DNA from: Pseudomonadota bacterium
GTDB taxonomy: Bacteria; Pseudomonadota; Gammaproteobacteria; Burkholderiales; Ferrovaceae
Reading direction: 5' to 3'
NCBI GenBank assembly: GCA_021796835.1
Contig: JAKABO010000016.1
Coordinates: forward strand, 1 to 47,553
DNA length: 47,553 nucleotides
Shown here in pieces: positions 1 to 47,553 of this stretch. Position numbers and translations under genes: made by a program. The notes under the pieces were generated by a model. That model made no database searches and was not told where the DNA came from. It saw nothing but the letters and a program-made list of their open reading frames with translations. Numbering within the stretch: the stretch's first letter is position 1; each line of letters begins with the position of its first letter.

Positions 1-1
1 G

Positions 2-109
2 TCTGCACCGCTGGATGAGCGTAAAGTAAAGAAGTCAACGGGACAGCGCCGACCAGCTGTGGAAACAAGGTCAGAAGAAAAACTTAAACTCACGCTGGAA
101 CTGTCTTGA
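2..109 (+). CDS. C-terminal end of an unidentified protein (partial)
   Basis: An open frame enters from the left edge and stops at TGA 107-109, giving 35 residues that begin SAPLDERKVKKSTGQRR and end KLKLTLELS. It is rich in Lys, Arg and Glu and ends in an alternating hydrophobic strand, as in small DNA-binding or mobilisation proteins, but 35 residues are too few to name a family. It converges on the minus-strand gene at 90-527 and overlaps its 3' end by 20 bases. It could also be a chance frame. Confidence 0.4.
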   Translation, partial: SAPLDERKVKKSTGQRRPAVETRSEEKLKLTLELS

Positions 110-527
110 CAGAGGGGTCCACTTTAAATCGCCATGTCATCCGGGGCTTGGCTTCTCCCTTTTTGGTCAATGGGACAAGCTCAAAGTCTTCACACCGGAC
201 ACGATGTTTTCGGGAATCTTTTAGCGATTCCAGATCGCGGGCTGCATGCTCCCCATTTTCGGTTACATGAAGCCACCACAGGACGGTATCGTCTGATTTT
301 TTCCAGAGGATTAGTTTGGCGTTGCCAAGCCCTTTGCGTTGTCGATAGGCTCGGGCATTTTTATCGGCATCAACTTGATAGTTGATGCAAAACTTATCAA
401 TCAGCCGAGGTAACTTTTCCGTACTGACTGACCCGTTACAGTACAACGGATAACCCCGCGTGGCCGCATCTGAAATGCGTTGCATGGCAACTTCTTTTTT
501 GTCGTGTATGGGAATGGTGTGTCTCAT
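90..527 (-). CDS. Conserved hypothetical protein of mobile-element type (145 aa)
   Basis: I do not recognise a function. The reading frame stays open upstream to base 749, but I place the start at ATG 527 because GGAGAAT sits directly upstream (about 534-540) and the extension runs through a terminator. The protein is soluble, with no signal peptide or membrane segment. It begins MRHTIPIHDKKEVAMQRI and has a middle part like YQVDADKNARAYRQRKGLG, followed by strand-forming segments (KLILWKKSDD, VLWWLHVTENG, YELV-like FELVPL, MTWRFKV). From memory, proteins of this layout ('Y.G.V...K...L..KF...Y..D...A..Y..R...G.A.L') occur on plasmids and integrative elements with no assigned role. It fits the island context: upstream of it on the same strand lie two terminators and the large RNA. 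Confidence 0.7.
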   Translation of the reverse strand: MRHTIPIHDKKEVAMQRISDAATRGYPLYCNGSVSTEKLPRLIDKFCINYQVDADKNARAYRQRKGLGNAKLILWKKSDDTVLWWLHVTENGEHAARDLESLKDSRKHRVRCEDFELVPLTKKGEAKPRMTWRFKVDPSVKTVPA

Positions 528-541
528 GGAATTATTCTCCA

Positions 542-602
542 AGTCGGACACACCACCGACTGTTGCAAGTATATATAAGATACTGTTTGTATGTGGATTA
601 TA
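542..602 (-). promoter_or_regulatory. Probable promoter and leader dyad of the 145-aa gene
   Basis: On the minus strand TATAAT lies at 602-597, directly after the terminator at 612-646. I see no good -35. Between it and the start codon is an inverted repeat AGTCGG (542-547) / CCGACT (556-561), which could be an operator or leader hairpin. The -10 is a good match, but the assignment rests on position alone. Confidence 0.3.
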
Positions 603-611
603 CCTTGCCAA

Positions 612-646
612 AGAAAAATAGAAAACCCCGGAGATCATCCGGGGTT
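612..646 (-). terminator. Intrinsic terminator (leftward)
   Basis: A perfect 9-bp stem, AACCCCGGA (624-632) / TCCGGGGTT (638-646), with a 5-base loop. On the minus strand it is followed by TTTTCTATTTTTC (down to about 611). On the plus strand no T run follows, so it acts leftward. It is the second of two terminators between the large RNA and the 145-aa gene. Confidence 0.75.
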
Positions 647-730
647 CATCATGCCAATAGGCTGCATCTGCTCTCTGCATTCTGGACAATGCGTTCGTAA
701 GTATTGGATTGCAGTGACGTGTAATTTTAG

Positions 731-771
731 AAAAAACAAAACCAGGCAATCCCTAAAAAGGGAAAGCCTGG
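731..771 (-). terminator. Strong intrinsic terminator ending the large RNA
   Basis: Read on the minus strand, the stem is CCAGGC (771-766) / GCCTGG (747-742) with an inner CCCT/AGGG helix (762-759 / 754-751). It is followed by TTTTGTTTTTT. It lies about 10-40 bases beyond the last hairpin of the structured region and gives the RNA a natural 3' end. Confidence 0.85.
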
Positions 772-789
772 CCAGACAGTTTTAAGACA

Positions 790-1980
790 TGCCGGTCGAT
801 CAATGGGCAAAAGCCCTATATGTTGGGTTATGGTTAAAAAATGCCTGTTCCAGAGGCTCCAAACTATCGCAAATCTCAACAACATCCGGTGCCACCCGGA
901 TTACGGAGCCGCGCCAACGGCCCCGTGAGTTACAACACACCCTGCCAAGGGTTTCAACATACACTTTCGACTGCTCCCGGCTTTCGCCTCATGCACACAG
1001 CAGCAAGTCTGCACATGAAGTTTGCCTCAACCGATTTTCTGGTCTGGCACTAGTTGCCAAGTCTCCCCCGCGTAGCCTGAACAGGTGCCACCCTGTCCAA
1101 CAACCTTAGCGGTTCCCACATTAGTTACCAAAGTCACGACCTTAGCCTGCTGGCTCCAGTTACAAGATTTTCTATGGGATCTTCCCATTCACCCACCGTC
1201 GAACTGCAACGGTCAGGTTTTCAGCGACCCAGGATTCCAAGACGGTTCGCTTACCCCAAGCAACTATCATCACACACTTAGCTTGCCATCCCTGCGGGAC
1301 GGTACAGGCATATCCAGTCACCCAACGCATCGCATCAGTCAGATTTCTCTGCTGGGACGCCTCTGTTTCATTACACCAGAGCTATCAACGATCCCCGCAG
1401 CTTGCGCTACAAGGTACCGGCCAAATCCACTCTCGCTCATTGGCCCTGATACGGTTTCCCGTACCCTCAGAAGTGCTGGTGTGGGTCACAGGTTCAACGG
1501 TCATCCGCTGCCCCTGGTCGGTATTAACGACAGGCCAACTGCCCTGTCTTCCGATCCTTTAATAACAAACCTTTCTGGTTTCTCCCAATAATCTGGAAAT
1601 CCCCCATGAGGCCCTGTCTGTGTCGCCCAAGCCTGTTTCAGGCTGGAATGAAGTCGAAACGTTAAAAAACGTAGCGCCCCGTTGCTTGCCGCACCAGCTC
1701 AATTACGAGCATGCGGCTTCCGCAGTCTATCCCGTTGGCACAGGATTCCCCATCCGGGGGAGTATGTCATCGTGTCTGAGGTTGGCGCCCCAGAACACGA
1801 ATAATGGCAGGTGTTCCGGGGTTGGCGTTCCCCATGCGACAGGGGAATCCTACCACCGGAACGATCTGATTTATCGCCCTTGGAATCCTTCTTTATTTGG
1901 GATGAATTCGCTCATGCTCTTCACCCATGAAAGGCCCGCCGTATCTCAGGGTTGCTTTTATTTCGGAGCAGAGAATTCAA
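790..1980 (-). ncRNA. Large ornate structured non-coding RNA (about 1.2 kb), class unassigned
   Basis: Neither strand carries a coherent protein. Minus-strand frames break repeatedly, for example TGATAG at 1387-1382. Read as minus-strand RNA, the region folds into a dense series of local helices: CCCCGGAACAC/GUGUUCUGGGG (1821-1811/1798-1788, 11 bp), GCCGCA/UGCGGC (1717-1712/1693-1688), AGCCUG/CAGGCU (1644-1630), GACAGG/CCUGUC (1548-1529), UACGG-GAAA-CCGUA inside CUGA/UCAG (1470-1446), GUAGC-GCAA-GCUGC (1410-1397), CAGA-GAAA-UCUG (1351-1340), CCGUCCC/GGGAUGG (1302-1286), AUGGGA/UCCCAU (1188-1174), GGACAGG/CCUGUUC (1098-1079), UGGCA/UGCCA (1059-1045), GGC-GAAA-GCC (988-979), ACCCU/AGGGU (952-939), ACGGGGCCG/CGGCUCCGU (926-903) and AUCCGG/CCGGAU (901-884). 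Five of these helices contain one wobble each; all five are G-U on this strand and would be A-C on the other. Four loops are GNRA. A terminator follows at 731-771. The 5' end is uncertain: a long-range pair at 1979-1973/1909-1903 suggests about 1980. I saw no group II domain V. Giant bacterial RNAs such as GOLLD, ROOL and OLE are the natural comparison, but I cannot assign one. Confidence 0.75.
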
Positions 1981-2066
1981 CCGTACAAAAAAATAATGGC
2001 CATTTTGTCCACATGAATCCCTGGTGGGGTACCATCGAATTTTTACCCAGACCGAATGGATAATCT

Positions 2067-5000
2067 GTGACTTCCCTGTCTGACCTGCTCGCCTCTTACC
2101 GCCAGATTGCCCAGACCCAACGGGAGAAAGGGACCTACTTCGAGAAGTTGATCCTGTGCTATTTAAAGACAGAACCCAAATATCGGGACCTGTACCAAGA
2201 CGCCTGGATGTATGAGGACTGGGCGCACCATCAAGGGCGGACGGGTCAGGACAGCGGGATCGATCTGGTCGCACAGACGCGGGGAACGGGAGAGTTTCAC
2301 GCCATCCAGTGCAAACTTTACGCAGAGGATTACAAACTCCAAAAAGGGGATATCGATAGTTTTCTGGCTGTATCAGGCAAAACCATTTTCACTCACCGGC
2401 TTGTTTTCAGCACCTGCCTGCATTGGAGTCACCACGCCGAGGATGCGATACAGGACCAAGCCATTCCAGTCAGCCGGGTAGATTTATACGATCTGGAGAA
2501 CAGCCAGATCGACTGGGCACAGTATCAGCCGAATCACGCCCCGGTCCTGAAACCCAAAAAGACGTTGCGGGATCACCAAAAATCCGCCCTGCGTGCCGTT
2601 CAGCATGGACTGGCAGATGCCGACCGAGGCAAACTCATCATGGCCTGTGGGACTGGCAAGACCTTGACCAGTCTCAAGATTGCCGAAGTTTTGGCCGGAC
2701 GAGGGAAACAGGTACTGTTTCTGGTGCCCAGCCTATCTTTGTTATCCCAAAGCCTGACGGAATGGACCCAGGAAAGCGATACCCCTCTGCACAGTTTTGC
2801 CGTCTGCTCGGACAGTGATGTGGGTAAGACAAAGCGGAAGAATCAGGAGGAAGATAAGGTCGAAACCTTGCTCCATGAACTACGCTACCCCGCCACCACG
2901 GATGCCAGGAGTCTCGCTCTGGCCGTTGCACGAAGACAGGATGATCAGGGGATGACGGTGATTTTTAGCACCTATCATTCCATCGAGGTCATTCACAAGG
3001 CTCAGAAAGAACATGGACTGCCTGCTTTCGACCTGATCATCTGTGACGAAGCCCACCGTACCACGGGAGCCACCTTTGAAAGCGAGGACGAAAGCGCTTT
3101 TGTCCGGGTTCATGATAACGATTATCTTAAGGGGGTCAAGCGTGTCTATATGACGGCCACCCCACGGATTTATGGGGACAATGCCAAGGCCAGCGCAGAA
3201 AAGGACAAGGTGACGCTCTGCTCCATGGACGACGAATTCCTGTATGGCAAAGAGTTGTTCGTCATCACCTTCTCTGAAGCGGTACAACGGGGTTTGTTGG
3301 TGGACTACAAGGTGATCGTGCTAGCCGTTGAGGAAACCCATATTAACCGCCGACTACAATCCTTACTGAAGGACGAGAACAACCAACTCAAGGTGGATGA
3401 CGCCGCCAAGATCATTGGTTGCTGGAAGGCTTTGTCCAAACAGGGACTCTTTGAACAGGGGGATGACGGGGAGGCCATGCGCCGGGCGGTGGCCTTCTGC
3501 CAGGTGATCGAAATCCAGAAGGGAGCCAAAACCCACAAAGTCAGTTCCAGGCAGATTGCCGGCATGTTCAAGGCAGTGGTGGATGCCTATCAGGAAACCG
3601 AAGAATTCGAGCAGGTTGCCCGCCTCAACTGCGAAGCGGAGCATGTGGACGGGAGCATGAATGCCAGCGAGAAGGAGGCTAAACTGGTCTGGCTCAAGGA
3701 ATCCTCTTCCGACAACACCTGCCGGATTCTGAGTAATGTGCGTTGCCTGTCCGAAGGGGTGGATGTGCCCGCCCTGGATGCCGTGCTGTTCCTCACACCC
3801 CGTAATTCACAGGTGGACGTGGTGCAATCCGTGGGCCGCGTCATGCGGAACTCCCCAGGCAAGAAACGAGGCTATGTGATCCTGCCCGTGGTGATCCCGG
3901 CAGGTGTGGAGCCCCATGAAGCCTTGAGCGACAACAAAACCTATGCGGTGGTATGGCAGGTGCTGCAAGCCTTGCGCTCCCACGATGACCGTTTTGATGC
4001 CATGGTCAACAAACTGGATCTGATTGGTCGTGACCCGCGCAAGATGGAAGTCATCGCCATCACCGACAAAATCCCGCAGAAACAGGAGAAACCCACCAAG
4101 GGCAAAACCAACCGTGCGGCTGGGAAAGGGAACTATAGACTTGGGGAACCGGTTCAAGCGGCCTACGCCGATAAACGCCAATCCGAACTCCACTTTGAAA
4201 TTGGCGAGATCGAACGCGCCATCTACGCCAAACTGGTCCAGAAGGTGGGGAATCGGCACCACTGGGAAGACTGGGCCAACGACATCGCCAAGATCGCCCG
4301 CACCCATATCGACCGCATTCACGCCATTCTGGAAAACCCCGACCATTCCCATGAACAGGAAGCCTTCGCCAGTTTTGCGAGTGAAATACGAAACAATCTG
4401 AACAACAGCATCAGTGATGATGAGATCATCGAAATGCTGGCCCAGCATCTGATAACCAAGCCAGTCTTTGACGCCCTGTTCGAGGGCTACAGTTTTGCCC
4501 AGCATAACCCCATCTCTCAGGCCATGCAGAGGGTGGTGGACATTTTGCAGGCTCACCAGATCAGCAAGGAAGCCGATACCCTGCAAGCCTTCTATGACAG
4601 CGTGAAGATGCGAGCTGATGGAATCGAGAACGCGGCAGGTAAGCAGAAGATCGTGGTGGAACTGTACGACAAGTTCTTCCGCAACGCCTTCCCGAGAATG
4701 ACGGAACGGCTGGGCATCGTCTATACCCCGGTGGAAGTGGTGGACTTCATCATCCACAGCGTCAACCACATCCTGAAAACCGAATTCAACCAGACCCTGG
4801 GAAGCCAGGGGGTTCATATCCTGGACCCCTTTACTGGGACCGGCACCTTCATCACTCGTTTGTTGCAGAGCGGACTGATTACCCTGGAAGAACTGCCCTA
4901 CAAGTATCAGCATGAAATCCATGCCAATGAAATCGTGTTGCTGGCCTACTACATCGCGGCCATCAACATCGAGGCGGTGTACCACAGCATCGTCGGCGGG

Positions 5001-7019
5001 GATTACCAACCCTTCGAGGGCATCTGCCTGACGGACACTTTCCAGCTCTACGAGAAGGAAGATCTGGTCGATGAGTTGCTGGTCGATAACAGCGCCCGCC
5101 GTAAGCGCCAGAAGAAACTGGATATACGGGTCATCTTTGGGAACCCGCCGTATTCCGCCGGTCAATCAAGTGCAAATGACAACAACCAGAATGTGGAATA
5201 CCCACACCTGGATAGTCGTATCCGCAGCACCTATGCCGACCGTTCAACGGCAACCAACAAAAACGCCCTGTACGACAGTTATATTCGCGCCATCCGTTGG
5301 GCCAGCGACAGAATCGGGGATAGTGGGGTGATTGGGTTTGTGTCTGGCTCGGGTTTTGCGGAAAAACCCGCCATGGACGGTTTGCGAAAGTGTCTGGCGG
5401 AAGAGTTTTCCAACATTCATTTGCTGAACCTGCGCGGCGATATTCGAAAGAACATGCTGAGTAAAGGCCGGGCAAAGGAAGGCCAAAACATTTTCGGCAG
5501 CGGTAGCATGACTGGTATTGCCATTACCCTGTTTGCGAAAAATCCGAATGCGGCACAACATGGTCAGATTTATTTCCACGACATCGGGGATGATCTGACC
5601 CGCGAAGACAAGTTGGAGAAAATCACCGAATTTGCCAGCATCGCCGGAATCACCGCAGCCAACGGCTGGCAGACAATCACACCAGACCAGCACGGTGACT
5701 GGCTCAATCAGCGCGATGACGGATTCAGCGCATTTATCAGTCTTGGAGACAAGAAAGATGCCAACACGGCGGTGTTGTTTGAAAATTATTCACGGGGCGT
5801 AGCAACGGGTAGGGATTCCTGGTGCTACAACGCCTCCAAAGTTGGCGTCATCAACAATATGAAGCGCATGATTGGTTCCTATAACGGCGAAGTCGAGAGG
5901 TTTTCAGAATCCTGCGCCGGTCTGGATAGGTCCACACGAGAAGCCAGAGTAGATGGGTTTATCAATACCGATCCGACACGGATCAGTTGGACAAGGGCTC
6001 TGAAGCAGGATTTGGTCAAGGATCGCCGATTTGTCTTTGAAGAAAATTGCCTGACACCCAGCCTGTACCGCCCTTTTACCAAGCAATGGTTATATTTCAA
6101 CCGTCGCTTCAACGAGATGGTGTACCAGATGCCCCGGATTTTTCCAGACGAAAAGGCGGAAAATCTGGTGATTTGTGTGTCGGGCATTGGAGCCAGGAGC
6201 GGGTTTTCTGCGTTGATGGCGAATGCGTTGCCATGCCTTGATATTGTCGAGAAAAGCCAATGCTTCCCGCTGTACCTATACGATGATGAAGCACGAACCG
6301 AGGAGCCGGTCGGGTCCAGGATGGAGAGCCTGTTTGGTGACTCCCCCAATCCCGTACCACGACCCCGCACCCGCCGGGATGCCATAACGAATGAGGGGCT
6401 TGGCCATTTCATGATGGCTTATCCTGGAGAAGTCATCAGCAAAGAAGATGTTTTCTACTATGTGTATGGCTTGCTTCACTCACCGGACTACCGAGAAAGG
6501 TACGCTGACAATCTTGCCAAGGAACTGCCGCGCATCCCTTGCGTGAAGACTGCCGCTGACTTCTGGGCGTTTTCTCAGGCTGGGCGCAAGTTGGCTGACC
6601 TGCACCTGAACTATGAAACCGTGGAGCCGTACCCGCTGACCATCACGGTTCACGGGGATGCGCCTCTGACCGATGCCGATTACCGGGTGGAGAAGATGCG
6701 TTACGGCAAGACCGGGAAGGAAAAAGACCTGACCACCGTTCACTACAACAACCGGATCACGGTATCGGGTATACCCTTGGAAGCCTACGAGTACATTGTG
6801 AACGGGAAGCCTGCACTAGACTGGGTGGTGGAACGCCAGTGCGTCAAAACCGACAAGGACAGCGGGATCGTCAACGACGCCAATGACTGGGCCGTGGAAA
6901 CCTTGGGTAATCCCCGGTATCCTCTGGAACTGTTCCAGAGAATCATCACCGTCAGTCTGGAGACCTTGAGGATTGTGCAGTCATTGCCCGAATTGGAAAT
7001 TCAACTGACAAATTGTTAA
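2067..7019 (+). CDS. Type ISP-like restriction-modification enzyme: Mrr-type nuclease, SF2 helicase/translocase and N6-adenine methyltransferase in one chain
   Basis: A single 1650-residue polypeptide that should protect host DNA by methylating adenine in its target and cut unmodified DNA after translocation. The order of domains is clear. An Mrr/PD-(D/E)xK nuclease comes first (GQDSGIDLV about residue 60, then QCK about 81-83). SF2 helicase motifs follow: ACGTGKT about 195, DEAHR about 325, MTATPR, and a late SVGRVMRNS. The gamma-class methyltransferase has YTPVEVVDFI, the SAM motif DPFTGTGTF about 920 and the catalytic NPPY about 1025. The last 500 or so residues are probably the target-recognition part. 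Layout and size match single-chain type ISP enzymes such as LlaGI. The start is GTG 2067, whose N-terminus (SLSDLLASYRQ..REKGTYFE) is typical; no good ribosome site precedes it. It is divergent from the large RNA, and a small membrane protein follows after 12 bases. Confidence 0.93.
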   Translation: MTSLSDLLASYRQIAQTQREKGTYFEKLILCYLKTEPKYRDLYQDAWMYEDWAHHQGRTGQDSGIDLVAQTRGTGEFHAIQCKLYAEDYKLQKGDIDSFLAVSGKTIFTHRLVFSTCLHWSHHAEDAIQDQAIPVSRVDLYDLENSQIDWAQYQPNHAPVLKPKKTLRDHQKSALRAVQHGLADADRGKLIMACGTGKTLTSLKIAEVLAGRGKQVLFLVPSLSLLSQSLTEWTQESDTPLHSFAVCSDSDVGKTKRKNQEEDKVETLLHELRYPATTDARSLALAVARRQDDQGMTVIFSTYHSIEVIHKAQKEHGLPAFDLIICDEAHRTTGATFESEDESAFVRVHDNDYLKGVKRVYMTATPRIYGDNAKASAEKDKVTLCSMDDEFLYGKELFVITFSEAVQRGLLVDYKVIVLAVEETHINRRLQSLLKDENNQLKVDDAAKIIGCWKALSKQGLFEQGDDGEAMRRAVAFCQVIEIQKGAKTHKVSSRQIAGMFKAVVDAYQETEEFEQVARLNCEAEHVDGSMNASEKEAKLVWLKESSSDNTCRILSNVRCLSEGVDVPALDAVLFLTPRNSQVDVVQSVGRVMRNSPGKKRGYVILPVVIPAGVEPHEALSDNKTYAVVWQVLQALRSHDDRFDAMVNKLDLIGRDPRKMEVIAITDKIPQKQEKPTKGKTNRAAGKGNYRLGEPVQAAYADKRQSELHFEIGEIERAIYAKLVQKVGNRHHWEDWANDIAKIARTHIDRIHAILENPDHSHEQEAFASFASEIRNNLNNSISDDEIIEMLAQHLITKPVFDALFEGYSFAQHNPISQAMQRVVDILQAHQISKEADTLQAFYDSVKMRADGIENAAGKQKIVVELYDKFFRNAFPRMTERLGIVYTPVEVVDFIIHSVNHILKTEFNQTLGSQGVHILDPFTGTGTFITRLLQSGLITLEELPYKYQHEIHANEIVLLAYYIAAINIEAVYHSIVGGDYQPFEGICLTDTFQLYEKEDLVDELLVDNSARRKRQKKLDIRVIFGNPPYSAGQSSANDNNQNVEYPHLDSRIRSTYADRSTATNKNALYDSYIRAIRWASDRIGDSGVIGFVSGSGFAEKPAMDGLRKCLAEEFSNIHLLNLRGDIRKNMLSKGRAKEGQNIFGSGSMTGIAITLFAKNPNAAQHGQIYFHDIGDDLTREDKLEKITEFASIAGITAANGWQTITPDQHGDWLNQRDDGFSAFISLGDKKDANTAVLFENYSRGVATGRDSWCYNASKVGVINNMKRMIGSYNGEVERFSESCAGLDRSTREARVDGFINTDPTRISWTRALKQDLVKDRRFVFEENCLTPSLYRPFTKQWLYFNRRFNEMVYQMPRIFPDEKAENLVICVSGIGARSGFSALMANALPCLDIVEKSQCFPLYLYDDEARTEEPVGSRMESLFGDSPNPVPRPRTRRDAITNEGLGHFMMAYPGEVISKEDVFYYVYGLLHSPDYRERYADNLAKELPRIPCVKTAADFWAFSQAGRKLADLHLNYETVEPYPLTITVHGDAPLTDADYRVEKMRYGKTGKEKDLTTVHYNNRITVSGIPLEAYEYIVNGKPALDWVVERQCVKTDKDSGIVNDANDWAVETLGNPRYPLELFQRIITVSLETLRIVQSLPELEIQLTNC

Positions 7020-7031
7020 GAGGATGACATT

Positions 7032-7511
7032 ATGGCGTTCTTATTACGGTTGGTTACAAAATTACCAGTTCCGATAGGGGTACGCCTTGGATGGCAGCGC
7101 ACGCTGCTCAATCGCGCATACGGTAAGGACCTAATCGCTGCACGAAAACTCAAAGATCAGGCCAAAGTTCGCTCTTTGGAACTAGACCATCGGTTTGAAA
7201 TTGACCTACATGATGAGGAAGAGGACGCATACCTGACTAAGAGCCTTCTCGCCAAAGCACGTCAACTTCGCGTACCCGTTCCTCACAGATACAAAGATGA
7301 CAAGACTGAGTCAGAACACTGGTATGAAGGATGTTACACCGGGCAATGGTATCTAACAGCCGTTGGTGTTTCCGCATTGAGAGATGAGATTCGTCGTGAA
7401 TTAATAGCGCGACACGATCTTCGCTCGAAATGGGTCGTATGGCTCACTGGCATTACCGGCATCATTGGTGTGGCCACAGGTTTCGTTGCCGCTTTTTACC
7501 ATAAAGCATAG
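7032..7511 (+). CDS. Small protein with one C-terminal membrane segment (159 aa), partner of the restriction gene
   Basis: No family is recognised. The ATG at 7032 has AAGAGG 9 bases upstream and starts 12 bases after the restriction-modification stop, so the two are very likely co-transcribed. The first 125 residues are charged and helical (AARKLKDQAKVRSLELDHRFE, split by an acidic DEEEDAY patch). Residues about 132-155 form one hydrophobic helix (VVWLTGITGIIGVATGFVAAF) with a short basic tail. This makes a tail-anchored or C-terminally anchored inner-membrane protein with its bulk in the cytoplasm. A W-Y-E-G-C-Y-T-G-Q-W-Y segment precedes the membrane part. Its place behind a defence gene suggests an accessory or effector role, which is inference. 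The IS element sits 14 bases after the stop and leaves the gene intact. Confidence 0.75.
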   Translation: MAFLLRLVTKLPVPIGVRLGWQRTLLNRAYGKDLIAARKLKDQAKVRSLELDHRFEIDLHDEEEDAYLTKSLLAKARQLRVPVPHRYKDDKTESEHWYEGCYTGQWYLTAVGVSALRDEIRRELIARHDLRSKWVVWLTGITGIIGVATGFVAAFYHKA

Positions 7512-7517
7512 GGATTG

Positions 7518-7525
7518 TCTTAAAT
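7518..7525. repeat. Left target-site duplication of the IS (TCTTAAAT)
   Basis: TCTTAAAT directly precedes the left inverted repeat and is repeated exactly after the right one at 8986-8993. Confidence 0.9.
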
Positions 7526-7543
7526 CCAATACTGTTTAGATAA
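7526..7543 (+). repeat. Left terminal inverted repeat of the IS
   Basis: CCAATACTGTTTAGATAA; identical to the reverse complement of 8968-8985. The extended (pre-frameshift) transposase frame ends inside it, at 7536. Confidence 0.93.
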
Positions 7544-8919
7544 ACACAATGCGCGGAGTCGGATTGCAGGGTTGGTTCAATACGTCACCTCGCTTTCGGA
7601 GATTGAATTTGCTCATTTTTCGTTTGACACCTCGAGGATTGCGCTTGCCGCGGCTGGTGACGGCGCGAACGGAGGCGATTTCGCGCAGGACGCTGTCGAG
7701 CCAGGATTTGCGCTGCTCAGGGGGGAATAGCGCTGGCGGCTGGAAGGCGGCGCTTGAGCACGCGCACCGCATGGATGAACGACAGGTCCTCCGAACTCTG
7801 TGCGGTTCTGGCAGCCGCCTCGGTCATCAGGCGGCGAATGGCGGCATGAGCAATCAGCAGCGCATAGAACTCCTGTTCCACCAATTCCGGGCGCTTGCTG
7901 CGCAAAACGACAGCACGGTCGGCCAGATGCACCTTGAATTCGTCGAATGTCTGCTCGATCGTCCAGCGGCGATGGTACAGCGCCGCCAGTTCGACCGCTG
8001 GCGCAGCCTCGGCTTCGAGCCAGTTGGTGATCAGGCGATAAGCAGGTTCGGGGTCGGGAATTCCGTCAAGTTGATACTCGACGACCCGCACCACCGTGCC
8101 GTTGGTCTGGTGGCGACGATCCGTGTCGCTGGGATACAGGGTGGTCAGGTACGAGCCGTCGGCGAGGGAGCGTTCGCAGGGCAGGCGCAGGTTCTTCTTG
8201 ACCCGGAACAACAACTTGGCGCCGGTCTTGCAGGCGCGCTGCCAGAAAGGGAAGCCGAAGAAGTTGCGGTCGGCGGTGACCACCATGGAAGCATCCGCCT
8301 GATCGATGACTGCTTCAGCCAAGGTCAGTTCGCCGGTCTTATAGGGGCCGTGGCTGGCGAAGCACAAGGTGTGCGTGCCACATTCCGCGAGCGCGACAAA
8401 GCGCAGTTGCGGAAATGCGGACTCCCCGCGCGAGGCGGCCGGGTAACCGAAGGTGCCGGCGTTGGCGGCTTCATCGGGCATGTCCAGGGTGGAGCCGTCG
8501 ATCGCCATCAGCCGCAAGCCGCGATAGCACACACCCGGCATGTCTGCCGGGCCGTGCGGACGCACCTGCTCCTGGTACAGGTCCCGCAAGGGTGCCGCCC
8601 CCACCTGCTCGCGGGCTTGCGAGATGGCGCCCTTGGTGACCGTGGCCTTGGCAACGCCTTCATCCCCCAGCAACTGGCGCAGCCCTTCAACCACCAGTCG
8701 CAGGACTTCTTCGTAGGCGACGTCGGCGTACAACACCATCGCCATCACAAAATACACCAGCACTTCGTGGGGCAACCCGCGCTTGCGTTTGCTCTGCGCG
8801 CCGTGCGCCACCAGCACCGCCCGCACTTTTTCTACCGGGCAATTCAACGCCAGGTAGCCTACCGTCAGATAATCTGCCAGCCTTGCTCCTGTCGACAACT
8901 CCGCCTTCGTTCTCGCCAT
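7536..8919 (-). pseudogene. IS4-family DDE transposase, frameshifted near its 3' end
   Basis: The intact first frame runs from ATG 8919 to a TGA at 7717 (400 residues). It has an IS4-type N-terminal domain, the first catalytic Asp in AIDGSTLD, the second in TADRNFF and the Glu in YHRRWTIEQTFDEFK. All three catalytic acids are present. After ...SAIPP the frame stops in a run of six C. Skipping one C continues in frame as PEQRKSWLDSVLREIAS to 7536, with the RGVKRKMSKF tail usual for this transposase group. Five C would restore the protein, so a one-base insertion has removed about 60 C-terminal residues. A sequencing error or programmed +1 slippage are alternatives. An RBS-like AGGAGGTGTGAC precedes the start. 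Confidence 0.85.
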
Positions 8920-8967
8920 GTCACACCTCCTGTTGGTAACATGGGTGAGATGATGACAGAAAACGAG

Positions 8968-8985
8968 TTATCTAAACAGTATTGG
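8968..8985 (-). repeat. Right terminal inverted repeat of the IS
   Basis: TTATCTAAACAGTATTGG on the plus strand, the perfect complement of the left end. Confidence 0.93.
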
Positions 8986-8993
8986 TCTTAAAT
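8986..8993. repeat. Right target-site duplication of the IS (TCTTAAAT)
   Basis: An exact copy of 7518-7525, immediately outside the right inverted repeat. Confidence 0.9.
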
Positions 8994-9096
8994 CACAAGA
9001 ATACAGCGTCGATAACATCCTTGGCGCAACGAGTTCACCACAGTTGCCGCACAACCGGTTGGAGTTTTTTCCGGACTTCGCCACTCATGATCGTCA

Positions 9097-9128
9097 CCAT
9101 CTTGGTCGGAATATTCCGACCAAGATGG
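9097..9128. repeat. Perfect 32-bp palindrome with an additional half-site
   Basis: CCATCTTGGTCGGAAT followed at once by its exact reverse complement (centre 9112/9113). The half-site TTGGTCG occurs at 9102-9108, inverted at 9117-9123, and again at 9134-9140, 32 bases from the first copy. With no spacer it is a poor hairpin, so a dimeric regulator site or a recombination site is more likely. No matching regulator gene is in the window. Confidence 0.8.
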
Positions 9129-9152
9129 GGCCGTTGGTCGATTTTCGTGCAA

Positions 9153-9226
9153 AGGACAATCCCAGGACAATCAGAACGAGACAATTTGAGAACGTATGAG
9201 AAATAATAGGACAATTCTAGGACACT
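9153..9226 (+). repeat. AGGACAAT iteron-like direct repeats
   Basis: Exact AGGACAAT copies start at 9153, 9164 and 9208; variants are GAGACAAT (9178) and AGGACACT (9219). Two neighbouring pairs are spaced 11 bases start to start, about one helical turn. They lie between the palindrome and the DnaA boxes. Short phased repeats next to DnaA boxes are typical of iteron-type plasmid origins. Confidence 0.6.
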
Positions 9227-9245
9227 GCCGCCTCGCAATCGGGCG

Positions 9246-9277
9246 TTATCCACATGCGAAATTGATGGTGTGGATAA
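9246..9277. promoter_or_regulatory. Inverted pair of perfect DnaA boxes (origin-like)
   Basis: TTATCCACA at 9246-9254 and TGTGGATAA at 9269-9277, each an exact consensus DnaA box, facing each other 14 bases apart. With the iterons to the left they look like an origin of the integrated element. No Rep gene is seen in the window, so the origin would depend on a protein encoded further left, or be a remnant. Confidence 0.55.
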
Positions 9278-9314
9278 CTTGAAATCGTCTGAAACCCAAT
9301 ACTGGCGTAGGTTT

Positions 9315-9405
9315 TGGCGGAGAGGGCGGGATTCGAACCCGCGTTAGGGTATTACCCTAAACACGCTTTCCAGGCGTGCGACTTAAACCGCTCATCCACC
9401 TCTCC
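9315..9405 (-). tRNA. serX: tRNA-Ser (anticodon GGA)
   Basis: On the minus strand GGAGAGG (from 9405) pairs with CCTCTCC (9325-9319). The discriminator is G and CCA is encoded (9317-9315). The anticodon loop is CTGGAAA, giving GGA. The long variable arm (TAGGGTAATACCCTA) and GGTTCGAATCC T-arm mark a serine tRNA. It starts 8 bases after the rpmG stop, so it is probably co-transcribed with rpmB-rpmG and trimmed out. Its 3' end faces the accessory island, the usual position of an integrase attachment site. Confidence 0.96.
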
Positions 9406-9413
9406 GGGTGAGA

Positions 9414-9569
9414 TTATTTGATCTTGGCTTCTTTGTAGGGGACATGCTTGCGGGCGACGGGATCAAATTTCTTGATTTCCATCTTCCCGGGCATGGTTTT
9501 CTTGTTCTTGGTGGTGGTGTAGAAATGACCGGTACCAGCGGTCGATTCCAGTTTGATCTTGTCACGCAT
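9414..9569 (-). CDS. rpmG: 50S ribosomal protein L33
   Basis: A 51-residue protein, [20 protein letters not shown] to [10 protein letters not shown], of normal length for bacterial L33, a small 50S subunit protein near the E site. It is the Cys-free (zinc-independent) form. ATG 9569 has AAGGAG about 10 bases upstream. It follows rpmB by 20 bases and precedes tRNA-Ser by 8, a compact ribosomal protein-tRNA unit read leftward. Confidence 0.97.
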
Positions 9570-9589
9570 GTAGAGAATTCTCCTTGGAA

Positions 9590-9826
9590 TTAGCCTTGCA
9601 GAGCCGTTCCACCCAACTCGGCGAGAACGACCTCGATGCCTTTCTTGTCGATCAGGCGAAGTCCCGCATTGGAAACGCGCAGTCGGATCCAGCGGTTCTG
9701 ACTTTCGAGCCAGAAACGACGATATTGCAGATTGGGTAGAAAACGCCGTTTGGTTTTGTTATTGGCGTGGGACACATTGTGGCCAACCATGGGTTTTTTC
9801 CCGGTGACCGCGCAGACGCGTGCCAT
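9590..9826 (-). CDS. rpmB: 50S ribosomal protein L28
   Basis: 78 residues, [20 protein letters not shown] at the N-terminus with [12 protein letters not shown] and [16 protein letters not shown], which matches full-length L28 of the large ribosomal subunit. No Cys-pair zinc site is seen apart from C5. It is the first gene of rpmB-rpmG-tRNA-Ser. Its promoter must lie in the 300-base gap shared with kup, which runs the other way. Confidence 0.97.
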
Positions 9827-10027
9827 GTTGTAACTCCCGTATTAAAGTGTATGGACAAGGTTAAACGAGAATTATCGCATGAAATATCCGGTTTCGGCAA
9901 CAACCAATTCACGGCCCCGCCGGTCCCATGAAAAAATCCGTCAGAAGGCCCTCCCCTCCAACAGTTTCGGTTCTGAAGACGTCTGCGGCACTGCGCGCCC
10001 GCCTTGACCATGCCACGGCCGCGATGC

Positions 10028-10036
10028 TGCTACAAT
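10028..10036 (+). promoter_or_regulatory. Probable extended -10 promoter of kup
   Basis: TGCTACAAT is a good extended -10 (TGnTAYAAT), 86 bases before the kup start. A TTGACC at 10004-10009 is 21 bases away, too far for a standard -35, so the extended -10 would carry the promoter. I saw nothing else certain in the 9827-10121 gap. Confidence 0.4.
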
Positions 10037-10121
10037 CCGGGGGGACAAGGTCGGGTTGGCCACCGGATTCCCGTCGTTCCAACAGCACAGCATTTGACTG
10101 GATACTCAGGAATTGCCCATC

Positions 10122-11987
10122 ATGAGTCGTACGCAAAGCAAACCAGGTCTCGGTGTCATGGGACTATCAGCACTGGGAATCGTTTTTGGCGATATCGGGA
10201 CGAGCCCGCTGTATACCTTCAAAACCATTCTCAACATGACGGGTAACATGCCTGCACCCGACGTCATCCTCGGAATACTTTCACTGATTCTATGGACGCT
10301 CGTCATCGTCACCTCAGTGAAATACATAGGCTTTGCGATGCGAATCGACAATGACGGGGAAGGCGGGGTTCTTGCCCTGATGTCCTTGCTGGCCGTCAAG
10401 AAACACCGGAGGCCGACGATCGTTGCCATCGGATTATTTGGAGCCGCACTGATTTATGGCGATGGAGCGATCACGCCAGCCATTTCGGTTCTTTCTGCGC
10501 TCGAAGGATTGAATATTGCCACACCGTCCCTCGGCCCCTATGTTCTGCCCGCCTCAGTGGCAATTCTCGTTGCACTCTTCGCCATCCAGCCTCTTGGCAC
10601 AGAGCGAATTGGCAAGGCATTTGGCCCGATTATGGCGGTCTGGTTTTTCTCGATTGCAATCCTTGGCCTGTGGGGGATTTCCCGGCACCCGGCCGTCCTG
10701 GTTGCTCTGAACCCGATTTACGGCATTCGTTTCCTTTTCTCAAACGGGTTCACGAGTTTTCTTGTGTTGGGCGGGGTCTTCCTGTGCGTGACGGGTGCAG
10801 AGGCACTCTATGCTGACATGGGGCATTTCGGCCCCCGTCCAATCAGACTTTCCTGGTCGGCCATCGTACTCCCCAGCCTGGCGCTGAATTATGCGGGTCA
10901 GGCCGCCATCGTACTCGGCGGTGCATCCACGACCGATAATATTTTTTATCAGTTGTGTCCGGGTCCCATTCTCATCCCCTTCATAGTTCTGGCAACGATC
11001 GCAACCATCATTGCCAGCCAGTCGATCATCACGGGGGCATTCTCGATGACCCGTCAGGCAATCCAGTTGGGCTGGTTACCGCGCGTTCGGATCGCCCAGA
11101 CTTCCGCGGAAGGTTACGGACAGATCTATGTCGGAATCATCAATTGGTTGCTCATGATTGCCACGGTCAGCCTGACACTGTTCTTTGGGAAGTCTGATAA
11201 CCTGGCTGCGGCCTACGGAATTGCTGTTTCGCTGACCATGCTCATGACCTCCGCACTTCTTTTCATTGCCATGCGCGAGATTTGGGGTTGGAGTCTGTTC
11301 GCGAGTGGCTCAGTTGCCGGTGCCTTTCTTTGCATTGATGCCAGTTTTTTCGTTGCAAACCTCACGAAGATCGCTGACGGCGGTTATGTACCGCTGCTTC
11401 TCGCCAGCCTGATCTACGGGATAATGTGGGTCTGGCACACCGGTTCGACGGCGGTCGTGCAAACCCTCAGCGAGCGGGGCATCCCGGTCAGAAAGTTCCT
11501 GGAGTCGGTCGTATCCCGCAAAATCCCCCGGGTTCCCGGCACCGCCGTTTTTCTGACCCGGACATTGTCCGAAACTCCCCCGGTCATGGTTTGGCATGTC
11601 CTGCGCAACCGCGCGTTACACGAAAATCTGGTTGCTCTCACCGTCGTGTCGGAATCCGTTCCATGGATCGAAAATTCCAGCCGTCTGTCATTGACGGAAA
11701 TTGAGCCCAATTTCTGGCGCGCAACGGCAAGGTATGGATTCATGGAGAGACCGGACATTCCTGAGGTGCTTGGGCGCGCACTCGAGCAAAGTTGCCCCGT
11801 TCAGGCAGACGATGTCGTCTACTATGTCGGGCATGAAACGATTCTTGGCAGGGAAGACGGCAGAGGGCTACCTCTCTGGCTGGTAGCGGTCTTTGCCTGG
11901 ATGGAAAGAAATTCCGTCCACGTCACGGACTTCTTCAGACTACCGAGTGACGGTGTGGTCGAAATTGGACGACAGATCGCCATCTGA
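10122..11987 (+). CDS. kup: Kup-type potassium uptake protein
   Basis: A low-affinity K+/H+ symporter of the inner membrane, 621 residues (family about 620-630). The signature GIVFGDIGTSPLYTFK lies near residue 20. DNDGEGGVLALMSLL, YGDGAITPAISVLSA and SIITGAFSMTRQAIQLGWLPR follow, typical of the 12-helix KUP core. The last 150 residues form the short cytoplasmic domain. I chose ATG 10122 because AGGAA lies 9 bases upstream; the earlier in-frame TTG 10113 has no ribosome site. It is monocistronic, between rpmB and the second tRNA-Ser. K+ import matters in acidophiles, which keep an inside-positive potential, but that link is inference. Confidence 0.95.
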   Translation: MSRTQSKPGLGVMGLSALGIVFGDIGTSPLYTFKTILNMTGNMPAPDVILGILSLILWTLVIVTSVKYIGFAMRIDNDGEGGVLALMSLLAVKKHRRPTIVAIGLFGAALIYGDGAITPAISVLSALEGLNIATPSLGPYVLPASVAILVALFAIQPLGTERIGKAFGPIMAVWFFSIAILGLWGISRHPAVLVALNPIYGIRFLFSNGFTSFLVLGGVFLCVTGAEALYADMGHFGPRPIRLSWSAIVLPSLALNYAGQAAIVLGGASTTDNIFYQLCPGPILIPFIVLATIATIIASQSIITGAFSMTRQAIQLGWLPRVRIAQTSAEGYGQIYVGIINWLLMIATVSLTLFFGKSDNLAAAYGIAVSLTMLMTSALLFIAMREIWGWSLFASGSVAGAFLCIDASFFVANLTKIADGGYVPLLLASLIYGIMWVWHTGSTAVVQTLSERGIPVRKFLESVVSRKIPRVPGTAVFLTRTLSETPPVMVWHVLRNRALHENLVALTVVSESVPWIENSSRLSLTEIEPNFWRATARYGFMERPDIPEVLGRALEQSCPVQADDVVYYVGHETILGREDGRGLPLWLVAVFAWMERNSVHVTDFFRLPSDGVVEIGRQIAI

Positions 11988-12057
11988 CCCCCTATTCGCC
12001 AGTTCGTATAACCCTGGCTACTGGGCAGAGGCGCATATTTCACGACCCGCCACTATC

Positions 12058-12150
12058 TGGCGGAGAGAGAGGGATTCGAACCCTCGATGCAGTTTTTGAC
12101 CGCATGCTCCCTTAGCAGGGGAGTGCCTTCGACCACTCGGCCATCTCTCC
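12058..12150 (-). tRNA. serV: tRNA-Ser (anticodon GCU)
   Basis: The minus-strand 5' end GGAGAGA (12150) pairs with TCTCTCC, with discriminator G and encoded CCA at 12060-12058. The anticodon loop CTGCTAA gives GCU. It has a long variable arm and a GGTTCGAATCC T-arm. It starts 18 bases after the aspartokinase stop, so it is probably processed from that transcript. Confidence 0.96.
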
Positions 12151-12168
12151 GATCTAACTCAGGCGACA

Positions 12169-13416
12169 TTATCGCTCAATTGGAGAATTTGCGCTATCGA
12201 GGCCAAAGGCTTTATGAAGGGTTCGGACAGCCAGTTCCATGTATTTTTCGTCGATCACCACAGAAATCTTGATTTCCGAAGTGGAAATCATCTGAATATT
12301 GATGCCTTCCTCGGCCAGGGTACGGAACATCAGGCTGGCCACGCCCGCATGAGACCGCATGCCTACCCCCACGATGGAAATCTTGCAAATCTTGCAATCA
12401 CCCTGAACTTCCCGGGCTCCAGTCTGGGGTTTGATGGACTGAGTCAAAATATCCAGGGTTTTCTGGTAGTCATTACGATGCACCGTGAAAGAAAAGTCCG
12501 TGGAACCATCCACCCCCGTATTCTGGATAATCATGTCCACATCGACATGGGCTTCACCCACGGGCGATAAAATGGCATGGGCAATTCCTGGGCGATCAGG
12601 CACGCCCAGCAACGAGAGTTTGGCCTCATCGCGGTTGAACGCAATACCTGAAATAATGGGTTGTTCCATGGTTCTATTATCCTCGAAGGTAATCAAGGTG
12701 CCTTCATTGTCGTTTTCCGAAAAACTCGATAACACCCGCAACTTGACCTTGTATTTCCCGGCAAATTCCACAGAGCGGATTTGCAACACTTTCGATCCCA
12801 AACTGGCCATCTCCAGCATTTCCTCGAACGTGATGGTCGCCAAACGACGGGCCTCTGGCACGATGCGCGGATCCGTGGTGTACACCCCATCCACATCCGT
12901 ATAGATTTGGCACTCATCGGCCTTGAGGGCCGCCGCGATCGCCACCCCGGTCGTATCCGACCCTCCGCGCCCCAAGGTCGTGATCTCCCCTCCTTCTGTC
13001 ACTCCCTGAAAGCCCGCGACCACGAGGACAGTTCCGGCAGCGATGTCCGCTAGCAAACGATCGGCCTGAATATCCAGTATCCTGGCCTTGGTATGGGCAT
13101 CATCGGTCAGGATGCGCACTTGTCCCCCGGTATAACTGCGCGCGGGAATCCCCAGTTCCTTGATGGCCATGGCCATCAAGGCGATGGTGACCTGTTCTCC
13201 GGTGGAGACCAGAACATCCAATTCGCGTCCATCGGGCCGAGGGTTGATTTCCTTCGCCAACCGAATGAGGCGGTCCGTTTCCCCACTCATCGCAGACACA
13301 ACCACCACGATCTGGTGTCCCTGGGCATGAAACCGGGCCACCCGCTCCGCCACTTTCCTGATGCGGTCGGGATTGGCAACGGAAGTGCCTCCATATTTTT
13401 GTACAATCAATGCCAT
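12169..13416 (-). CDS. lysC: Aspartate kinase
   Basis: Phosphorylates aspartate, the first step towards lysine/diaminopimelate, threonine and methionine. It has 415 residues, the size of a lysine/threonine-regulated single-function enzyme. The N-terminus MALIVQKYGGTSVANPDRI carries the kinase signature. VSAMSGETDRL, STGEQVTIALMAMA, GFQGVTEGGEITTLGRGGSDTT and YTDVDGVYTTDPR follow. The C-terminal 150 residues carry two ACT domains (LLGVPDRPGIAHAIL, ISIVGVGMRSHAGVASLMF) for feedback inhibition. It is divergent from the radical SAM gene and followed by tRNA-Ser(GCU). Confidence 0.96.
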   Translation of the reverse strand: MALIVQKYGGTSVANPDRIRKVAERVARFHAQGHQIVVVVSAMSGETDRLIRLAKEINPRPDGRELDVLVSTGEQVTIALMAMAIKELGIPARSYTGGQVRILTDDAHTKARILDIQADRLLADIAAGTVLVVAGFQGVTEGGEITTLGRGGSDTTGVAIAAALKADECQIYTDVDGVYTTDPRIVPEARRLATITFEEMLEMASLGSKVLQIRSVEFAGKYKVKLRVLSSFSENDNEGTLITFEDNRTMEQPIISGIAFNRDEAKLSLLGVPDRPGIAHAILSPVGEAHVDVDMIIQNTGVDGSTDFSFTVHRNDYQKTLDILTQSIKPQTGAREVQGDCKICKISIVGVGMRSHAGVASLMFRTLAEEGINIQMISTSEIKISVVIDEKYMELAVRTLHKAFGLDSANSPIER

Positions 13417-13578
13417 GACGACAACCTAACAGTTGGGCTGGCGGACAATTTTACAGGAAATCATGGATACTGGCAGAATGGAGCATATGCGCACCATTAT
13501 GCTCTCACTCCATTCCCAAGACGATGGTATCTCAAGCCGACATCGTTGCCTTGAGACACCGGCCATGCTCAGGACCCC

Positions 13579-14430
13579 ATGACAGAGATCCAATTGAGTT
13601 TTACAGACCATAACCGCCCCTTTTTCGGCCTGAAAACGGTCTATCCCGTCGTTTCCCGTCGTGCTGGTGGGGTATCCGTGGGAATCAACCTGAACCAGAA
13701 CAATGCCTGCAACTGGGCTTGCGAGTATTGTCAGGTACCGGGTCTGGTGCGCGGCAAAGCCGCCCCCACCGACCTGAACCAACTGGAACGGGAATTGAAT
13801 TTCCTGCTGGATGCCGTAACCCAGGAAACGTTTCTGGAGACGTATGTCCCCCTTGAATTGCGCCATCTGAAAGACATTGCCTTTTCAGGGAACGGGGAGC
13901 CGACCAGTTCGGATCAGTTTTCCGCGGCCATGGATATTGCCCTGCGAGCCCTGGAACAACGCCCACTGTTACGTTCAGTCAAAATCATCACCATCACGAA
14001 CGGCAGTCATGTGCAGGAACCTGCGGTACTCCATGCCCTGGAGAATTCCGCAAAACGGGGCGGAGAACTCTGGTTCAAGATCGACCGTGGTTCATCTGAA
14101 GATATCTGGCAGGTCAATCAAATTCATCTGTCCCTCCAACTGATACAACATCGACTGGCAACCATCGCACCGCATTGCCCCACCTGGATTCAGACCTGCA
14201 TGACGGCACGGGATGGTGCGATGCCTTCAATGGAGGAAGTACAGAGATACCTGGACTTCATTCATCACATAAAAGATGCGGAGATTCCCATCAAGGGCAT
14301 CCTGCTGTACACTTTGGCGCGTCTTTCCCTGCAACCTGGCGGAACGCGTCTGAGCGCAATTCCGGAAACCTGGTTGGCGGCGTTGGCAGAAAAAATCGAA
14401 TCCCTCGGCGTCCCTGTTGTCACTGTCTGA
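13579..14430 (+). CDS. Radical SAM protein, substrate unknown
   Basis: 283 residues. The [4Fe-4S]-binding motif is CNWACEYC near residue 43 (Cx3Cx2C), so it should cleave S-adenosylmethionine to a deoxyadenosyl radical. GNGEPTSS near residue 100 is the SAM-binding GGE-like motif, and KIITITNGSHV the next strand. It ends soon after the barrel (KIESLGVPVVTV), without the extra C-terminal cluster domain of SPASM proteins. The ATG at 13579 has AGGA 8 bases upstream. It stands alone, divergent from aspartokinase, with the tRNA-Arg promoter inside its last codons. Family members are conserved in proteobacteria, and I know of no proven reaction. Confidence 0.85.
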   Translation: MTEIQLSFTDHNRPFFGLKTVYPVVSRRAGGVSVGINLNQNNACNWACEYCQVPGLVRGKAAPTDLNQLERELNFLLDAVTQETFLETYVPLELRHLKDIAFSGNGEPTSSDQFSAAMDIALRALEQRPLLRSVKIITITNGSHVQEPAVLHALENSAKRGGELWFKIDRGSSEDIWQVNQIHLSLQLIQHRLATIAPHCPTWIQTCMTARDGAMPSMEEVQRYLDFIHHIKDAEIPIKGILLYTLARLSLQPGGTRLSAIPETWLAALAEKIESLGVPVVTV

Positions 14431-14447
14431 ACAAATAATGCTATAAT
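14417..14447 (+). promoter_or_regulatory. Promoter of tRNA-Arg
   Basis: TTGTCA (14417-14422), a 19-base spacer, and TGCTATAAT (extended -10, 14439-14447). The start would fall about 14455, two bases before the mature tRNA. The -35 lies inside the 3' end of the radical SAM gene. Confidence 0.65.
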
Positions 14448-14456
14448 CCTTCGGAT

Positions 14457-14533
14457 GCGCCCGTAGCTCAGTTGGATAGAGTACTTGGCTACGAACCAAG
14501 GGGTCGTGGGTTCGAATCCTGCCGGGCGCGCCA
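14457..14533 (+). tRNA. argV: tRNA-Arg (anticodon ACG)
   Basis: 77 bases including encoded CCA. GCGCCCG pairs with CGGGCGC, with discriminator G. The anticodon stem-loop TTGGCTACGAACCAA gives ACG, whose A34 is normally edited to inosine. The T-arm is GTGGGTTCGAATCCTGC. Decayed mobile DNA (toxin fragment, antitoxin) lies directly downstream, as expected for a tRNA integration hot spot. Confidence 0.97.
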
Positions 14534-14561
14534 ATGAATCAATGGGTTAGGTGATGTTTGC

Positions 14562-14710
14562 CTAGCCCATTTTTCTTTTGAAGGGACTTTGAAGGGACTT
14601 GGCTTTTTCCCTGAACAGCATTTCCAGGCTGGCGTTCGCCCGGTTTCTCTCGTCGGTGATCAGATTCAAGGCATCCAGAAAACCAAGGAAGCCGTGGAGT
14701 TTGCAACCCT
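14562..14710 (-). pseudogene. C-terminal coding fragment of an unidentified protein
   Basis: A minus-strand frame without stops reads about GCKLHGFLGFLDALNLI, then TDERNRANASLEMLFREK, and ends KRKMG at TAG 14564-14562. It has an amphipathic, protein-like character. It runs head-on into the toxin fragment on the other strand, with no start codon of its own in good context. I take it as a remnant joined to the toxin locus by deletion. The opposite strand is also open here, so chance is possible. Confidence 0.3.
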
Positions 14711-14938
14711 TGAATGGGTGATCGTAGAAATCCGCAAGTTGACAATTATTCCTATGAGGATGACGACGGCAGGACCTACCGTGCAGTCTATACAGTCAGG
14801 TTCGGCAACGCGGTCTATGTTCTGCATTGTTTTCAAAAGAAATCGCATAAGGGTATCGAAACACCCAAGCAGGACATCGACCTGATTCGTGATAGATTGA
14901 AATTGGCGCAGAATCACGCGGAAGGAGTGAAGAAATGA
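14700..14938 (+). pseudogene. Truncated HigB/RelE-type (phage Gp49-like) toxin
   Basis: The last 60 or so residues are unmistakable: DGRTYRAVYTVRFGNAVYVL, then HCFQKKSHKGIETPKQDIDLI, the C-terminal half of Gp49-type HigB toxins (mRNA interferases that act on the ribosome). The stop TGA 14936-14938 overlaps the antitoxin ATG in ATGA, the usual toxin-first order. Upstream the frame is lost. Family-like pieces (QPLNG, VIVEIRK) appear in the two other frames just before it, pointing to small indels. The rest of the N-terminal half cannot be found and is replaced by unrelated sequence next to tRNA-Arg. The only in-frame ATG (14714) lacks a ribosome site. The toxin is therefore probably inactive. 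Confidence 0.7.
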
Positions 14939-15222
14939 GTAACATCGAACATGGGAGCATCAACGTATATGCCGATCTCGGTTTGCCAAATGCGGAAGGA
15001 ATGCATATCAAGGCGCAACTGGCCGCCAAGATTGGAGACATCATCAAGCGGCGCAAATTAACACAAGTTCAGGCTGCAGAGTTGTTGGGTGTAACACAAC
15101 CGAAGTTGTCCGGTTTGCTGCGTGGGCAATTTCGCGGCATCTCTGAAGCCAAGATGCTGGAATGCCTTACCCACTTGGGTCGTGATGTAGCCTTCCGTCC
15201 CATTGGCGAATTGGTCAACTAG
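14935..15222 (+). CDS. higA: HigA-type antitoxin, XRE-family helix-turn-helix
   Basis: 95 residues. SINVYADLGLPNAEGMHIKAQLA is the N-terminal signature of antitoxins paired with Gp49-type toxins. The XRE DNA-binding domain follows (IIKRRKLTQVQAAELLGVTQ, PKLSGLLRGQFRGISEAKM). It should bind its own operator and neutralise the toxin. Its ATG overlaps the toxin stop by four bases, so translation was coupled. The antitoxin is intact while its toxin is broken, a common end state of a decaying module. No promoter of its own is evident. Confidence 0.9.
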   Translation: MSNIEHGSINVYADLGLPNAEGMHIKAQLAAKIGDIIKRRKLTQVQAAELLGVTQPKLSGLLRGQFRGISEAKMLECLTHLGRDVAFRPIGELVN

Positions 15223-15242
15223 GCCGACGAGCGTCTGGCAGT

Positions 15243-15362
15243 GGCTGGAGAGCCGAGTATATTGCTCTCGCCCATGACATCCCCCCTGAACTGCGCAACT
15301 CCCTGACAGACCAGGGCGCTATCCCCCAATCCCTGAAAGATTTGATGCGCGACCTCCTATAG
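15243..15362 (+). pseudogene. Short coding remnant in the gap before the diguanylate cyclase
   Basis: Within the 374-base gap 15223-15596, one plus-strand frame reads GWRAEYIALAHDIPPELRNS, then LTDQGAIPQSLKDLMRDLL, and stops at 15360-15362. It looks like a real protein C-terminus, but has no start. I read it as another scrap of the mobile DNA beside tRNA-Arg. From 15363 to 15590 I see nothing recognisable apart from the ribosome site of the next gene. Confidence 0.3.
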
Positions 15363-15596
15363 AAACCTGACGAACTTCCTGCCGGCAAATCACATTGCCA
15401 ACCACCCGACACCCCTTCCATCAGCGACCTTGGAATCAGACCATCAAATCCACTGATCACAGTCAATGTCCTTGGCAGTTCGCCGGAAATCACCCAAAAT
15501 CTCTGATGAACGATTTGGGGTTATGCTGATAGGGTCAAAGAAAAAGTGGCGATTCGTGATGCCCCGGAACCATAAACAACAAAAATTGGGAGAATC

Positions 15597-16517
15597 ATGA
15601 CCGTGGAGCATGATCAGTCAGGCGGTAACTTGAGTTGTGCTGACGTATCCGTTTTGATTCAGTCGATCATCAATGCGCTTCCCATACCGATCTTCGTCAA
15701 GAATTCGAAGGGGATCTACGTGTATTGCAACGTTCCCTTCGAAAAATACGTGGGGAAAAAGATCGACGAGATCGTGGGTCGCGGCGTATACGATCTCTGG
15801 GATGCGGAACTGGCGAAGGTCTATCATGAAGCGGACAACAGACTTTTCAGAGCAGGTGGCGAGGAACAGTATGAGGCCAAGGTCAAATATGCAGATGGCT
15901 CGGTCCACGACGTGATCTTTCACAAAGCCGTTTTTCCCTTTTCAGACGAGAATTACATGGCCGGTGCGATTCTGGACATCAGCAGCAGGAAGGCTGCTGA
16001 AAGGGAACTCGAGCGGATCGCTCTGACCGACTCCCTGACGGGGGTTGCAAACCGTTATCGCCTTTACGCCGCCCTCGACGATGCCTGCAAAAAGGCCGTG
16101 CGCCAGAGTTGCATCATCGCAGTGATGGGCATAGACCTGGACGGGTTCAAGGAGGTGAATGACACCTATGGGCATCTCGCAGGGGATGAGGTCCTGGTGA
16201 AGACCGCAAGCCGCATCAGGGATTCAATCCGCGAATCGGATCTGCTGGCAAGGCCGGGAGGCGACGAATTCATCGTTGTATTCGATGGACTGGAAAAAAA
16301 GGACCCAGTCTACAGTCTGGCGAAAACCATACTGCAGAAACTTTCGGAGGAGATGGAACTGCAGGGCTATCCCGTCACGCTGAGCGCGAGTATCGGTATC
16401 GCATTTTATCCGGAGCATGGAACGAATCCGCAGGACCTTCTCAAACATGCCGATCTTGCCCTTTACGAGGCAAAGCGGGGCGGCAAAGGTTGTTTCAGGT
16501 CATTGGTGACGCCATGA
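15597..16517 (+). CDS. Diguanylate cyclase with N-terminal PAS domain
   Basis: Makes cyclic di-GMP from two GTP; 306 residues, cytoplasmic, with no membrane helices. Residues about 20-135 form a PAS sensor domain (ALPIPIFVKNSKGIYVYCN, GAILDISSRKAAERELERIA as the linker helix). Residues about 145-300 are GGDEF: LTDSLTGVANRYRLY, GIDLDGFKEVNDTYGH, the active site RPGGDEFIVVF, and a C-terminal DLALYEAKRGGKG. An allosteric I-site, RESD, sits exactly five residues before GGDEF, so product inhibition should work. ATG 15597 has GGGAG 5 bases upstream. It stands alone between toxin-locus debris and a phospholipase-D gene. The PAS ligand is unknown. Confidence 0.95.
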   Translation: MTVEHDQSGGNLSCADVSVLIQSIINALPIPIFVKNSKGIYVYCNVPFEKYVGKKIDEIVGRGVYDLWDAELAKVYHEADNRLFRAGGEEQYEAKVKYADGSVHDVIFHKAVFPFSDENYMAGAILDISSRKAAERELERIALTDSLTGVANRYRLYAALDDACKKAVRQSCIIAVMGIDLDGFKEVNDTYGHLAGDEVLVKTASRIRDSIRESDLLARPGGDEFIVVFDGLEKKDPVYSLAKTILQKLSEEMELQGYPVTLSASIGIAFYPEHGTNPQDLLKHADLALYEAKRGGKGCFRSLVTP

Positions 16518-16622
16518 GGACATTCACGCGCAAACCTGCGAAGCCAGGCAGCATGCCAAAATCGGGCAAGAGACAAAAACTTGATGCCCCAACTCGGGTC
16601 CGTTAAAAAGGGCATATCTGCC

Positions 16623-18224
16623 ATGACCGCAAAAATGATCGGACGTTTTTCCCTTGTTGTTGCAATGATGATCCTCGCAGTCTTGGCCGGATGTGCGTCG
16701 CTTCCTCCAGGTTCAAATTTCGCAAAAATAAAATCCTCAGCACTTGTCAATCCTGAGGAGACAAGGCTTGGCCGTCAGTTCGAAAATGCCGGTCAAGAGC
16801 ATGGTGGCAACTCAGGATTTCGCATCATACCGGTAGGAGCCAACGGTTTTCTGGTCAGAATGCAAATGATCGACGCTGCAGAACGCACGCTTGACCTTCA
16901 ATATTACATTTTTCGCGACGACGATACGGGACAGTTGCTGACCAGTGCCGTATTACGTGCAGCCGATCGCGGGGTGCGCGTGCGCGTGCTGCTCGACGAT
17001 GGAGACACCGTGACTGGCGATGAACAGATTACCAAACTGGCGGCACATCCTTCCATCGAGGTTCGAATATTCAATCCGTTCGCATATCGCGGTCATAGTG
17101 AGTTGCTCAGAACTGCAGAATTCACGCTCAACGCCTCCCGGCTCGACTACAGGATGCACAACAAATTGCTTGTCGTGGACAATGCCATCGCGTTGATAGG
17201 AGGGCGGAATATCGGAGATCAATACTTTCAGATCGATCCTGATTCCCAATTTGCCGATGACGATGTTTTTGTGGCCGGCCCCATCACTAAAAAACTCTCT
17301 TCAAGCTTCGACGAATTCTGGAACTCCGACCTGTCAATTCCTGCCGAGGCGCTTTCAGGTGAAAAATCGCCCCATGCCGCCTTGAGGGAGCGTCGCGTGG
17401 AATTGAAGCAGCAGAATCGGGAGATGAAAGCGACCGGGGTTGATTATTTGAAGCGGGTTGCAAGTGGCGAGCCATTTAATGGGATTATCTCCGGTCACTT
17501 GCCTCTGATTTGGGCGCATGCACAGTTGGTTTATGACAGCCCTGACAAGAAAAAAGTTGAAGACGGCGAGAGGGTGGGCAAATTGATGCACCGCGCGGTG
17601 GCCAATGTAGCCCTCGGGGTAAAGTCTGAATTGCTGATGGTGACGCCCTTTTTGATACCGGGGAAGGAAGGGATGCAATTGATCGAAGACTTGCGTAAAC
17701 GCAACGTACGTGTTCGCATTCTGACCAACTCACTGGATTCATCCATGGTATTGCTGGCGCAGGCTGGTTACATGCGTTATCGGATACCACTGCTTGAAGA
17801 TGGCGTGGAACTTTATGAAATCCGTTCGCTGCTGGGCAACACACGCGGCAGTGGTGAAACGAAGACAATATCGCGCCATGGAAATTATTCGCTGCACGCG
17901 AAACTGTTCGTATTTGACCGCCAGAAGTTGTTCATAGGCTCGATGAACTTTGATCAACGGTCGATGCATCTCAATACCGAGATCGGTCTGATCATCGATT
18001 CGCCCGTGCTTGCGCAACAGATTGCCGCGCGTTTTGATGCCATGGTGCAGCCGGCCAATGCCTACCAGTTGGTATTGCGTCCAGACGGTGGGGGACAGAG
18101 CCTGGTGTGGCGCACTCAGAAAAACGGGAAAACCGTCGAGTATACGACGGAGCCGGCAAGAAGTGACTGGCAAAGAATCAAGGCCAATATTTTAACTTTG
18201 CTGCCCATGGATGATGAGTTATAA
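16623..18224 (+). CDS. Phospholipase D-family lipoprotein (cardiolipin synthase C-like)
   Basis: 533 residues. The signal sequence MTAKMIGRFSLVVAMMIL ends in the lipobox LAGC, so it should be a lipid-anchored periplasmic protein. It has two HKD motifs, HNKLLVVDNAIALIGGRNIGDQYF near residue 180 and HAKLFVFDRQKLFIGSMNFDQRS near 430, each with the GG/GS follow-up needed for the two-histidine mechanism. Layout and the RTLDLQYYIFRDDDTG start match the ClsC/YmdC group, which makes cardiolipin from phosphatidylglycerol and phosphatidylethanolamine. The frame opens earlier (TTG 16581), but ATG 16623 has AAGGG about 11 bases upstream and gives a clean signal peptide. Partner genes (YmdB-like) are not adjacent. 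Confidence 0.88.
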   Translation: MTAKMIGRFSLVVAMMILAVLAGCASLPPGSNFAKIKSSALVNPEETRLGRQFENAGQEHGGNSGFRIIPVGANGFLVRMQMIDAAERTLDLQYYIFRDDDTGQLLTSAVLRAADRGVRVRVLLDDGDTVTGDEQITKLAAHPSIEVRIFNPFAYRGHSELLRTAEFTLNASRLDYRMHNKLLVVDNAIALIGGRNIGDQYFQIDPDSQFADDDVFVAGPITKKLSSSFDEFWNSDLSIPAEALSGEKSPHAALRERRVELKQQNREMKATGVDYLKRVASGEPFNGIISGHLPLIWAHAQLVYDSPDKKKVEDGERVGKLMHRAVANVALGVKSELLMVTPFLIPGKEGMQLIEDLRKRNVRVRILTNSLDSSMVLLAQAGYMRYRIPLLEDGVELYEIRSLLGNTRGSGETKTISRHGNYSLHAKLFVFDRQKLFIGSMNFDQRSMHLNTEIGLIIDSPVLAQQIAARFDAMVQPANAYQLVLRPDGGGQSLVWRTQKNGKTVEYTTEPARSDWQRIKANILTLLPMDDEL

Positions 18225-18261
18225 GCGGCCGTGCCCACCGATTCAGGCGGCACAAAAAATC

Positions 18262-19278
18262 CTATCCATTCTGCGCCGCAGTATACGTTCGGTACCACTC
18301 GACGAATCGTTTCACGCCCTCCGCCACCGGAGTATAGGACGTGAATTGGCAGTATTTTTCCAGTTCTTCGGTATTGGCTGCCGTCGCCATCACATCGCCC
18401 GGCTGCATGGGAAGAAAGTTCAGGATGGCTTTTCTACCCGTGGCAACTTCGATGGCCTGAATATAATCCATCAGGGGAGTGGGATGCTGGTTGCCCAGGT
18501 TGAAGAGTCGATAGGGAGCCCAACTGGTGGCGGGGTCGGGATGCGCCTCCTGAAAGCCTTCGTTGGGGGTGGCGGGTTTGTCCAGGACTCTCACGGTACC
18601 CTCCACGATGTCATCGATATAGGTGAAGTCACGCACCATCTTTCCCTCGTTGTAGACATCGATGGGGGATCCGGCCAGGATGGCCCGGGTGAATTTGAAC
18701 AAAGCCATGTCCGGACGCCCCCAGGGGCCATAGACGGTGAAGAAACGGAGGCCCGTGGTGGGCAGATTGAACAAATGGCTGTAGGTATGGGCCATCAGTT
18801 CATTGGATTTTTTGGTGGCAGCGTACAAACTGACGGGATGATCGACGGTGTGGTGCTCGGAAAAAGGCAACCGGGTGTTGCCGCCATAGACGCTGGAACT
18901 GCTGGCATAGACCAGATGTTCGACGGCATGGTGGCGGCAACCTTCCAGAATATTCAGGAAGCCCTGAATATTGGCGTCGATGTACGCCTGGGGATTCTGC
19001 AGTGAGTAGCGCACCCCCGCCTGGGCAGCCAGATTCACGACCCTCTGGGGTTTTTCCCGGGCGAAGAGTATTTGAAGGGCGGATCCATCGGCAATATCCA
19101 GCCGATGAAAAGTAAAGTTTCCATAGGGCGCGAGACGGGCCAGGCGCGCTTCCTTGAGCGAGACATCGTAATAGTCATTGAGGTTGTCCACCCCGATCAC
19201 CTCGTCTCCCCGCTCCAGCAGACGCTGGGAAACCTGCATGCCGATGAATCCGGCGCAACCTGTAAGAAGTATTTTCAT
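18262..19278 (-). CDS. NAD-dependent UDP-sugar epimerase, UDP-glucuronate 4-epimerase type
   Basis: 338 residues, an extended short-chain dehydrogenase. The NAD-binding motif is TGCAGFIGMQVSQRLLERGD at the N-terminus; the catalytic set is SSSSVYGG with YAATKKSNE. Sequences such as GLRFFTVYGPWGRPDMALFK and VYNEGKMVRDFTYIDDIVEG are typical of UDP-glucuronate 4-epimerases, which supply UDP-galacturonate for capsule or LPS. The frame stays open upstream, but ATG 19278 starts exactly at the Rossmann fold (MKILLTG) and lies 13 bases after the M48 protease stop. That indicates one leftward operon, perhaps with valS. UDP-glucose/GlcNAc epimerase activity is the alternative. Confidence 0.88.
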   Translation of the reverse strand: MKILLTGCAGFIGMQVSQRLLERGDEVIGVDNLNDYYDVSLKEARLARLAPYGNFTFHRLDIADGSALQILFAREKPQRVVNLAAQAGVRYSLQNPQAYIDANIQGFLNILEGCRHHAVEHLVYASSSSVYGGNTRLPFSEHHTVDHPVSLYAATKKSNELMAHTYSHLFNLPTTGLRFFTVYGPWGRPDMALFKFTRAILAGSPIDVYNEGKMVRDFTYIDDIVEGTVRVLDKPATPNEGFQEAHPDPATSWAPYRLFNLGNQHPTPLMDYIQAIEVATGRKAILNFLPMQPGDVMATAANTEELEKYCQFTSYTPVAEGVKRFVEWYRTYTAAQNG

Positions 19279-19291
19279 CGGTGATCTCAGG

Positions 19292-20725
19292 TTACTTTTT
19301 CTTGCCCTTGCGCGCCGCCAGTTCTGCCTTGATTTCGCGCATCGTGGCTTCCACCTGGGACTTTTGATAAAAGTCTCCGTCGCCCGCCCCCAGGGCGATC
19401 TGGAGCTGATCCATGGCCGCACTGGGATTGTCCAGCAACAGGTAGGCCTGGGCCAGCGCTTCGTGACTCATCATCTGCTGGTTCAGCGCAGCATAGGCCT
19501 GGGACTGGAATTCGTACAACCGTTCATCGCTGCTGGTGAGTGCGACGCGTTCGTTGATGACCTTGAGCGCCTGTTCAGGCAGTCCAGCGGTCAACAGGGC
19601 AGTGATATAACCGTAATTGAGCGCACGCTCATCGGGAAAGCGTTGCAGTCCATGTTGAAACTGGAGAATGGCCTGATGCACATGTCCCGAATCCAGGGTG
19701 ATCTGGGCGCGCAGACTGTCGAACAAAGCATTGGGCGGAGAAACGGCACGTACCTGCTCGAGCAGGGACTGAGCCTCCCCATAATCGCGGTTGCGCCACA
19801 ACGCAACCGCCTTGCCATAGATCAGAGGGACTTCCTCGGGACGATGGATATCGTAGTCGTGGTTCTGAAAACTTTCCAGCGCTTCATGGGGAGTTCCCAC
19901 CAGGGCCTGGATACGGGCCTTGATCAGAGCGAAATCGGGACCATCCTGAACTTGACGGTAAGGAACATTCTGCAGTCTGTCCTGGATTTCTGCCAGACGC
20001 TCGGTGGTCAGAGGGTGAGTCTGGAGAAAAGCGGGAGCGCCTTCATAGAAGCGACCATAACGCCCCAGTTTGGTAAAGAAAGTTGCCATGGCACGAGGAT
20101 CGTAGTCGGTCTTGAGGAGGCGACGAATACCCAGTCGATCGGCTTCCCGTTCATTCGACCGGGAAAAGTTCAGTTGGGCCTGGACCATTCCAGCCTGTGC
20201 GCCCACCACCCCGCCCATGGCTCCATCGGGGCTGCTGCGCGCCGCCAGGATGGCCGCCGCCATGGCCGCCAGGGACAGCGGCAGATTCTTGTTCTGGTCC
20301 TCCATGGCCCGAGCAATGTGATGCTGGGTGACGTGAGAGATTTCGTGGGCCAGCACCGAAGCCAATTCAGACTCGTTGTCCGCTGCCTCGATCAGGGCCG
20401 TATGTACCCCGATGAACCCGCCGGGCAGGGCAAAGGCATTGAGGGTGGGATCTTCCAGGATGAAAAATTCGAAGTGATGCTGATCGCCCAGATCATCGCT
20501 CACTGCCAGCAGGCGGTGCCCCACCGAACTGACAAAATCCACGCTCTCCGGATCGTTGAAATAGGCGGGATCGGCGCGGATTTCCTGCATCACCTGCCGC
20601 CCCAGCGCCATCTCGTCCTTGCTCGACAGAGTCATGGAGGAACTGTCGCCCAGATCGGGCAACTCGTAGGCCGTCAGAGGAACGGACAGCATGCCGGCAC
20701 AAAGAAAAAGTAACCATCGTTTCAT
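19292..20725 (-). CDS. bepA: Periplasmic M48 metalloprotease with TPR tail, BepA-like
   Basis: 477 residues. The signal peptide MKRWLLFLCAGMLSVPLTAY is followed by an M48 protease domain: LPGGFIGVHTALI, the zinc motif HEISHVTQHH near residue 127, and the third ligand in NEREADRLG. From about residue 270 there are tetratricopeptide-like helices (ALALWRNRDYGEAQSLLEQVR, AYLLLDNPSAAMDQLQIAL). This is the architecture of BepA (YfgC), which helps assemble or degrade outer-membrane proteins and LptD. I chose ATG 20725 for its signal peptide, although its ribosome site is weak. An imperfect dyad GGTAT..ATACC lies just before the start. It is downstream of valS by 71 bases on the same strand. Confidence 0.9.
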   Translation of the reverse strand: MKRWLLFLCAGMLSVPLTAYELPDLGDSSSMTLSSKDEMALGRQVMQEIRADPAYFNDPESVDFVSSVGHRLLAVSDDLGDQHHFEFFILEDPTLNAFALPGGFIGVHTALIEAADNESELASVLAHEISHVTQHHIARAMEDQNKNLPLSLAAMAAAILAARSSPDGAMGGVVGAQAGMVQAQLNFSRSNEREADRLGIRRLLKTDYDPRAMATFFTKLGRYGRFYEGAPAFLQTHPLTTERLAEIQDRLQNVPYRQVQDGPDFALIKARIQALVGTPHEALESFQNHDYDIHRPEEVPLIYGKAVALWRNRDYGEAQSLLEQVRAVSPPNALFDSLRAQITLDSGHVHQAILQFQHGLQRFPDERALNYGYITALLTAGLPEQALKVINERVALTSSDERLYEFQSQAYAALNQQMMSHEALAQAYLLLDNPSAAMDQLQIALGAGDGDFYQKSQVEATMREIKAELAARKGKKK

Positions 20726-20796
20726 GGTATTTATGATACCCCAGGCGGAGCAGTTTTCGCGGAACCCCACGAAGATGGTGGCCCGCCCTCCCCTTT

Positions 20797-23511
20797 TCAA
20801 CGGGCAGCCAGGCGCGCCAACTGGATTTCCACCTCGGCCAGGGACTGACGGAAGCGAACCAGGCGTTCGCGTTCCTGATCAACCACGGCAGTTGGCGCAC
20901 GGTCCACGAAACCGGGGTTATCCAGTTTGGCGCAACAGCGTGCCACCTCGATTTTGGTCTTGTCCCGTTGTTTGGTCAGACGTTCGATTTCTGCGGGAAT
21001 ATCCACCTGCACCTGCAACTGCATCTGAAGGCGATCCACCGTCACCACCGGGGCCTCCACCGAGAGCAGGGGAACGGCACTGACTTCCACCGCCGTAAGG
21101 CGCGCCAGATGCATCAGGTAATGCTCCATGCCGAGGAGCGCCTGCGTTTCCCCCGCCACCCTGAGGGGCAGTCGCTCTGCCGGGCTGATGTTCATTTCTC
21201 CACGCAGGGTACGGCAACCGTTGACCCACGCCTTGAGACGTTCCATTGCCTCGCTGGCGGCCGGGTCGGGAGCCAGCTCGGGTTGCGGAAAGGGTTGCAG
21301 GGCAATGCTCGAACCCATGGCATCCGCAGGAGCCACCTGCTGCCACAGCTCCTCGGTGATGAAAGGCATCAGGGGGTGGGTCAGGCGCAGGGCCGTTTCC
21401 AGGACCGAGCGCAATGTGGCATGGGTGGTGACCGCCGTATCGGGTTGGGCCAACTGGGTTTTGGCCAATTCCACATACCAGTCACAGAAGTCTTCCCATA
21501 TGAATTCGTACAGGGCACGCGCCACCAAATCGAACCGGTACTGGGCAAAATGCTCGTGGACCGCCCGAATGGTCGCATCGAGGCGTTGTCCGATCCAGCG
21601 GTCTGCCACCGTCGGTGCCCGAGCCGCCCCCTCCGGTGCCTCCTGCATCAGAACGAAGCGCGTGGCATTCCACAACTTGTTGCAAAAATTGCGATAGCCA
21701 TCACAACGTTGCAAATCGAACTTGATATCTCTTCCGTGCGTGGCGAGGCTGGCAAAGGTAAAACGCAGGGCATCCGTACCAAAGGCCGGGATACCCTGGG
21801 GGAATTCGGCCCGCGTGGCCTTTTCGATCTTTTCTGCCTGACGGGGATCCATGAGGTGGGCGGTGCGCTTGGCGACCAGGGATTCCAGATCGATCCCATC
21901 GATCAGATCCAGGGGATCCAGCACGTTGCCCCGGGACTTGCTCATCTTGTGGCCCTGGGCATCGCGCACCAGACCGGTGACAAAAACTTCCCGGAAAGGT
22001 ACCTGACCGGTGAAATGGGTGGTCATCATGACCATGCGGGCCACCCAGAAGAAAATGATATCGAAGCCCGTCACCAGTACGCTGCTGGGCAGGAACTGAC
22101 GCAGTTCCGGCGTATCCGCCGGCCAGCCCAGGGTAGAAAAGGGCCAGAGTGCCGAGGAGAACCAGGTATCGAGCACGTCGTCGTCCTGGCGCAGGGGTTT
22201 CCCCGCCTGTCGTTCCGCCTCCTGCTGGTTCTCGGCCACATAGACCTGTCCCGCATCATCGTACCAGGCAGGAATCCGGTGCCCCCACCACAGTTGCCGG
22301 GAAATGCACCAATGTTGCAAATTGCCCAGCCAATGTTCGTAGGTATGAATCCAGTTACCCGGCACAAACCGGACCTGCCCCTCGTGTACCACGCGCAAGG
22401 CTTCCTGGCCCATGCGCTCGGTATCGAGAAACCATTGATCCGAAAGCATGGGTTCGATCACCGCACCACTGCGGTCACCGCGTGGAATCATCAGGGTATG
22501 CGGTTTCACTTCGTCCAGCAGGTTCCGGGCCGCCAAATCGTCGATGAGGCGCTGACGGGCACGAAAACGCTCCAGCCCGCGATATTCAGGAGGCACCTGA
22601 TCGTTCAGGCGGGCATCCGGGGTGAAGATGTTGAGGGGCGTCAATCCATGCCGCTTGCCCATCTGGTAATCGTTGAAATCATGGGCCGGGGTGATCTTGA
22701 CACAGCCCGTGCCGAAAGCAGGATCCACCGTTTCATCGGCGATCACCGGGATGGTGCGGTCCGTCAGGGGCAGATGAAGCGTCTGTCCGATGAGATCTCG
22801 GTAACGCTCGTCGGCAGGGTGCACCGCCACCGCCACATCGCCCAGCAAGGTCTCGGGACGGGTGGTGGCCACCACCAGATGGCCCTGGCCGTCCACGCGG
22901 GGATAGCGGATATGCCAAAGATGCCCCGATTCTTCGTGTGCCTCCACCTCCAGGTCGGACACCGCCGTCTGCAGGTGGGGGTCCCAGTTGACCAGACGCT
23001 GGCCGCGATAGATCAGTCCTTCCCGATAGAGGCGGACGAACACCTGGGTGACCGCCTGACTGAGGCCCTCATCCAGGGTGAACCGCTCGCGGGTCCAGTC
23101 ACAGGAACTGCCCAAACGCCGCATCTGCCGGGTAATGGTGGAACCGGACTGTTCCTTCCATTGCCAGACCCGTTCCAGGAATGCCTCCCGCCCCAGGGTA
23201 TCGCGCCCTTCGCCTCTGGCTTCCAGTTGACGTTCCACCAGCATCTGGGTGGCAATCCCGGCATGATCCGTCCCTGCCTGCCACAGCACGTTCTCGCCCT
23301 TCATTCGGTGGTAACGAATCAGGGCATCCATCAGGGTATGCTGAAAGGCGTGCCCCATATGCAGTGTCCCCGTCACATTGGGGGGCGGCAGCAGGATGCA
23401 GTACGCGGGCACCTGGGGGTCCAGGGAAGGCCTGAAATCACCGCGCGCTTCCCAGACGGGGTACCAGCGCGCCTCGATGGCCTGGGGGTCAAAAATTTTG
23501 GCAAGACTCAT
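20797..23511 (-). CDS. valS: Valyl-tRNA synthetase
   Basis: 904 residues, a class I aminoacyl-tRNA synthetase that charges tRNA-Val. It has the HIGH-type motif [11 protein letters not shown] near residue 50 and [16 protein letters not shown] near 530. The CP1 editing domain lies between them ([34 protein letters not shown]). At the end are an anticodon-binding domain and a C-terminal coiled coil ([20 protein letters not shown]). Length is slightly below the E. coli enzyme. ATG 23511 (MSLAKIFDP) starts at the usual place; the frame extends to a TTG three codons earlier. Upstream on the same strand is holC, 39 bases away, so pepA-holC-valS is the standard proteobacterial order. Confidence 0.97.
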
Positions 23512-23550
23512 GAAAAACAATCCCGTAATCTAAGGGTGGAAGCCTGGGGT

Positions 23551-23979
23551 TCAAAAACGATGGTTCGCCAGATTATGGGCCTGCACTTCAAAACCCCGCT
23601 GACGATAGAAACGAAAACGCTCCCGTGCCTGCGCCGCGTCCTGATCGACCTGACTGACGATTTCCGCCAGACGTTCGAAACGGGCAAAGTACACCGGCGG
23701 ATCCGAACGCAGGTTGATCAGCACCCGGTGCGAACGCGGCTCCATTTCCAGGGCATCGATGACGATGGGGGTTTCGGCCGCCAATGCGTGATCGGACCGG
23801 CAATGGGGCACAAATTCGGCCTGCGGATGGGTCCACAACCGCTGGTCCAGTTGCTGGGCCATGGCTTCGTCCGGTACCCGCAACCATACCGGCAATCCTT
23901 GTGCCCATGCCTTGCAGGTCAACTGCACGGCCACCGGCACCTTGTCCGCCACATGGGTGTAAAAGTCGATGCGTGTCAC
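23551..23979 (-). CDS. holC: DNA polymerase III chi subunit
   Basis: 142 residues, starting with TRIDFYTHVADK, the typical chi N-terminus. Chi links the clamp loader to single-strand binding protein at the replication fork. PVAVQLTCKAWAQGLPVWLR, PDEAMAQQLDQRLWTHPQAE and RFRFYRQRGFEVQAHNL are the conserved blocks. I place the start at GTG 23979, which overlaps the pepA stop in GTGA. The longer upstream frame is only the pepA 3' end read out of frame. Translational coupling with pepA is likely. Confidence 0.93.
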   Translation of the reverse strand: MTRIDFYTHVADKVPVAVQLTCKAWAQGLPVWLRVPDEAMAQQLDQRLWTHPQAEFVPHCRSDHALAAETPIVIDALEMEPRSHRVLINLRSDPPVYFARFERLAEIVSQVDQDAAQARERFRFYRQRGFEVQAHNLANHRF

Positions 23980-25466
23980 TCTGACCCCTGGCAGCGCTGC
24001 TGCAGGAAACGGCAAAACAACCGGACAGGACGGCCCGTGGCCCCCTTTTCCTTGCCACTGCGCCATGCGACGCCAGCAATGTCCAGATGAGCCCAGCGGT
24101 AACGTTTGGTGTAATACGCCAGAAAACTCGCCGCCGTGATGGTTCCGGCGGGACGACCCGCCACATTGGCCATGTCCGCAAAGTTACTCTTCAGCCCTTC
24201 CTGATATTCTTCCCACAAAGGCAGGGGCCAGGCGCGGTCGCCACTGTAATCCCCCGCCGCCTGCAATTCATTGCGCAGAAGTTCGTCATTGGCCATCAAC
24301 CCTGCAGCCTCATGCCCCAGAGCAATGACACAGGCGCCGGTCAGGGTCGCCACATCCACCACCACGGCAGGTTCGAAACGTTCAGCGTAGGTCAGGGCAT
24401 CGCACAGGATCAGGCGCCCTTCCGCATCGGTATTGAGAATCTCGATGGTCTGGCCGGACAAACTCTTGACCACATCGCCCGGACGAGTGGCCCCGCCTCC
24501 CGGCATGTTCTCGCAGGTGGGAATGAGCGCCACGACATTCAGAGGCAGTTTCATCTCGGCCAGGGCACGCATCGTCCCCAGGACACTGGCTGCGCCACAC
24601 ATGTCAAACTTCATCTCATCCATCTCTGGCGCAGGTTTCAAGGATATCCCGCCGGTATCGAAGGTGATGCCCTTGCCCACCAGCACCACCGGCTTGGCCC
24701 GGGCCTTGCCTCCGGCGTATTCCATGATGATGAACTGGGGAGGACGATGGCTGCCCGCCGCCACGGCCAGCAACGCGCCCATGCCCAGTTTTTCCATATC
24801 GGCACGATCCAGCACGCGCACCTTGAGCCCCCAGTCCTTGCCCACGGCCTGCGCCGTTTCCGCCAGATGGACCGGCGTACACAGATTGGGCGGCAAGTTA
24901 CCCAGGTCCCGCGTCAGATCGGTTCCGTTGGCCACCGCCTGGGCCTGTTCCACGAAACCCTGGGCTTTTTTGAGGGACAGGGAGGGAGGCACCAGAAGGG
25001 CGGTTTTTTTCCAGGGAGAAGACGGTTTTGGAGTCTGGGTCTGTTTCTGGATACGGTAACGCTGTTCCCTCAGGGTCAGGACAGTCTGTTCCAGCACCCA
25101 GGCGCCGTCTCGCCCCGGCACTTCCAACTCGGTCAGGGTACACAACACTTCCTTGACGGCGGTGTTCGCCAGAGCCTGCTCCATGGAACCTACCAGGGTT
25201 CGGAACGTGCTGTCCTTGAGGGGATCCTCGCCCATTTCCACCAGCAGTACCCGGCTCGCCGTCACGCCCTCGAGTCCGGACAACAGGAGCGTTTTTCCTG
25301 CCTCTGCGGCCAGATCTCCCCGTTTGAGAATTTGCGTCAACCGACCTTCGCTGGCCTGATCGAGAGCCTGGGCAGCGGGGGTCAAACAGCGTCCTCCCGT
25401 CACCGGAATGACGACACAGGCGGTCTTGGTTGAAGCCGGATGCGCTACTTTGAGTGTAAATTCCAC
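23976..25466 (-). CDS. pepA: Cytosol aminopeptidase (leucyl aminopeptidase)
   Basis: 496 residues, an M17 two-metal aminopeptidase that forms hexamers and removes N-terminal Leu and other residues. The catalytic domain starts near residue 160. GKGITFDTGGISLKPAPEMDEMK holds one Asp/Lys set, and NTDAEGRLILCDAL is the family signature with metal-binding Asp and Glu and the catalytic Arg. The tail GPAGTITAASFL-like GRPAGTITAASFLAYYTKR is also conserved. The start is GTG 25466 (MEFTLKVAHP), with GGGAG about 11 bases upstream. PepA can also act as a DNA-binding repressor in enterics; I see no evidence either way here. It overlaps holC. Confidence 0.96.
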   Translation of the reverse strand: MEFTLKVAHPASTKTACVVIPVTGGRCLTPAAQALDQASEGRLTQILKRGDLAAEAGKTLLLSGLEGVTASRVLLVEMGEDPLKDSTFRTLVGSMEQALANTAVKEVLCTLTELEVPGRDGAWVLEQTVLTLREQRYRIQKQTQTPKPSSPWKKTALLVPPSLSLKKAQGFVEQAQAVANGTDLTRDLGNLPPNLCTPVHLAETAQAVGKDWGLKVRVLDRADMEKLGMGALLAVAAGSHRPPQFIIMEYAGGKARAKPVVLVGKGITFDTGGISLKPAPEMDEMKFDMCGAASVLGTMRALAEMKLPLNVVALIPTCENMPGGGATRPGDVVKSLSGQTIEILNTDAEGRLILCDALTYAERFEPAVVVDVATLTGACVIALGHEAAGLMANDELLRNELQAAGDYSGDRAWPLPLWEEYQEGLKSNFADMANVAGRPAGTITAASFLAYYTKRYRWAHLDIAGVAWRSGKEKGATGRPVRLFCRFLQQRCQGSE

Positions 25467-25574
25467 GGAGTTTCTCCCTGAAGGGTCATGACCTGAGATA
25501 AAACAGGTGATTATCCCGCCATCCCGGATCGAAGTCAAAAAGCAGGCCAGCGTTTCCGCCCGCCCCAACGAATC

Positions 25575-26696
25575 TCACGGGGCTTCCTTTCGTTCCCGTT
25601 TTTCCCGGGAACGACGTTGGCCCATCCACCAGCGCCAGGACCAGACGCGCTGGCGCTGCTGCAGCCAGATCCAGGCCACGATCAAGAAGAGCAGATGCAC
25701 GGGCCACAGGCCGATCCAGAAGGGCAATTTACCCTGTGCCACCCAGGCCTGGGCAATGCTCATGCAGTTGTAATACACCATGTAGGCCAGCAGGGCAAAG
25801 ATCATGTTGGTGGAGCGTCCGCCCCGCACATTGAGGTAGGACAAAGGCACAGAAAACACGGCCAGCACCAGCAGACTCAAGGGCAATCCCAGGCGCCAGT
25901 GCAATTCTCCCCAACCTTCCAGAGTGGGCTTGCGGAACAGGTCCTGAACCGACATGGATTTGACCGAAAGGGCGGCTGCCGTCACCCCATGCTGGTCGAT
26001 ACGCAGGCGCGCCTGCTCAAAATCCACCAACCGGTAATTGAGCGTGCCTGGTTCACCTTCATATCGACGCCCGCGCTGCAACACCACGAAGCGGTCTCCA
26101 TTCGGCTCCGTTGCAATGTAACCGCTGTCCGCCGCGATCACGCCCACCTGATGGCCCTGGACGGACTGAACGAAGACGTTGGAAACCTTCTCCTTGCTCT
26201 GGGACAGCGCATCCACGAAGAATACCTGATCCGATTGATGCGACTCCCGGAACACACCCGGCGTGATCTGGGAGGTGTCGTCCTGCACATCCAGTTGTTT
26301 CTGGTACTGGGCCTTCTGGCCGATCGCCCAGGGCGCAATGACCAGGCTGAGGAGCGCCACCACCAGGGCCATGGGCACCGCGAAACGCAGCACCGGACCA
26401 AGAAAGCGGTTCAGGCTGACCCCGGCGCTCTGCCAGATGATCATCTCCGAATCGCGGTAAAAACGGGTCATGGCCAGCAGCAGGGCCGTAAAAATGGAGG
26501 CAGACAACAGCACCGGCAGGTAGGTCAGGGAACCGAAAGCCAGCATGGCCATCACCGCACTGCCCGACAGGGTGCCCCCGGCCGCCAGTCCCAGCAACTT
26601 GACCAGGCTGACGGTCAGCAGAATGGCCAGCAAAATCACCATGGCCATCAATGCCGTGCGCGCAAATTCCTTGCGTAAGAGCCGACTGAAGAGCAT
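25575..26696 (-). CDS. lptF: LPS export permease LptF
   Basis: 373 residues, a subunit of the LptB2FG ABC transporter that lifts lipopolysaccharide from the inner membrane. MLFSRLLRKEFARTALMAMV opens the first helix. There are three N-terminal and three C-terminal membrane segments with a periplasmic beta-jellyroll between them (ITPGVFRES, VFFVDAL, VNFRLVDFE-like LNYRLVDFEQARL). GWGELHWRLGLPLSLLVLAVF and PLSYLNVRGGRS are conserved in LptF. The usual neighbour lptG is missing, and the gene runs in the same direction as pepA, not divergent from it. It is divergent from aceE across 162 bases. Confidence 0.93.
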   Translation of the reverse strand: MLFSRLLRKEFARTALMAMVILLAILLTVSLVKLLGLAAGGTLSGSAVMAMLAFGSLTYLPVLLSASIFTALLLAMTRFYRDSEMIIWQSAGVSLNRFLGPVLRFAVPMALVVALLSLVIAPWAIGQKAQYQKQLDVQDDTSQITPGVFRESHQSDQVFFVDALSQSKEKVSNVFVQSVQGHQVGVIAADSGYIATEPNGDRFVVLQRGRRYEGEPGTLNYRLVDFEQARLRIDQHGVTAAALSVKSMSVQDLFRKPTLEGWGELHWRLGLPLSLLVLAVFSVPLSYLNVRGGRSTNMIFALLAYMVYYNCMSIAQAWVAQGKLPFWIGLWPVHLLFLIVAWIWLQQRQRVWSWRWWMGQRRSREKRERKEAP

Positions 26697-26858
26697 GATG
26701 TCCCCTGAACCCGATAGCCTGCCATTCTATCAAGAAGCCATGGAACAGGCGCTGTATCGCAGGGGTACTTTTCAGCAGGCAGTCCCGGCTACGGGTTTCG
26801 CTCAAACCAGTTTCGCTATAGAATCTAGCGACTTTTGAGTAACAAACGAGGCTCGAGC

Positions 26859-29528
26859 ATGATGTCATCTCCCCCCAAGGATCACGATTCAGACCCCCAG
26901 GAAACTCAGGAATGGCTGGATGCGCTGGAGGGCGTACTCTGTGTGGAGGGGCCGGAGCGGGCTCATTTCCTGCTCGAGCGGCTGGTGGACAAGGCCCGTC
27001 GTTCAGGTGCCTTCCTGCCCTACAGCGCCAATACAGCCTACCTCAACACCATTCCGCCCGCCCTCGAGGAACCCATGCCCGGAGACCCGGAAATGGAGTA
27101 CCGCATCCGTTCCCTGATTCGCTGGAATGCCTTGGCCATGGTGGTACGGGCCAACAAGGGCGGGGAAGAACTGGGCGGACACATCGCCAGTTTTCAGTCG
27201 GCGGCCACCCTGTACGACGTGGGCTTCGACCACTTTTTTCGCGCCCCCACCCCGGAGCACGGGGGGGACGTGCTCTACACCCAGGGTCACTCGGCGCCGG
27301 GCATCTACGCCCGCGCTTTTCTGGAAGGGCGCCTGAGCGAAGAACAGTTGGCCAACTTCCGTCGTGAAGTGGATGGCAAAGGGTTGTCCAGTTATCCCCA
27401 TCCCTGGCTCATGCCCCATTTCTGGCAAATGCCCACCGTTTCCATGGGACTCGGTCCCCTCATGTCCATTTATCAGGCCCGTTTCATGAAATACCTGCAA
27501 AACCGCGGGTTGGCCCAGACCGAAGGACGCAAGGTGTGGGCCTTCATGGGCGATGGAGAGATGGACGAACCCGAATCTCTGGGCGCCATTTCCCTGGCCG
27601 CCCGGGAGAATCTCGACAACCTGATCTTCGTGGTGAATTGCAACCTGCAACGCCTCGATGGCCCCGTGCGGGGCAATGGCAAGATCATTCAGGAACTGGA
27701 AGCCGATTTTCGCGGGGCAGGCTGGAATGTCATCAAGGTGATCTGGGGAAGCCCCTGGGATGCCCTCATCGCCAAGGACACGAGCGGCCTGCTCCTGCAG
27801 CGCATGATGGAAGCCGTGGATGGCGAATATCAAAGTTTCAAGGCGCGCGACGGCGCCTACGTGCGCCAGCATTTTTTCGGCAAGTATCCCGAATTGCTGC
27901 GCCTGGTGGCCAACATGTCCGATGACGAGATCTGGCACCTGTCGCGCGGGGGCCACGACGCCTTCAAGGTCTACAACGCCTACCGGGCGGCGGTGCGCCA
28001 CAGCGGTCAACCCACGGTGATCCTGGCCAAGACCATCAAGGGCTACGGCATGGGCGAAGCGGGCGAAGGACAAAACATCACCCACCAGCAAAAGAAGATG
28101 GGCGAAAGCGCCCTCAAACAGTTCCGCAACCGTTTCAAGATCCCCATCGACGATACCGTGATCGCCGCTGCCCCCTTCTATCGCCCGGCCGACGACAGTC
28201 CGGAGATCCGTTATCTGCAGGAACGGCGCCAGGCCCTGGGCGGCTACCTGCCGGTGCGGCACAGTGCCAGCGTACCACTGGACATCCCGCCACTGGAGTA
28301 TTTTGCGCCCCTGCTGGAAGCCAGTGGCGAACGCCACCTGTCCACCACCATGGCCTTCGTGCGTCTCCTCAATCTACTCATCCGCGACAAGGCCCTGAGC
28401 CAGCGTGTCGTCCCCATCGTTCCCGATGAATCCCGTACCTTCGGGATGGAGGGCATGTTCCGTAGCCTGGGCATCTATTCATCCGTGGGGCAATTGTACG
28501 AACCCCAGGATCATGATCAACTGATGTACTACCGCGAAAGCGTGAACGGTCAGATCCTCCAGGAAGGAATCAATGAAGCCGGCGCCTTTTCCTCCTGGAT
28601 CGCCGCGGCCACGTCCTATTCCACCCACGGGGTCACCACCCTCCCGTTCTATATTTTCTATTCCATGTTCGGCTTCCAGCGCGTTGGCGACCTGGCCTGG
28701 GCGGCCGGCGACATGCAGTGTCGCGGCTTCCTCATCGGCGGGACGGCGGGACGGACCACCCTGAATGGTGAAGGGTTGCAGCATCAGGATGGACACAGTC
28801 AGGTTCATGCCTCTTTCATTCCCAACTGCATCTCCTACGACCCCACCTATGCCTATGAACTGGCGGTCATCATTCAGGACGGCCTGCGTCGCATGTTCCA
28901 CGCCCAGGAAAACGTCTTTTACTACCTCACCACCATGAATGAAAACTATGCCCACCCGGCGCTCCCTGACGGGGCGCGGGAAGGCATTCTCAAGGGCATG
29001 TACCTGCTGCAGGGACAGGCGGCACCGGAGGGTCCCTGCGTCCAGTTGCTGGGATCGGGCACCATCCTGCGCGAAGTGGAAGCAGCGGCCCAACTTCTGG
29101 CCACGGACTGGGGAATCTCGAGCAATGTGTGGAGTTGCCCCAGTTTCAATGAATTGGCACGGGAAGGCCAGAACGTCCTGCGCCATAACCGTCAACACCC
29201 CACGGAACCAGCCCAGGTCCCCTACGTCACCCAGTGTCTGAAGGACACCCGTGGACCGGTGATTGCAGCCACCGATTACATCAAAACCTTCACGGAACAA
29301 ATCCGCGCCTTCGTACCCCGTCGTTTCGTGACCCTGGGCACGGATGGTTTTGGCCGTTCCGACACGCGCGCCCGGTTGCGCCATTTTTTCGAAGTGGACC
29401 GTTATTATGTGGTGGAAGCCGCACTCCATGCACTGGCGGACGACGGCGTGATCCCCTCGTCCCAGGTGGTCGAAGCGCAACGAAAATACGCCCTAGACCC
29501 CGCCAAACCGAATCCAACGAAGGTCTGA
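26859..29528 (+). CDS. aceE: Pyruvate dehydrogenase E1 component (homodimeric type)
   Basis: 889 residues. Thiamine-diphosphate-dependent decarboxylation of pyruvate and acetyl transfer to the E2 lipoyl group. It is the single-chain E1 form of proteobacteria. GHIASFQSAATLYDVGFDHFF and AFMGDGEMDEPES (the GDGX(24-27)N diphosphate motif, ending NCNLQRLDGPVRGN) are typical, as are GGTAGRTTLNGEGLQHQDGH and YDPTYAYELAVI. I chose ATG 26859, with GAGG 7 bases upstream; the frame opens 8 codons earlier without a ribosome site. aceF and lpd are not adjacent, as they usually are; a K+ permease gene follows after 4 bases. A possible -10, TATAGAAT (26817-26824), precedes it. Confidence 0.95.
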   Translation: MMSSPPKDHDSDPQETQEWLDALEGVLCVEGPERAHFLLERLVDKARRSGAFLPYSANTAYLNTIPPALEEPMPGDPEMEYRIRSLIRWNALAMVVRANKGGEELGGHIASFQSAATLYDVGFDHFFRAPTPEHGGDVLYTQGHSAPGIYARAFLEGRLSEEQLANFRREVDGKGLSSYPHPWLMPHFWQMPTVSMGLGPLMSIYQARFMKYLQNRGLAQTEGRKVWAFMGDGEMDEPESLGAISLAARENLDNLIFVVNCNLQRLDGPVRGNGKIIQELEADFRGAGWNVIKVIWGSPWDALIAKDTSGLLLQRMMEAVDGEYQSFKARDGAYVRQHFFGKYPELLRLVANMSDDEIWHLSRGGHDAFKVYNAYRAAVRHSGQPTVILAKTIKGYGMGEAGEGQNITHQQKKMGESALKQFRNRFKIPIDDTVIAAAPFYRPADDSPEIRYLQERRQALGGYLPVRHSASVPLDIPPLEYFAPLLEASGERHLSTTMAFVRLLNLLIRDKALSQRVVPIVPDESRTFGMEGMFRSLGIYSSVGQLYEPQDHDQLMYYRESVNGQILQEGINEAGAFSSWIAAATSYSTHGVTTLPFYIFYSMFGFQRVGDLAWAAGDMQCRGFLIGGTAGRTTLNGEGLQHQDGHSQVHASFIPNCISYDPTYAYELAVIIQDGLRRMFHAQENVFYYLTTMNENYAHPALPDGAREGILKGMYLLQGQAAPEGPCVQLLGSGTILREVEAAAQLLATDWGISSNVWSCPSFNELAREGQNVLRHNRQHPTEPAQVPYVTQCLKDTRGPVIAATDYIKTFTEQIRAFVPRRFVTLGTDGFGRSDTRARLRHFFEVDRYYVVEAALHALADDGVIPSSQVVEAQRKYALDPAKPNPTKV

Positions 29529-29532
29529 TCCC

Positions 29533-31509
29533 ATGGCACAAAAGAGCAGCTTTATAAAACAGATCAAAGAGTTGCTCTTCGGTCCGGCGCGCGACCCCTT
29601 TGCGCCGGAAACACGTCAGCACATCGCCCTCATGGCCTTTTTCGCGTGGGTGGGACTGGGCGCCGATGGACTCTCCTCCTCGGCCTATGGCCCGGAAGAA
29701 GCCTTCAAGGCCCTCGGCACCCATGTCCACCTCAGCCTCTACCTAGCCATTGCCACGGCCTTCACGGTTTTCCTCATCTCCACAGCCTACAACCAGGTCA
29801 TCGAACTGTTTCCCACGGGGGGGGGAGGCTATAAGGTCGCCACCCAACTGATCGGGCCTCATGCCGGTCTGATCAGCGGTGCGGCCCTGATCGTGGATTA
29901 TGTCCTGACCATCGCCATTTCCGTGGCCAGCGGAGTGGATGCCGTTTTCAGTTCCCTGCCCACGGCCTGGCAAAGTCACAAACTGACCGTCGAACTGTTC
30001 CTCACCCTGTTCCTGATGTTCCTGAACCTGCGCGGCATGAAGGAGAGCATCAAGGTCCTGACCCCCATCTTCATGGGCTTCGTCATCACCCATGTACTGA
30101 TCATCGTGTACGGGGTGGCGATCCGTGGCAACGAGATCCCCGCCATCGTCCATCAGACGCTGCACGAAACCTCCTCCCTGGCGGGCCAGATGGGGTGGGT
30201 CTTCGTGGCCTCCCTGTTCCTGCGCGCCTATTCCATGGGCGGCGGAACCTATACGGGGATCGAGGCGGTCTCCAACAATGTCAACGTGCTGCAGGAACCC
30301 CGCGTGCATACCGGAAAACTGACCATGTTCTACATGGCCACTTCCCTGGCCTTCACGGCAGGGGGCATCATCCTGCTCTACCTGTTGTGGGACGCCGTGC
30401 CTTCCAGTCATGGCGAAACCCTGAACGCGGTCGCTTTCCGTTCGGTCATTGCATCCCTTGGTTTCAGCCCCGGCCTCTCCTATGTGCTCCTCACCACCGT
30501 CCTGATCCTTGAAGGCGCGCTCCTGTATGTGGCTGCCAATACCGGCTTGCTGGGCGGCCCCGCCGTGCTGGCCAACATGGCCAACGACGGTTGGACCCCC
30601 TCTCAGTTCAGTTCCCTGTCCAGCCGCCTGGTCACCAAGTACGGGATTCTTCTGATGGGCATTGCAGCCCTCCTCATCCTGCTCTGGAGCGGGGGGGTCG
30701 TGGACCTGCTGGCAGTGCTCTACAGCATCAATGTCTTTCTCACCTTCAGCCTCTCGCTCACGGGGCTGACCCGGTACTGGTGGAAACACCGCGAACATCC
30801 CCAATGGGCCCTTCGCCTCGGTGTCTCCGTGGTGGGATTGACCGTAACTTCGGGCATTCTCGTCGTCACCCTGGCAGAAAAGTTTTTTGAAGGCGGGTGG
30901 ATGACCCTCCTCATCACCAGCGCCGTCATCGGCACGTGCCTGCTGATTCGCCAGCACTACCGTGAAACGGCCGCCCAGATGGCCAAGGCCGACCATCTGC
31001 TGTCCCAACTCCCGGCCACCCCGGTCGCCACCCCCCCCGCTCTTGACCCTGAGGCGCCTACCGCCGTCTTTCTGATCAGCCGGGCCAAGGGGGCAGGCAT
31101 GCATACCATCCTGTGGGTCCAGCGCCTCTTTCCGAACGTCTACCGCAATTTCGTGTTCCTCAGCGTGGGAGCCGTGGACACTCAAAGTTATGGCGGAGAG
31201 GGATCGATTGAAGGACTCAAGGCATCCGTTCATTCCGCCTGCGACTACTATGTCAATTTCTGCCACCGCAATGGCATCGCCGCCAAGTCCTATGAAGCCT
31301 ATGGCACGGACCGAATCGCCGAACTCACCCGCCTGTCCGAGCGGGTCCATGAAGAATTCCCCAACAGCATCTTTTTTGCCAGCAAACTGATCTTCGTCCA
31401 CGATAACTGGCTGACGCGCATCCTCCATAATCAGACCGCCCTGCAAATGCAACGCATCCTTCATCTTCAGGGAATGACCATGGTAATCCTGCCCATGAAG
31501 GTCGACTGA
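29533..31509 (+). CDS. APC-superfamily permease, KimA-like K+ importer
   Basis: 658 residues with about 12 membrane helices and a 150-residue cytoplasmic tail. The N-terminus (VGLGADGLSSSAYGPEEAFKAL) and helix-breaking GGGGYKVATQLIGPHAGL match KimA/YdaO-type permeases, which bring in K+ with protons. SMGGGTYTGIEAVSNNVN is conserved in the core. The C-terminal domain (TAVFLISRAKGAGMHTILWV to MTMVILPMKVD) resembles the USP-like domain of KimA. An amino-acid permease is the other possibility. The ATG lies 4 bases after the aceE stop with AAGG in front, so the two are probably co-transcribed, an unusual pairing. Kup at 10122-11987 is a second K+ route. Confidence 0.8.
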   Translation: MAQKSSFIKQIKELLFGPARDPFAPETRQHIALMAFFAWVGLGADGLSSSAYGPEEAFKALGTHVHLSLYLAIATAFTVFLISTAYNQVIELFPTGGGGYKVATQLIGPHAGLISGAALIVDYVLTIAISVASGVDAVFSSLPTAWQSHKLTVELFLTLFLMFLNLRGMKESIKVLTPIFMGFVITHVLIIVYGVAIRGNEIPAIVHQTLHETSSLAGQMGWVFVASLFLRAYSMGGGTYTGIEAVSNNVNVLQEPRVHTGKLTMFYMATSLAFTAGGIILLYLLWDAVPSSHGETLNAVAFRSVIASLGFSPGLSYVLLTTVLILEGALLYVAANTGLLGGPAVLANMANDGWTPSQFSSLSSRLVTKYGILLMGIAALLILLWSGGVVDLLAVLYSINVFLTFSLSLTGLTRYWWKHREHPQWALRLGVSVVGLTVTSGILVVTLAEKFFEGGWMTLLITSAVIGTCLLIRQHYRETAAQMAKADHLLSQLPATPVATPPALDPEAPTAVFLISRAKGAGMHTILWVQRLFPNVYRNFVFLSVGAVDTQSYGGEGSIEGLKASVHSACDYYVNFCHRNGIAAKSYEAYGTDRIAELTRLSERVHEEFPNSIFFASKLIFVHDNWLTRILHNQTALQMQRILHLQGMTMVILPMKVD

Positions 31510-31550
31510 GGTTCCCGCCTCCGTGCCGCGTACCTTCCCCATGCCCACCG

Positions 31551-32543
31551 ATGCCTGATCGTCCCTTCATGGTTCTCGCTCCCGCCCTCTACCCCCTGTT
31601 TCGCCACCTGAATTCCTGGCTCTCCCCGGGGGGCAGTGCAGGCGCCCTGTCCATCCTGATCTACCACCGCGTGCTGCCCGAACCCGATCCTCTCTTTCCG
31701 GATGAGGTGGATGCACCACGTTTTGATGCGCAGTTGAACCTGCTCAAGCAGGTTTTTCACCTTCTTCCCTTGCCCGAAGCGGTGGACAGACTGAAAAACC
31801 ATACCCTGCCCCCGCGCGCTGCCTGCCTCACCTTCGATGACGGGTATGCCGACAACGCATCCATTGCCCTCCCACTGCTGCAAAAACATGGGGTCTGCGC
31901 CACTTTTTTCGTGGCTTCAGGCTATTTGAACGGGGGGTGCATGTTCAATGATCGCGCCATCGCGTTGATCCGCCAACACCCCGCAGAACCCATCGATCTT
32001 CGTTTTCTCGAATTGGGCTCGCTTCCTCTGGCGACCCTGGCAGAGCGGCGAATCGCCCTCCAGACCCTGCTGCAACGCCTCAAATATGAGGCACCGGAAG
32101 TGCGTTGCGACCATCTTCACCATCTCGAGACGCGACTGGGGTTCACCCCGCCCGCCAATCTCATGATGAATGATGCCCAGGTTTTGTCTCTGCACCAGGC
32201 CGGGATGAGTATTGGGGGACATACGGTCAATCACCCCATCCTGGCCTCGCTTCCGCCCGCTGTTGCCCGTTGTGAAATCGAGCAGAACCGCACCTATCTG
32301 ACCCGCTTGCTGGGCAGTCCTCCGACCCTGTTTGCCTATCCCAATGGAAAATTCGGCCAGGACTACCGTCAGGAACACGCCGATATGGTGCGGGAAACGG
32401 GATACGCCGCAGCAGTCTCCACCGAGCCGGGCATCGCCCGGCGGGAAAGCGACCTGTTTCATTTGCCGCGCTTCACCCCCTGGGACCGCTCTCTCCTGCG
32501 TTTTTCCCTGCGTCTCAGCCGAAACCTGTGGACCCATTCCTGA
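31551..32543 (+). CDS. Polysaccharide deacetylase (NodB/CE4 domain)
   Basis: 330 residues with the carbohydrate-esterase-4 fold. Motif 1 is LTFDDGYADN near residue 97; the metal-binding HxxxH is in GGHTVNHPIL near 225. The late motif ALFAYPNG-like TLFAYPNGKFGQDYR is present. It should remove acetyl groups from N-acetylated sugars of a surface polymer. The N-terminus LSILIYHRVLPEPDP is typical of exopolysaccharide-associated members. A hydrophobic start without a clear signal peptide leaves its location open. ATG 31551 lacks a good ribosome site; ATG 31569 is an alternative. It follows the permease by 41 bases and ends 3 bases from a convergent exporter gene. Confidence 0.9.
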   Translation: MPDRPFMVLAPALYPLFRHLNSWLSPGGSAGALSILIYHRVLPEPDPLFPDEVDAPRFDAQLNLLKQVFHLLPLPEAVDRLKNHTLPPRAACLTFDDGYADNASIALPLLQKHGVCATFFVASGYLNGGCMFNDRAIALIRQHPAEPIDLRFLELGSLPLATLAERRIALQTLLQRLKYEAPEVRCDHLHHLETRLGFTPPANLMMNDAQVLSLHQAGMSIGGHTVNHPILASLPPAVARCEIEQNRTYLTRLLGSPPTLFAYPNGKFGQDYRQEHADMVRETGYAAAVSTEPGIARRESDLFHLPRFTPWDRSLLRFSLRLSRNLWTHS

Positions 32544-32546
32544 GTT

Positions 32547-34133
32547 TCAGTGTTTCTCCCGAACCGGTCGTTTCAGGGCATACACCACGGGGATGAAGGC
32601 CAGGGCCAAGGTGCCCAGCAAGCGAAAGTCATCCATGAAGGAAAGCAAACTGGCCTGTCTTTGCACGGTGGCATACAACAAAGCGTGCGCCACCGCCGCT
32701 GCATGACCGCCGACCCCCTCCAACTGGTGGATCACGCCCGCCAACCATGCCTGGGTCGCCGTGGAGAAATCGGTCAAATTGGCCGTCAGAATGCTTTGAT
32801 GACGTTGCGTCCCACGCGTCAGCCAGGTTTGAACCAGGGAGATGCCAAAACTCCCCCCCAGATTGCGCGACAAATTGATGATGGCCGAGGCATTGCTGCT
32901 TTTGTTCGGGGGGACCCACGAGTAAGCTGCCGCATTGACGGGAACGAAAAGAAACCCCAGCCCGATCCCCTGCAGGATCCTCAAAGTCGCCAAAGACCAG
33001 TAATCCGCCTGCAAATTCATATGGGAAAAAAGATACAGAGCCACCCCGTTGCACAACAACCCGAAAGCAATCATGTGCCGGACATCCACCTTGTTGATGG
33101 CCCATCCCACGAAGGGCAATACCAGCAACACGGTCAATGCGCCAGGCGACAACAACATGCCTGCCTGGGTCGCCGAGTAGCCCATCAGGGTCTGGACCCA
33201 CAAAGGAAGGAGTACCGTGCTGCCAAACAGGATAAATCCCACCAGAAACATCAGGATATTGCTGAACAGAAAATTTCTTTCCTTGAGCAGGTTGAAATCC
33301 ACCATCGGATAATGCTGACGGGTTTCCCAAAAGGGCAGGATGAGCAGTGCCAGGGTCGACAGCGCCGACATCAGCATGATGAAGGGCGATGAAAACCAGT
33401 CGTCCTGCTGGCCCCGGTCCAGCACCACCTGCAAACAGCCAAATCCCACTGACAACAACACGAACCCTTTCCAGTCGACCTTGAATCCCTGGCGCCGAAA
33501 CTGGGCGCTCTGTTCAACCAATTCCGGAGGATCCGACAATAGCCGCCGTGACAGATATAGGGACAGAAAACCCACGGGAACGTTGATCAGAAAGATCCAG
33601 CGCCAGGAAAAGGTATCCGTGATCCACCCGCCGACGGTCGGACCAATGGCCGGGGCCAAAACGGTCGTGAAACCATAGACTGCAAAGGCCATGCCCCGTT
33701 TCGACAGGGGGAAACTGTCGGTCAGGATGGCCTGGGAACTGGGCTGCAATCCCCCGCCCCCGATGCCCTGCAGGGTACGAAACACGATCAGGGCGGTCAG
33801 GTTGGGAGCCAGACCGCACAGCAACGAACTGACGGAAAACATGGCCACGCAGAACAGGTAGAAACGACGGCGACCGAAGAGCGTGGACAGCCAGCCGCTC
33901 ATGGGCAGGACGATGGCGTTGGACACCATATAGGAAGTCAATACCCACACGGCTTCGTCTTCGCTCACGGACATATCCCCGGCAATGTGACGCAACGCCA
34001 CATTGGCAATGGAAATATCGAGGACCTCCATGAAGGTCGTCAAAGCCACGGTCACGGCCACCCACCACGGGTTGATCAGTTCTCCACGAAAATTACGGGG
34101 GGGAGAAAACGCACCCATCGAGGAAGCCGCCAT
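32547..34133 (-). CDS. DHA2-family MFS drug exporter, EmrB-like
   Basis: 528 residues with 14 predicted helices. LTTFMEVLDISIANVALRHI is the helix-1 signature of DHA2 transporters. GWLSTLFGRRRFYLFC is the MFS loop 2-3 motif, and GPTVGGWITDTFSWRWIFLI is motif C of drug antiporters. It normally works with an EmrA-type periplasmic adaptor, but none is adjacent, so it may use the adaptor at 41900-42934 or act alone. The substrate is unknown. It is divergent from the sugar-dehydrogenase operon across 229 bases and convergent with the deacetylase. Confidence 0.93.
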   Translation of the reverse strand: MAASSMGAFSPPRNFRGELINPWWVAVTVALTTFMEVLDISIANVALRHIAGDMSVSEDEAVWVLTSYMVSNAIVLPMSGWLSTLFGRRRFYLFCVAMFSVSSLLCGLAPNLTALIVFRTLQGIGGGGLQPSSQAILTDSFPLSKRGMAFAVYGFTTVLAPAIGPTVGGWITDTFSWRWIFLINVPVGFLSLYLSRRLLSDPPELVEQSAQFRRQGFKVDWKGFVLLSVGFGCLQVVLDRGQQDDWFSSPFIMLMSALSTLALLILPFWETRQHYPMVDFNLLKERNFLFSNILMFLVGFILFGSTVLLPLWVQTLMGYSATQAGMLLSPGALTVLLVLPFVGWAINKVDVRHMIAFGLLCNGVALYLFSHMNLQADYWSLATLRILQGIGLGFLFVPVNAAAYSWVPPNKSSNASAIINLSRNLGGSFGISLVQTWLTRGTQRHQSILTANLTDFSTATQAWLAGVIHQLEGVGGHAAAVAHALLYATVQRQASLLSFMDDFRLLGTLALAFIPVVYALKRPVREKH

Positions 34134-34278
34134 TCAAACAGGTCTCCGTATCACGCCAGGCCATCAGTGAAATTCGGGCACGATTCCACCGCTCGTCCCG
34201 AAACGCAAAGTGTCACGTTAACACAAAGCAGACGGGGATTGAGCATCCCCACTGCATGCGTTGTTCAACTTTCCCAAC

Positions 34279-34306
34279 TTGTTCCAAATTTTGGGTAGCC
34301 TAAATA
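34279..34306 (+). promoter_or_regulatory. Probable promoter of the nucleotide-sugar operon
   Basis: TTGTTC (34279-34284), a 16-base spacer, then TAAATA (34301-34306). It lies 57 bases before the first start codon, which has a near-perfect ribosome site, AGGAGG at 34353-34358. Matches are moderate. Confidence 0.4.
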
Positions 34307-34362
34307 TCCGCGTATGGGTTATCCTCACGACTTAATCGATGGATCACTGTTCAGGAGGAATC

Positions 34363-35658
34363 ATGTCCGTGGTGGGCGAAGAGAGGATCATTTCCGTGGT
34401 CGGCCTGGGTTATGTGGGCTTGCCCGTGGCCGTAGCCTTTGGCAAGGTACGCCGAACCATCGGCTTTGACATCAATCCGGTGCGCATCAGGGAACTGTGC
34501 GCCGGCTATGACCGGACGGGAGAAGTGGAAGAAGGAGACCTCGAGAAAGCGGACATCCTGTACACCGACCAGATCGACCAGCTCCAGTTGGCCAATTTTC
34601 ATATCGTCGCCGTCCCAACCCCCGTCAACGATGCCAACCAACCCGACCTCTCCCCCATGTTGAAGGCCTCGGGAACCGTGGGAAGCGCCCTGAAGAAGGG
34701 AGATATCGTCGTTTATGAATCCACGGTCTACCCCGGAGTCACGGAAGAGGAATGCGTCCCCATCCTGGAAGCGAAATCCGGTCTGAAATGCGGGCTCGAC
34801 TTCAAGGTGGGTTATAGTCCCGAACGGATCAACCCTGGGGACAAGGAGCACACCTTTACCAAGATCAGGAAGGTGGTGTCCGGTCAGGATGCCGAAACCT
34901 GCGAAATCGTCGCCCGGGTCTATGAATCCGTGGTCACGGCAGGCGTCCACCGTGCGCCCTCCATCAAGGTGGCCGAGGCCGCCAAGGTCATCGAGAACAC
35001 GCAACGGGACCTGAATATCGCCTTGATGAATGAACTGTCCCTGATCTTCGACCTGATGAACATCGACACCAATGCCGTGCTGGAAGCCGCCGGAACCAAA
35101 TGGAACTTTCTCAAGTTCAAACCGGGCCTGGTGGGCGGTCACTGCATCGGGGTGGATCCTTATTACCTCACCCACAAGGCCGAAAAGTTAGGTTACATTC
35201 CCCAGGTCATCCTTTCCGGGCGACGCATCAACAATGGCATGGGAAAGTTCGTGGCCCAACGCTGCGTCAAGGAAATGGTCCATGCCGGGCACGTCATCTC
35301 GGGCAGTCGTGTCACTGTCCTGGGCCTCACCTTCAAGGAAAACTGTCCGGACCTGCGTAATTCCAAGGTCATCGATATCATCCATGAATTGCAGGATTAC
35401 GGAATCGAAGTGCAGATCCACGATCCCCTGGCGGATCCCCACGAGGCCGAAGCGGAATATGGCGTTTCCCTCACCCCCACCGCTGCCCTGAAACCTGCGG
35501 CAGCCGTCATTCTGGCCGTGGCCCACGATGAATACCGAACCCTCCAGGCCGAGGGAATACTGGCCCTGATGGGTGACTGCCCGGTCCTGATCGATGTCAA
35601 GGGTCTTTTTTCCCGTGACGACTTCTCTCACTCCAACCTGCGTCTCTGGCGGCTATGA
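34363..35658 (+). CDS. tviB: UDP-N-acetylhexosamine 6-dehydrogenase (TviB/WbpO-type)
   Basis: 431 residues. Oxidises UDP-GlcNAc or UDP-GalNAc twice at C6 with NAD to give the uronate. The Rossmann motif is VVGLGYVGLPVAVAFGKVR. VAVPTPVNDANQPDLSPM and VVYESTVYPGVTEE follow, then the catalytic region GLVGGHCIGVDPYYLTHKA with the active Cys and the VLGLTFKENCPDLRNSKV domain. Similarity to TviB/WbpO is strong over the whole length. ATG 34363 has AGGAGG. The stop overlaps the start of the next gene (ATGA), giving a dehydrogenase-epimerase pair as in Vi antigen synthesis. Confidence 0.92.
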   Translation: MSVVGEERIISVVGLGYVGLPVAVAFGKVRRTIGFDINPVRIRELCAGYDRTGEVEEGDLEKADILYTDQIDQLQLANFHIVAVPTPVNDANQPDLSPMLKASGTVGSALKKGDIVVYESTVYPGVTEEECVPILEAKSGLKCGLDFKVGYSPERINPGDKEHTFTKIRKVVSGQDAETCEIVARVYESVVTAGVHRAPSIKVAEAAKVIENTQRDLNIALMNELSLIFDLMNIDTNAVLEAAGTKWNFLKFKPGLVGGHCIGVDPYYLTHKAEKLGYIPQVILSGRRINNGMGKFVAQRCVKEMVHAGHVISGSRVTVLGLTFKENCPDLRNSKVIDIIHELQDYGIEVQIHDPLADPHEAEAEYGVSLTPTAALKPAAAVILAVAHDEYRTLQAEGILALMGDCPVLIDVKGLFSRDDFSHSNLRLWRL

Positions 35659-36683
35659 CCCCACACTACGACCTCGTTCAAAACAGACTCCAGGAAAACC
35701 CGCGCTGCTGGGCCATTACCGGCGTGGCGGGTTTCATCGGATCCAACCTGCTCGAAGCCCTGCTCCGACTGAACCAGACGGTCGTGGGACTGGATAACTT
35801 TTCAACCATCGACGACCGTAATCTGGAGCAGGTCCGGAAACTGGTCGGAGAATCCCGTTGGAAAAACTTCACTTTTTTCAAGGGAGACATCCGCCACCTC
35901 GACGATTGCCAGCGAGTCTGTGACGGGGCGGATATCGTGTTGCATCAGGCGGCCCTGGGCAGTGTTCCCCGTTCCATCGAGGACCCTCTGACCACTCATG
36001 CCAGCAACATCGACGGGTTCCTCAACATGCTGAGAACGGCGCAACTCGCGGGGATCGAACGCTTCATCTATGCCGCGTCGAGTTCCACCTACGGAGATCA
36101 TCCCGGACTTCCCAAGAAAGAGGAGATCATCGGCAATCCCCTCTCCCCTTATGCCGTCACGAAACTGGTCAATGAACTCTACGCACAGGTCTTTGACCGG
36201 GTCTATCGGTTCAAGGCCACCGGCCTGCGCTATTTCAATGTCTTCGGCCCCCGCCAGAATCCGGAAGGGGCCTATGCGGCCGTCATTCCCAGATGGTTCG
36301 GTGGATTGTTGAAAGGGAAACCGATCGACATCAATGGCGACGGGGAAACCAGCCGTGATTTCTGTTATGTCGATAATGTCGTTCAAGCCAATATTCTGGC
36401 GGCCTGTACGGAACGACCCGAAGCCCTGGGACAGGTCTACAACATTGCCTACGCCGAATCCACCACCCTCAACCAGTTGTATGCGCTGATCTGCGCCCAA
36501 CTGAAGCAGCGCACGCCGGACTGGGCGATACCCAGCCCCCGTTACCGCGATTTTCGGGCAGGAGATGTTCGCCATTCCCTGGCGGATATTCACAAAGCCC
36601 GGCAACTTCTGGGTTACGAACCCCGTTTCTCGGTCAGGGAAGGATTGGAAAAGGCCGCAGACTGGTACACGCACAATCTGTGA
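35655..36683 (+). CDS. tviC: UDP-N-acetylglucosamine 4-epimerase (TviC/WbpP-type)
   Basis: 342 residues, an SDR epimerase. ITGVAGFIGSNLLEALLRLN binds NAD; the catalytic residues are in ASSSTYGD and YAVTKLVNE. The N-terminal extension before the Rossmann fold and the GLRYFNVFGPRQNPEGAYAA, INGDGETSRDFCYVDN blocks are those of WbpP/TviC, which interconvert UDP-GlcNAc and UDP-GalNAc or their uronates. It overlaps the dehydrogenase by 4 bases. Together they should yield UDP-GalNAcA for a surface polymer. Confidence 0.92.
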   Translation: MTPHYDLVQNRLQENPRCWAITGVAGFIGSNLLEALLRLNQTVVGLDNFSTIDDRNLEQVRKLVGESRWKNFTFFKGDIRHLDDCQRVCDGADIVLHQAALGSVPRSIEDPLTTHASNIDGFLNMLRTAQLAGIERFIYAASSSTYGDHPGLPKKEEIIGNPLSPYAVTKLVNELYAQVFDRVYRFKATGLRYFNVFGPRQNPEGAYAAVIPRWFGGLLKGKPIDINGDGETSRDFCYVDNVVQANILAACTERPEALGQVYNIAYAESTTLNQLYALICAQLKQRTPDWAIPSPRYRDFRAGDVRHSLADIHKARQLLGYEPRFSVREGLEKAADWYTHNL

Positions 36684-36704
36684 GTTCGCGTTCACCCGCC
36701 CATC

Positions 36705-37949
36705 ATGAGTAAACCCGTCCATCACCCTGCCTGTTTCGCCATGGGGTCGGGCAACGCCCTGTCCATCGGTGGAATCGACCTCCCGCGCCTGGCCCATCAG
36801 GTCGGCCAGACCCCCTTCTTCGCCTATGACCGCACCCGGATTTTCAACCGTGTGCAACACTTGCGGTCCGTGCTGCCCGAAGGAATCCACCTGCACTATG
36901 CCATCAAGGCCAATCCCATGCCAGCCGTGGTACAGTTTCTTGCCACCCAGGTGGACGGTCTGGATGTAGCCTCCGGAGGAGAATTGAGCGTGGCGCTGGA
37001 TACCCGGACCCCGCGCGCCCAGATCAGTTTTGCCGGTCCCGGCAAATCCGCCCACGACCTTCTGATGGCCATGGCCGCAGATGTCGTGCTCAACCTGGAG
37101 TCCGAAGGAGAACTGGCAACGGTCCTCTCCCTGTGTGAACGGCATGGCTACCGCCCCAAGGTGGCCATCCGGGTCAACCCGGATTTTGAGTTACGGGGCT
37201 CCGGTATGCGCATGGGCGGTGGCGCCAAACCCTTTGGTGTGGATGTGGAACGGGTCCCCGCCATGGTCCGCCGCATCCTGGCCTCCGACCTGTCTTTTCA
37301 GGGCTTCCATATTTTTAGCGGGTCACAGAGTCTCAAGGCGGACGCACTCATCGAGGCCCAGAAAAACACCGTGGACCTGGCCATTCGTCTGGTGCAGGAC
37401 AGCGGATGTCCCCTCCCCACCCTGAATCTGGGCGGAGGCTTCGGGATCCCCTATTTTCCCGGGGAAGCCCCTCTGGAACTCGAGCGGGTCGGAGAAGCCT
37501 TGCAGCACCTGTTGCCGCACCTGCGACGGCAATTGCCCGACACCCAACCCGTCATCGAACTGGGCCGCTACCTCGTCGGCGAAGCAGGGGTGTATGTGTG
37601 CCGCATCCTCGACCGCAAAGTTTCCCGGGGCCAGACCTTCCTCATCACCGATGGGGGGTTACACCACCACCTGGCGGCATCCGGAAATTTTGGGCAGGTC
37701 ATCCGCAAGAATTATCCGGTATCCATCGTCACCCGCAAACACTCCCCAGCCCTGGAAGAAGTTTCGGTGGTAGGCCCCCTGTGTACCCCGCTCGATCTCC
37801 TGGCTGACAAAATGACTCTGCCCCAGGCCGAAGTGGGTGACCTGGTGGTGATCCACCAGTCCGGCGCCTATGGCCCGAGCGCCAGCCCTGCGGCCTTTCT
37901 GGGACACCCTCCGGCCCGTGAAGCATTGATCGGAGACGTGTGGCCATGA
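36705..37949 (+). CDS. PLP-dependent decarboxylase, exosortase A system-associated type
   Basis: 414 residues with the fold of diaminopimelate/ornithine decarboxylases. The PLP lysine lies in LHYAIKANPMPAVV near residue 68. HIFSGSQ and LGGGFGIPYFPGE bind phosphate, and ELGRYLVGEAG and GPLCTPLDLLA complete the active site across the dimer. The N-terminal stretch and the HIFSG variant (HIGS in true LysA) match the subfamily found in exosortase-A/EPS clusters (TIGR03099). No exosortase gene is in the window. It follows the epimerase by 21 bases and overlaps the next gene in ATGA. The substrate is unknown. Confidence 0.88.
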   Translation: MSKPVHHPACFAMGSGNALSIGGIDLPRLAHQVGQTPFFAYDRTRIFNRVQHLRSVLPEGIHLHYAIKANPMPAVVQFLATQVDGLDVASGGELSVALDTRTPRAQISFAGPGKSAHDLLMAMAADVVLNLESEGELATVLSLCERHGYRPKVAIRVNPDFELRGSGMRMGGGAKPFGVDVERVPAMVRRILASDLSFQGFHIFSGSQSLKADALIEAQKNTVDLAIRLVQDSGCPLPTLNLGGGFGIPYFPGEAPLELERVGEALQHLLPHLRRQLPDTQPVIELGRYLVGEAGVYVCRILDRKVSRGQTFLITDGGLHHHLAASGNFGQVIRKNYPVSIVTRKHSPALEEVSVVGPLCTPLDLLADKMTLPQAEVGDLVVIHQSGAYGPSASPAAFLGHPPAREALIGDVWP

Positions 37950-39619
37950 CCGCGCCGGCACTGTTTTTTGGCCATCCGCGCTTTCAGGAACCGGACCTGA
38001 CCGAAATTCTCCGCACCCAGGGGCCGGAGAGCGCCTGGCGCGAAGCCTTTCGCCGCCATGGCCCCCAGGCCCCCAATCAGGTTCAGGGAGATTTTGCCGT
38101 GGCTTTTTCACCGGCGCCGGGCAAGATATTCATGGCCGTGGATCGCTTCGCTCGCCATTCATTGTGCTACCGCATCGAAGATGCCTCGACTCTCCTGGTG
38201 GCCGCGCGCGCCGATGAAGTCGCCGCATCGCCTTTGTCGATAGACATGCAGGCCATTCATGACTACTTTCATTTTCACGTCATTCCCGCGCCTCGCACCA
38301 TCTTTCAGCAGGTGCTGCGCCTCCCTGCCGCGCATTACGGTTTGTTCCAGAAGGAACAACTCACGGTCGCCCCCTACTGGGTACCCCGCTTCACCTCAGC
38401 CGACCCCGCCGACTTCTCCGCCTTGAAGGAAGAGTTTCTGGACATTCTGCACAGTTCGGTTCAAAGCCAGTGCCATGACAGCGGCCAGACCGGTTGTTTT
38501 CTGAGCGGGGGGACCGACAGTTCCACCGTAGCCGGGGTATTGAGCCGGCACCTCGGGGAAGGCGTGCCCACCTACTCCATCGGCTTCGATGCGGAAGGGT
38601 ACGATGAAATGGCCTACGCGCGCATCGCCGCCCGTCATTTCAAAACACGGCACCACGAGTATTACGTCACCCCGGAAGATCTGGTCCAGGGAATTCCGCG
38701 CGTCGCGGCCTACTACGACCAGCCCTTTGGCAATTCTTCCGCCCTGCCCGGCTTCTACTGTGCCCAACAGGCCCGACAGGACGGGATACAACGATTGCTG
38801 GCAGGAGATGGCGGGGATGAATTATTCGGGGGGAACAGCCGGTATGCCAAACAGAAACTGTTTCACGCCTATACCCGCCTGCCTTCCGCTCTGCGCCGGG
38901 GTTTGCTCGAACCCCTGGCCCCCCTTTTCAATCGACTTCCTCTGGTACGAAAACTGGGCAGTTATATCGACCAGGCCAGGATCCCCATGCCGGACCGGAT
39001 CACAGCCTACGGGCTTCTGGAACAGATTGGCACGGAGAACATTTTTTCCGAACAGATTTTCTCCCAGTTTTCACCGCTGGCTTCCCGAACGCTGGAGCGG
39101 ACGGTTTGGCGGGAAACCGGGGAAGCGGATTTCGTGAACCAGATGCTGGCCTATGACTGGCGCTTCACCCTGGCTGAAAACGACTTGCCCAAGGTCTGCG
39201 GGACCTCGGCCCTGGCGGGGATCGAGGTGGGTTTTCCCCTGCTGGACGAACGATTGGTGGATTTTTCCCTGAAACTCCCGCCCCATTACAAGGTCAACGG
39301 TCTCAAACTGCGCTGGTTTTTCAAGGAGGCTTTGCGGGGCTTTCTGCCGGACGAAATCATCACCAAGCAAAAGCACGGCTTCGGTCTTCCCTTCGGGGTA
39401 TGGGTGCTGCGTCATCCCCCCCTGCATCGGCTGGCCGAATCCTCCCTGCAGCAACTGGCCGAACGGGGGCTGATTCGACCTGCCTTCGTGGACCGGCTGC
39501 TCCAGCAGTATCTGCCCGCTCATCCGGGGTTCTACGGGGAAATGGTGTGGATTCTCCTCATGCTGGAACAATGGTTCCAGGCCCACGCCAACCACTACCA
39601 GTTCACCCCCTCGGACTGA
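37946..39619 (+). CDS. Asparagine synthase-like protein without the glutaminase cysteine
   Basis: 557 residues. The C-terminal ATP-pyrophosphatase domain is complete: the PP-loop is FLSGGTDSSTVAG near residue 185, followed by LAGDGGDELFGGN and KQKHGFGLPFGVW, as in AsnB. The N-terminal part keeps the glutaminase core strands (GDFAVAF, AVDRFARHSLCY), but the chain starts with MTAPALFFGHPRFQ in place of MCGI, so the nucleophilic Cys2 is absent. It cannot use glutamine in the usual way. It may take ammonia or another amine, perhaps the product of the decarboxylase whose stop codon it overlaps (ATGA). Such amidotransferase-like genes accompany exosortase/EPS clusters. GTG 37940 is an alternative start. 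Confidence 0.88.
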   Translation: MTAPALFFGHPRFQEPDLTEILRTQGPESAWREAFRRHGPQAPNQVQGDFAVAFSPAPGKIFMAVDRFARHSLCYRIEDASTLLVAARADEVAASPLSIDMQAIHDYFHFHVIPAPRTIFQQVLRLPAAHYGLFQKEQLTVAPYWVPRFTSADPADFSALKEEFLDILHSSVQSQCHDSGQTGCFLSGGTDSSTVAGVLSRHLGEGVPTYSIGFDAEGYDEMAYARIAARHFKTRHHEYYVTPEDLVQGIPRVAAYYDQPFGNSSALPGFYCAQQARQDGIQRLLAGDGGDELFGGNSRYAKQKLFHAYTRLPSALRRGLLEPLAPLFNRLPLVRKLGSYIDQARIPMPDRITAYGLLEQIGTENIFSEQIFSQFSPLASRTLERTVWRETGEADFVNQMLAYDWRFTLAENDLPKVCGTSALAGIEVGFPLLDERLVDFSLKLPPHYKVNGLKLRWFFKEALRGFLPDEIITKQKHGFGLPFGVWVLRHPPLHRLAESSLQQLAERGLIRPAFVDRLLQQYLPAHPGFYGEMVWILLMLEQWFQAHANHYQFTPSD

Positions 39620-39626
39620 GAATCGA

Positions 39627-40070
39627 TCAGTGCGGCGCGCCTGGCGGTGCGGCAGGAACGGTACGCCAGGGTTCGGGGCAGTTCTGCACGTAGGGGTAGT
39701 AGCCCTTGGCAGAGGCGCAGTAATACCAACTGTTGGCGGCCGTTTGCTGACGCTGTCCCGGAGGCGGTGGCGCCATGGACTGGGAAGATTGTTGTCGCGG
39801 CGGTTGCGCCTGAGGGGGAGAGGAATAAACCACCGGTTGCTGCTGAACCACCACGGGGGGTGCTGCGTAAACGACCGGCGCAGGATAGTAGGGATAGGGA
39901 TAAACGCGATAGGGATTGGCCAATTCCGCCCCTACCAGGGCACCGGTCGCCAGCCCCATCATTCCCCAACCCCAACCCCAGCCGCGATCCGCCTGCGCGG
40001 GTCCCGCCCCCAGGACAGCCCACACCCCCAATCCCAGAAGGACCATTCGTATCGGTTTCACTCTCATCAT
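39627..40070 (-). CDS. Small secreted Tyr/Pro/Gln-rich protein
   Basis: 147 residues. The N-terminus MMRVKPIRMVLLGLGVWAVL and GAGPAQA form a signal peptide. A glycine/tryptophan stretch with a short hydrophobic segment follows (GWGWGWGMMGLATGALVGAE), then low-complexity YPYPYYPAPVV and PPPPGQRQQ. It ends with WYYCASAKGYYPYVQNCPEP, two Cys framing a Tyr-rich turn, a C-terminal motif shared by many small secreted proteobacterial proteins without assigned function. ATG 40070 has GGAG upstream. It is convergent with the asparagine synthase-like gene. Confidence 0.85.
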   Translation of the reverse strand: MMRVKPIRMVLLGLGVWAVLGAGPAQADRGWGWGWGMMGLATGALVGAELANPYRVYPYPYYPAPVVYAAPPVVVQQQPVVYSSPPQAQPPRQQSSQSMAPPPPGQRQQTAANSWYYCASAKGYYPYVQNCPEPWRTVPAAPPGAPH

Positions 40071-40233
40071 GGAATCTCTCCCCCATAAACCCAACGCCCA
40101 TCGAGCCGGTGGACTCGATGAATGTCCAGAAGTTCCTGCCCCCCGCTGCATCGAAGGGCCTTGTCAAATTCGTACGAACGCATACAATGTACCCTACGCT
40201 TCCGATTTTACTCCGATCTCACAAGGATGATCC

Positions 40234-40839
40234 ATGAAACTCTATTTCAGCCCCGGGGCCTGTTCCCTTTCCCCGCACATCGTGCTGCGCGAACTCGGTT
40301 TGCCCTTCGATCTGGTCAAGGTCAACCTGCGCTCCAAACAACTGAGTGACGGTTCCGACTTCTGCGCGATCAACCCCAAGGGGTATGTTCCGCTGCTGAT
40401 TCTGGACGATGGAACGAAACTCACCGAAGGCCCGGCCATCGTTCAGTATCTGGCGGACCTCCGGCCCGAATCGGGTCTGGCCCCCGCCAATGGAACCCTG
40501 CCGCGTTATCAACTGCAGTCCTGGCTCAACTTCATTTCCACGGAACTGCACAAGCAATTCAGTCCGCTCTTCAATCCCACGTTCCCGGACACGGTCAAGG
40601 ACTTCCAGAAAGAGCGTCTGGCCCTGCGCTTCGATCAACTCAGCGACACCCTGAAAACCCAGGAGTACCTCATGCCGGGTGGATTCACTGTCGCCGATGC
40701 CTATTTGTTCACCGTCCTGGGATGGGCCCATCCCATGGGCATTTCTCTGGAACGTTGGCCCGAACTCCAGGCCTATCTGGCGCGGATTCAGTCCCGACCC
40801 TCGGTTCAGGCGGCCCAGCAGGCAGAAAAAACCCTTTGA
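40234..40839 (+). CDS. gst: Glutathione S-transferase
   Basis: 201 residues, the full length of beta-class bacterial GSTs. The thioredoxin-like N-domain MKLYFSPGACSLSPHIVLRE contains the active-site Cys10 typical of the beta class and the glutathione contact NPKGYVPLL. TEGPAIVQYLAD follows. The helical C-domain has GGFTVADAYLFTVLGW. It should conjugate glutathione to electrophiles. ATG 40234 has AAGGA upstream. It is convergent with the LysR gene of the efflux operon, which would fit a stress-detoxification group. Confidence 0.93.
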   Translation: MKLYFSPGACSLSPHIVLRELGLPFDLVKVNLRSKQLSDGSDFCAINPKGYVPLLILDDGTKLTEGPAIVQYLADLRPESGLAPANGTLPRYQLQSWLNFISTELHKQFSPLFNPTFPDTVKDFQKERLALRFDQLSDTLKTQEYLMPGGFTVADAYLFTVLGWAHPMGISLERWPELQAYLARIQSRPSVQAAQQAEKTL

Positions 40840-40875
40840 CATCCCAACACGGTTTTCTCCGCGCCTGAGGTGTTC

Positions 40876-41772
40876 TCATCCATGAAGATGATCTTTCAGA
40901 AACTGGATGAAGGCGCGCAGAGGCGCGGACAGTTGGTGTCGCCCCGCATAGTAGAGGTAATAACTGTGAGAGGGGGGTGACCAGTCGGTCAATATAGGCA
41001 CCAGCAGACCGGTACGGATCTCTTCCTCGACATAGGCCTCCACCACATACCCGATCCCGATCCCATCTTTCGCCGCTTTGACCATCAGATCGACATCATT
41101 CACGATCAGAGGGCCATCCACCGCAATTTCAATTTTCTGCGCCGACTTTTCGAATTCCCACAGCATCACCTGCTGATTGGGCAAACGATAACGAATGCAG
41201 GCATGGTTTTGCAATTCCTGCGGCGAAGTGGGCACCGGGTGACGCGCCAGGTAATCCGGTGCTGCCACGGCCATGATGCGCGAGGGCAGGCTGGCCCGTA
41301 CCTGCAACATGTCGTGGGCGATGCGCCGGCCATAGCGAATCCCCGCATCGAAGCGTCCCACCACCAGTTCGCTGGTGGTATTGTCGACGGTGATATCCAG
41401 TTGAATGGCCGGATATCTGGTCAGGAATTCCCTCAACAACGGAGCCAGAATCAACTGGGCAGGAACGGTCGACACGCTGAGGCGCAGCGTGCCCATGGGG
41501 GTGTCACGAAAATCGTTGAGGGATTCCACGGCCTCAGAAAGGGCCTCGAAGGCAGGGCGAATCCGGTCCAGCAGGCGTTCCCCCGCTTCTGTCATCGAAA
41601 GACGGCGGGTCGTACGGTGCAACAGACGGACCCCGAGACGGGCCTCGAGCACACGGATCACCTGGCTCAAGGTTGAGGGCGCCATCTCCAGGGTAGCCGC
41701 CGCGCGGGCAAAACTTCCCTGTTCGACGATCATCATGAATGCCTTCAATTCCGCAAACTCACTGCCACGCAT
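40876..41772 (-). CDS. LysR-family transcriptional regulator of the efflux operon
   Basis: 298 residues. The winged helix-turn-helix covers residues about 6-65 (FMMIVEQGSFARAAATLEMA, PSTLSQVIRVLEARLGVRLL, HRTTRRLSMTEAGE). A two-lobed ligand-binding domain of the group active on small aromatic or toxic compounds follows (LRLSVSTVPAQLILAPLL, YGRRIAHDMLQVRASLPS). It is divergent from the HlyD-MFS-NodT operon with a dyad between them, so it most likely controls that operon and itself. The effector is unknown. TATAAT overlaps the start codon, which makes the LysR promoter hard to place. Confidence 0.93.
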   Translation of the reverse strand: MRGSEFAELKAFMMIVEQGSFARAAATLEMAPSTLSQVIRVLEARLGVRLLHRTTRRLSMTEAGERLLDRIRPAFEALSEAVESLNDFRDTPMGTLRLSVSTVPAQLILAPLLREFLTRYPAIQLDITVDNTTSELVVGRFDAGIRYGRRIAHDMLQVRASLPSRIMAVAAPDYLARHPVPTSPQELQNHACIRYRLPNQQVMLWEFEKSAQKIEIAVDGPLIVNDVDLMVKAAKDGIGIGYVVEAYVEEEIRTGLLVPILTDWSPPSHSYYLYYAGRHQLSAPLRAFIQFLKDHLHG

Positions 41773-41790
41773 TATATTGTATTCCCACAG

Positions 41791-41830
41791 AGTGTATTCG
41801 GATTATGCGTCTTTATCCGGATAATACACT
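41791..41830. promoter_or_regulatory. Operator-like inverted repeat between lysR and the efflux operon
   Basis: AGTGTATTCGGAT (41791-41803) faces ATCCGGATAATACACT (41815-41830). The outer arms AGTGTATT/AATACACT are perfect and the inner GGAT/ATCC pair is slightly offset. A possible promoter for the efflux operon overlaps its right arm: TTATCC 41813, spacer 16, TAGACT 41835. Position and symmetry fit a LysR binding site. Confidence 0.55.
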
Positions 41831-41899
41831 GGCCTAGACTGTCCTGCTGAGGAAACGAAACCTCCCTGTTGACTGAAAAGTGTGATCCTGGAGTTCTCC

Positions 41900-42934
41900 A
41901 TGAATGACGAGAGCGGGGGCCAGAACTGGCTCAAGCGTTACCGAAAGCCCTTATTGGCGGCAGGCCCCCTGCTCCTTCTGATGGTTGCCGGGTTCCTGTA
42001 TTTGAAAAATCTGAACCGGGTTTCCACGGATGATGCCTATGTCGTCGCCGCGCGCACGGACATCAGCGCCAATGTGGCCGGTCGGGTCGTCAAAATTCTG
42101 GTCAGGGACAATCAGTTCGTGCAGGCCGGGGAAGTCCTGTTCAGACTCGATGAACGGGATTTTGCGCTGAGTGTGGCAGAGGCCAGGGCGCGATTGGCCA
42201 ATGAAAGACTCCAGGTGAGTTCGTTGAAGGCATCCTATCGGCAACATCAGGCAGAGGTCGCGGCCACCAGGGAAACCCTGGCCTATCAGGAGAACGAACT
42301 AGATCGACAACGACGTCTGGTCGCCCAGGGGGTTTCTTCCCAGGCGCAACTGGATCAGGCCCGACATGCCTACCTTCAGGCCACGCAGAAATTGCAGGCG
42401 GCACAACAGGAACGGGAAAACATACTGGCTGCCCTGAACTACCACCCCGACCGGAACGTCGCTGACCACCCGGCGGTACAACAGGCGCAAGCCGTGCTCG
42501 ACAAGGCCCTGCTCGATCTGTCCTACACGGTGGTGAAGGCCCCCCAGACAGGGATCGTTTCCAAGGTGGAACAATTGCAGGTGGGCGACTATGTGACGGT
42601 GTCAACCCCGCTGTTCGCCCTGCTCTCCAGACAAGACAGATGGATCGAGGCCAACTTCAAGGAAACGGACCTGACCCACCTTCGTCCGGGTCAACCGGCG
42701 ACGGTGGAAATCGATGCATTTCCCGGCCGGACCTTCCACGGACATGTTCAAAGTCTGAGCCCAGGCACAGGGTCCAGTTTTTCCCTGCTGCCCCCGGAAA
42801 ACGCCACCGGTAACTGGGTCAAGGTCGTACAACGCCTGCCCGTTCGCATCAGCCTTGAGAATGAGGACTCTGACCAACCCCTTTCGGCAGGTCTGAGCGC
42901 CGTCGTGGTGGTGGACATCGGTCATGACCACTGA
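41900..42934 (+). CDS. emrA: HlyD/EmrA-type periplasmic adaptor
   Basis: 344 residues. One N-terminal membrane anchor (PLLAAGPLLLLMVAGFLYL), then a biotinyl-lipoyl-like half (VSTDDAYVVAARTDISANVA, GRVVKILVRDNQFVQAGEVL). A coiled-coil hairpin of about 90 residues (ARARLANERLQVSSLKASYR to AQQEREN) comes next, then the second lipoyl half and beta barrel (VKAPQTGIVSKVEQLQVGDY, WIEANFKETDLTHLRPGQPA). It bridges the MFS pump and the outer-membrane channel. I chose ATG 41900, which has CTGGAG 6 bases upstream, over GTG 41882. It overlaps the MFS gene by 11 bases. Confidence 0.93.
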   Translation: MNDESGGQNWLKRYRKPLLAAGPLLLLMVAGFLYLKNLNRVSTDDAYVVAARTDISANVAGRVVKILVRDNQFVQAGEVLFRLDERDFALSVAEARARLANERLQVSSLKASYRQHQAEVAATRETLAYQENELDRQRRLVAQGVSSQAQLDQARHAYLQATQKLQAAQQERENILAALNYHPDRNVADHPAVQQAQAVLDKALLDLSYTVVKAPQTGIVSKVEQLQVGDYVTVSTPLFALLSRQDRWIEANFKETDLTHLRPGQPATVEIDAFPGRTFHGHVQSLSPGTGSSFSLLPPENATGNWVKVVQRLPVRISLENEDSDQPLSAGLSAVVVVDIGHDH

Positions 42935-44441
42935 AACGACTTCGCTCAATCGACCGCTGGTTACGGCCTCGGTGATGGCCGCCACCATCATGCAGGCGCT
43001 CGACTCCACCATCGCCAATGTGGCATTGCCGAAAATGCAGGGAACCCTGGCAGCCACCCAGGACGCGATGGCCTGGGTACTGACCTCCTACATCGTGGCT
43101 GCGGCGATCATGATCCCCCTGACGGGCTGGCTGGCCCAGCGTTTTGGACGCAAGCCGGTATTTCTGATTTCGGTGACCGGGTTTACCCTCGCCTCGGCGC
43201 TCTGCGGGCTTGCCACCACCCTGCCTGAAATGGTTCTCTTCCGGTTGTTGCAAGGCATATCGGGGGCAGCCCTGGTTCCCTTATCCCAGGCCGTCCTGTT
43301 CGACATCAATCCCCGGGAAAATCATGGCAAGGCCATGGCCATCTGGGGAGTAGGCGTCACCATGGGCCCCATCCTGGGTCCGGCACTGGGCGGATGGCTG
43401 ACGGATCAGTACAGTTGGCGCTGGGTATTCTATATCAATGTGCCCATCGGCATCCTGGCTTATCTGGGCCTGTCAGCTTTCATGCCCAATACCAAAAAGA
43501 TTGCCGGATCTTTTGATTTCTTCGGTTTTCTGACTCTGAGCATGGGGATCGGTGCCTTACAGTTGCTGCTGGACAGAGGGGAACTGAAGGATTGGTTTCA
43601 TTCCGGTGAGATTGTCTTGTACGCACTGATCATCTGCATGGCATTCTACCTGTTCATCCTGCATACGCTTACCGCCGAACGCCCCTTCCTGAGCATTTCC
43701 CTGTTCAGGGATAAAAACTTTTTGACCTCCAACATCTTCATCTTCATCATCGGAGTCGTCCTGTTCGCCACCCTCGCCCTGGTGCCGCCCCTCCTCCAGA
43801 ACGAAATGGGTTACCCCGTCATGCTCACCGGATTCGTGACGGCCCCTCGGGGCATGGGGACCATGATGGCCATGATGGTGGTGGGGAGATTGATCGGAAA
43901 ATATGACATTCGGCTGATCATGGCGGTTGGATTGGGAATGACCGTCCTCTCGCTCTGGCAAATGATGCACTTCGATCTGTTGATGGACGAGAGTTCGATC
44001 ATTTATACCGGTCTCTTGCAGGGGTTTGGCGTTGGACTATCCTATGTCCCCCTATCCACGGTGGCATTCAGTTCCCTGCCCCAGGTTCTGCGCAATGAGG
44101 GAACGGCATTTTTCAACCTGCTGCGCAATATCGGAAGTTCCATCGGAATTTCCATCGTGCAAACCCTGCTGACCCGCAATACGCAGATCAACCACGCCAC
44201 CCTGGCGCAACACATCACCCCGTATACGCTGCATTCGCCAGCCTTCGGGACGCTGAATCCGACTCACCCCTCGGGCATTCTGGCGCTCAATGGTCTGATC
44301 ACCCGTCAGGCCGCCATGATCGCCTACAACGACGATTTCGAACTGATGATGATCGTGACGCTGGCCGTCATTCCCCTGTTGCTCCTGTTGCGCCCTGCCC
44401 GCAAAGCGTCACAGGACAGTGCGCAAATCATCGCGGAATAG
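42924..44441 (+). CDS. emrB: DHA2-family MFS exporter, EmrB-type
   Basis: 505 residues and 14 helices. ATIMQALDSTIANVALPKMQ is the DHA2 helix-1 signature, GWLAQRFGRKPVFLIS the loop motif, and GPILGPALGGWLTDQYSWRW motif C. It is a proton-driven pump for hydrophobic or toxic compounds, which works here with the adaptor upstream and the NodT-type channel downstream. The three genes overlap or abut, so they form one operon (lysR divergent). It is a different protein from the stand-alone exporter at 32547-34133. Confidence 0.94.
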   Translation: MTTETTSLNRPLVTASVMAATIMQALDSTIANVALPKMQGTLAATQDAMAWVLTSYIVAAAIMIPLTGWLAQRFGRKPVFLISVTGFTLASALCGLATTLPEMVLFRLLQGISGAALVPLSQAVLFDINPRENHGKAMAIWGVGVTMGPILGPALGGWLTDQYSWRWVFYINVPIGILAYLGLSAFMPNTKKIAGSFDFFGFLTLSMGIGALQLLLDRGELKDWFHSGEIVLYALIICMAFYLFILHTLTAERPFLSISLFRDKNFLTSNIFIFIIGVVLFATLALVPPLLQNEMGYPVMLTGFVTAPRGMGTMMAMMVVGRLIGKYDIRLIMAVGLGMTVLSLWQMMHFDLLMDESSIIYTGLLQGFGVGLSYVPLSTVAFSSLPQVLRNEGTAFFNLLRNIGSSIGISIVQTLLTRNTQINHATLAQHITPYTLHSPAFGTLNPTHPSGILALNGLITRQAAMIAYNDDFELMMIVTLAVIPLLLLLRPARKASQDSAQIIAE

Positions 44442-44446
44442 CCCCC

Positions 44447-45880
44447 ATGAAATTTCCTGTCCGCCGCCTGCCCTTGATCCTGACCGTCAGCCTGGCCGCC
44501 TGCACCGTGGGACCGGACTTCGTCCCGCCCAAGCTCACCCCAGCGGATCGCTATACCTCTCCCGCAGAACGGGTGGAACCGCCACCGGAGCGTGTGCTCG
44601 GCAAACAGATCGAATCCGAGTGGAAAACCGTATTTTCCTATCCACCGCTCAGCGCCCTGATCCATCGCGCCCTTGAAGACAACTACGATCTGACGGCGGC
44701 CCGGGAGATCCTGGCGCAGGCAGAAGAAGCCGTCAAGGCGCAACAGGGGAGCCTGATGCCGCAAGGGTCCATGAATGCCCTGGCGGGCCGGCAAAAATAT
44801 GGGGTCGCACTGTTTGGTCCCTCCAATTTCGTGATCCCCCCCTTCAGTTACTATGAAGTCGGGCCGTTTCTGAGTTGGAGCCCGGATTTTTTTGGCGGGG
44901 GGAAACGCAGTGTGGAACGTCAGCAGGCACTGGCCACCTATCAGCACCGTCAACTCGATGCCCTGTATGTGGAACTGACGGCCAATGTGGTCGCACAATC
45001 GGTCCAGATCGCCGCCATGCAGGCGGAAATCATTACGGTCCAGCACCTGTTGAAGGCAGATGAAAGGATGTTGAGCCTGATTCAGTCCTCCTACGACTCA
45101 GGGATGGCCACGCAAGCCGATATTCTGAACGCCCGGAATCGGTTGGCAGAGGATCGTGCGCTGTTGCCGCCGCTGAAACAGCAGTACAGTTTGAATCTGC
45201 ACACCCTTTCGGTATTGGTGGGCAAGGCTCCGGCAGACTGGCAACCGCCCACGCTGGTCTTTGACGACCTGAAAATCCCCGCATCATTGCCGGTCGCCCT
45301 GCCTTCGGAATTGTTACGCAAACGGCCGGACATTCTGGCGGCAGAGGCAAGTTTGCAGGTAGCCAGCGCATCGCTGGGCGTGGCTACGGCCAATCAATAC
45401 CCCGCATTGACGCTGACCGCCAACATGCTTCAGGAGGCATTGACCCCCTCAAACCTGTTCCTGGGCGCTGGCAACGCGTGGGCATTCGCGGGCGGGGTCT
45501 CCATGCCGCTGTTCAACGGCGGAATGCTCGAAGCAGAAAAACAGGGGGCCTTCCATGCGTACCAGGCCTCCCTGGCAGAATATCACCAGACCGTCGTTCA
45601 AGCCTTCAGCCAGGTGGCCGATGCCTTGACGGCGCTGGCCAACGATGCCGATGCCGTCAGGGCGATGCAATCTGTGGTGGACACGAGTCAGTCCGCGCTG
45701 GATCTCTCCATGAAAAGCCGCGCCGCGGGCAATACCGCCGATCTGGAGATCGAGGCAGCCCATCGGGCCCTGGCGCAGACGCAATTGAAACTCGAGGAAG
45801 CACTAACCCAGCAGTATCTCGACACCACCCGTCTGTTTGTGGCCTTGGGCGGATCCCCGCTGAACAAAAAAGCCCGGTAA
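44447..45880 (+). CDS. NodT-family outer-membrane efflux lipoprotein
   Basis: 477 residues. The signal peptide ends in the lipobox SLAAC (Cys near residue 19), followed by TVGPDFVPPKL, the usual start of NodT/OprM-type channels. Two repeated OEP domains follow; DNYDLTAAREILAQAEEAVK and the LRKRPDILAAEASLQVASAS motif are hallmarks. It forms a trimeric barrel-tunnel that completes the tripartite pump. It starts 5 bases after the MFS stop and is the last gene of the operon, convergent with the foreign MFS gene 52 bases away. Confidence 0.94.
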   Translation: MKFPVRRLPLILTVSLAACTVGPDFVPPKLTPADRYTSPAERVEPPPERVLGKQIESEWKTVFSYPPLSALIHRALEDNYDLTAAREILAQAEEAVKAQQGSLMPQGSMNALAGRQKYGVALFGPSNFVIPPFSYYEVGPFLSWSPDFFGGGKRSVERQQALATYQHRQLDALYVELTANVVAQSVQIAAMQAEIITVQHLLKADERMLSLIQSSYDSGMATQADILNARNRLAEDRALLPPLKQQYSLNLHTLSVLVGKAPADWQPPTLVFDDLKIPASLPVALPSELLRKRPDILAAEASLQVASASLGVATANQYPALTLTANMLQEALTPSNLFLGAGNAWAFAGGVSMPLFNGGMLEAEKQGAFHAYQASLAEYHQTVVQAFSQVADALTALANDADAVRAMQSVVDTSQSALDLSMKSRAAGNTADLEIEAAHRALAQTQLKLEEALTQQYLDTTRLFVALGGSPLNKKAR

Positions 45881-45932
45881 TTCTCTAAATCCAACTGCAA
45901 GATCAAGGATCAACAGTCCGGTCCGGGGTCGT

Positions 45933-47183
45933 TCACCCTTCACTCTTCCCTTTTTTTGCGAATCCTCCAAACCGGTTCCCGACAAGATGCAGGATCCAGA
46001 TGCCTAGGGACAATCCGCCAAGCAACAAAAAGGTCTTGTCTCTTCCCCAGAATTTCATGGACTCACCCGACAGAAGTTGGCTCACTGAACCCCCTGCAGA
46101 AACCACCATTCCTGCGATTCCCTGCAGCAAGTTGAACCGGCCGGTTCCTTTTCCAAACTCGGACACAAGAACGGGGAGAAGAACCGATAGAACTCCCATC
46201 ACCATTCCGTCCAGAATCTGCCCGAGCAAAATACCTTCCATGGAAGTGGCCATAAAAAGAATCCCGCCCCTCAGAAACAAAAGTATGAAAAAGGCACTCA
46301 GCAGAAACCGTGATCCCAATCGCCGGATAATGGACGGGGCCAGCAAGGAAAATGGGATCATGACCCCCTGTGTCGCAAGCACCAGAATGCCCATCACCCT
46401 TCCCGAAGAGAGAGAGGAAATTCCCGAAAGTTTCTCTCCAGCCAAAGGAAGCATAGCCGTATTCGCGATGAAAAAAAGGAAAAGAAGGGAGAGAAAAAAG
46501 ATCAACGAAGGGGTAAATAGTTGGCGAATCGAACAAATTCTATCAACCCCTTCCGCTTCACGGGCCCTGAGCGGATCGATCTTGTGTCCGGGAACTCCAA
46601 GCAGGACCAATCCTGCAGCAAGAGCGGAGATTCCATAAAACGCAAAAATACTCACCGAAAGGGATTGGCTCGTTAAAAAAATCGCCGCTGCTGCTCCAAA
46701 AACAGACCCGGCATGGGTTGTCCCCTGGGCTTTTCCCATCACACTGGCAAAACGCCCATTGCCAACGAGTCCCATCGCGACTGAACTCAGAACTGGCACA
46801 ATCCCTGCTTGGGCAACACCGACAAGAGCCTGGGAAAGAAGAATACGTCCAAAAGAGGGGTTAGGTCCGCAAATGAGAAAACATCCTGCCGCAAACAAAG
46901 ATACGAGCACAAGAAAGAATGCTCTTTTGCTCACAATCTGATCGGCCATGCTCCCGGCAATTGGCTGGGCTATGAGAGTAACAAGGCCGCCAAAAGCCAA
47001 AACCTCCCCCACCGCCACAGCCTTCCAGTGCTCGGACAGGAGCAGATAGACGGCCAGAAGAGGCATGATACCGGTCTGAATATCCCCGACAAGAAAATTG
47101 GCGGCAAAAAAAGCACCTCTTCCAGGAAATTCCTGACCGAAAAGACTCTTCCTTACCAGACCAAGAGAAGGGGGAAAAATCAT
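45933..47183 (-). CDS. MFS transporter of foreign base composition
   Basis: 416 residues from ATG 47183, about 12 helices, with one half-repeat boundary near residue 200. GSMADQIVSKRAFFLVLVSL is a degenerate loop 2-3 motif. QALVGVAQAGIVPVLSSVAM and GVMIPFSLLAPSIIRRLGSR are typical MFS, but I cannot name a subfamily or substrate. Codon use differs from the neighbours, with many AGA/AGG, CTT, TTT and GGA codons, suggesting transfer. The frame opens at GTG 47228, but ATG 47183 overlaps the stop of a 22-codon leader ORF (ATGA) with a strong ribosome site, so I prefer it. It lies behind the rRNA terminator, on the same strand. Confidence 0.85.
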   Translation of the reverse strand: MIFPPSLGLVRKSLFGQEFPGRGAFFAANFLVGDIQTGIMPLLAVYLLLSEHWKAVAVGEVLAFGGLVTLIAQPIAGSMADQIVSKRAFFLVLVSLFAAGCFLICGPNPSFGRILLSQALVGVAQAGIVPVLSSVAMGLVGNGRFASVMGKAQGTTHAGSVFGAAAAIFLTSQSLSVSIFAFYGISALAAGLVLLGVPGHKIDPLRAREAEGVDRICSIRQLFTPSLIFFLSLLFLFFIANTAMLPLAGEKLSGISSLSSGRVMGILVLATQGVMIPFSLLAPSIIRRLGSRFLLSAFFILLFLRGGILFMATSMEGILLGQILDGMVMGVLSVLLPVLVSEFGKGTGRFNLLQGIAGMVVSAGGSVSQLLSGESMKFWGRDKTFLLLGGLSLGIWILHLVGNRFGGFAKKGKSEG

Positions 47184-47248
47184 TGGACGAGAGAGGGGCG
47201 AGACTCTGTCATACGTGAGTTGATACACAAAAATTTATTTCCATCCAT
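47180..47248 (-). CDS. 22-codon leader ORF coupled to the MFS gene
   Basis: ATG 47248 is preceded by TAAGGAGGGGG, the best ribosome site in this part of the window. It reads MDGNKFLCINSRM and on to PSLVQ, and its TGA (47182-47180) overlaps the in-frame ATG 47183 of the transporter as ATGA. A translated leader that delivers ribosomes to the transporter start would explain why the transporter has no site of its own. It could alternatively be the original N-terminus split off by a frameshift. Confidence 0.5.
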   Translation of the reverse strand: MDGNKFLCINSRMTESRPSLVQ

Positions 47249-47433
47249 CGTTCCCCCTCCTTATGGCGTGGTGATGATCTTATCCACGGGGTCAGTGTGT
47301 GGACTATCTTATTCTGTTATCTCGTTCTGCAGCGTACGGTATCGCACAGATGTCGTCACCGGATCAGATTACCGCGAAGAGTAGGCGAAAATCTGACCTG
47401 AAACAGCCAATGGCGCAGGGGTTGAACGGACGC

Positions 47434-47467
47434 AAAAAAAGCACGGTCGCTGGGACGGTGCTTTTTT
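47434..47467 (-). terminator. Intrinsic terminator of the rRNA operon
   Basis: AAAAAAGCAC..GTC / GAC..GTGCTTTTTT with a 5-base loop and one mismatched pair. On the minus strand the GC-rich stem is followed by seven T. It lies about 35 bases beyond the 5S gene end. Being A/T symmetric, it could also stop plus-strand transcription. Confidence 0.85.
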
Positions 47468-47470
47468 GGT

Positions 47471-47491
47471 TCCCTTCCAAAGCGGAAGGGA
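47471..47491 (-). other. Hairpin between 5S rRNA and the terminator
   Basis: TCCCTTCC (47471-47478) / GGAAGGGA (47484-47491), a perfect 8-bp stem with a 5-base loop and no T run. It is probably part of the 5S precursor 3' end, either a processing signal or an anti-decay stem. Confidence 0.5.
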
Positions 47492-47500
47492 GGAATGGGG

Positions 47501-47553
47501 TGTCTGGCGGTGACCTACTTTCGCATGGGTAATCCACACTATCATCGGCGCTG
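47501..47553 (-). rRNA. rrf: 5S ribosomal RNA, 3' end (partial)
   Basis: Read on the minus strand, CAGCGCCGATGATAGTGTG, then ACCCATGCGAAAGTAGG and TCACCGCCAGACA are the conserved 3' half of bacterial 5S rRNA. The gene runs off the right edge. An rRNA operon read leftward must therefore lie just outside the window. Confidence 0.93.

Follow-up and report, generated by a model that had tools for sequence, protein, structure and literature searches.

The question raised by this locus is what a stretch of about 1.2 kb that lacks genes does for the mobile element in which it lies, an element whose cargo includes a Type ISP restriction-modification enzyme. The window is the whole stretch of DNA analysed, 47,553 nucleotides of contig JAKABO010000016.1 from a bacterium of the family Ferrovaceae. 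An earlier note, made from the letters alone, had described here a giant structured RNA, "previously unassigned," on the minus strand. Judged by its sequence, structure, and splice-site motifs, the 1.2-kb feature encodes a group II intron RNA in circularly permuted (CP) form. This ribozyme class was published in 2021 (Roth et al., PMC8637638), and the idea of a new or unassigned RNA was dropped on finding that paper; the function proposed below is the new part. In PMC8637638 the roles of CP group II ribozymes and their partner protein AcpG are posed as an open question, and its one use of the word relaxase is in the title of a reference.

The RNA gene extends over 731..1990 on the minus strand, with its 5′ end near 1990 and its 3′ end predicted at a hairpin and T run at about 731-771. 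The hairpin and T run that had been noted there as a strong leftward terminator are present, but the site is absent from the terminator-scan list. In alignments with relatives the match begins at about 1990 or 1897 and runs to about 886 of the window, which roughly agrees with the ends given in the earlier note (790..1980). The gene for the Type ISP enzyme (2067-7019; Type_ISP_C E 3.4e-117, Mrr_cat_2, ResIII, N6_Mtase) is divergent from the RNA, and an IS4-type transposase (7720-8919, minus strand) lies between the restriction gene and a tRNA-Ser (9315-9405). The pairing of the RNA with a Type ISP enzyme recurs in a congeneric genome (G004, L010), where both belong to a chromosomal island that also has integrase, AlpA, and AcpG.

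The minus strand from 1001 to 1990 folds with a z score of -3.89 against 20 dinucleotide shuffles, the plus strand with -2.90. For 58 non-redundant relatives (mean identity 56%), RNAalifold gives -292 kcal/mol, compared to -77 ± 6 for ten column-shuffled controls. We tested covariation with our own tree-simulated, R-scape-like procedure (60 null alignments, site rates kept), by which 47 of 261,726 column pairs covary at E ≤ 0.05; 44 of the 47 lie inside the RNAalifold consensus, an overlap to be read with the fact that this consensus itself draws on covariation. The fold score and the covariation in the 58 relatives bear out the earlier claim that the mobile element encodes a large structured RNA on its minus strand, and the covariation check that the earlier note had proposed on an alignment of homologues is thus significant. 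A total of 148 consensus pairs map onto the window, where 120 are canonical (23 of these G-U), and the window's own minimum-energy fold has 56 of the 148.

The finer structural claims fared unevenly. All four GNRA loops that had been proposed occur in the minimum-energy fold of the window, but only those at 1458-1455 and 1405-1402 are also found in the consensus fold. Of five helices said to carry a single G-U site, four do (1817/1792, 1300/1288, 1097/1080, and 922/907), while 1409/1399 is U-U, the real pair being 1409-1398. The window fold contains the pairs 1300/1288, 1097/1080, and 922/907, but 1817 pairs with 1858; of the five helices, only those of 1409 and 1097 contain pairs with significant covariation. 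A conserved open reading frame, which had been named as a finding that would speak against an RNA, is not evident in the homologues; there is a mild excess of stop-free stretches of at least 100 codons (92 in the 58 cores, compared to 54-72 in five shuffles), counted with frame homology left aside.

The conserved core of the window RNA (1740-1043, minus strand, the extent of the nhmmer profile match) is found by the iterated family profile at E 3.9e-89, and the same profile finds plasmid pPNAP05 of P. naphthalenivorans (L072) at E 1.1e-86. An expressed CP group II RNA on pPNAP05 is described in PMC8637638, and since this published example falls among the relatives of the window RNA the class is a known one. 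According to the same text, domains D5-D6 precede D1-D4 in these RNAs, and the splice sites, NU and GGGCG, are internal and in reversed order, separated by a linker of 15-86 nt. RNAs from five species, other than that of the window, were reported there to back-splice in vitro, yielding a small circle and a branched RNA.

The same parts can be recognized in the window, all on the minus strand. A D5-like hairpin (1688..1718) has the AGC triad (1718-1716), five pairs, and a U-N bulge on the 3′ strand, and is strongly covarying; in the relatives it is the most conspicuous hairpin, with five covarying pairs and the U-N bulge, the triad being CGC instead of AGC in some of them (e.g., L099). It is followed by a D6-like hairpin (1647..1680) with a bulged branch adenosine at 1654, within CGACUUC. 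The 3′ splice site (NU) is predicted after 1647 and the 5′ splice site motif GGGCG lies at 1628-1624, so that the predicted excised circle is the linker of 18 nt (1646-1629) between the reversed sites; linkers are 13-75 nt in the relatives where they could be computed. The counterpart of D1-D4 (1043..1623) is proposed from the consensus fold and covarying pairs and is treated here as one block, and covarying helices are found 3′ of D5-D6 in the alignment of the 58 relatives. The CGA.. branch motif is present in 60 of the 64 aligned rows. GGGCGA[CU] is present in all 64, although the genome-scan rows had been preselected with a pattern containing TGGGCGAC, and the L072 match, which lies ahead of the branch motif, has probably been misplaced.

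The likeness to the CP group II or "T-large" RNAs of Roth et al. (2021, PMC8637638) extends to D5-D6 at the 5′ end with the AGC triad and UN bulge, the bulged branch A, the reversed NU and GGGCG sites around a short linker, an adjoining AcpG, and both plasmid and chromosomal hosts. The window RNA differs in its length (about 1.2 kb, compared to an average of about 900 nt), in its extra 5′ and 3′ structure, and in the truncation of its acpG.

Some of the large GOLLD, ROOL, and OLE RNAs reside in mobile DNA. These three, of a similar size class and named in the earlier note together with group II introns as identities to be checked in Rfam, were ruled out by the lack of any Rfam model match. At its thresholds Rfam 15 has no match to the window stretch, leaving the CP group II class undetected, and the model of canonical group II introns (RF00029) does not match the stretch either. 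The hint at group II introns was nevertheless close, apart from the permutation of the domains. For L062, a relative from E. coli, the D5-D6 hairpins align end to end with RF00029, at 16.3 bits compared to a gathering score of 40. Searched against 16 whole records, RF00029 gave nothing at E ≤ 10, the prefilter passing no candidate. Canonical group II introns are thus resembled in D5/D6 and in the predicted maturase- or reverse transcriptase-like fold of AcpG, but differ in domain order and in scoring above the Rfam gathering threshold; the CP class, as described in PMC8637638, lacks an internal ORF. A phage origin of the element was considered and rejected: blastn of the window copy against phages found no match, and none of 57 viral_contigs loci from three pattern scans carries the RNA by profile.

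Among 61 genomes searched by BLAST, relatives of the RNA occur in seven, including the window's own. An Azotobacter plasmid has 54 bp in common with the window copy, and its own copy of the RNA matches 45 plasmid records, ranging from 3-kb E. coli plasmids to those of Deinococcus and acetic acid bacteria; the profile finds the RNA in all 19 of these records that were opened. Scanning one genome per species with a sequence pattern produced 62 loci, 45 of which were confirmed by profile at E < 1e-40; the 17 without the RNA served as controls. Plasmids of 3-6 kb, which like chromosomal islands are typical carriers of mobilization modules, are among the hosts. In E. coli the RNA is present on seven small and 15 large plasmids across 21 genomes, and two opened 3-kb plasmids have the RNA and lack acpG. 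One of the seven hosts of small plasmids also harbors a 34-kb plasmid with the RNA, AcpG, and a T4SS; in this single case the small plasmid would look like a helper-dependent satellite of the large one.

A role as a plasmid replication RNA was rejected, the RNA being found on RepL, TrfA, and other replicons. The same was concluded for pMtBL (L068), the base of the Pseudoalteromonas TAC125 cold-expression vectors, which carries an unannotated CP group II RNA and whose orf1 is an AcpG homologue. Its RNA (3103-3824) lies outside the sufficient OriR (1918-2759) from which the vectors replicate, according to PMC10033558, and is therefore dispensable for replication there. Replication of pTT8 is likewise unaffected by deletion of most of the ribozyme, as cited in PMC8637638.

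Other copies are hidden or interrupted. On Halomonas plasmid pHaKG2_3 a 274-aa "hypothetical protein" has been annotated antisense to the ribozyme core (L064, 1006-1830, minus strand); this is probably spurious, and similar annotations may conceal further copies. The CP RNA of Pandoraea (L070, 2071-3501) is interrupted by an insertion of the IS256 family.

In PMC8637638, AcpG is described as a protein of about 260 aa adjoining the CP group II RNA (Roth et al. 2021). The acpG of the window (93..749, minus strand) is C-terminally truncated: positions 3-135 of the 264 in the family profile match at 123-518, and no Pfam match was found. The window copy may consequently rely on another AcpG or be decaying. 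RNA and AcpG are strongly linked. In the genome scan acpG was found at 35 of the 45 RNA loci, compared to none of the 17 pattern-matching loci without the RNA, and conversely the RNA is present in 24 of the 30 loci retrieved by AcpG alone; ten of the 45 RNA loci lack a nearby acpG, some of these being cut by contig ends.

By sequence, AcpG has no PDB match, no Pfam or NCBIfam family over cut-off, no PADLOC match, no match to reverse transcriptases among the families listed, and a best E of 0.022 against PHROGs. Two structure models of AcpG rank group II intron reverse transcriptases and maturases first, with nothing at E ≤ 0.001 in Foldseek or in a BFVD fold search. The predicted fold resembles the palm and thumb of a reverse transcriptase, other folds being possible, and this would give AcpG a plausible ancestry. 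The columns conserved at 80% or more in 60 members include no DD, that is, no catalytic Asp pair; Glu102 and Arg176 are invariant.

Relatives of T4CP are found in seven and of VirB11 in 11 of the 45 RNA loci (at most 8 kb each), compared to none in the 17 control loci; neither occurs in the 30 loci fetched with AcpG, which extend over 2.0-3.8 kb. We surveyed the 16 RNA loci at which a relative of T4CP or VirB11 was seen. Seven of these have the full order VirB11-AcpG-RNA-T4CP, five (L073, L096, L116, L123, and L139) with one common strand pattern (VirB11-, AcpG-, RNA+, T4CP+), one (L124) with T4CP inverted, and one (L098) with VirB11 inverted. Seven more agree as far as their DNA extends (L069, L070, L093, L106, L114, L131, and L141), while L065 and L080, which represent one E. 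coli type, deviate (VirB11-T4CP-AcpG-RNA). The order recurs in alpha- and gammaproteobacterial loci.

Relatives of the E. coli T4CP are present in 1222 plasmid records, 1094 of which are typed mobilizable or conjugative. Besides RNA carriers, three of the 1222 were opened for comparison (H99, H102, and H113, standing next below the E. coli carriers or lower). The comparison loci L185, L186, and L187 have the arrangement VirB11(-), a 237-aa protein(-), a gap of 0.86-1.03 kb, and T4CP(+), and their VirB11-T4CP stretches contain neither the RNA nor AcpG. The 237-aa proteins match the MobC relaxase model NF041423 (E 3e-9, 1.7e-15, and 1.1e-15), none of them reaching its curated cut-off of 200 bits. 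By whole record all three comparison plasmids match this model, and L187 is typed MOBC by PLSDB. Comparison of VirB11-MobC-gap-T4CP with VirB11-AcpG-RNA-T4CP assigns AcpG to the slot of the relaxase and the RNA to that of the gap, which presumably holds oriT in L185-L187. The pair thus has the same position in the transfer locus as the relaxase and intergenic region of a MOBC module, with two differences: the RNA fills the intergenic slot, and AcpG shows no sequence relation to MobC.

Most RNA-bearing plasmids appear to be without a recognizable relaxase. Typing classes 42 of the 45 RNA-matching plasmid records as non-mobilizable and three as mobilizable; for the 28 matching AcpG, which include the record with the pPNAP05 homologue, the numbers are 27 and one. 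In 19 whole RNA plasmids, the MOBP, MOBF, MOBQ, MOBH, and MobC families gave no match over any cut-off tried (PF03432, PF08751, PF03389, PF07514, and NF041423), the MOBV model (PF01076) being uninformative with a silent control. PF13814 (Replic_Relax), whose control was also silent, produced one weak sub-threshold match on a Deinococcus plasmid. VirB4 is present in five of the 19. Annotated on the 34-kb E. coli plasmid are VirB4, B8, B9, and B10; it also has a TraD-like coupling protein and an ATPase resembling VirB11, and no relaxase is annotated. Non-mobilizable typing can, however, miss relaxases: L185 and L186 are typed in this way yet carry divergent MobC-family relaxases that go untyped.

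On balance we favor the interpretation that the CP group II RNA and AcpG together form the DNA-processing (relaxase/oriT) part of the transfer system of the mobile element. AcpG would bind the RNA as a maturase does, the complex would mark or cut the DNA of the element at the RNA locus or at a match to the exon-binding sequence, and the processed DNA would be passed by the complex to the coupling protein. If correct, this would account for some of the plasmids in which a secretion channel is present and a known relaxase is missing; the recurrent relaxase-plus-gap slot makes the function of the CP group II RNA and AcpG directly testable. In the most speculative step the cut would be made by the ribozyme itself, reverse splicing leaving the RNA joined to the 5′ end of the DNA, much as a relaxase is. 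The complete form of this idea is possible but doubtful: AcpG, an inactive reverse transcriptase that has become a maturase, would hold the ribozyme while this cuts one DNA strand by reverse splicing, stays on the 5′ end through its RNA, and is delivered to the type IV secretion channel by the coupling protein, so that conjugation would begin with a ribozyme and not with a protein. Were the RNA to make the cut, it would to our knowledge be the first ribozyme in nature found to initiate the transfer of DNA from cell to cell.

The cut might instead be made by protein. AcpG could be an unrecognized relaxase or accessory nickase and the RNA a structured cis element, a regulator, or an oriT-linked cofactor rather than the catalyst. 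AcpG does occupy the slot of the MobC relaxase, MobC-like proteins can go untyped, and the invariant Glu102 and Arg176 would suit such an enzyme. We consider this unlikely, since the predicted fold of AcpG ranks reverse transcriptases first (with other folds possible), the two opened 3-kb E. coli plasmids have the RNA in the absence of acpG, and ribozyme motifs, needless in a passive element, are kept in nearly all aligned relatives. Among the 60 AcpG members compared with known relaxase families one touches Replic_Relax, at E 0.11.

The proximity to T4SS genes might also reflect nothing but common residence on plasmids, the RNA and AcpG being a module for maintenance, regulation, defence, or plasmid competition that reverse-splices into RNA or DNA targets in trans. 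Trans targeting of RNA or DNA is suggested in PMC8637638, and the RNA is indeed found on tiny plasmids that lack a T4SS, as well as in chromosomal islands that contain a restriction-modification gene. A module of this kind seems distinctly improbable in view of the repeated VirB11-to-T4CP placement in alpha- and gammaproteobacterial loci, the relaxases missing from the RNA plasmids, and the lack of a PADLOC match for AcpG. That the RNA is an intron derivative, selfish or in decay, that does nothing for the element carrying it, as the truncated acpG of the window and the split Pandoraea copy might suggest, is very hard to reconcile with retained catalytic motifs and extensive covariation across 58 diverged relatives.

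Two further features of the relatives deserve mention. In Acinetobacter (L077 and L078) a longer AcpG-like protein (373/471 aa) is matched in two pieces, and the RNA profile match is also in two parts. Located 3′ of the RNA on a 3-kb (L062, 2289-2741) and a 30-kb (L065, 6347-6805) E. coli plasmid is a protein of 150/152 aa that belongs to no known family, the two versions being 73% identical.
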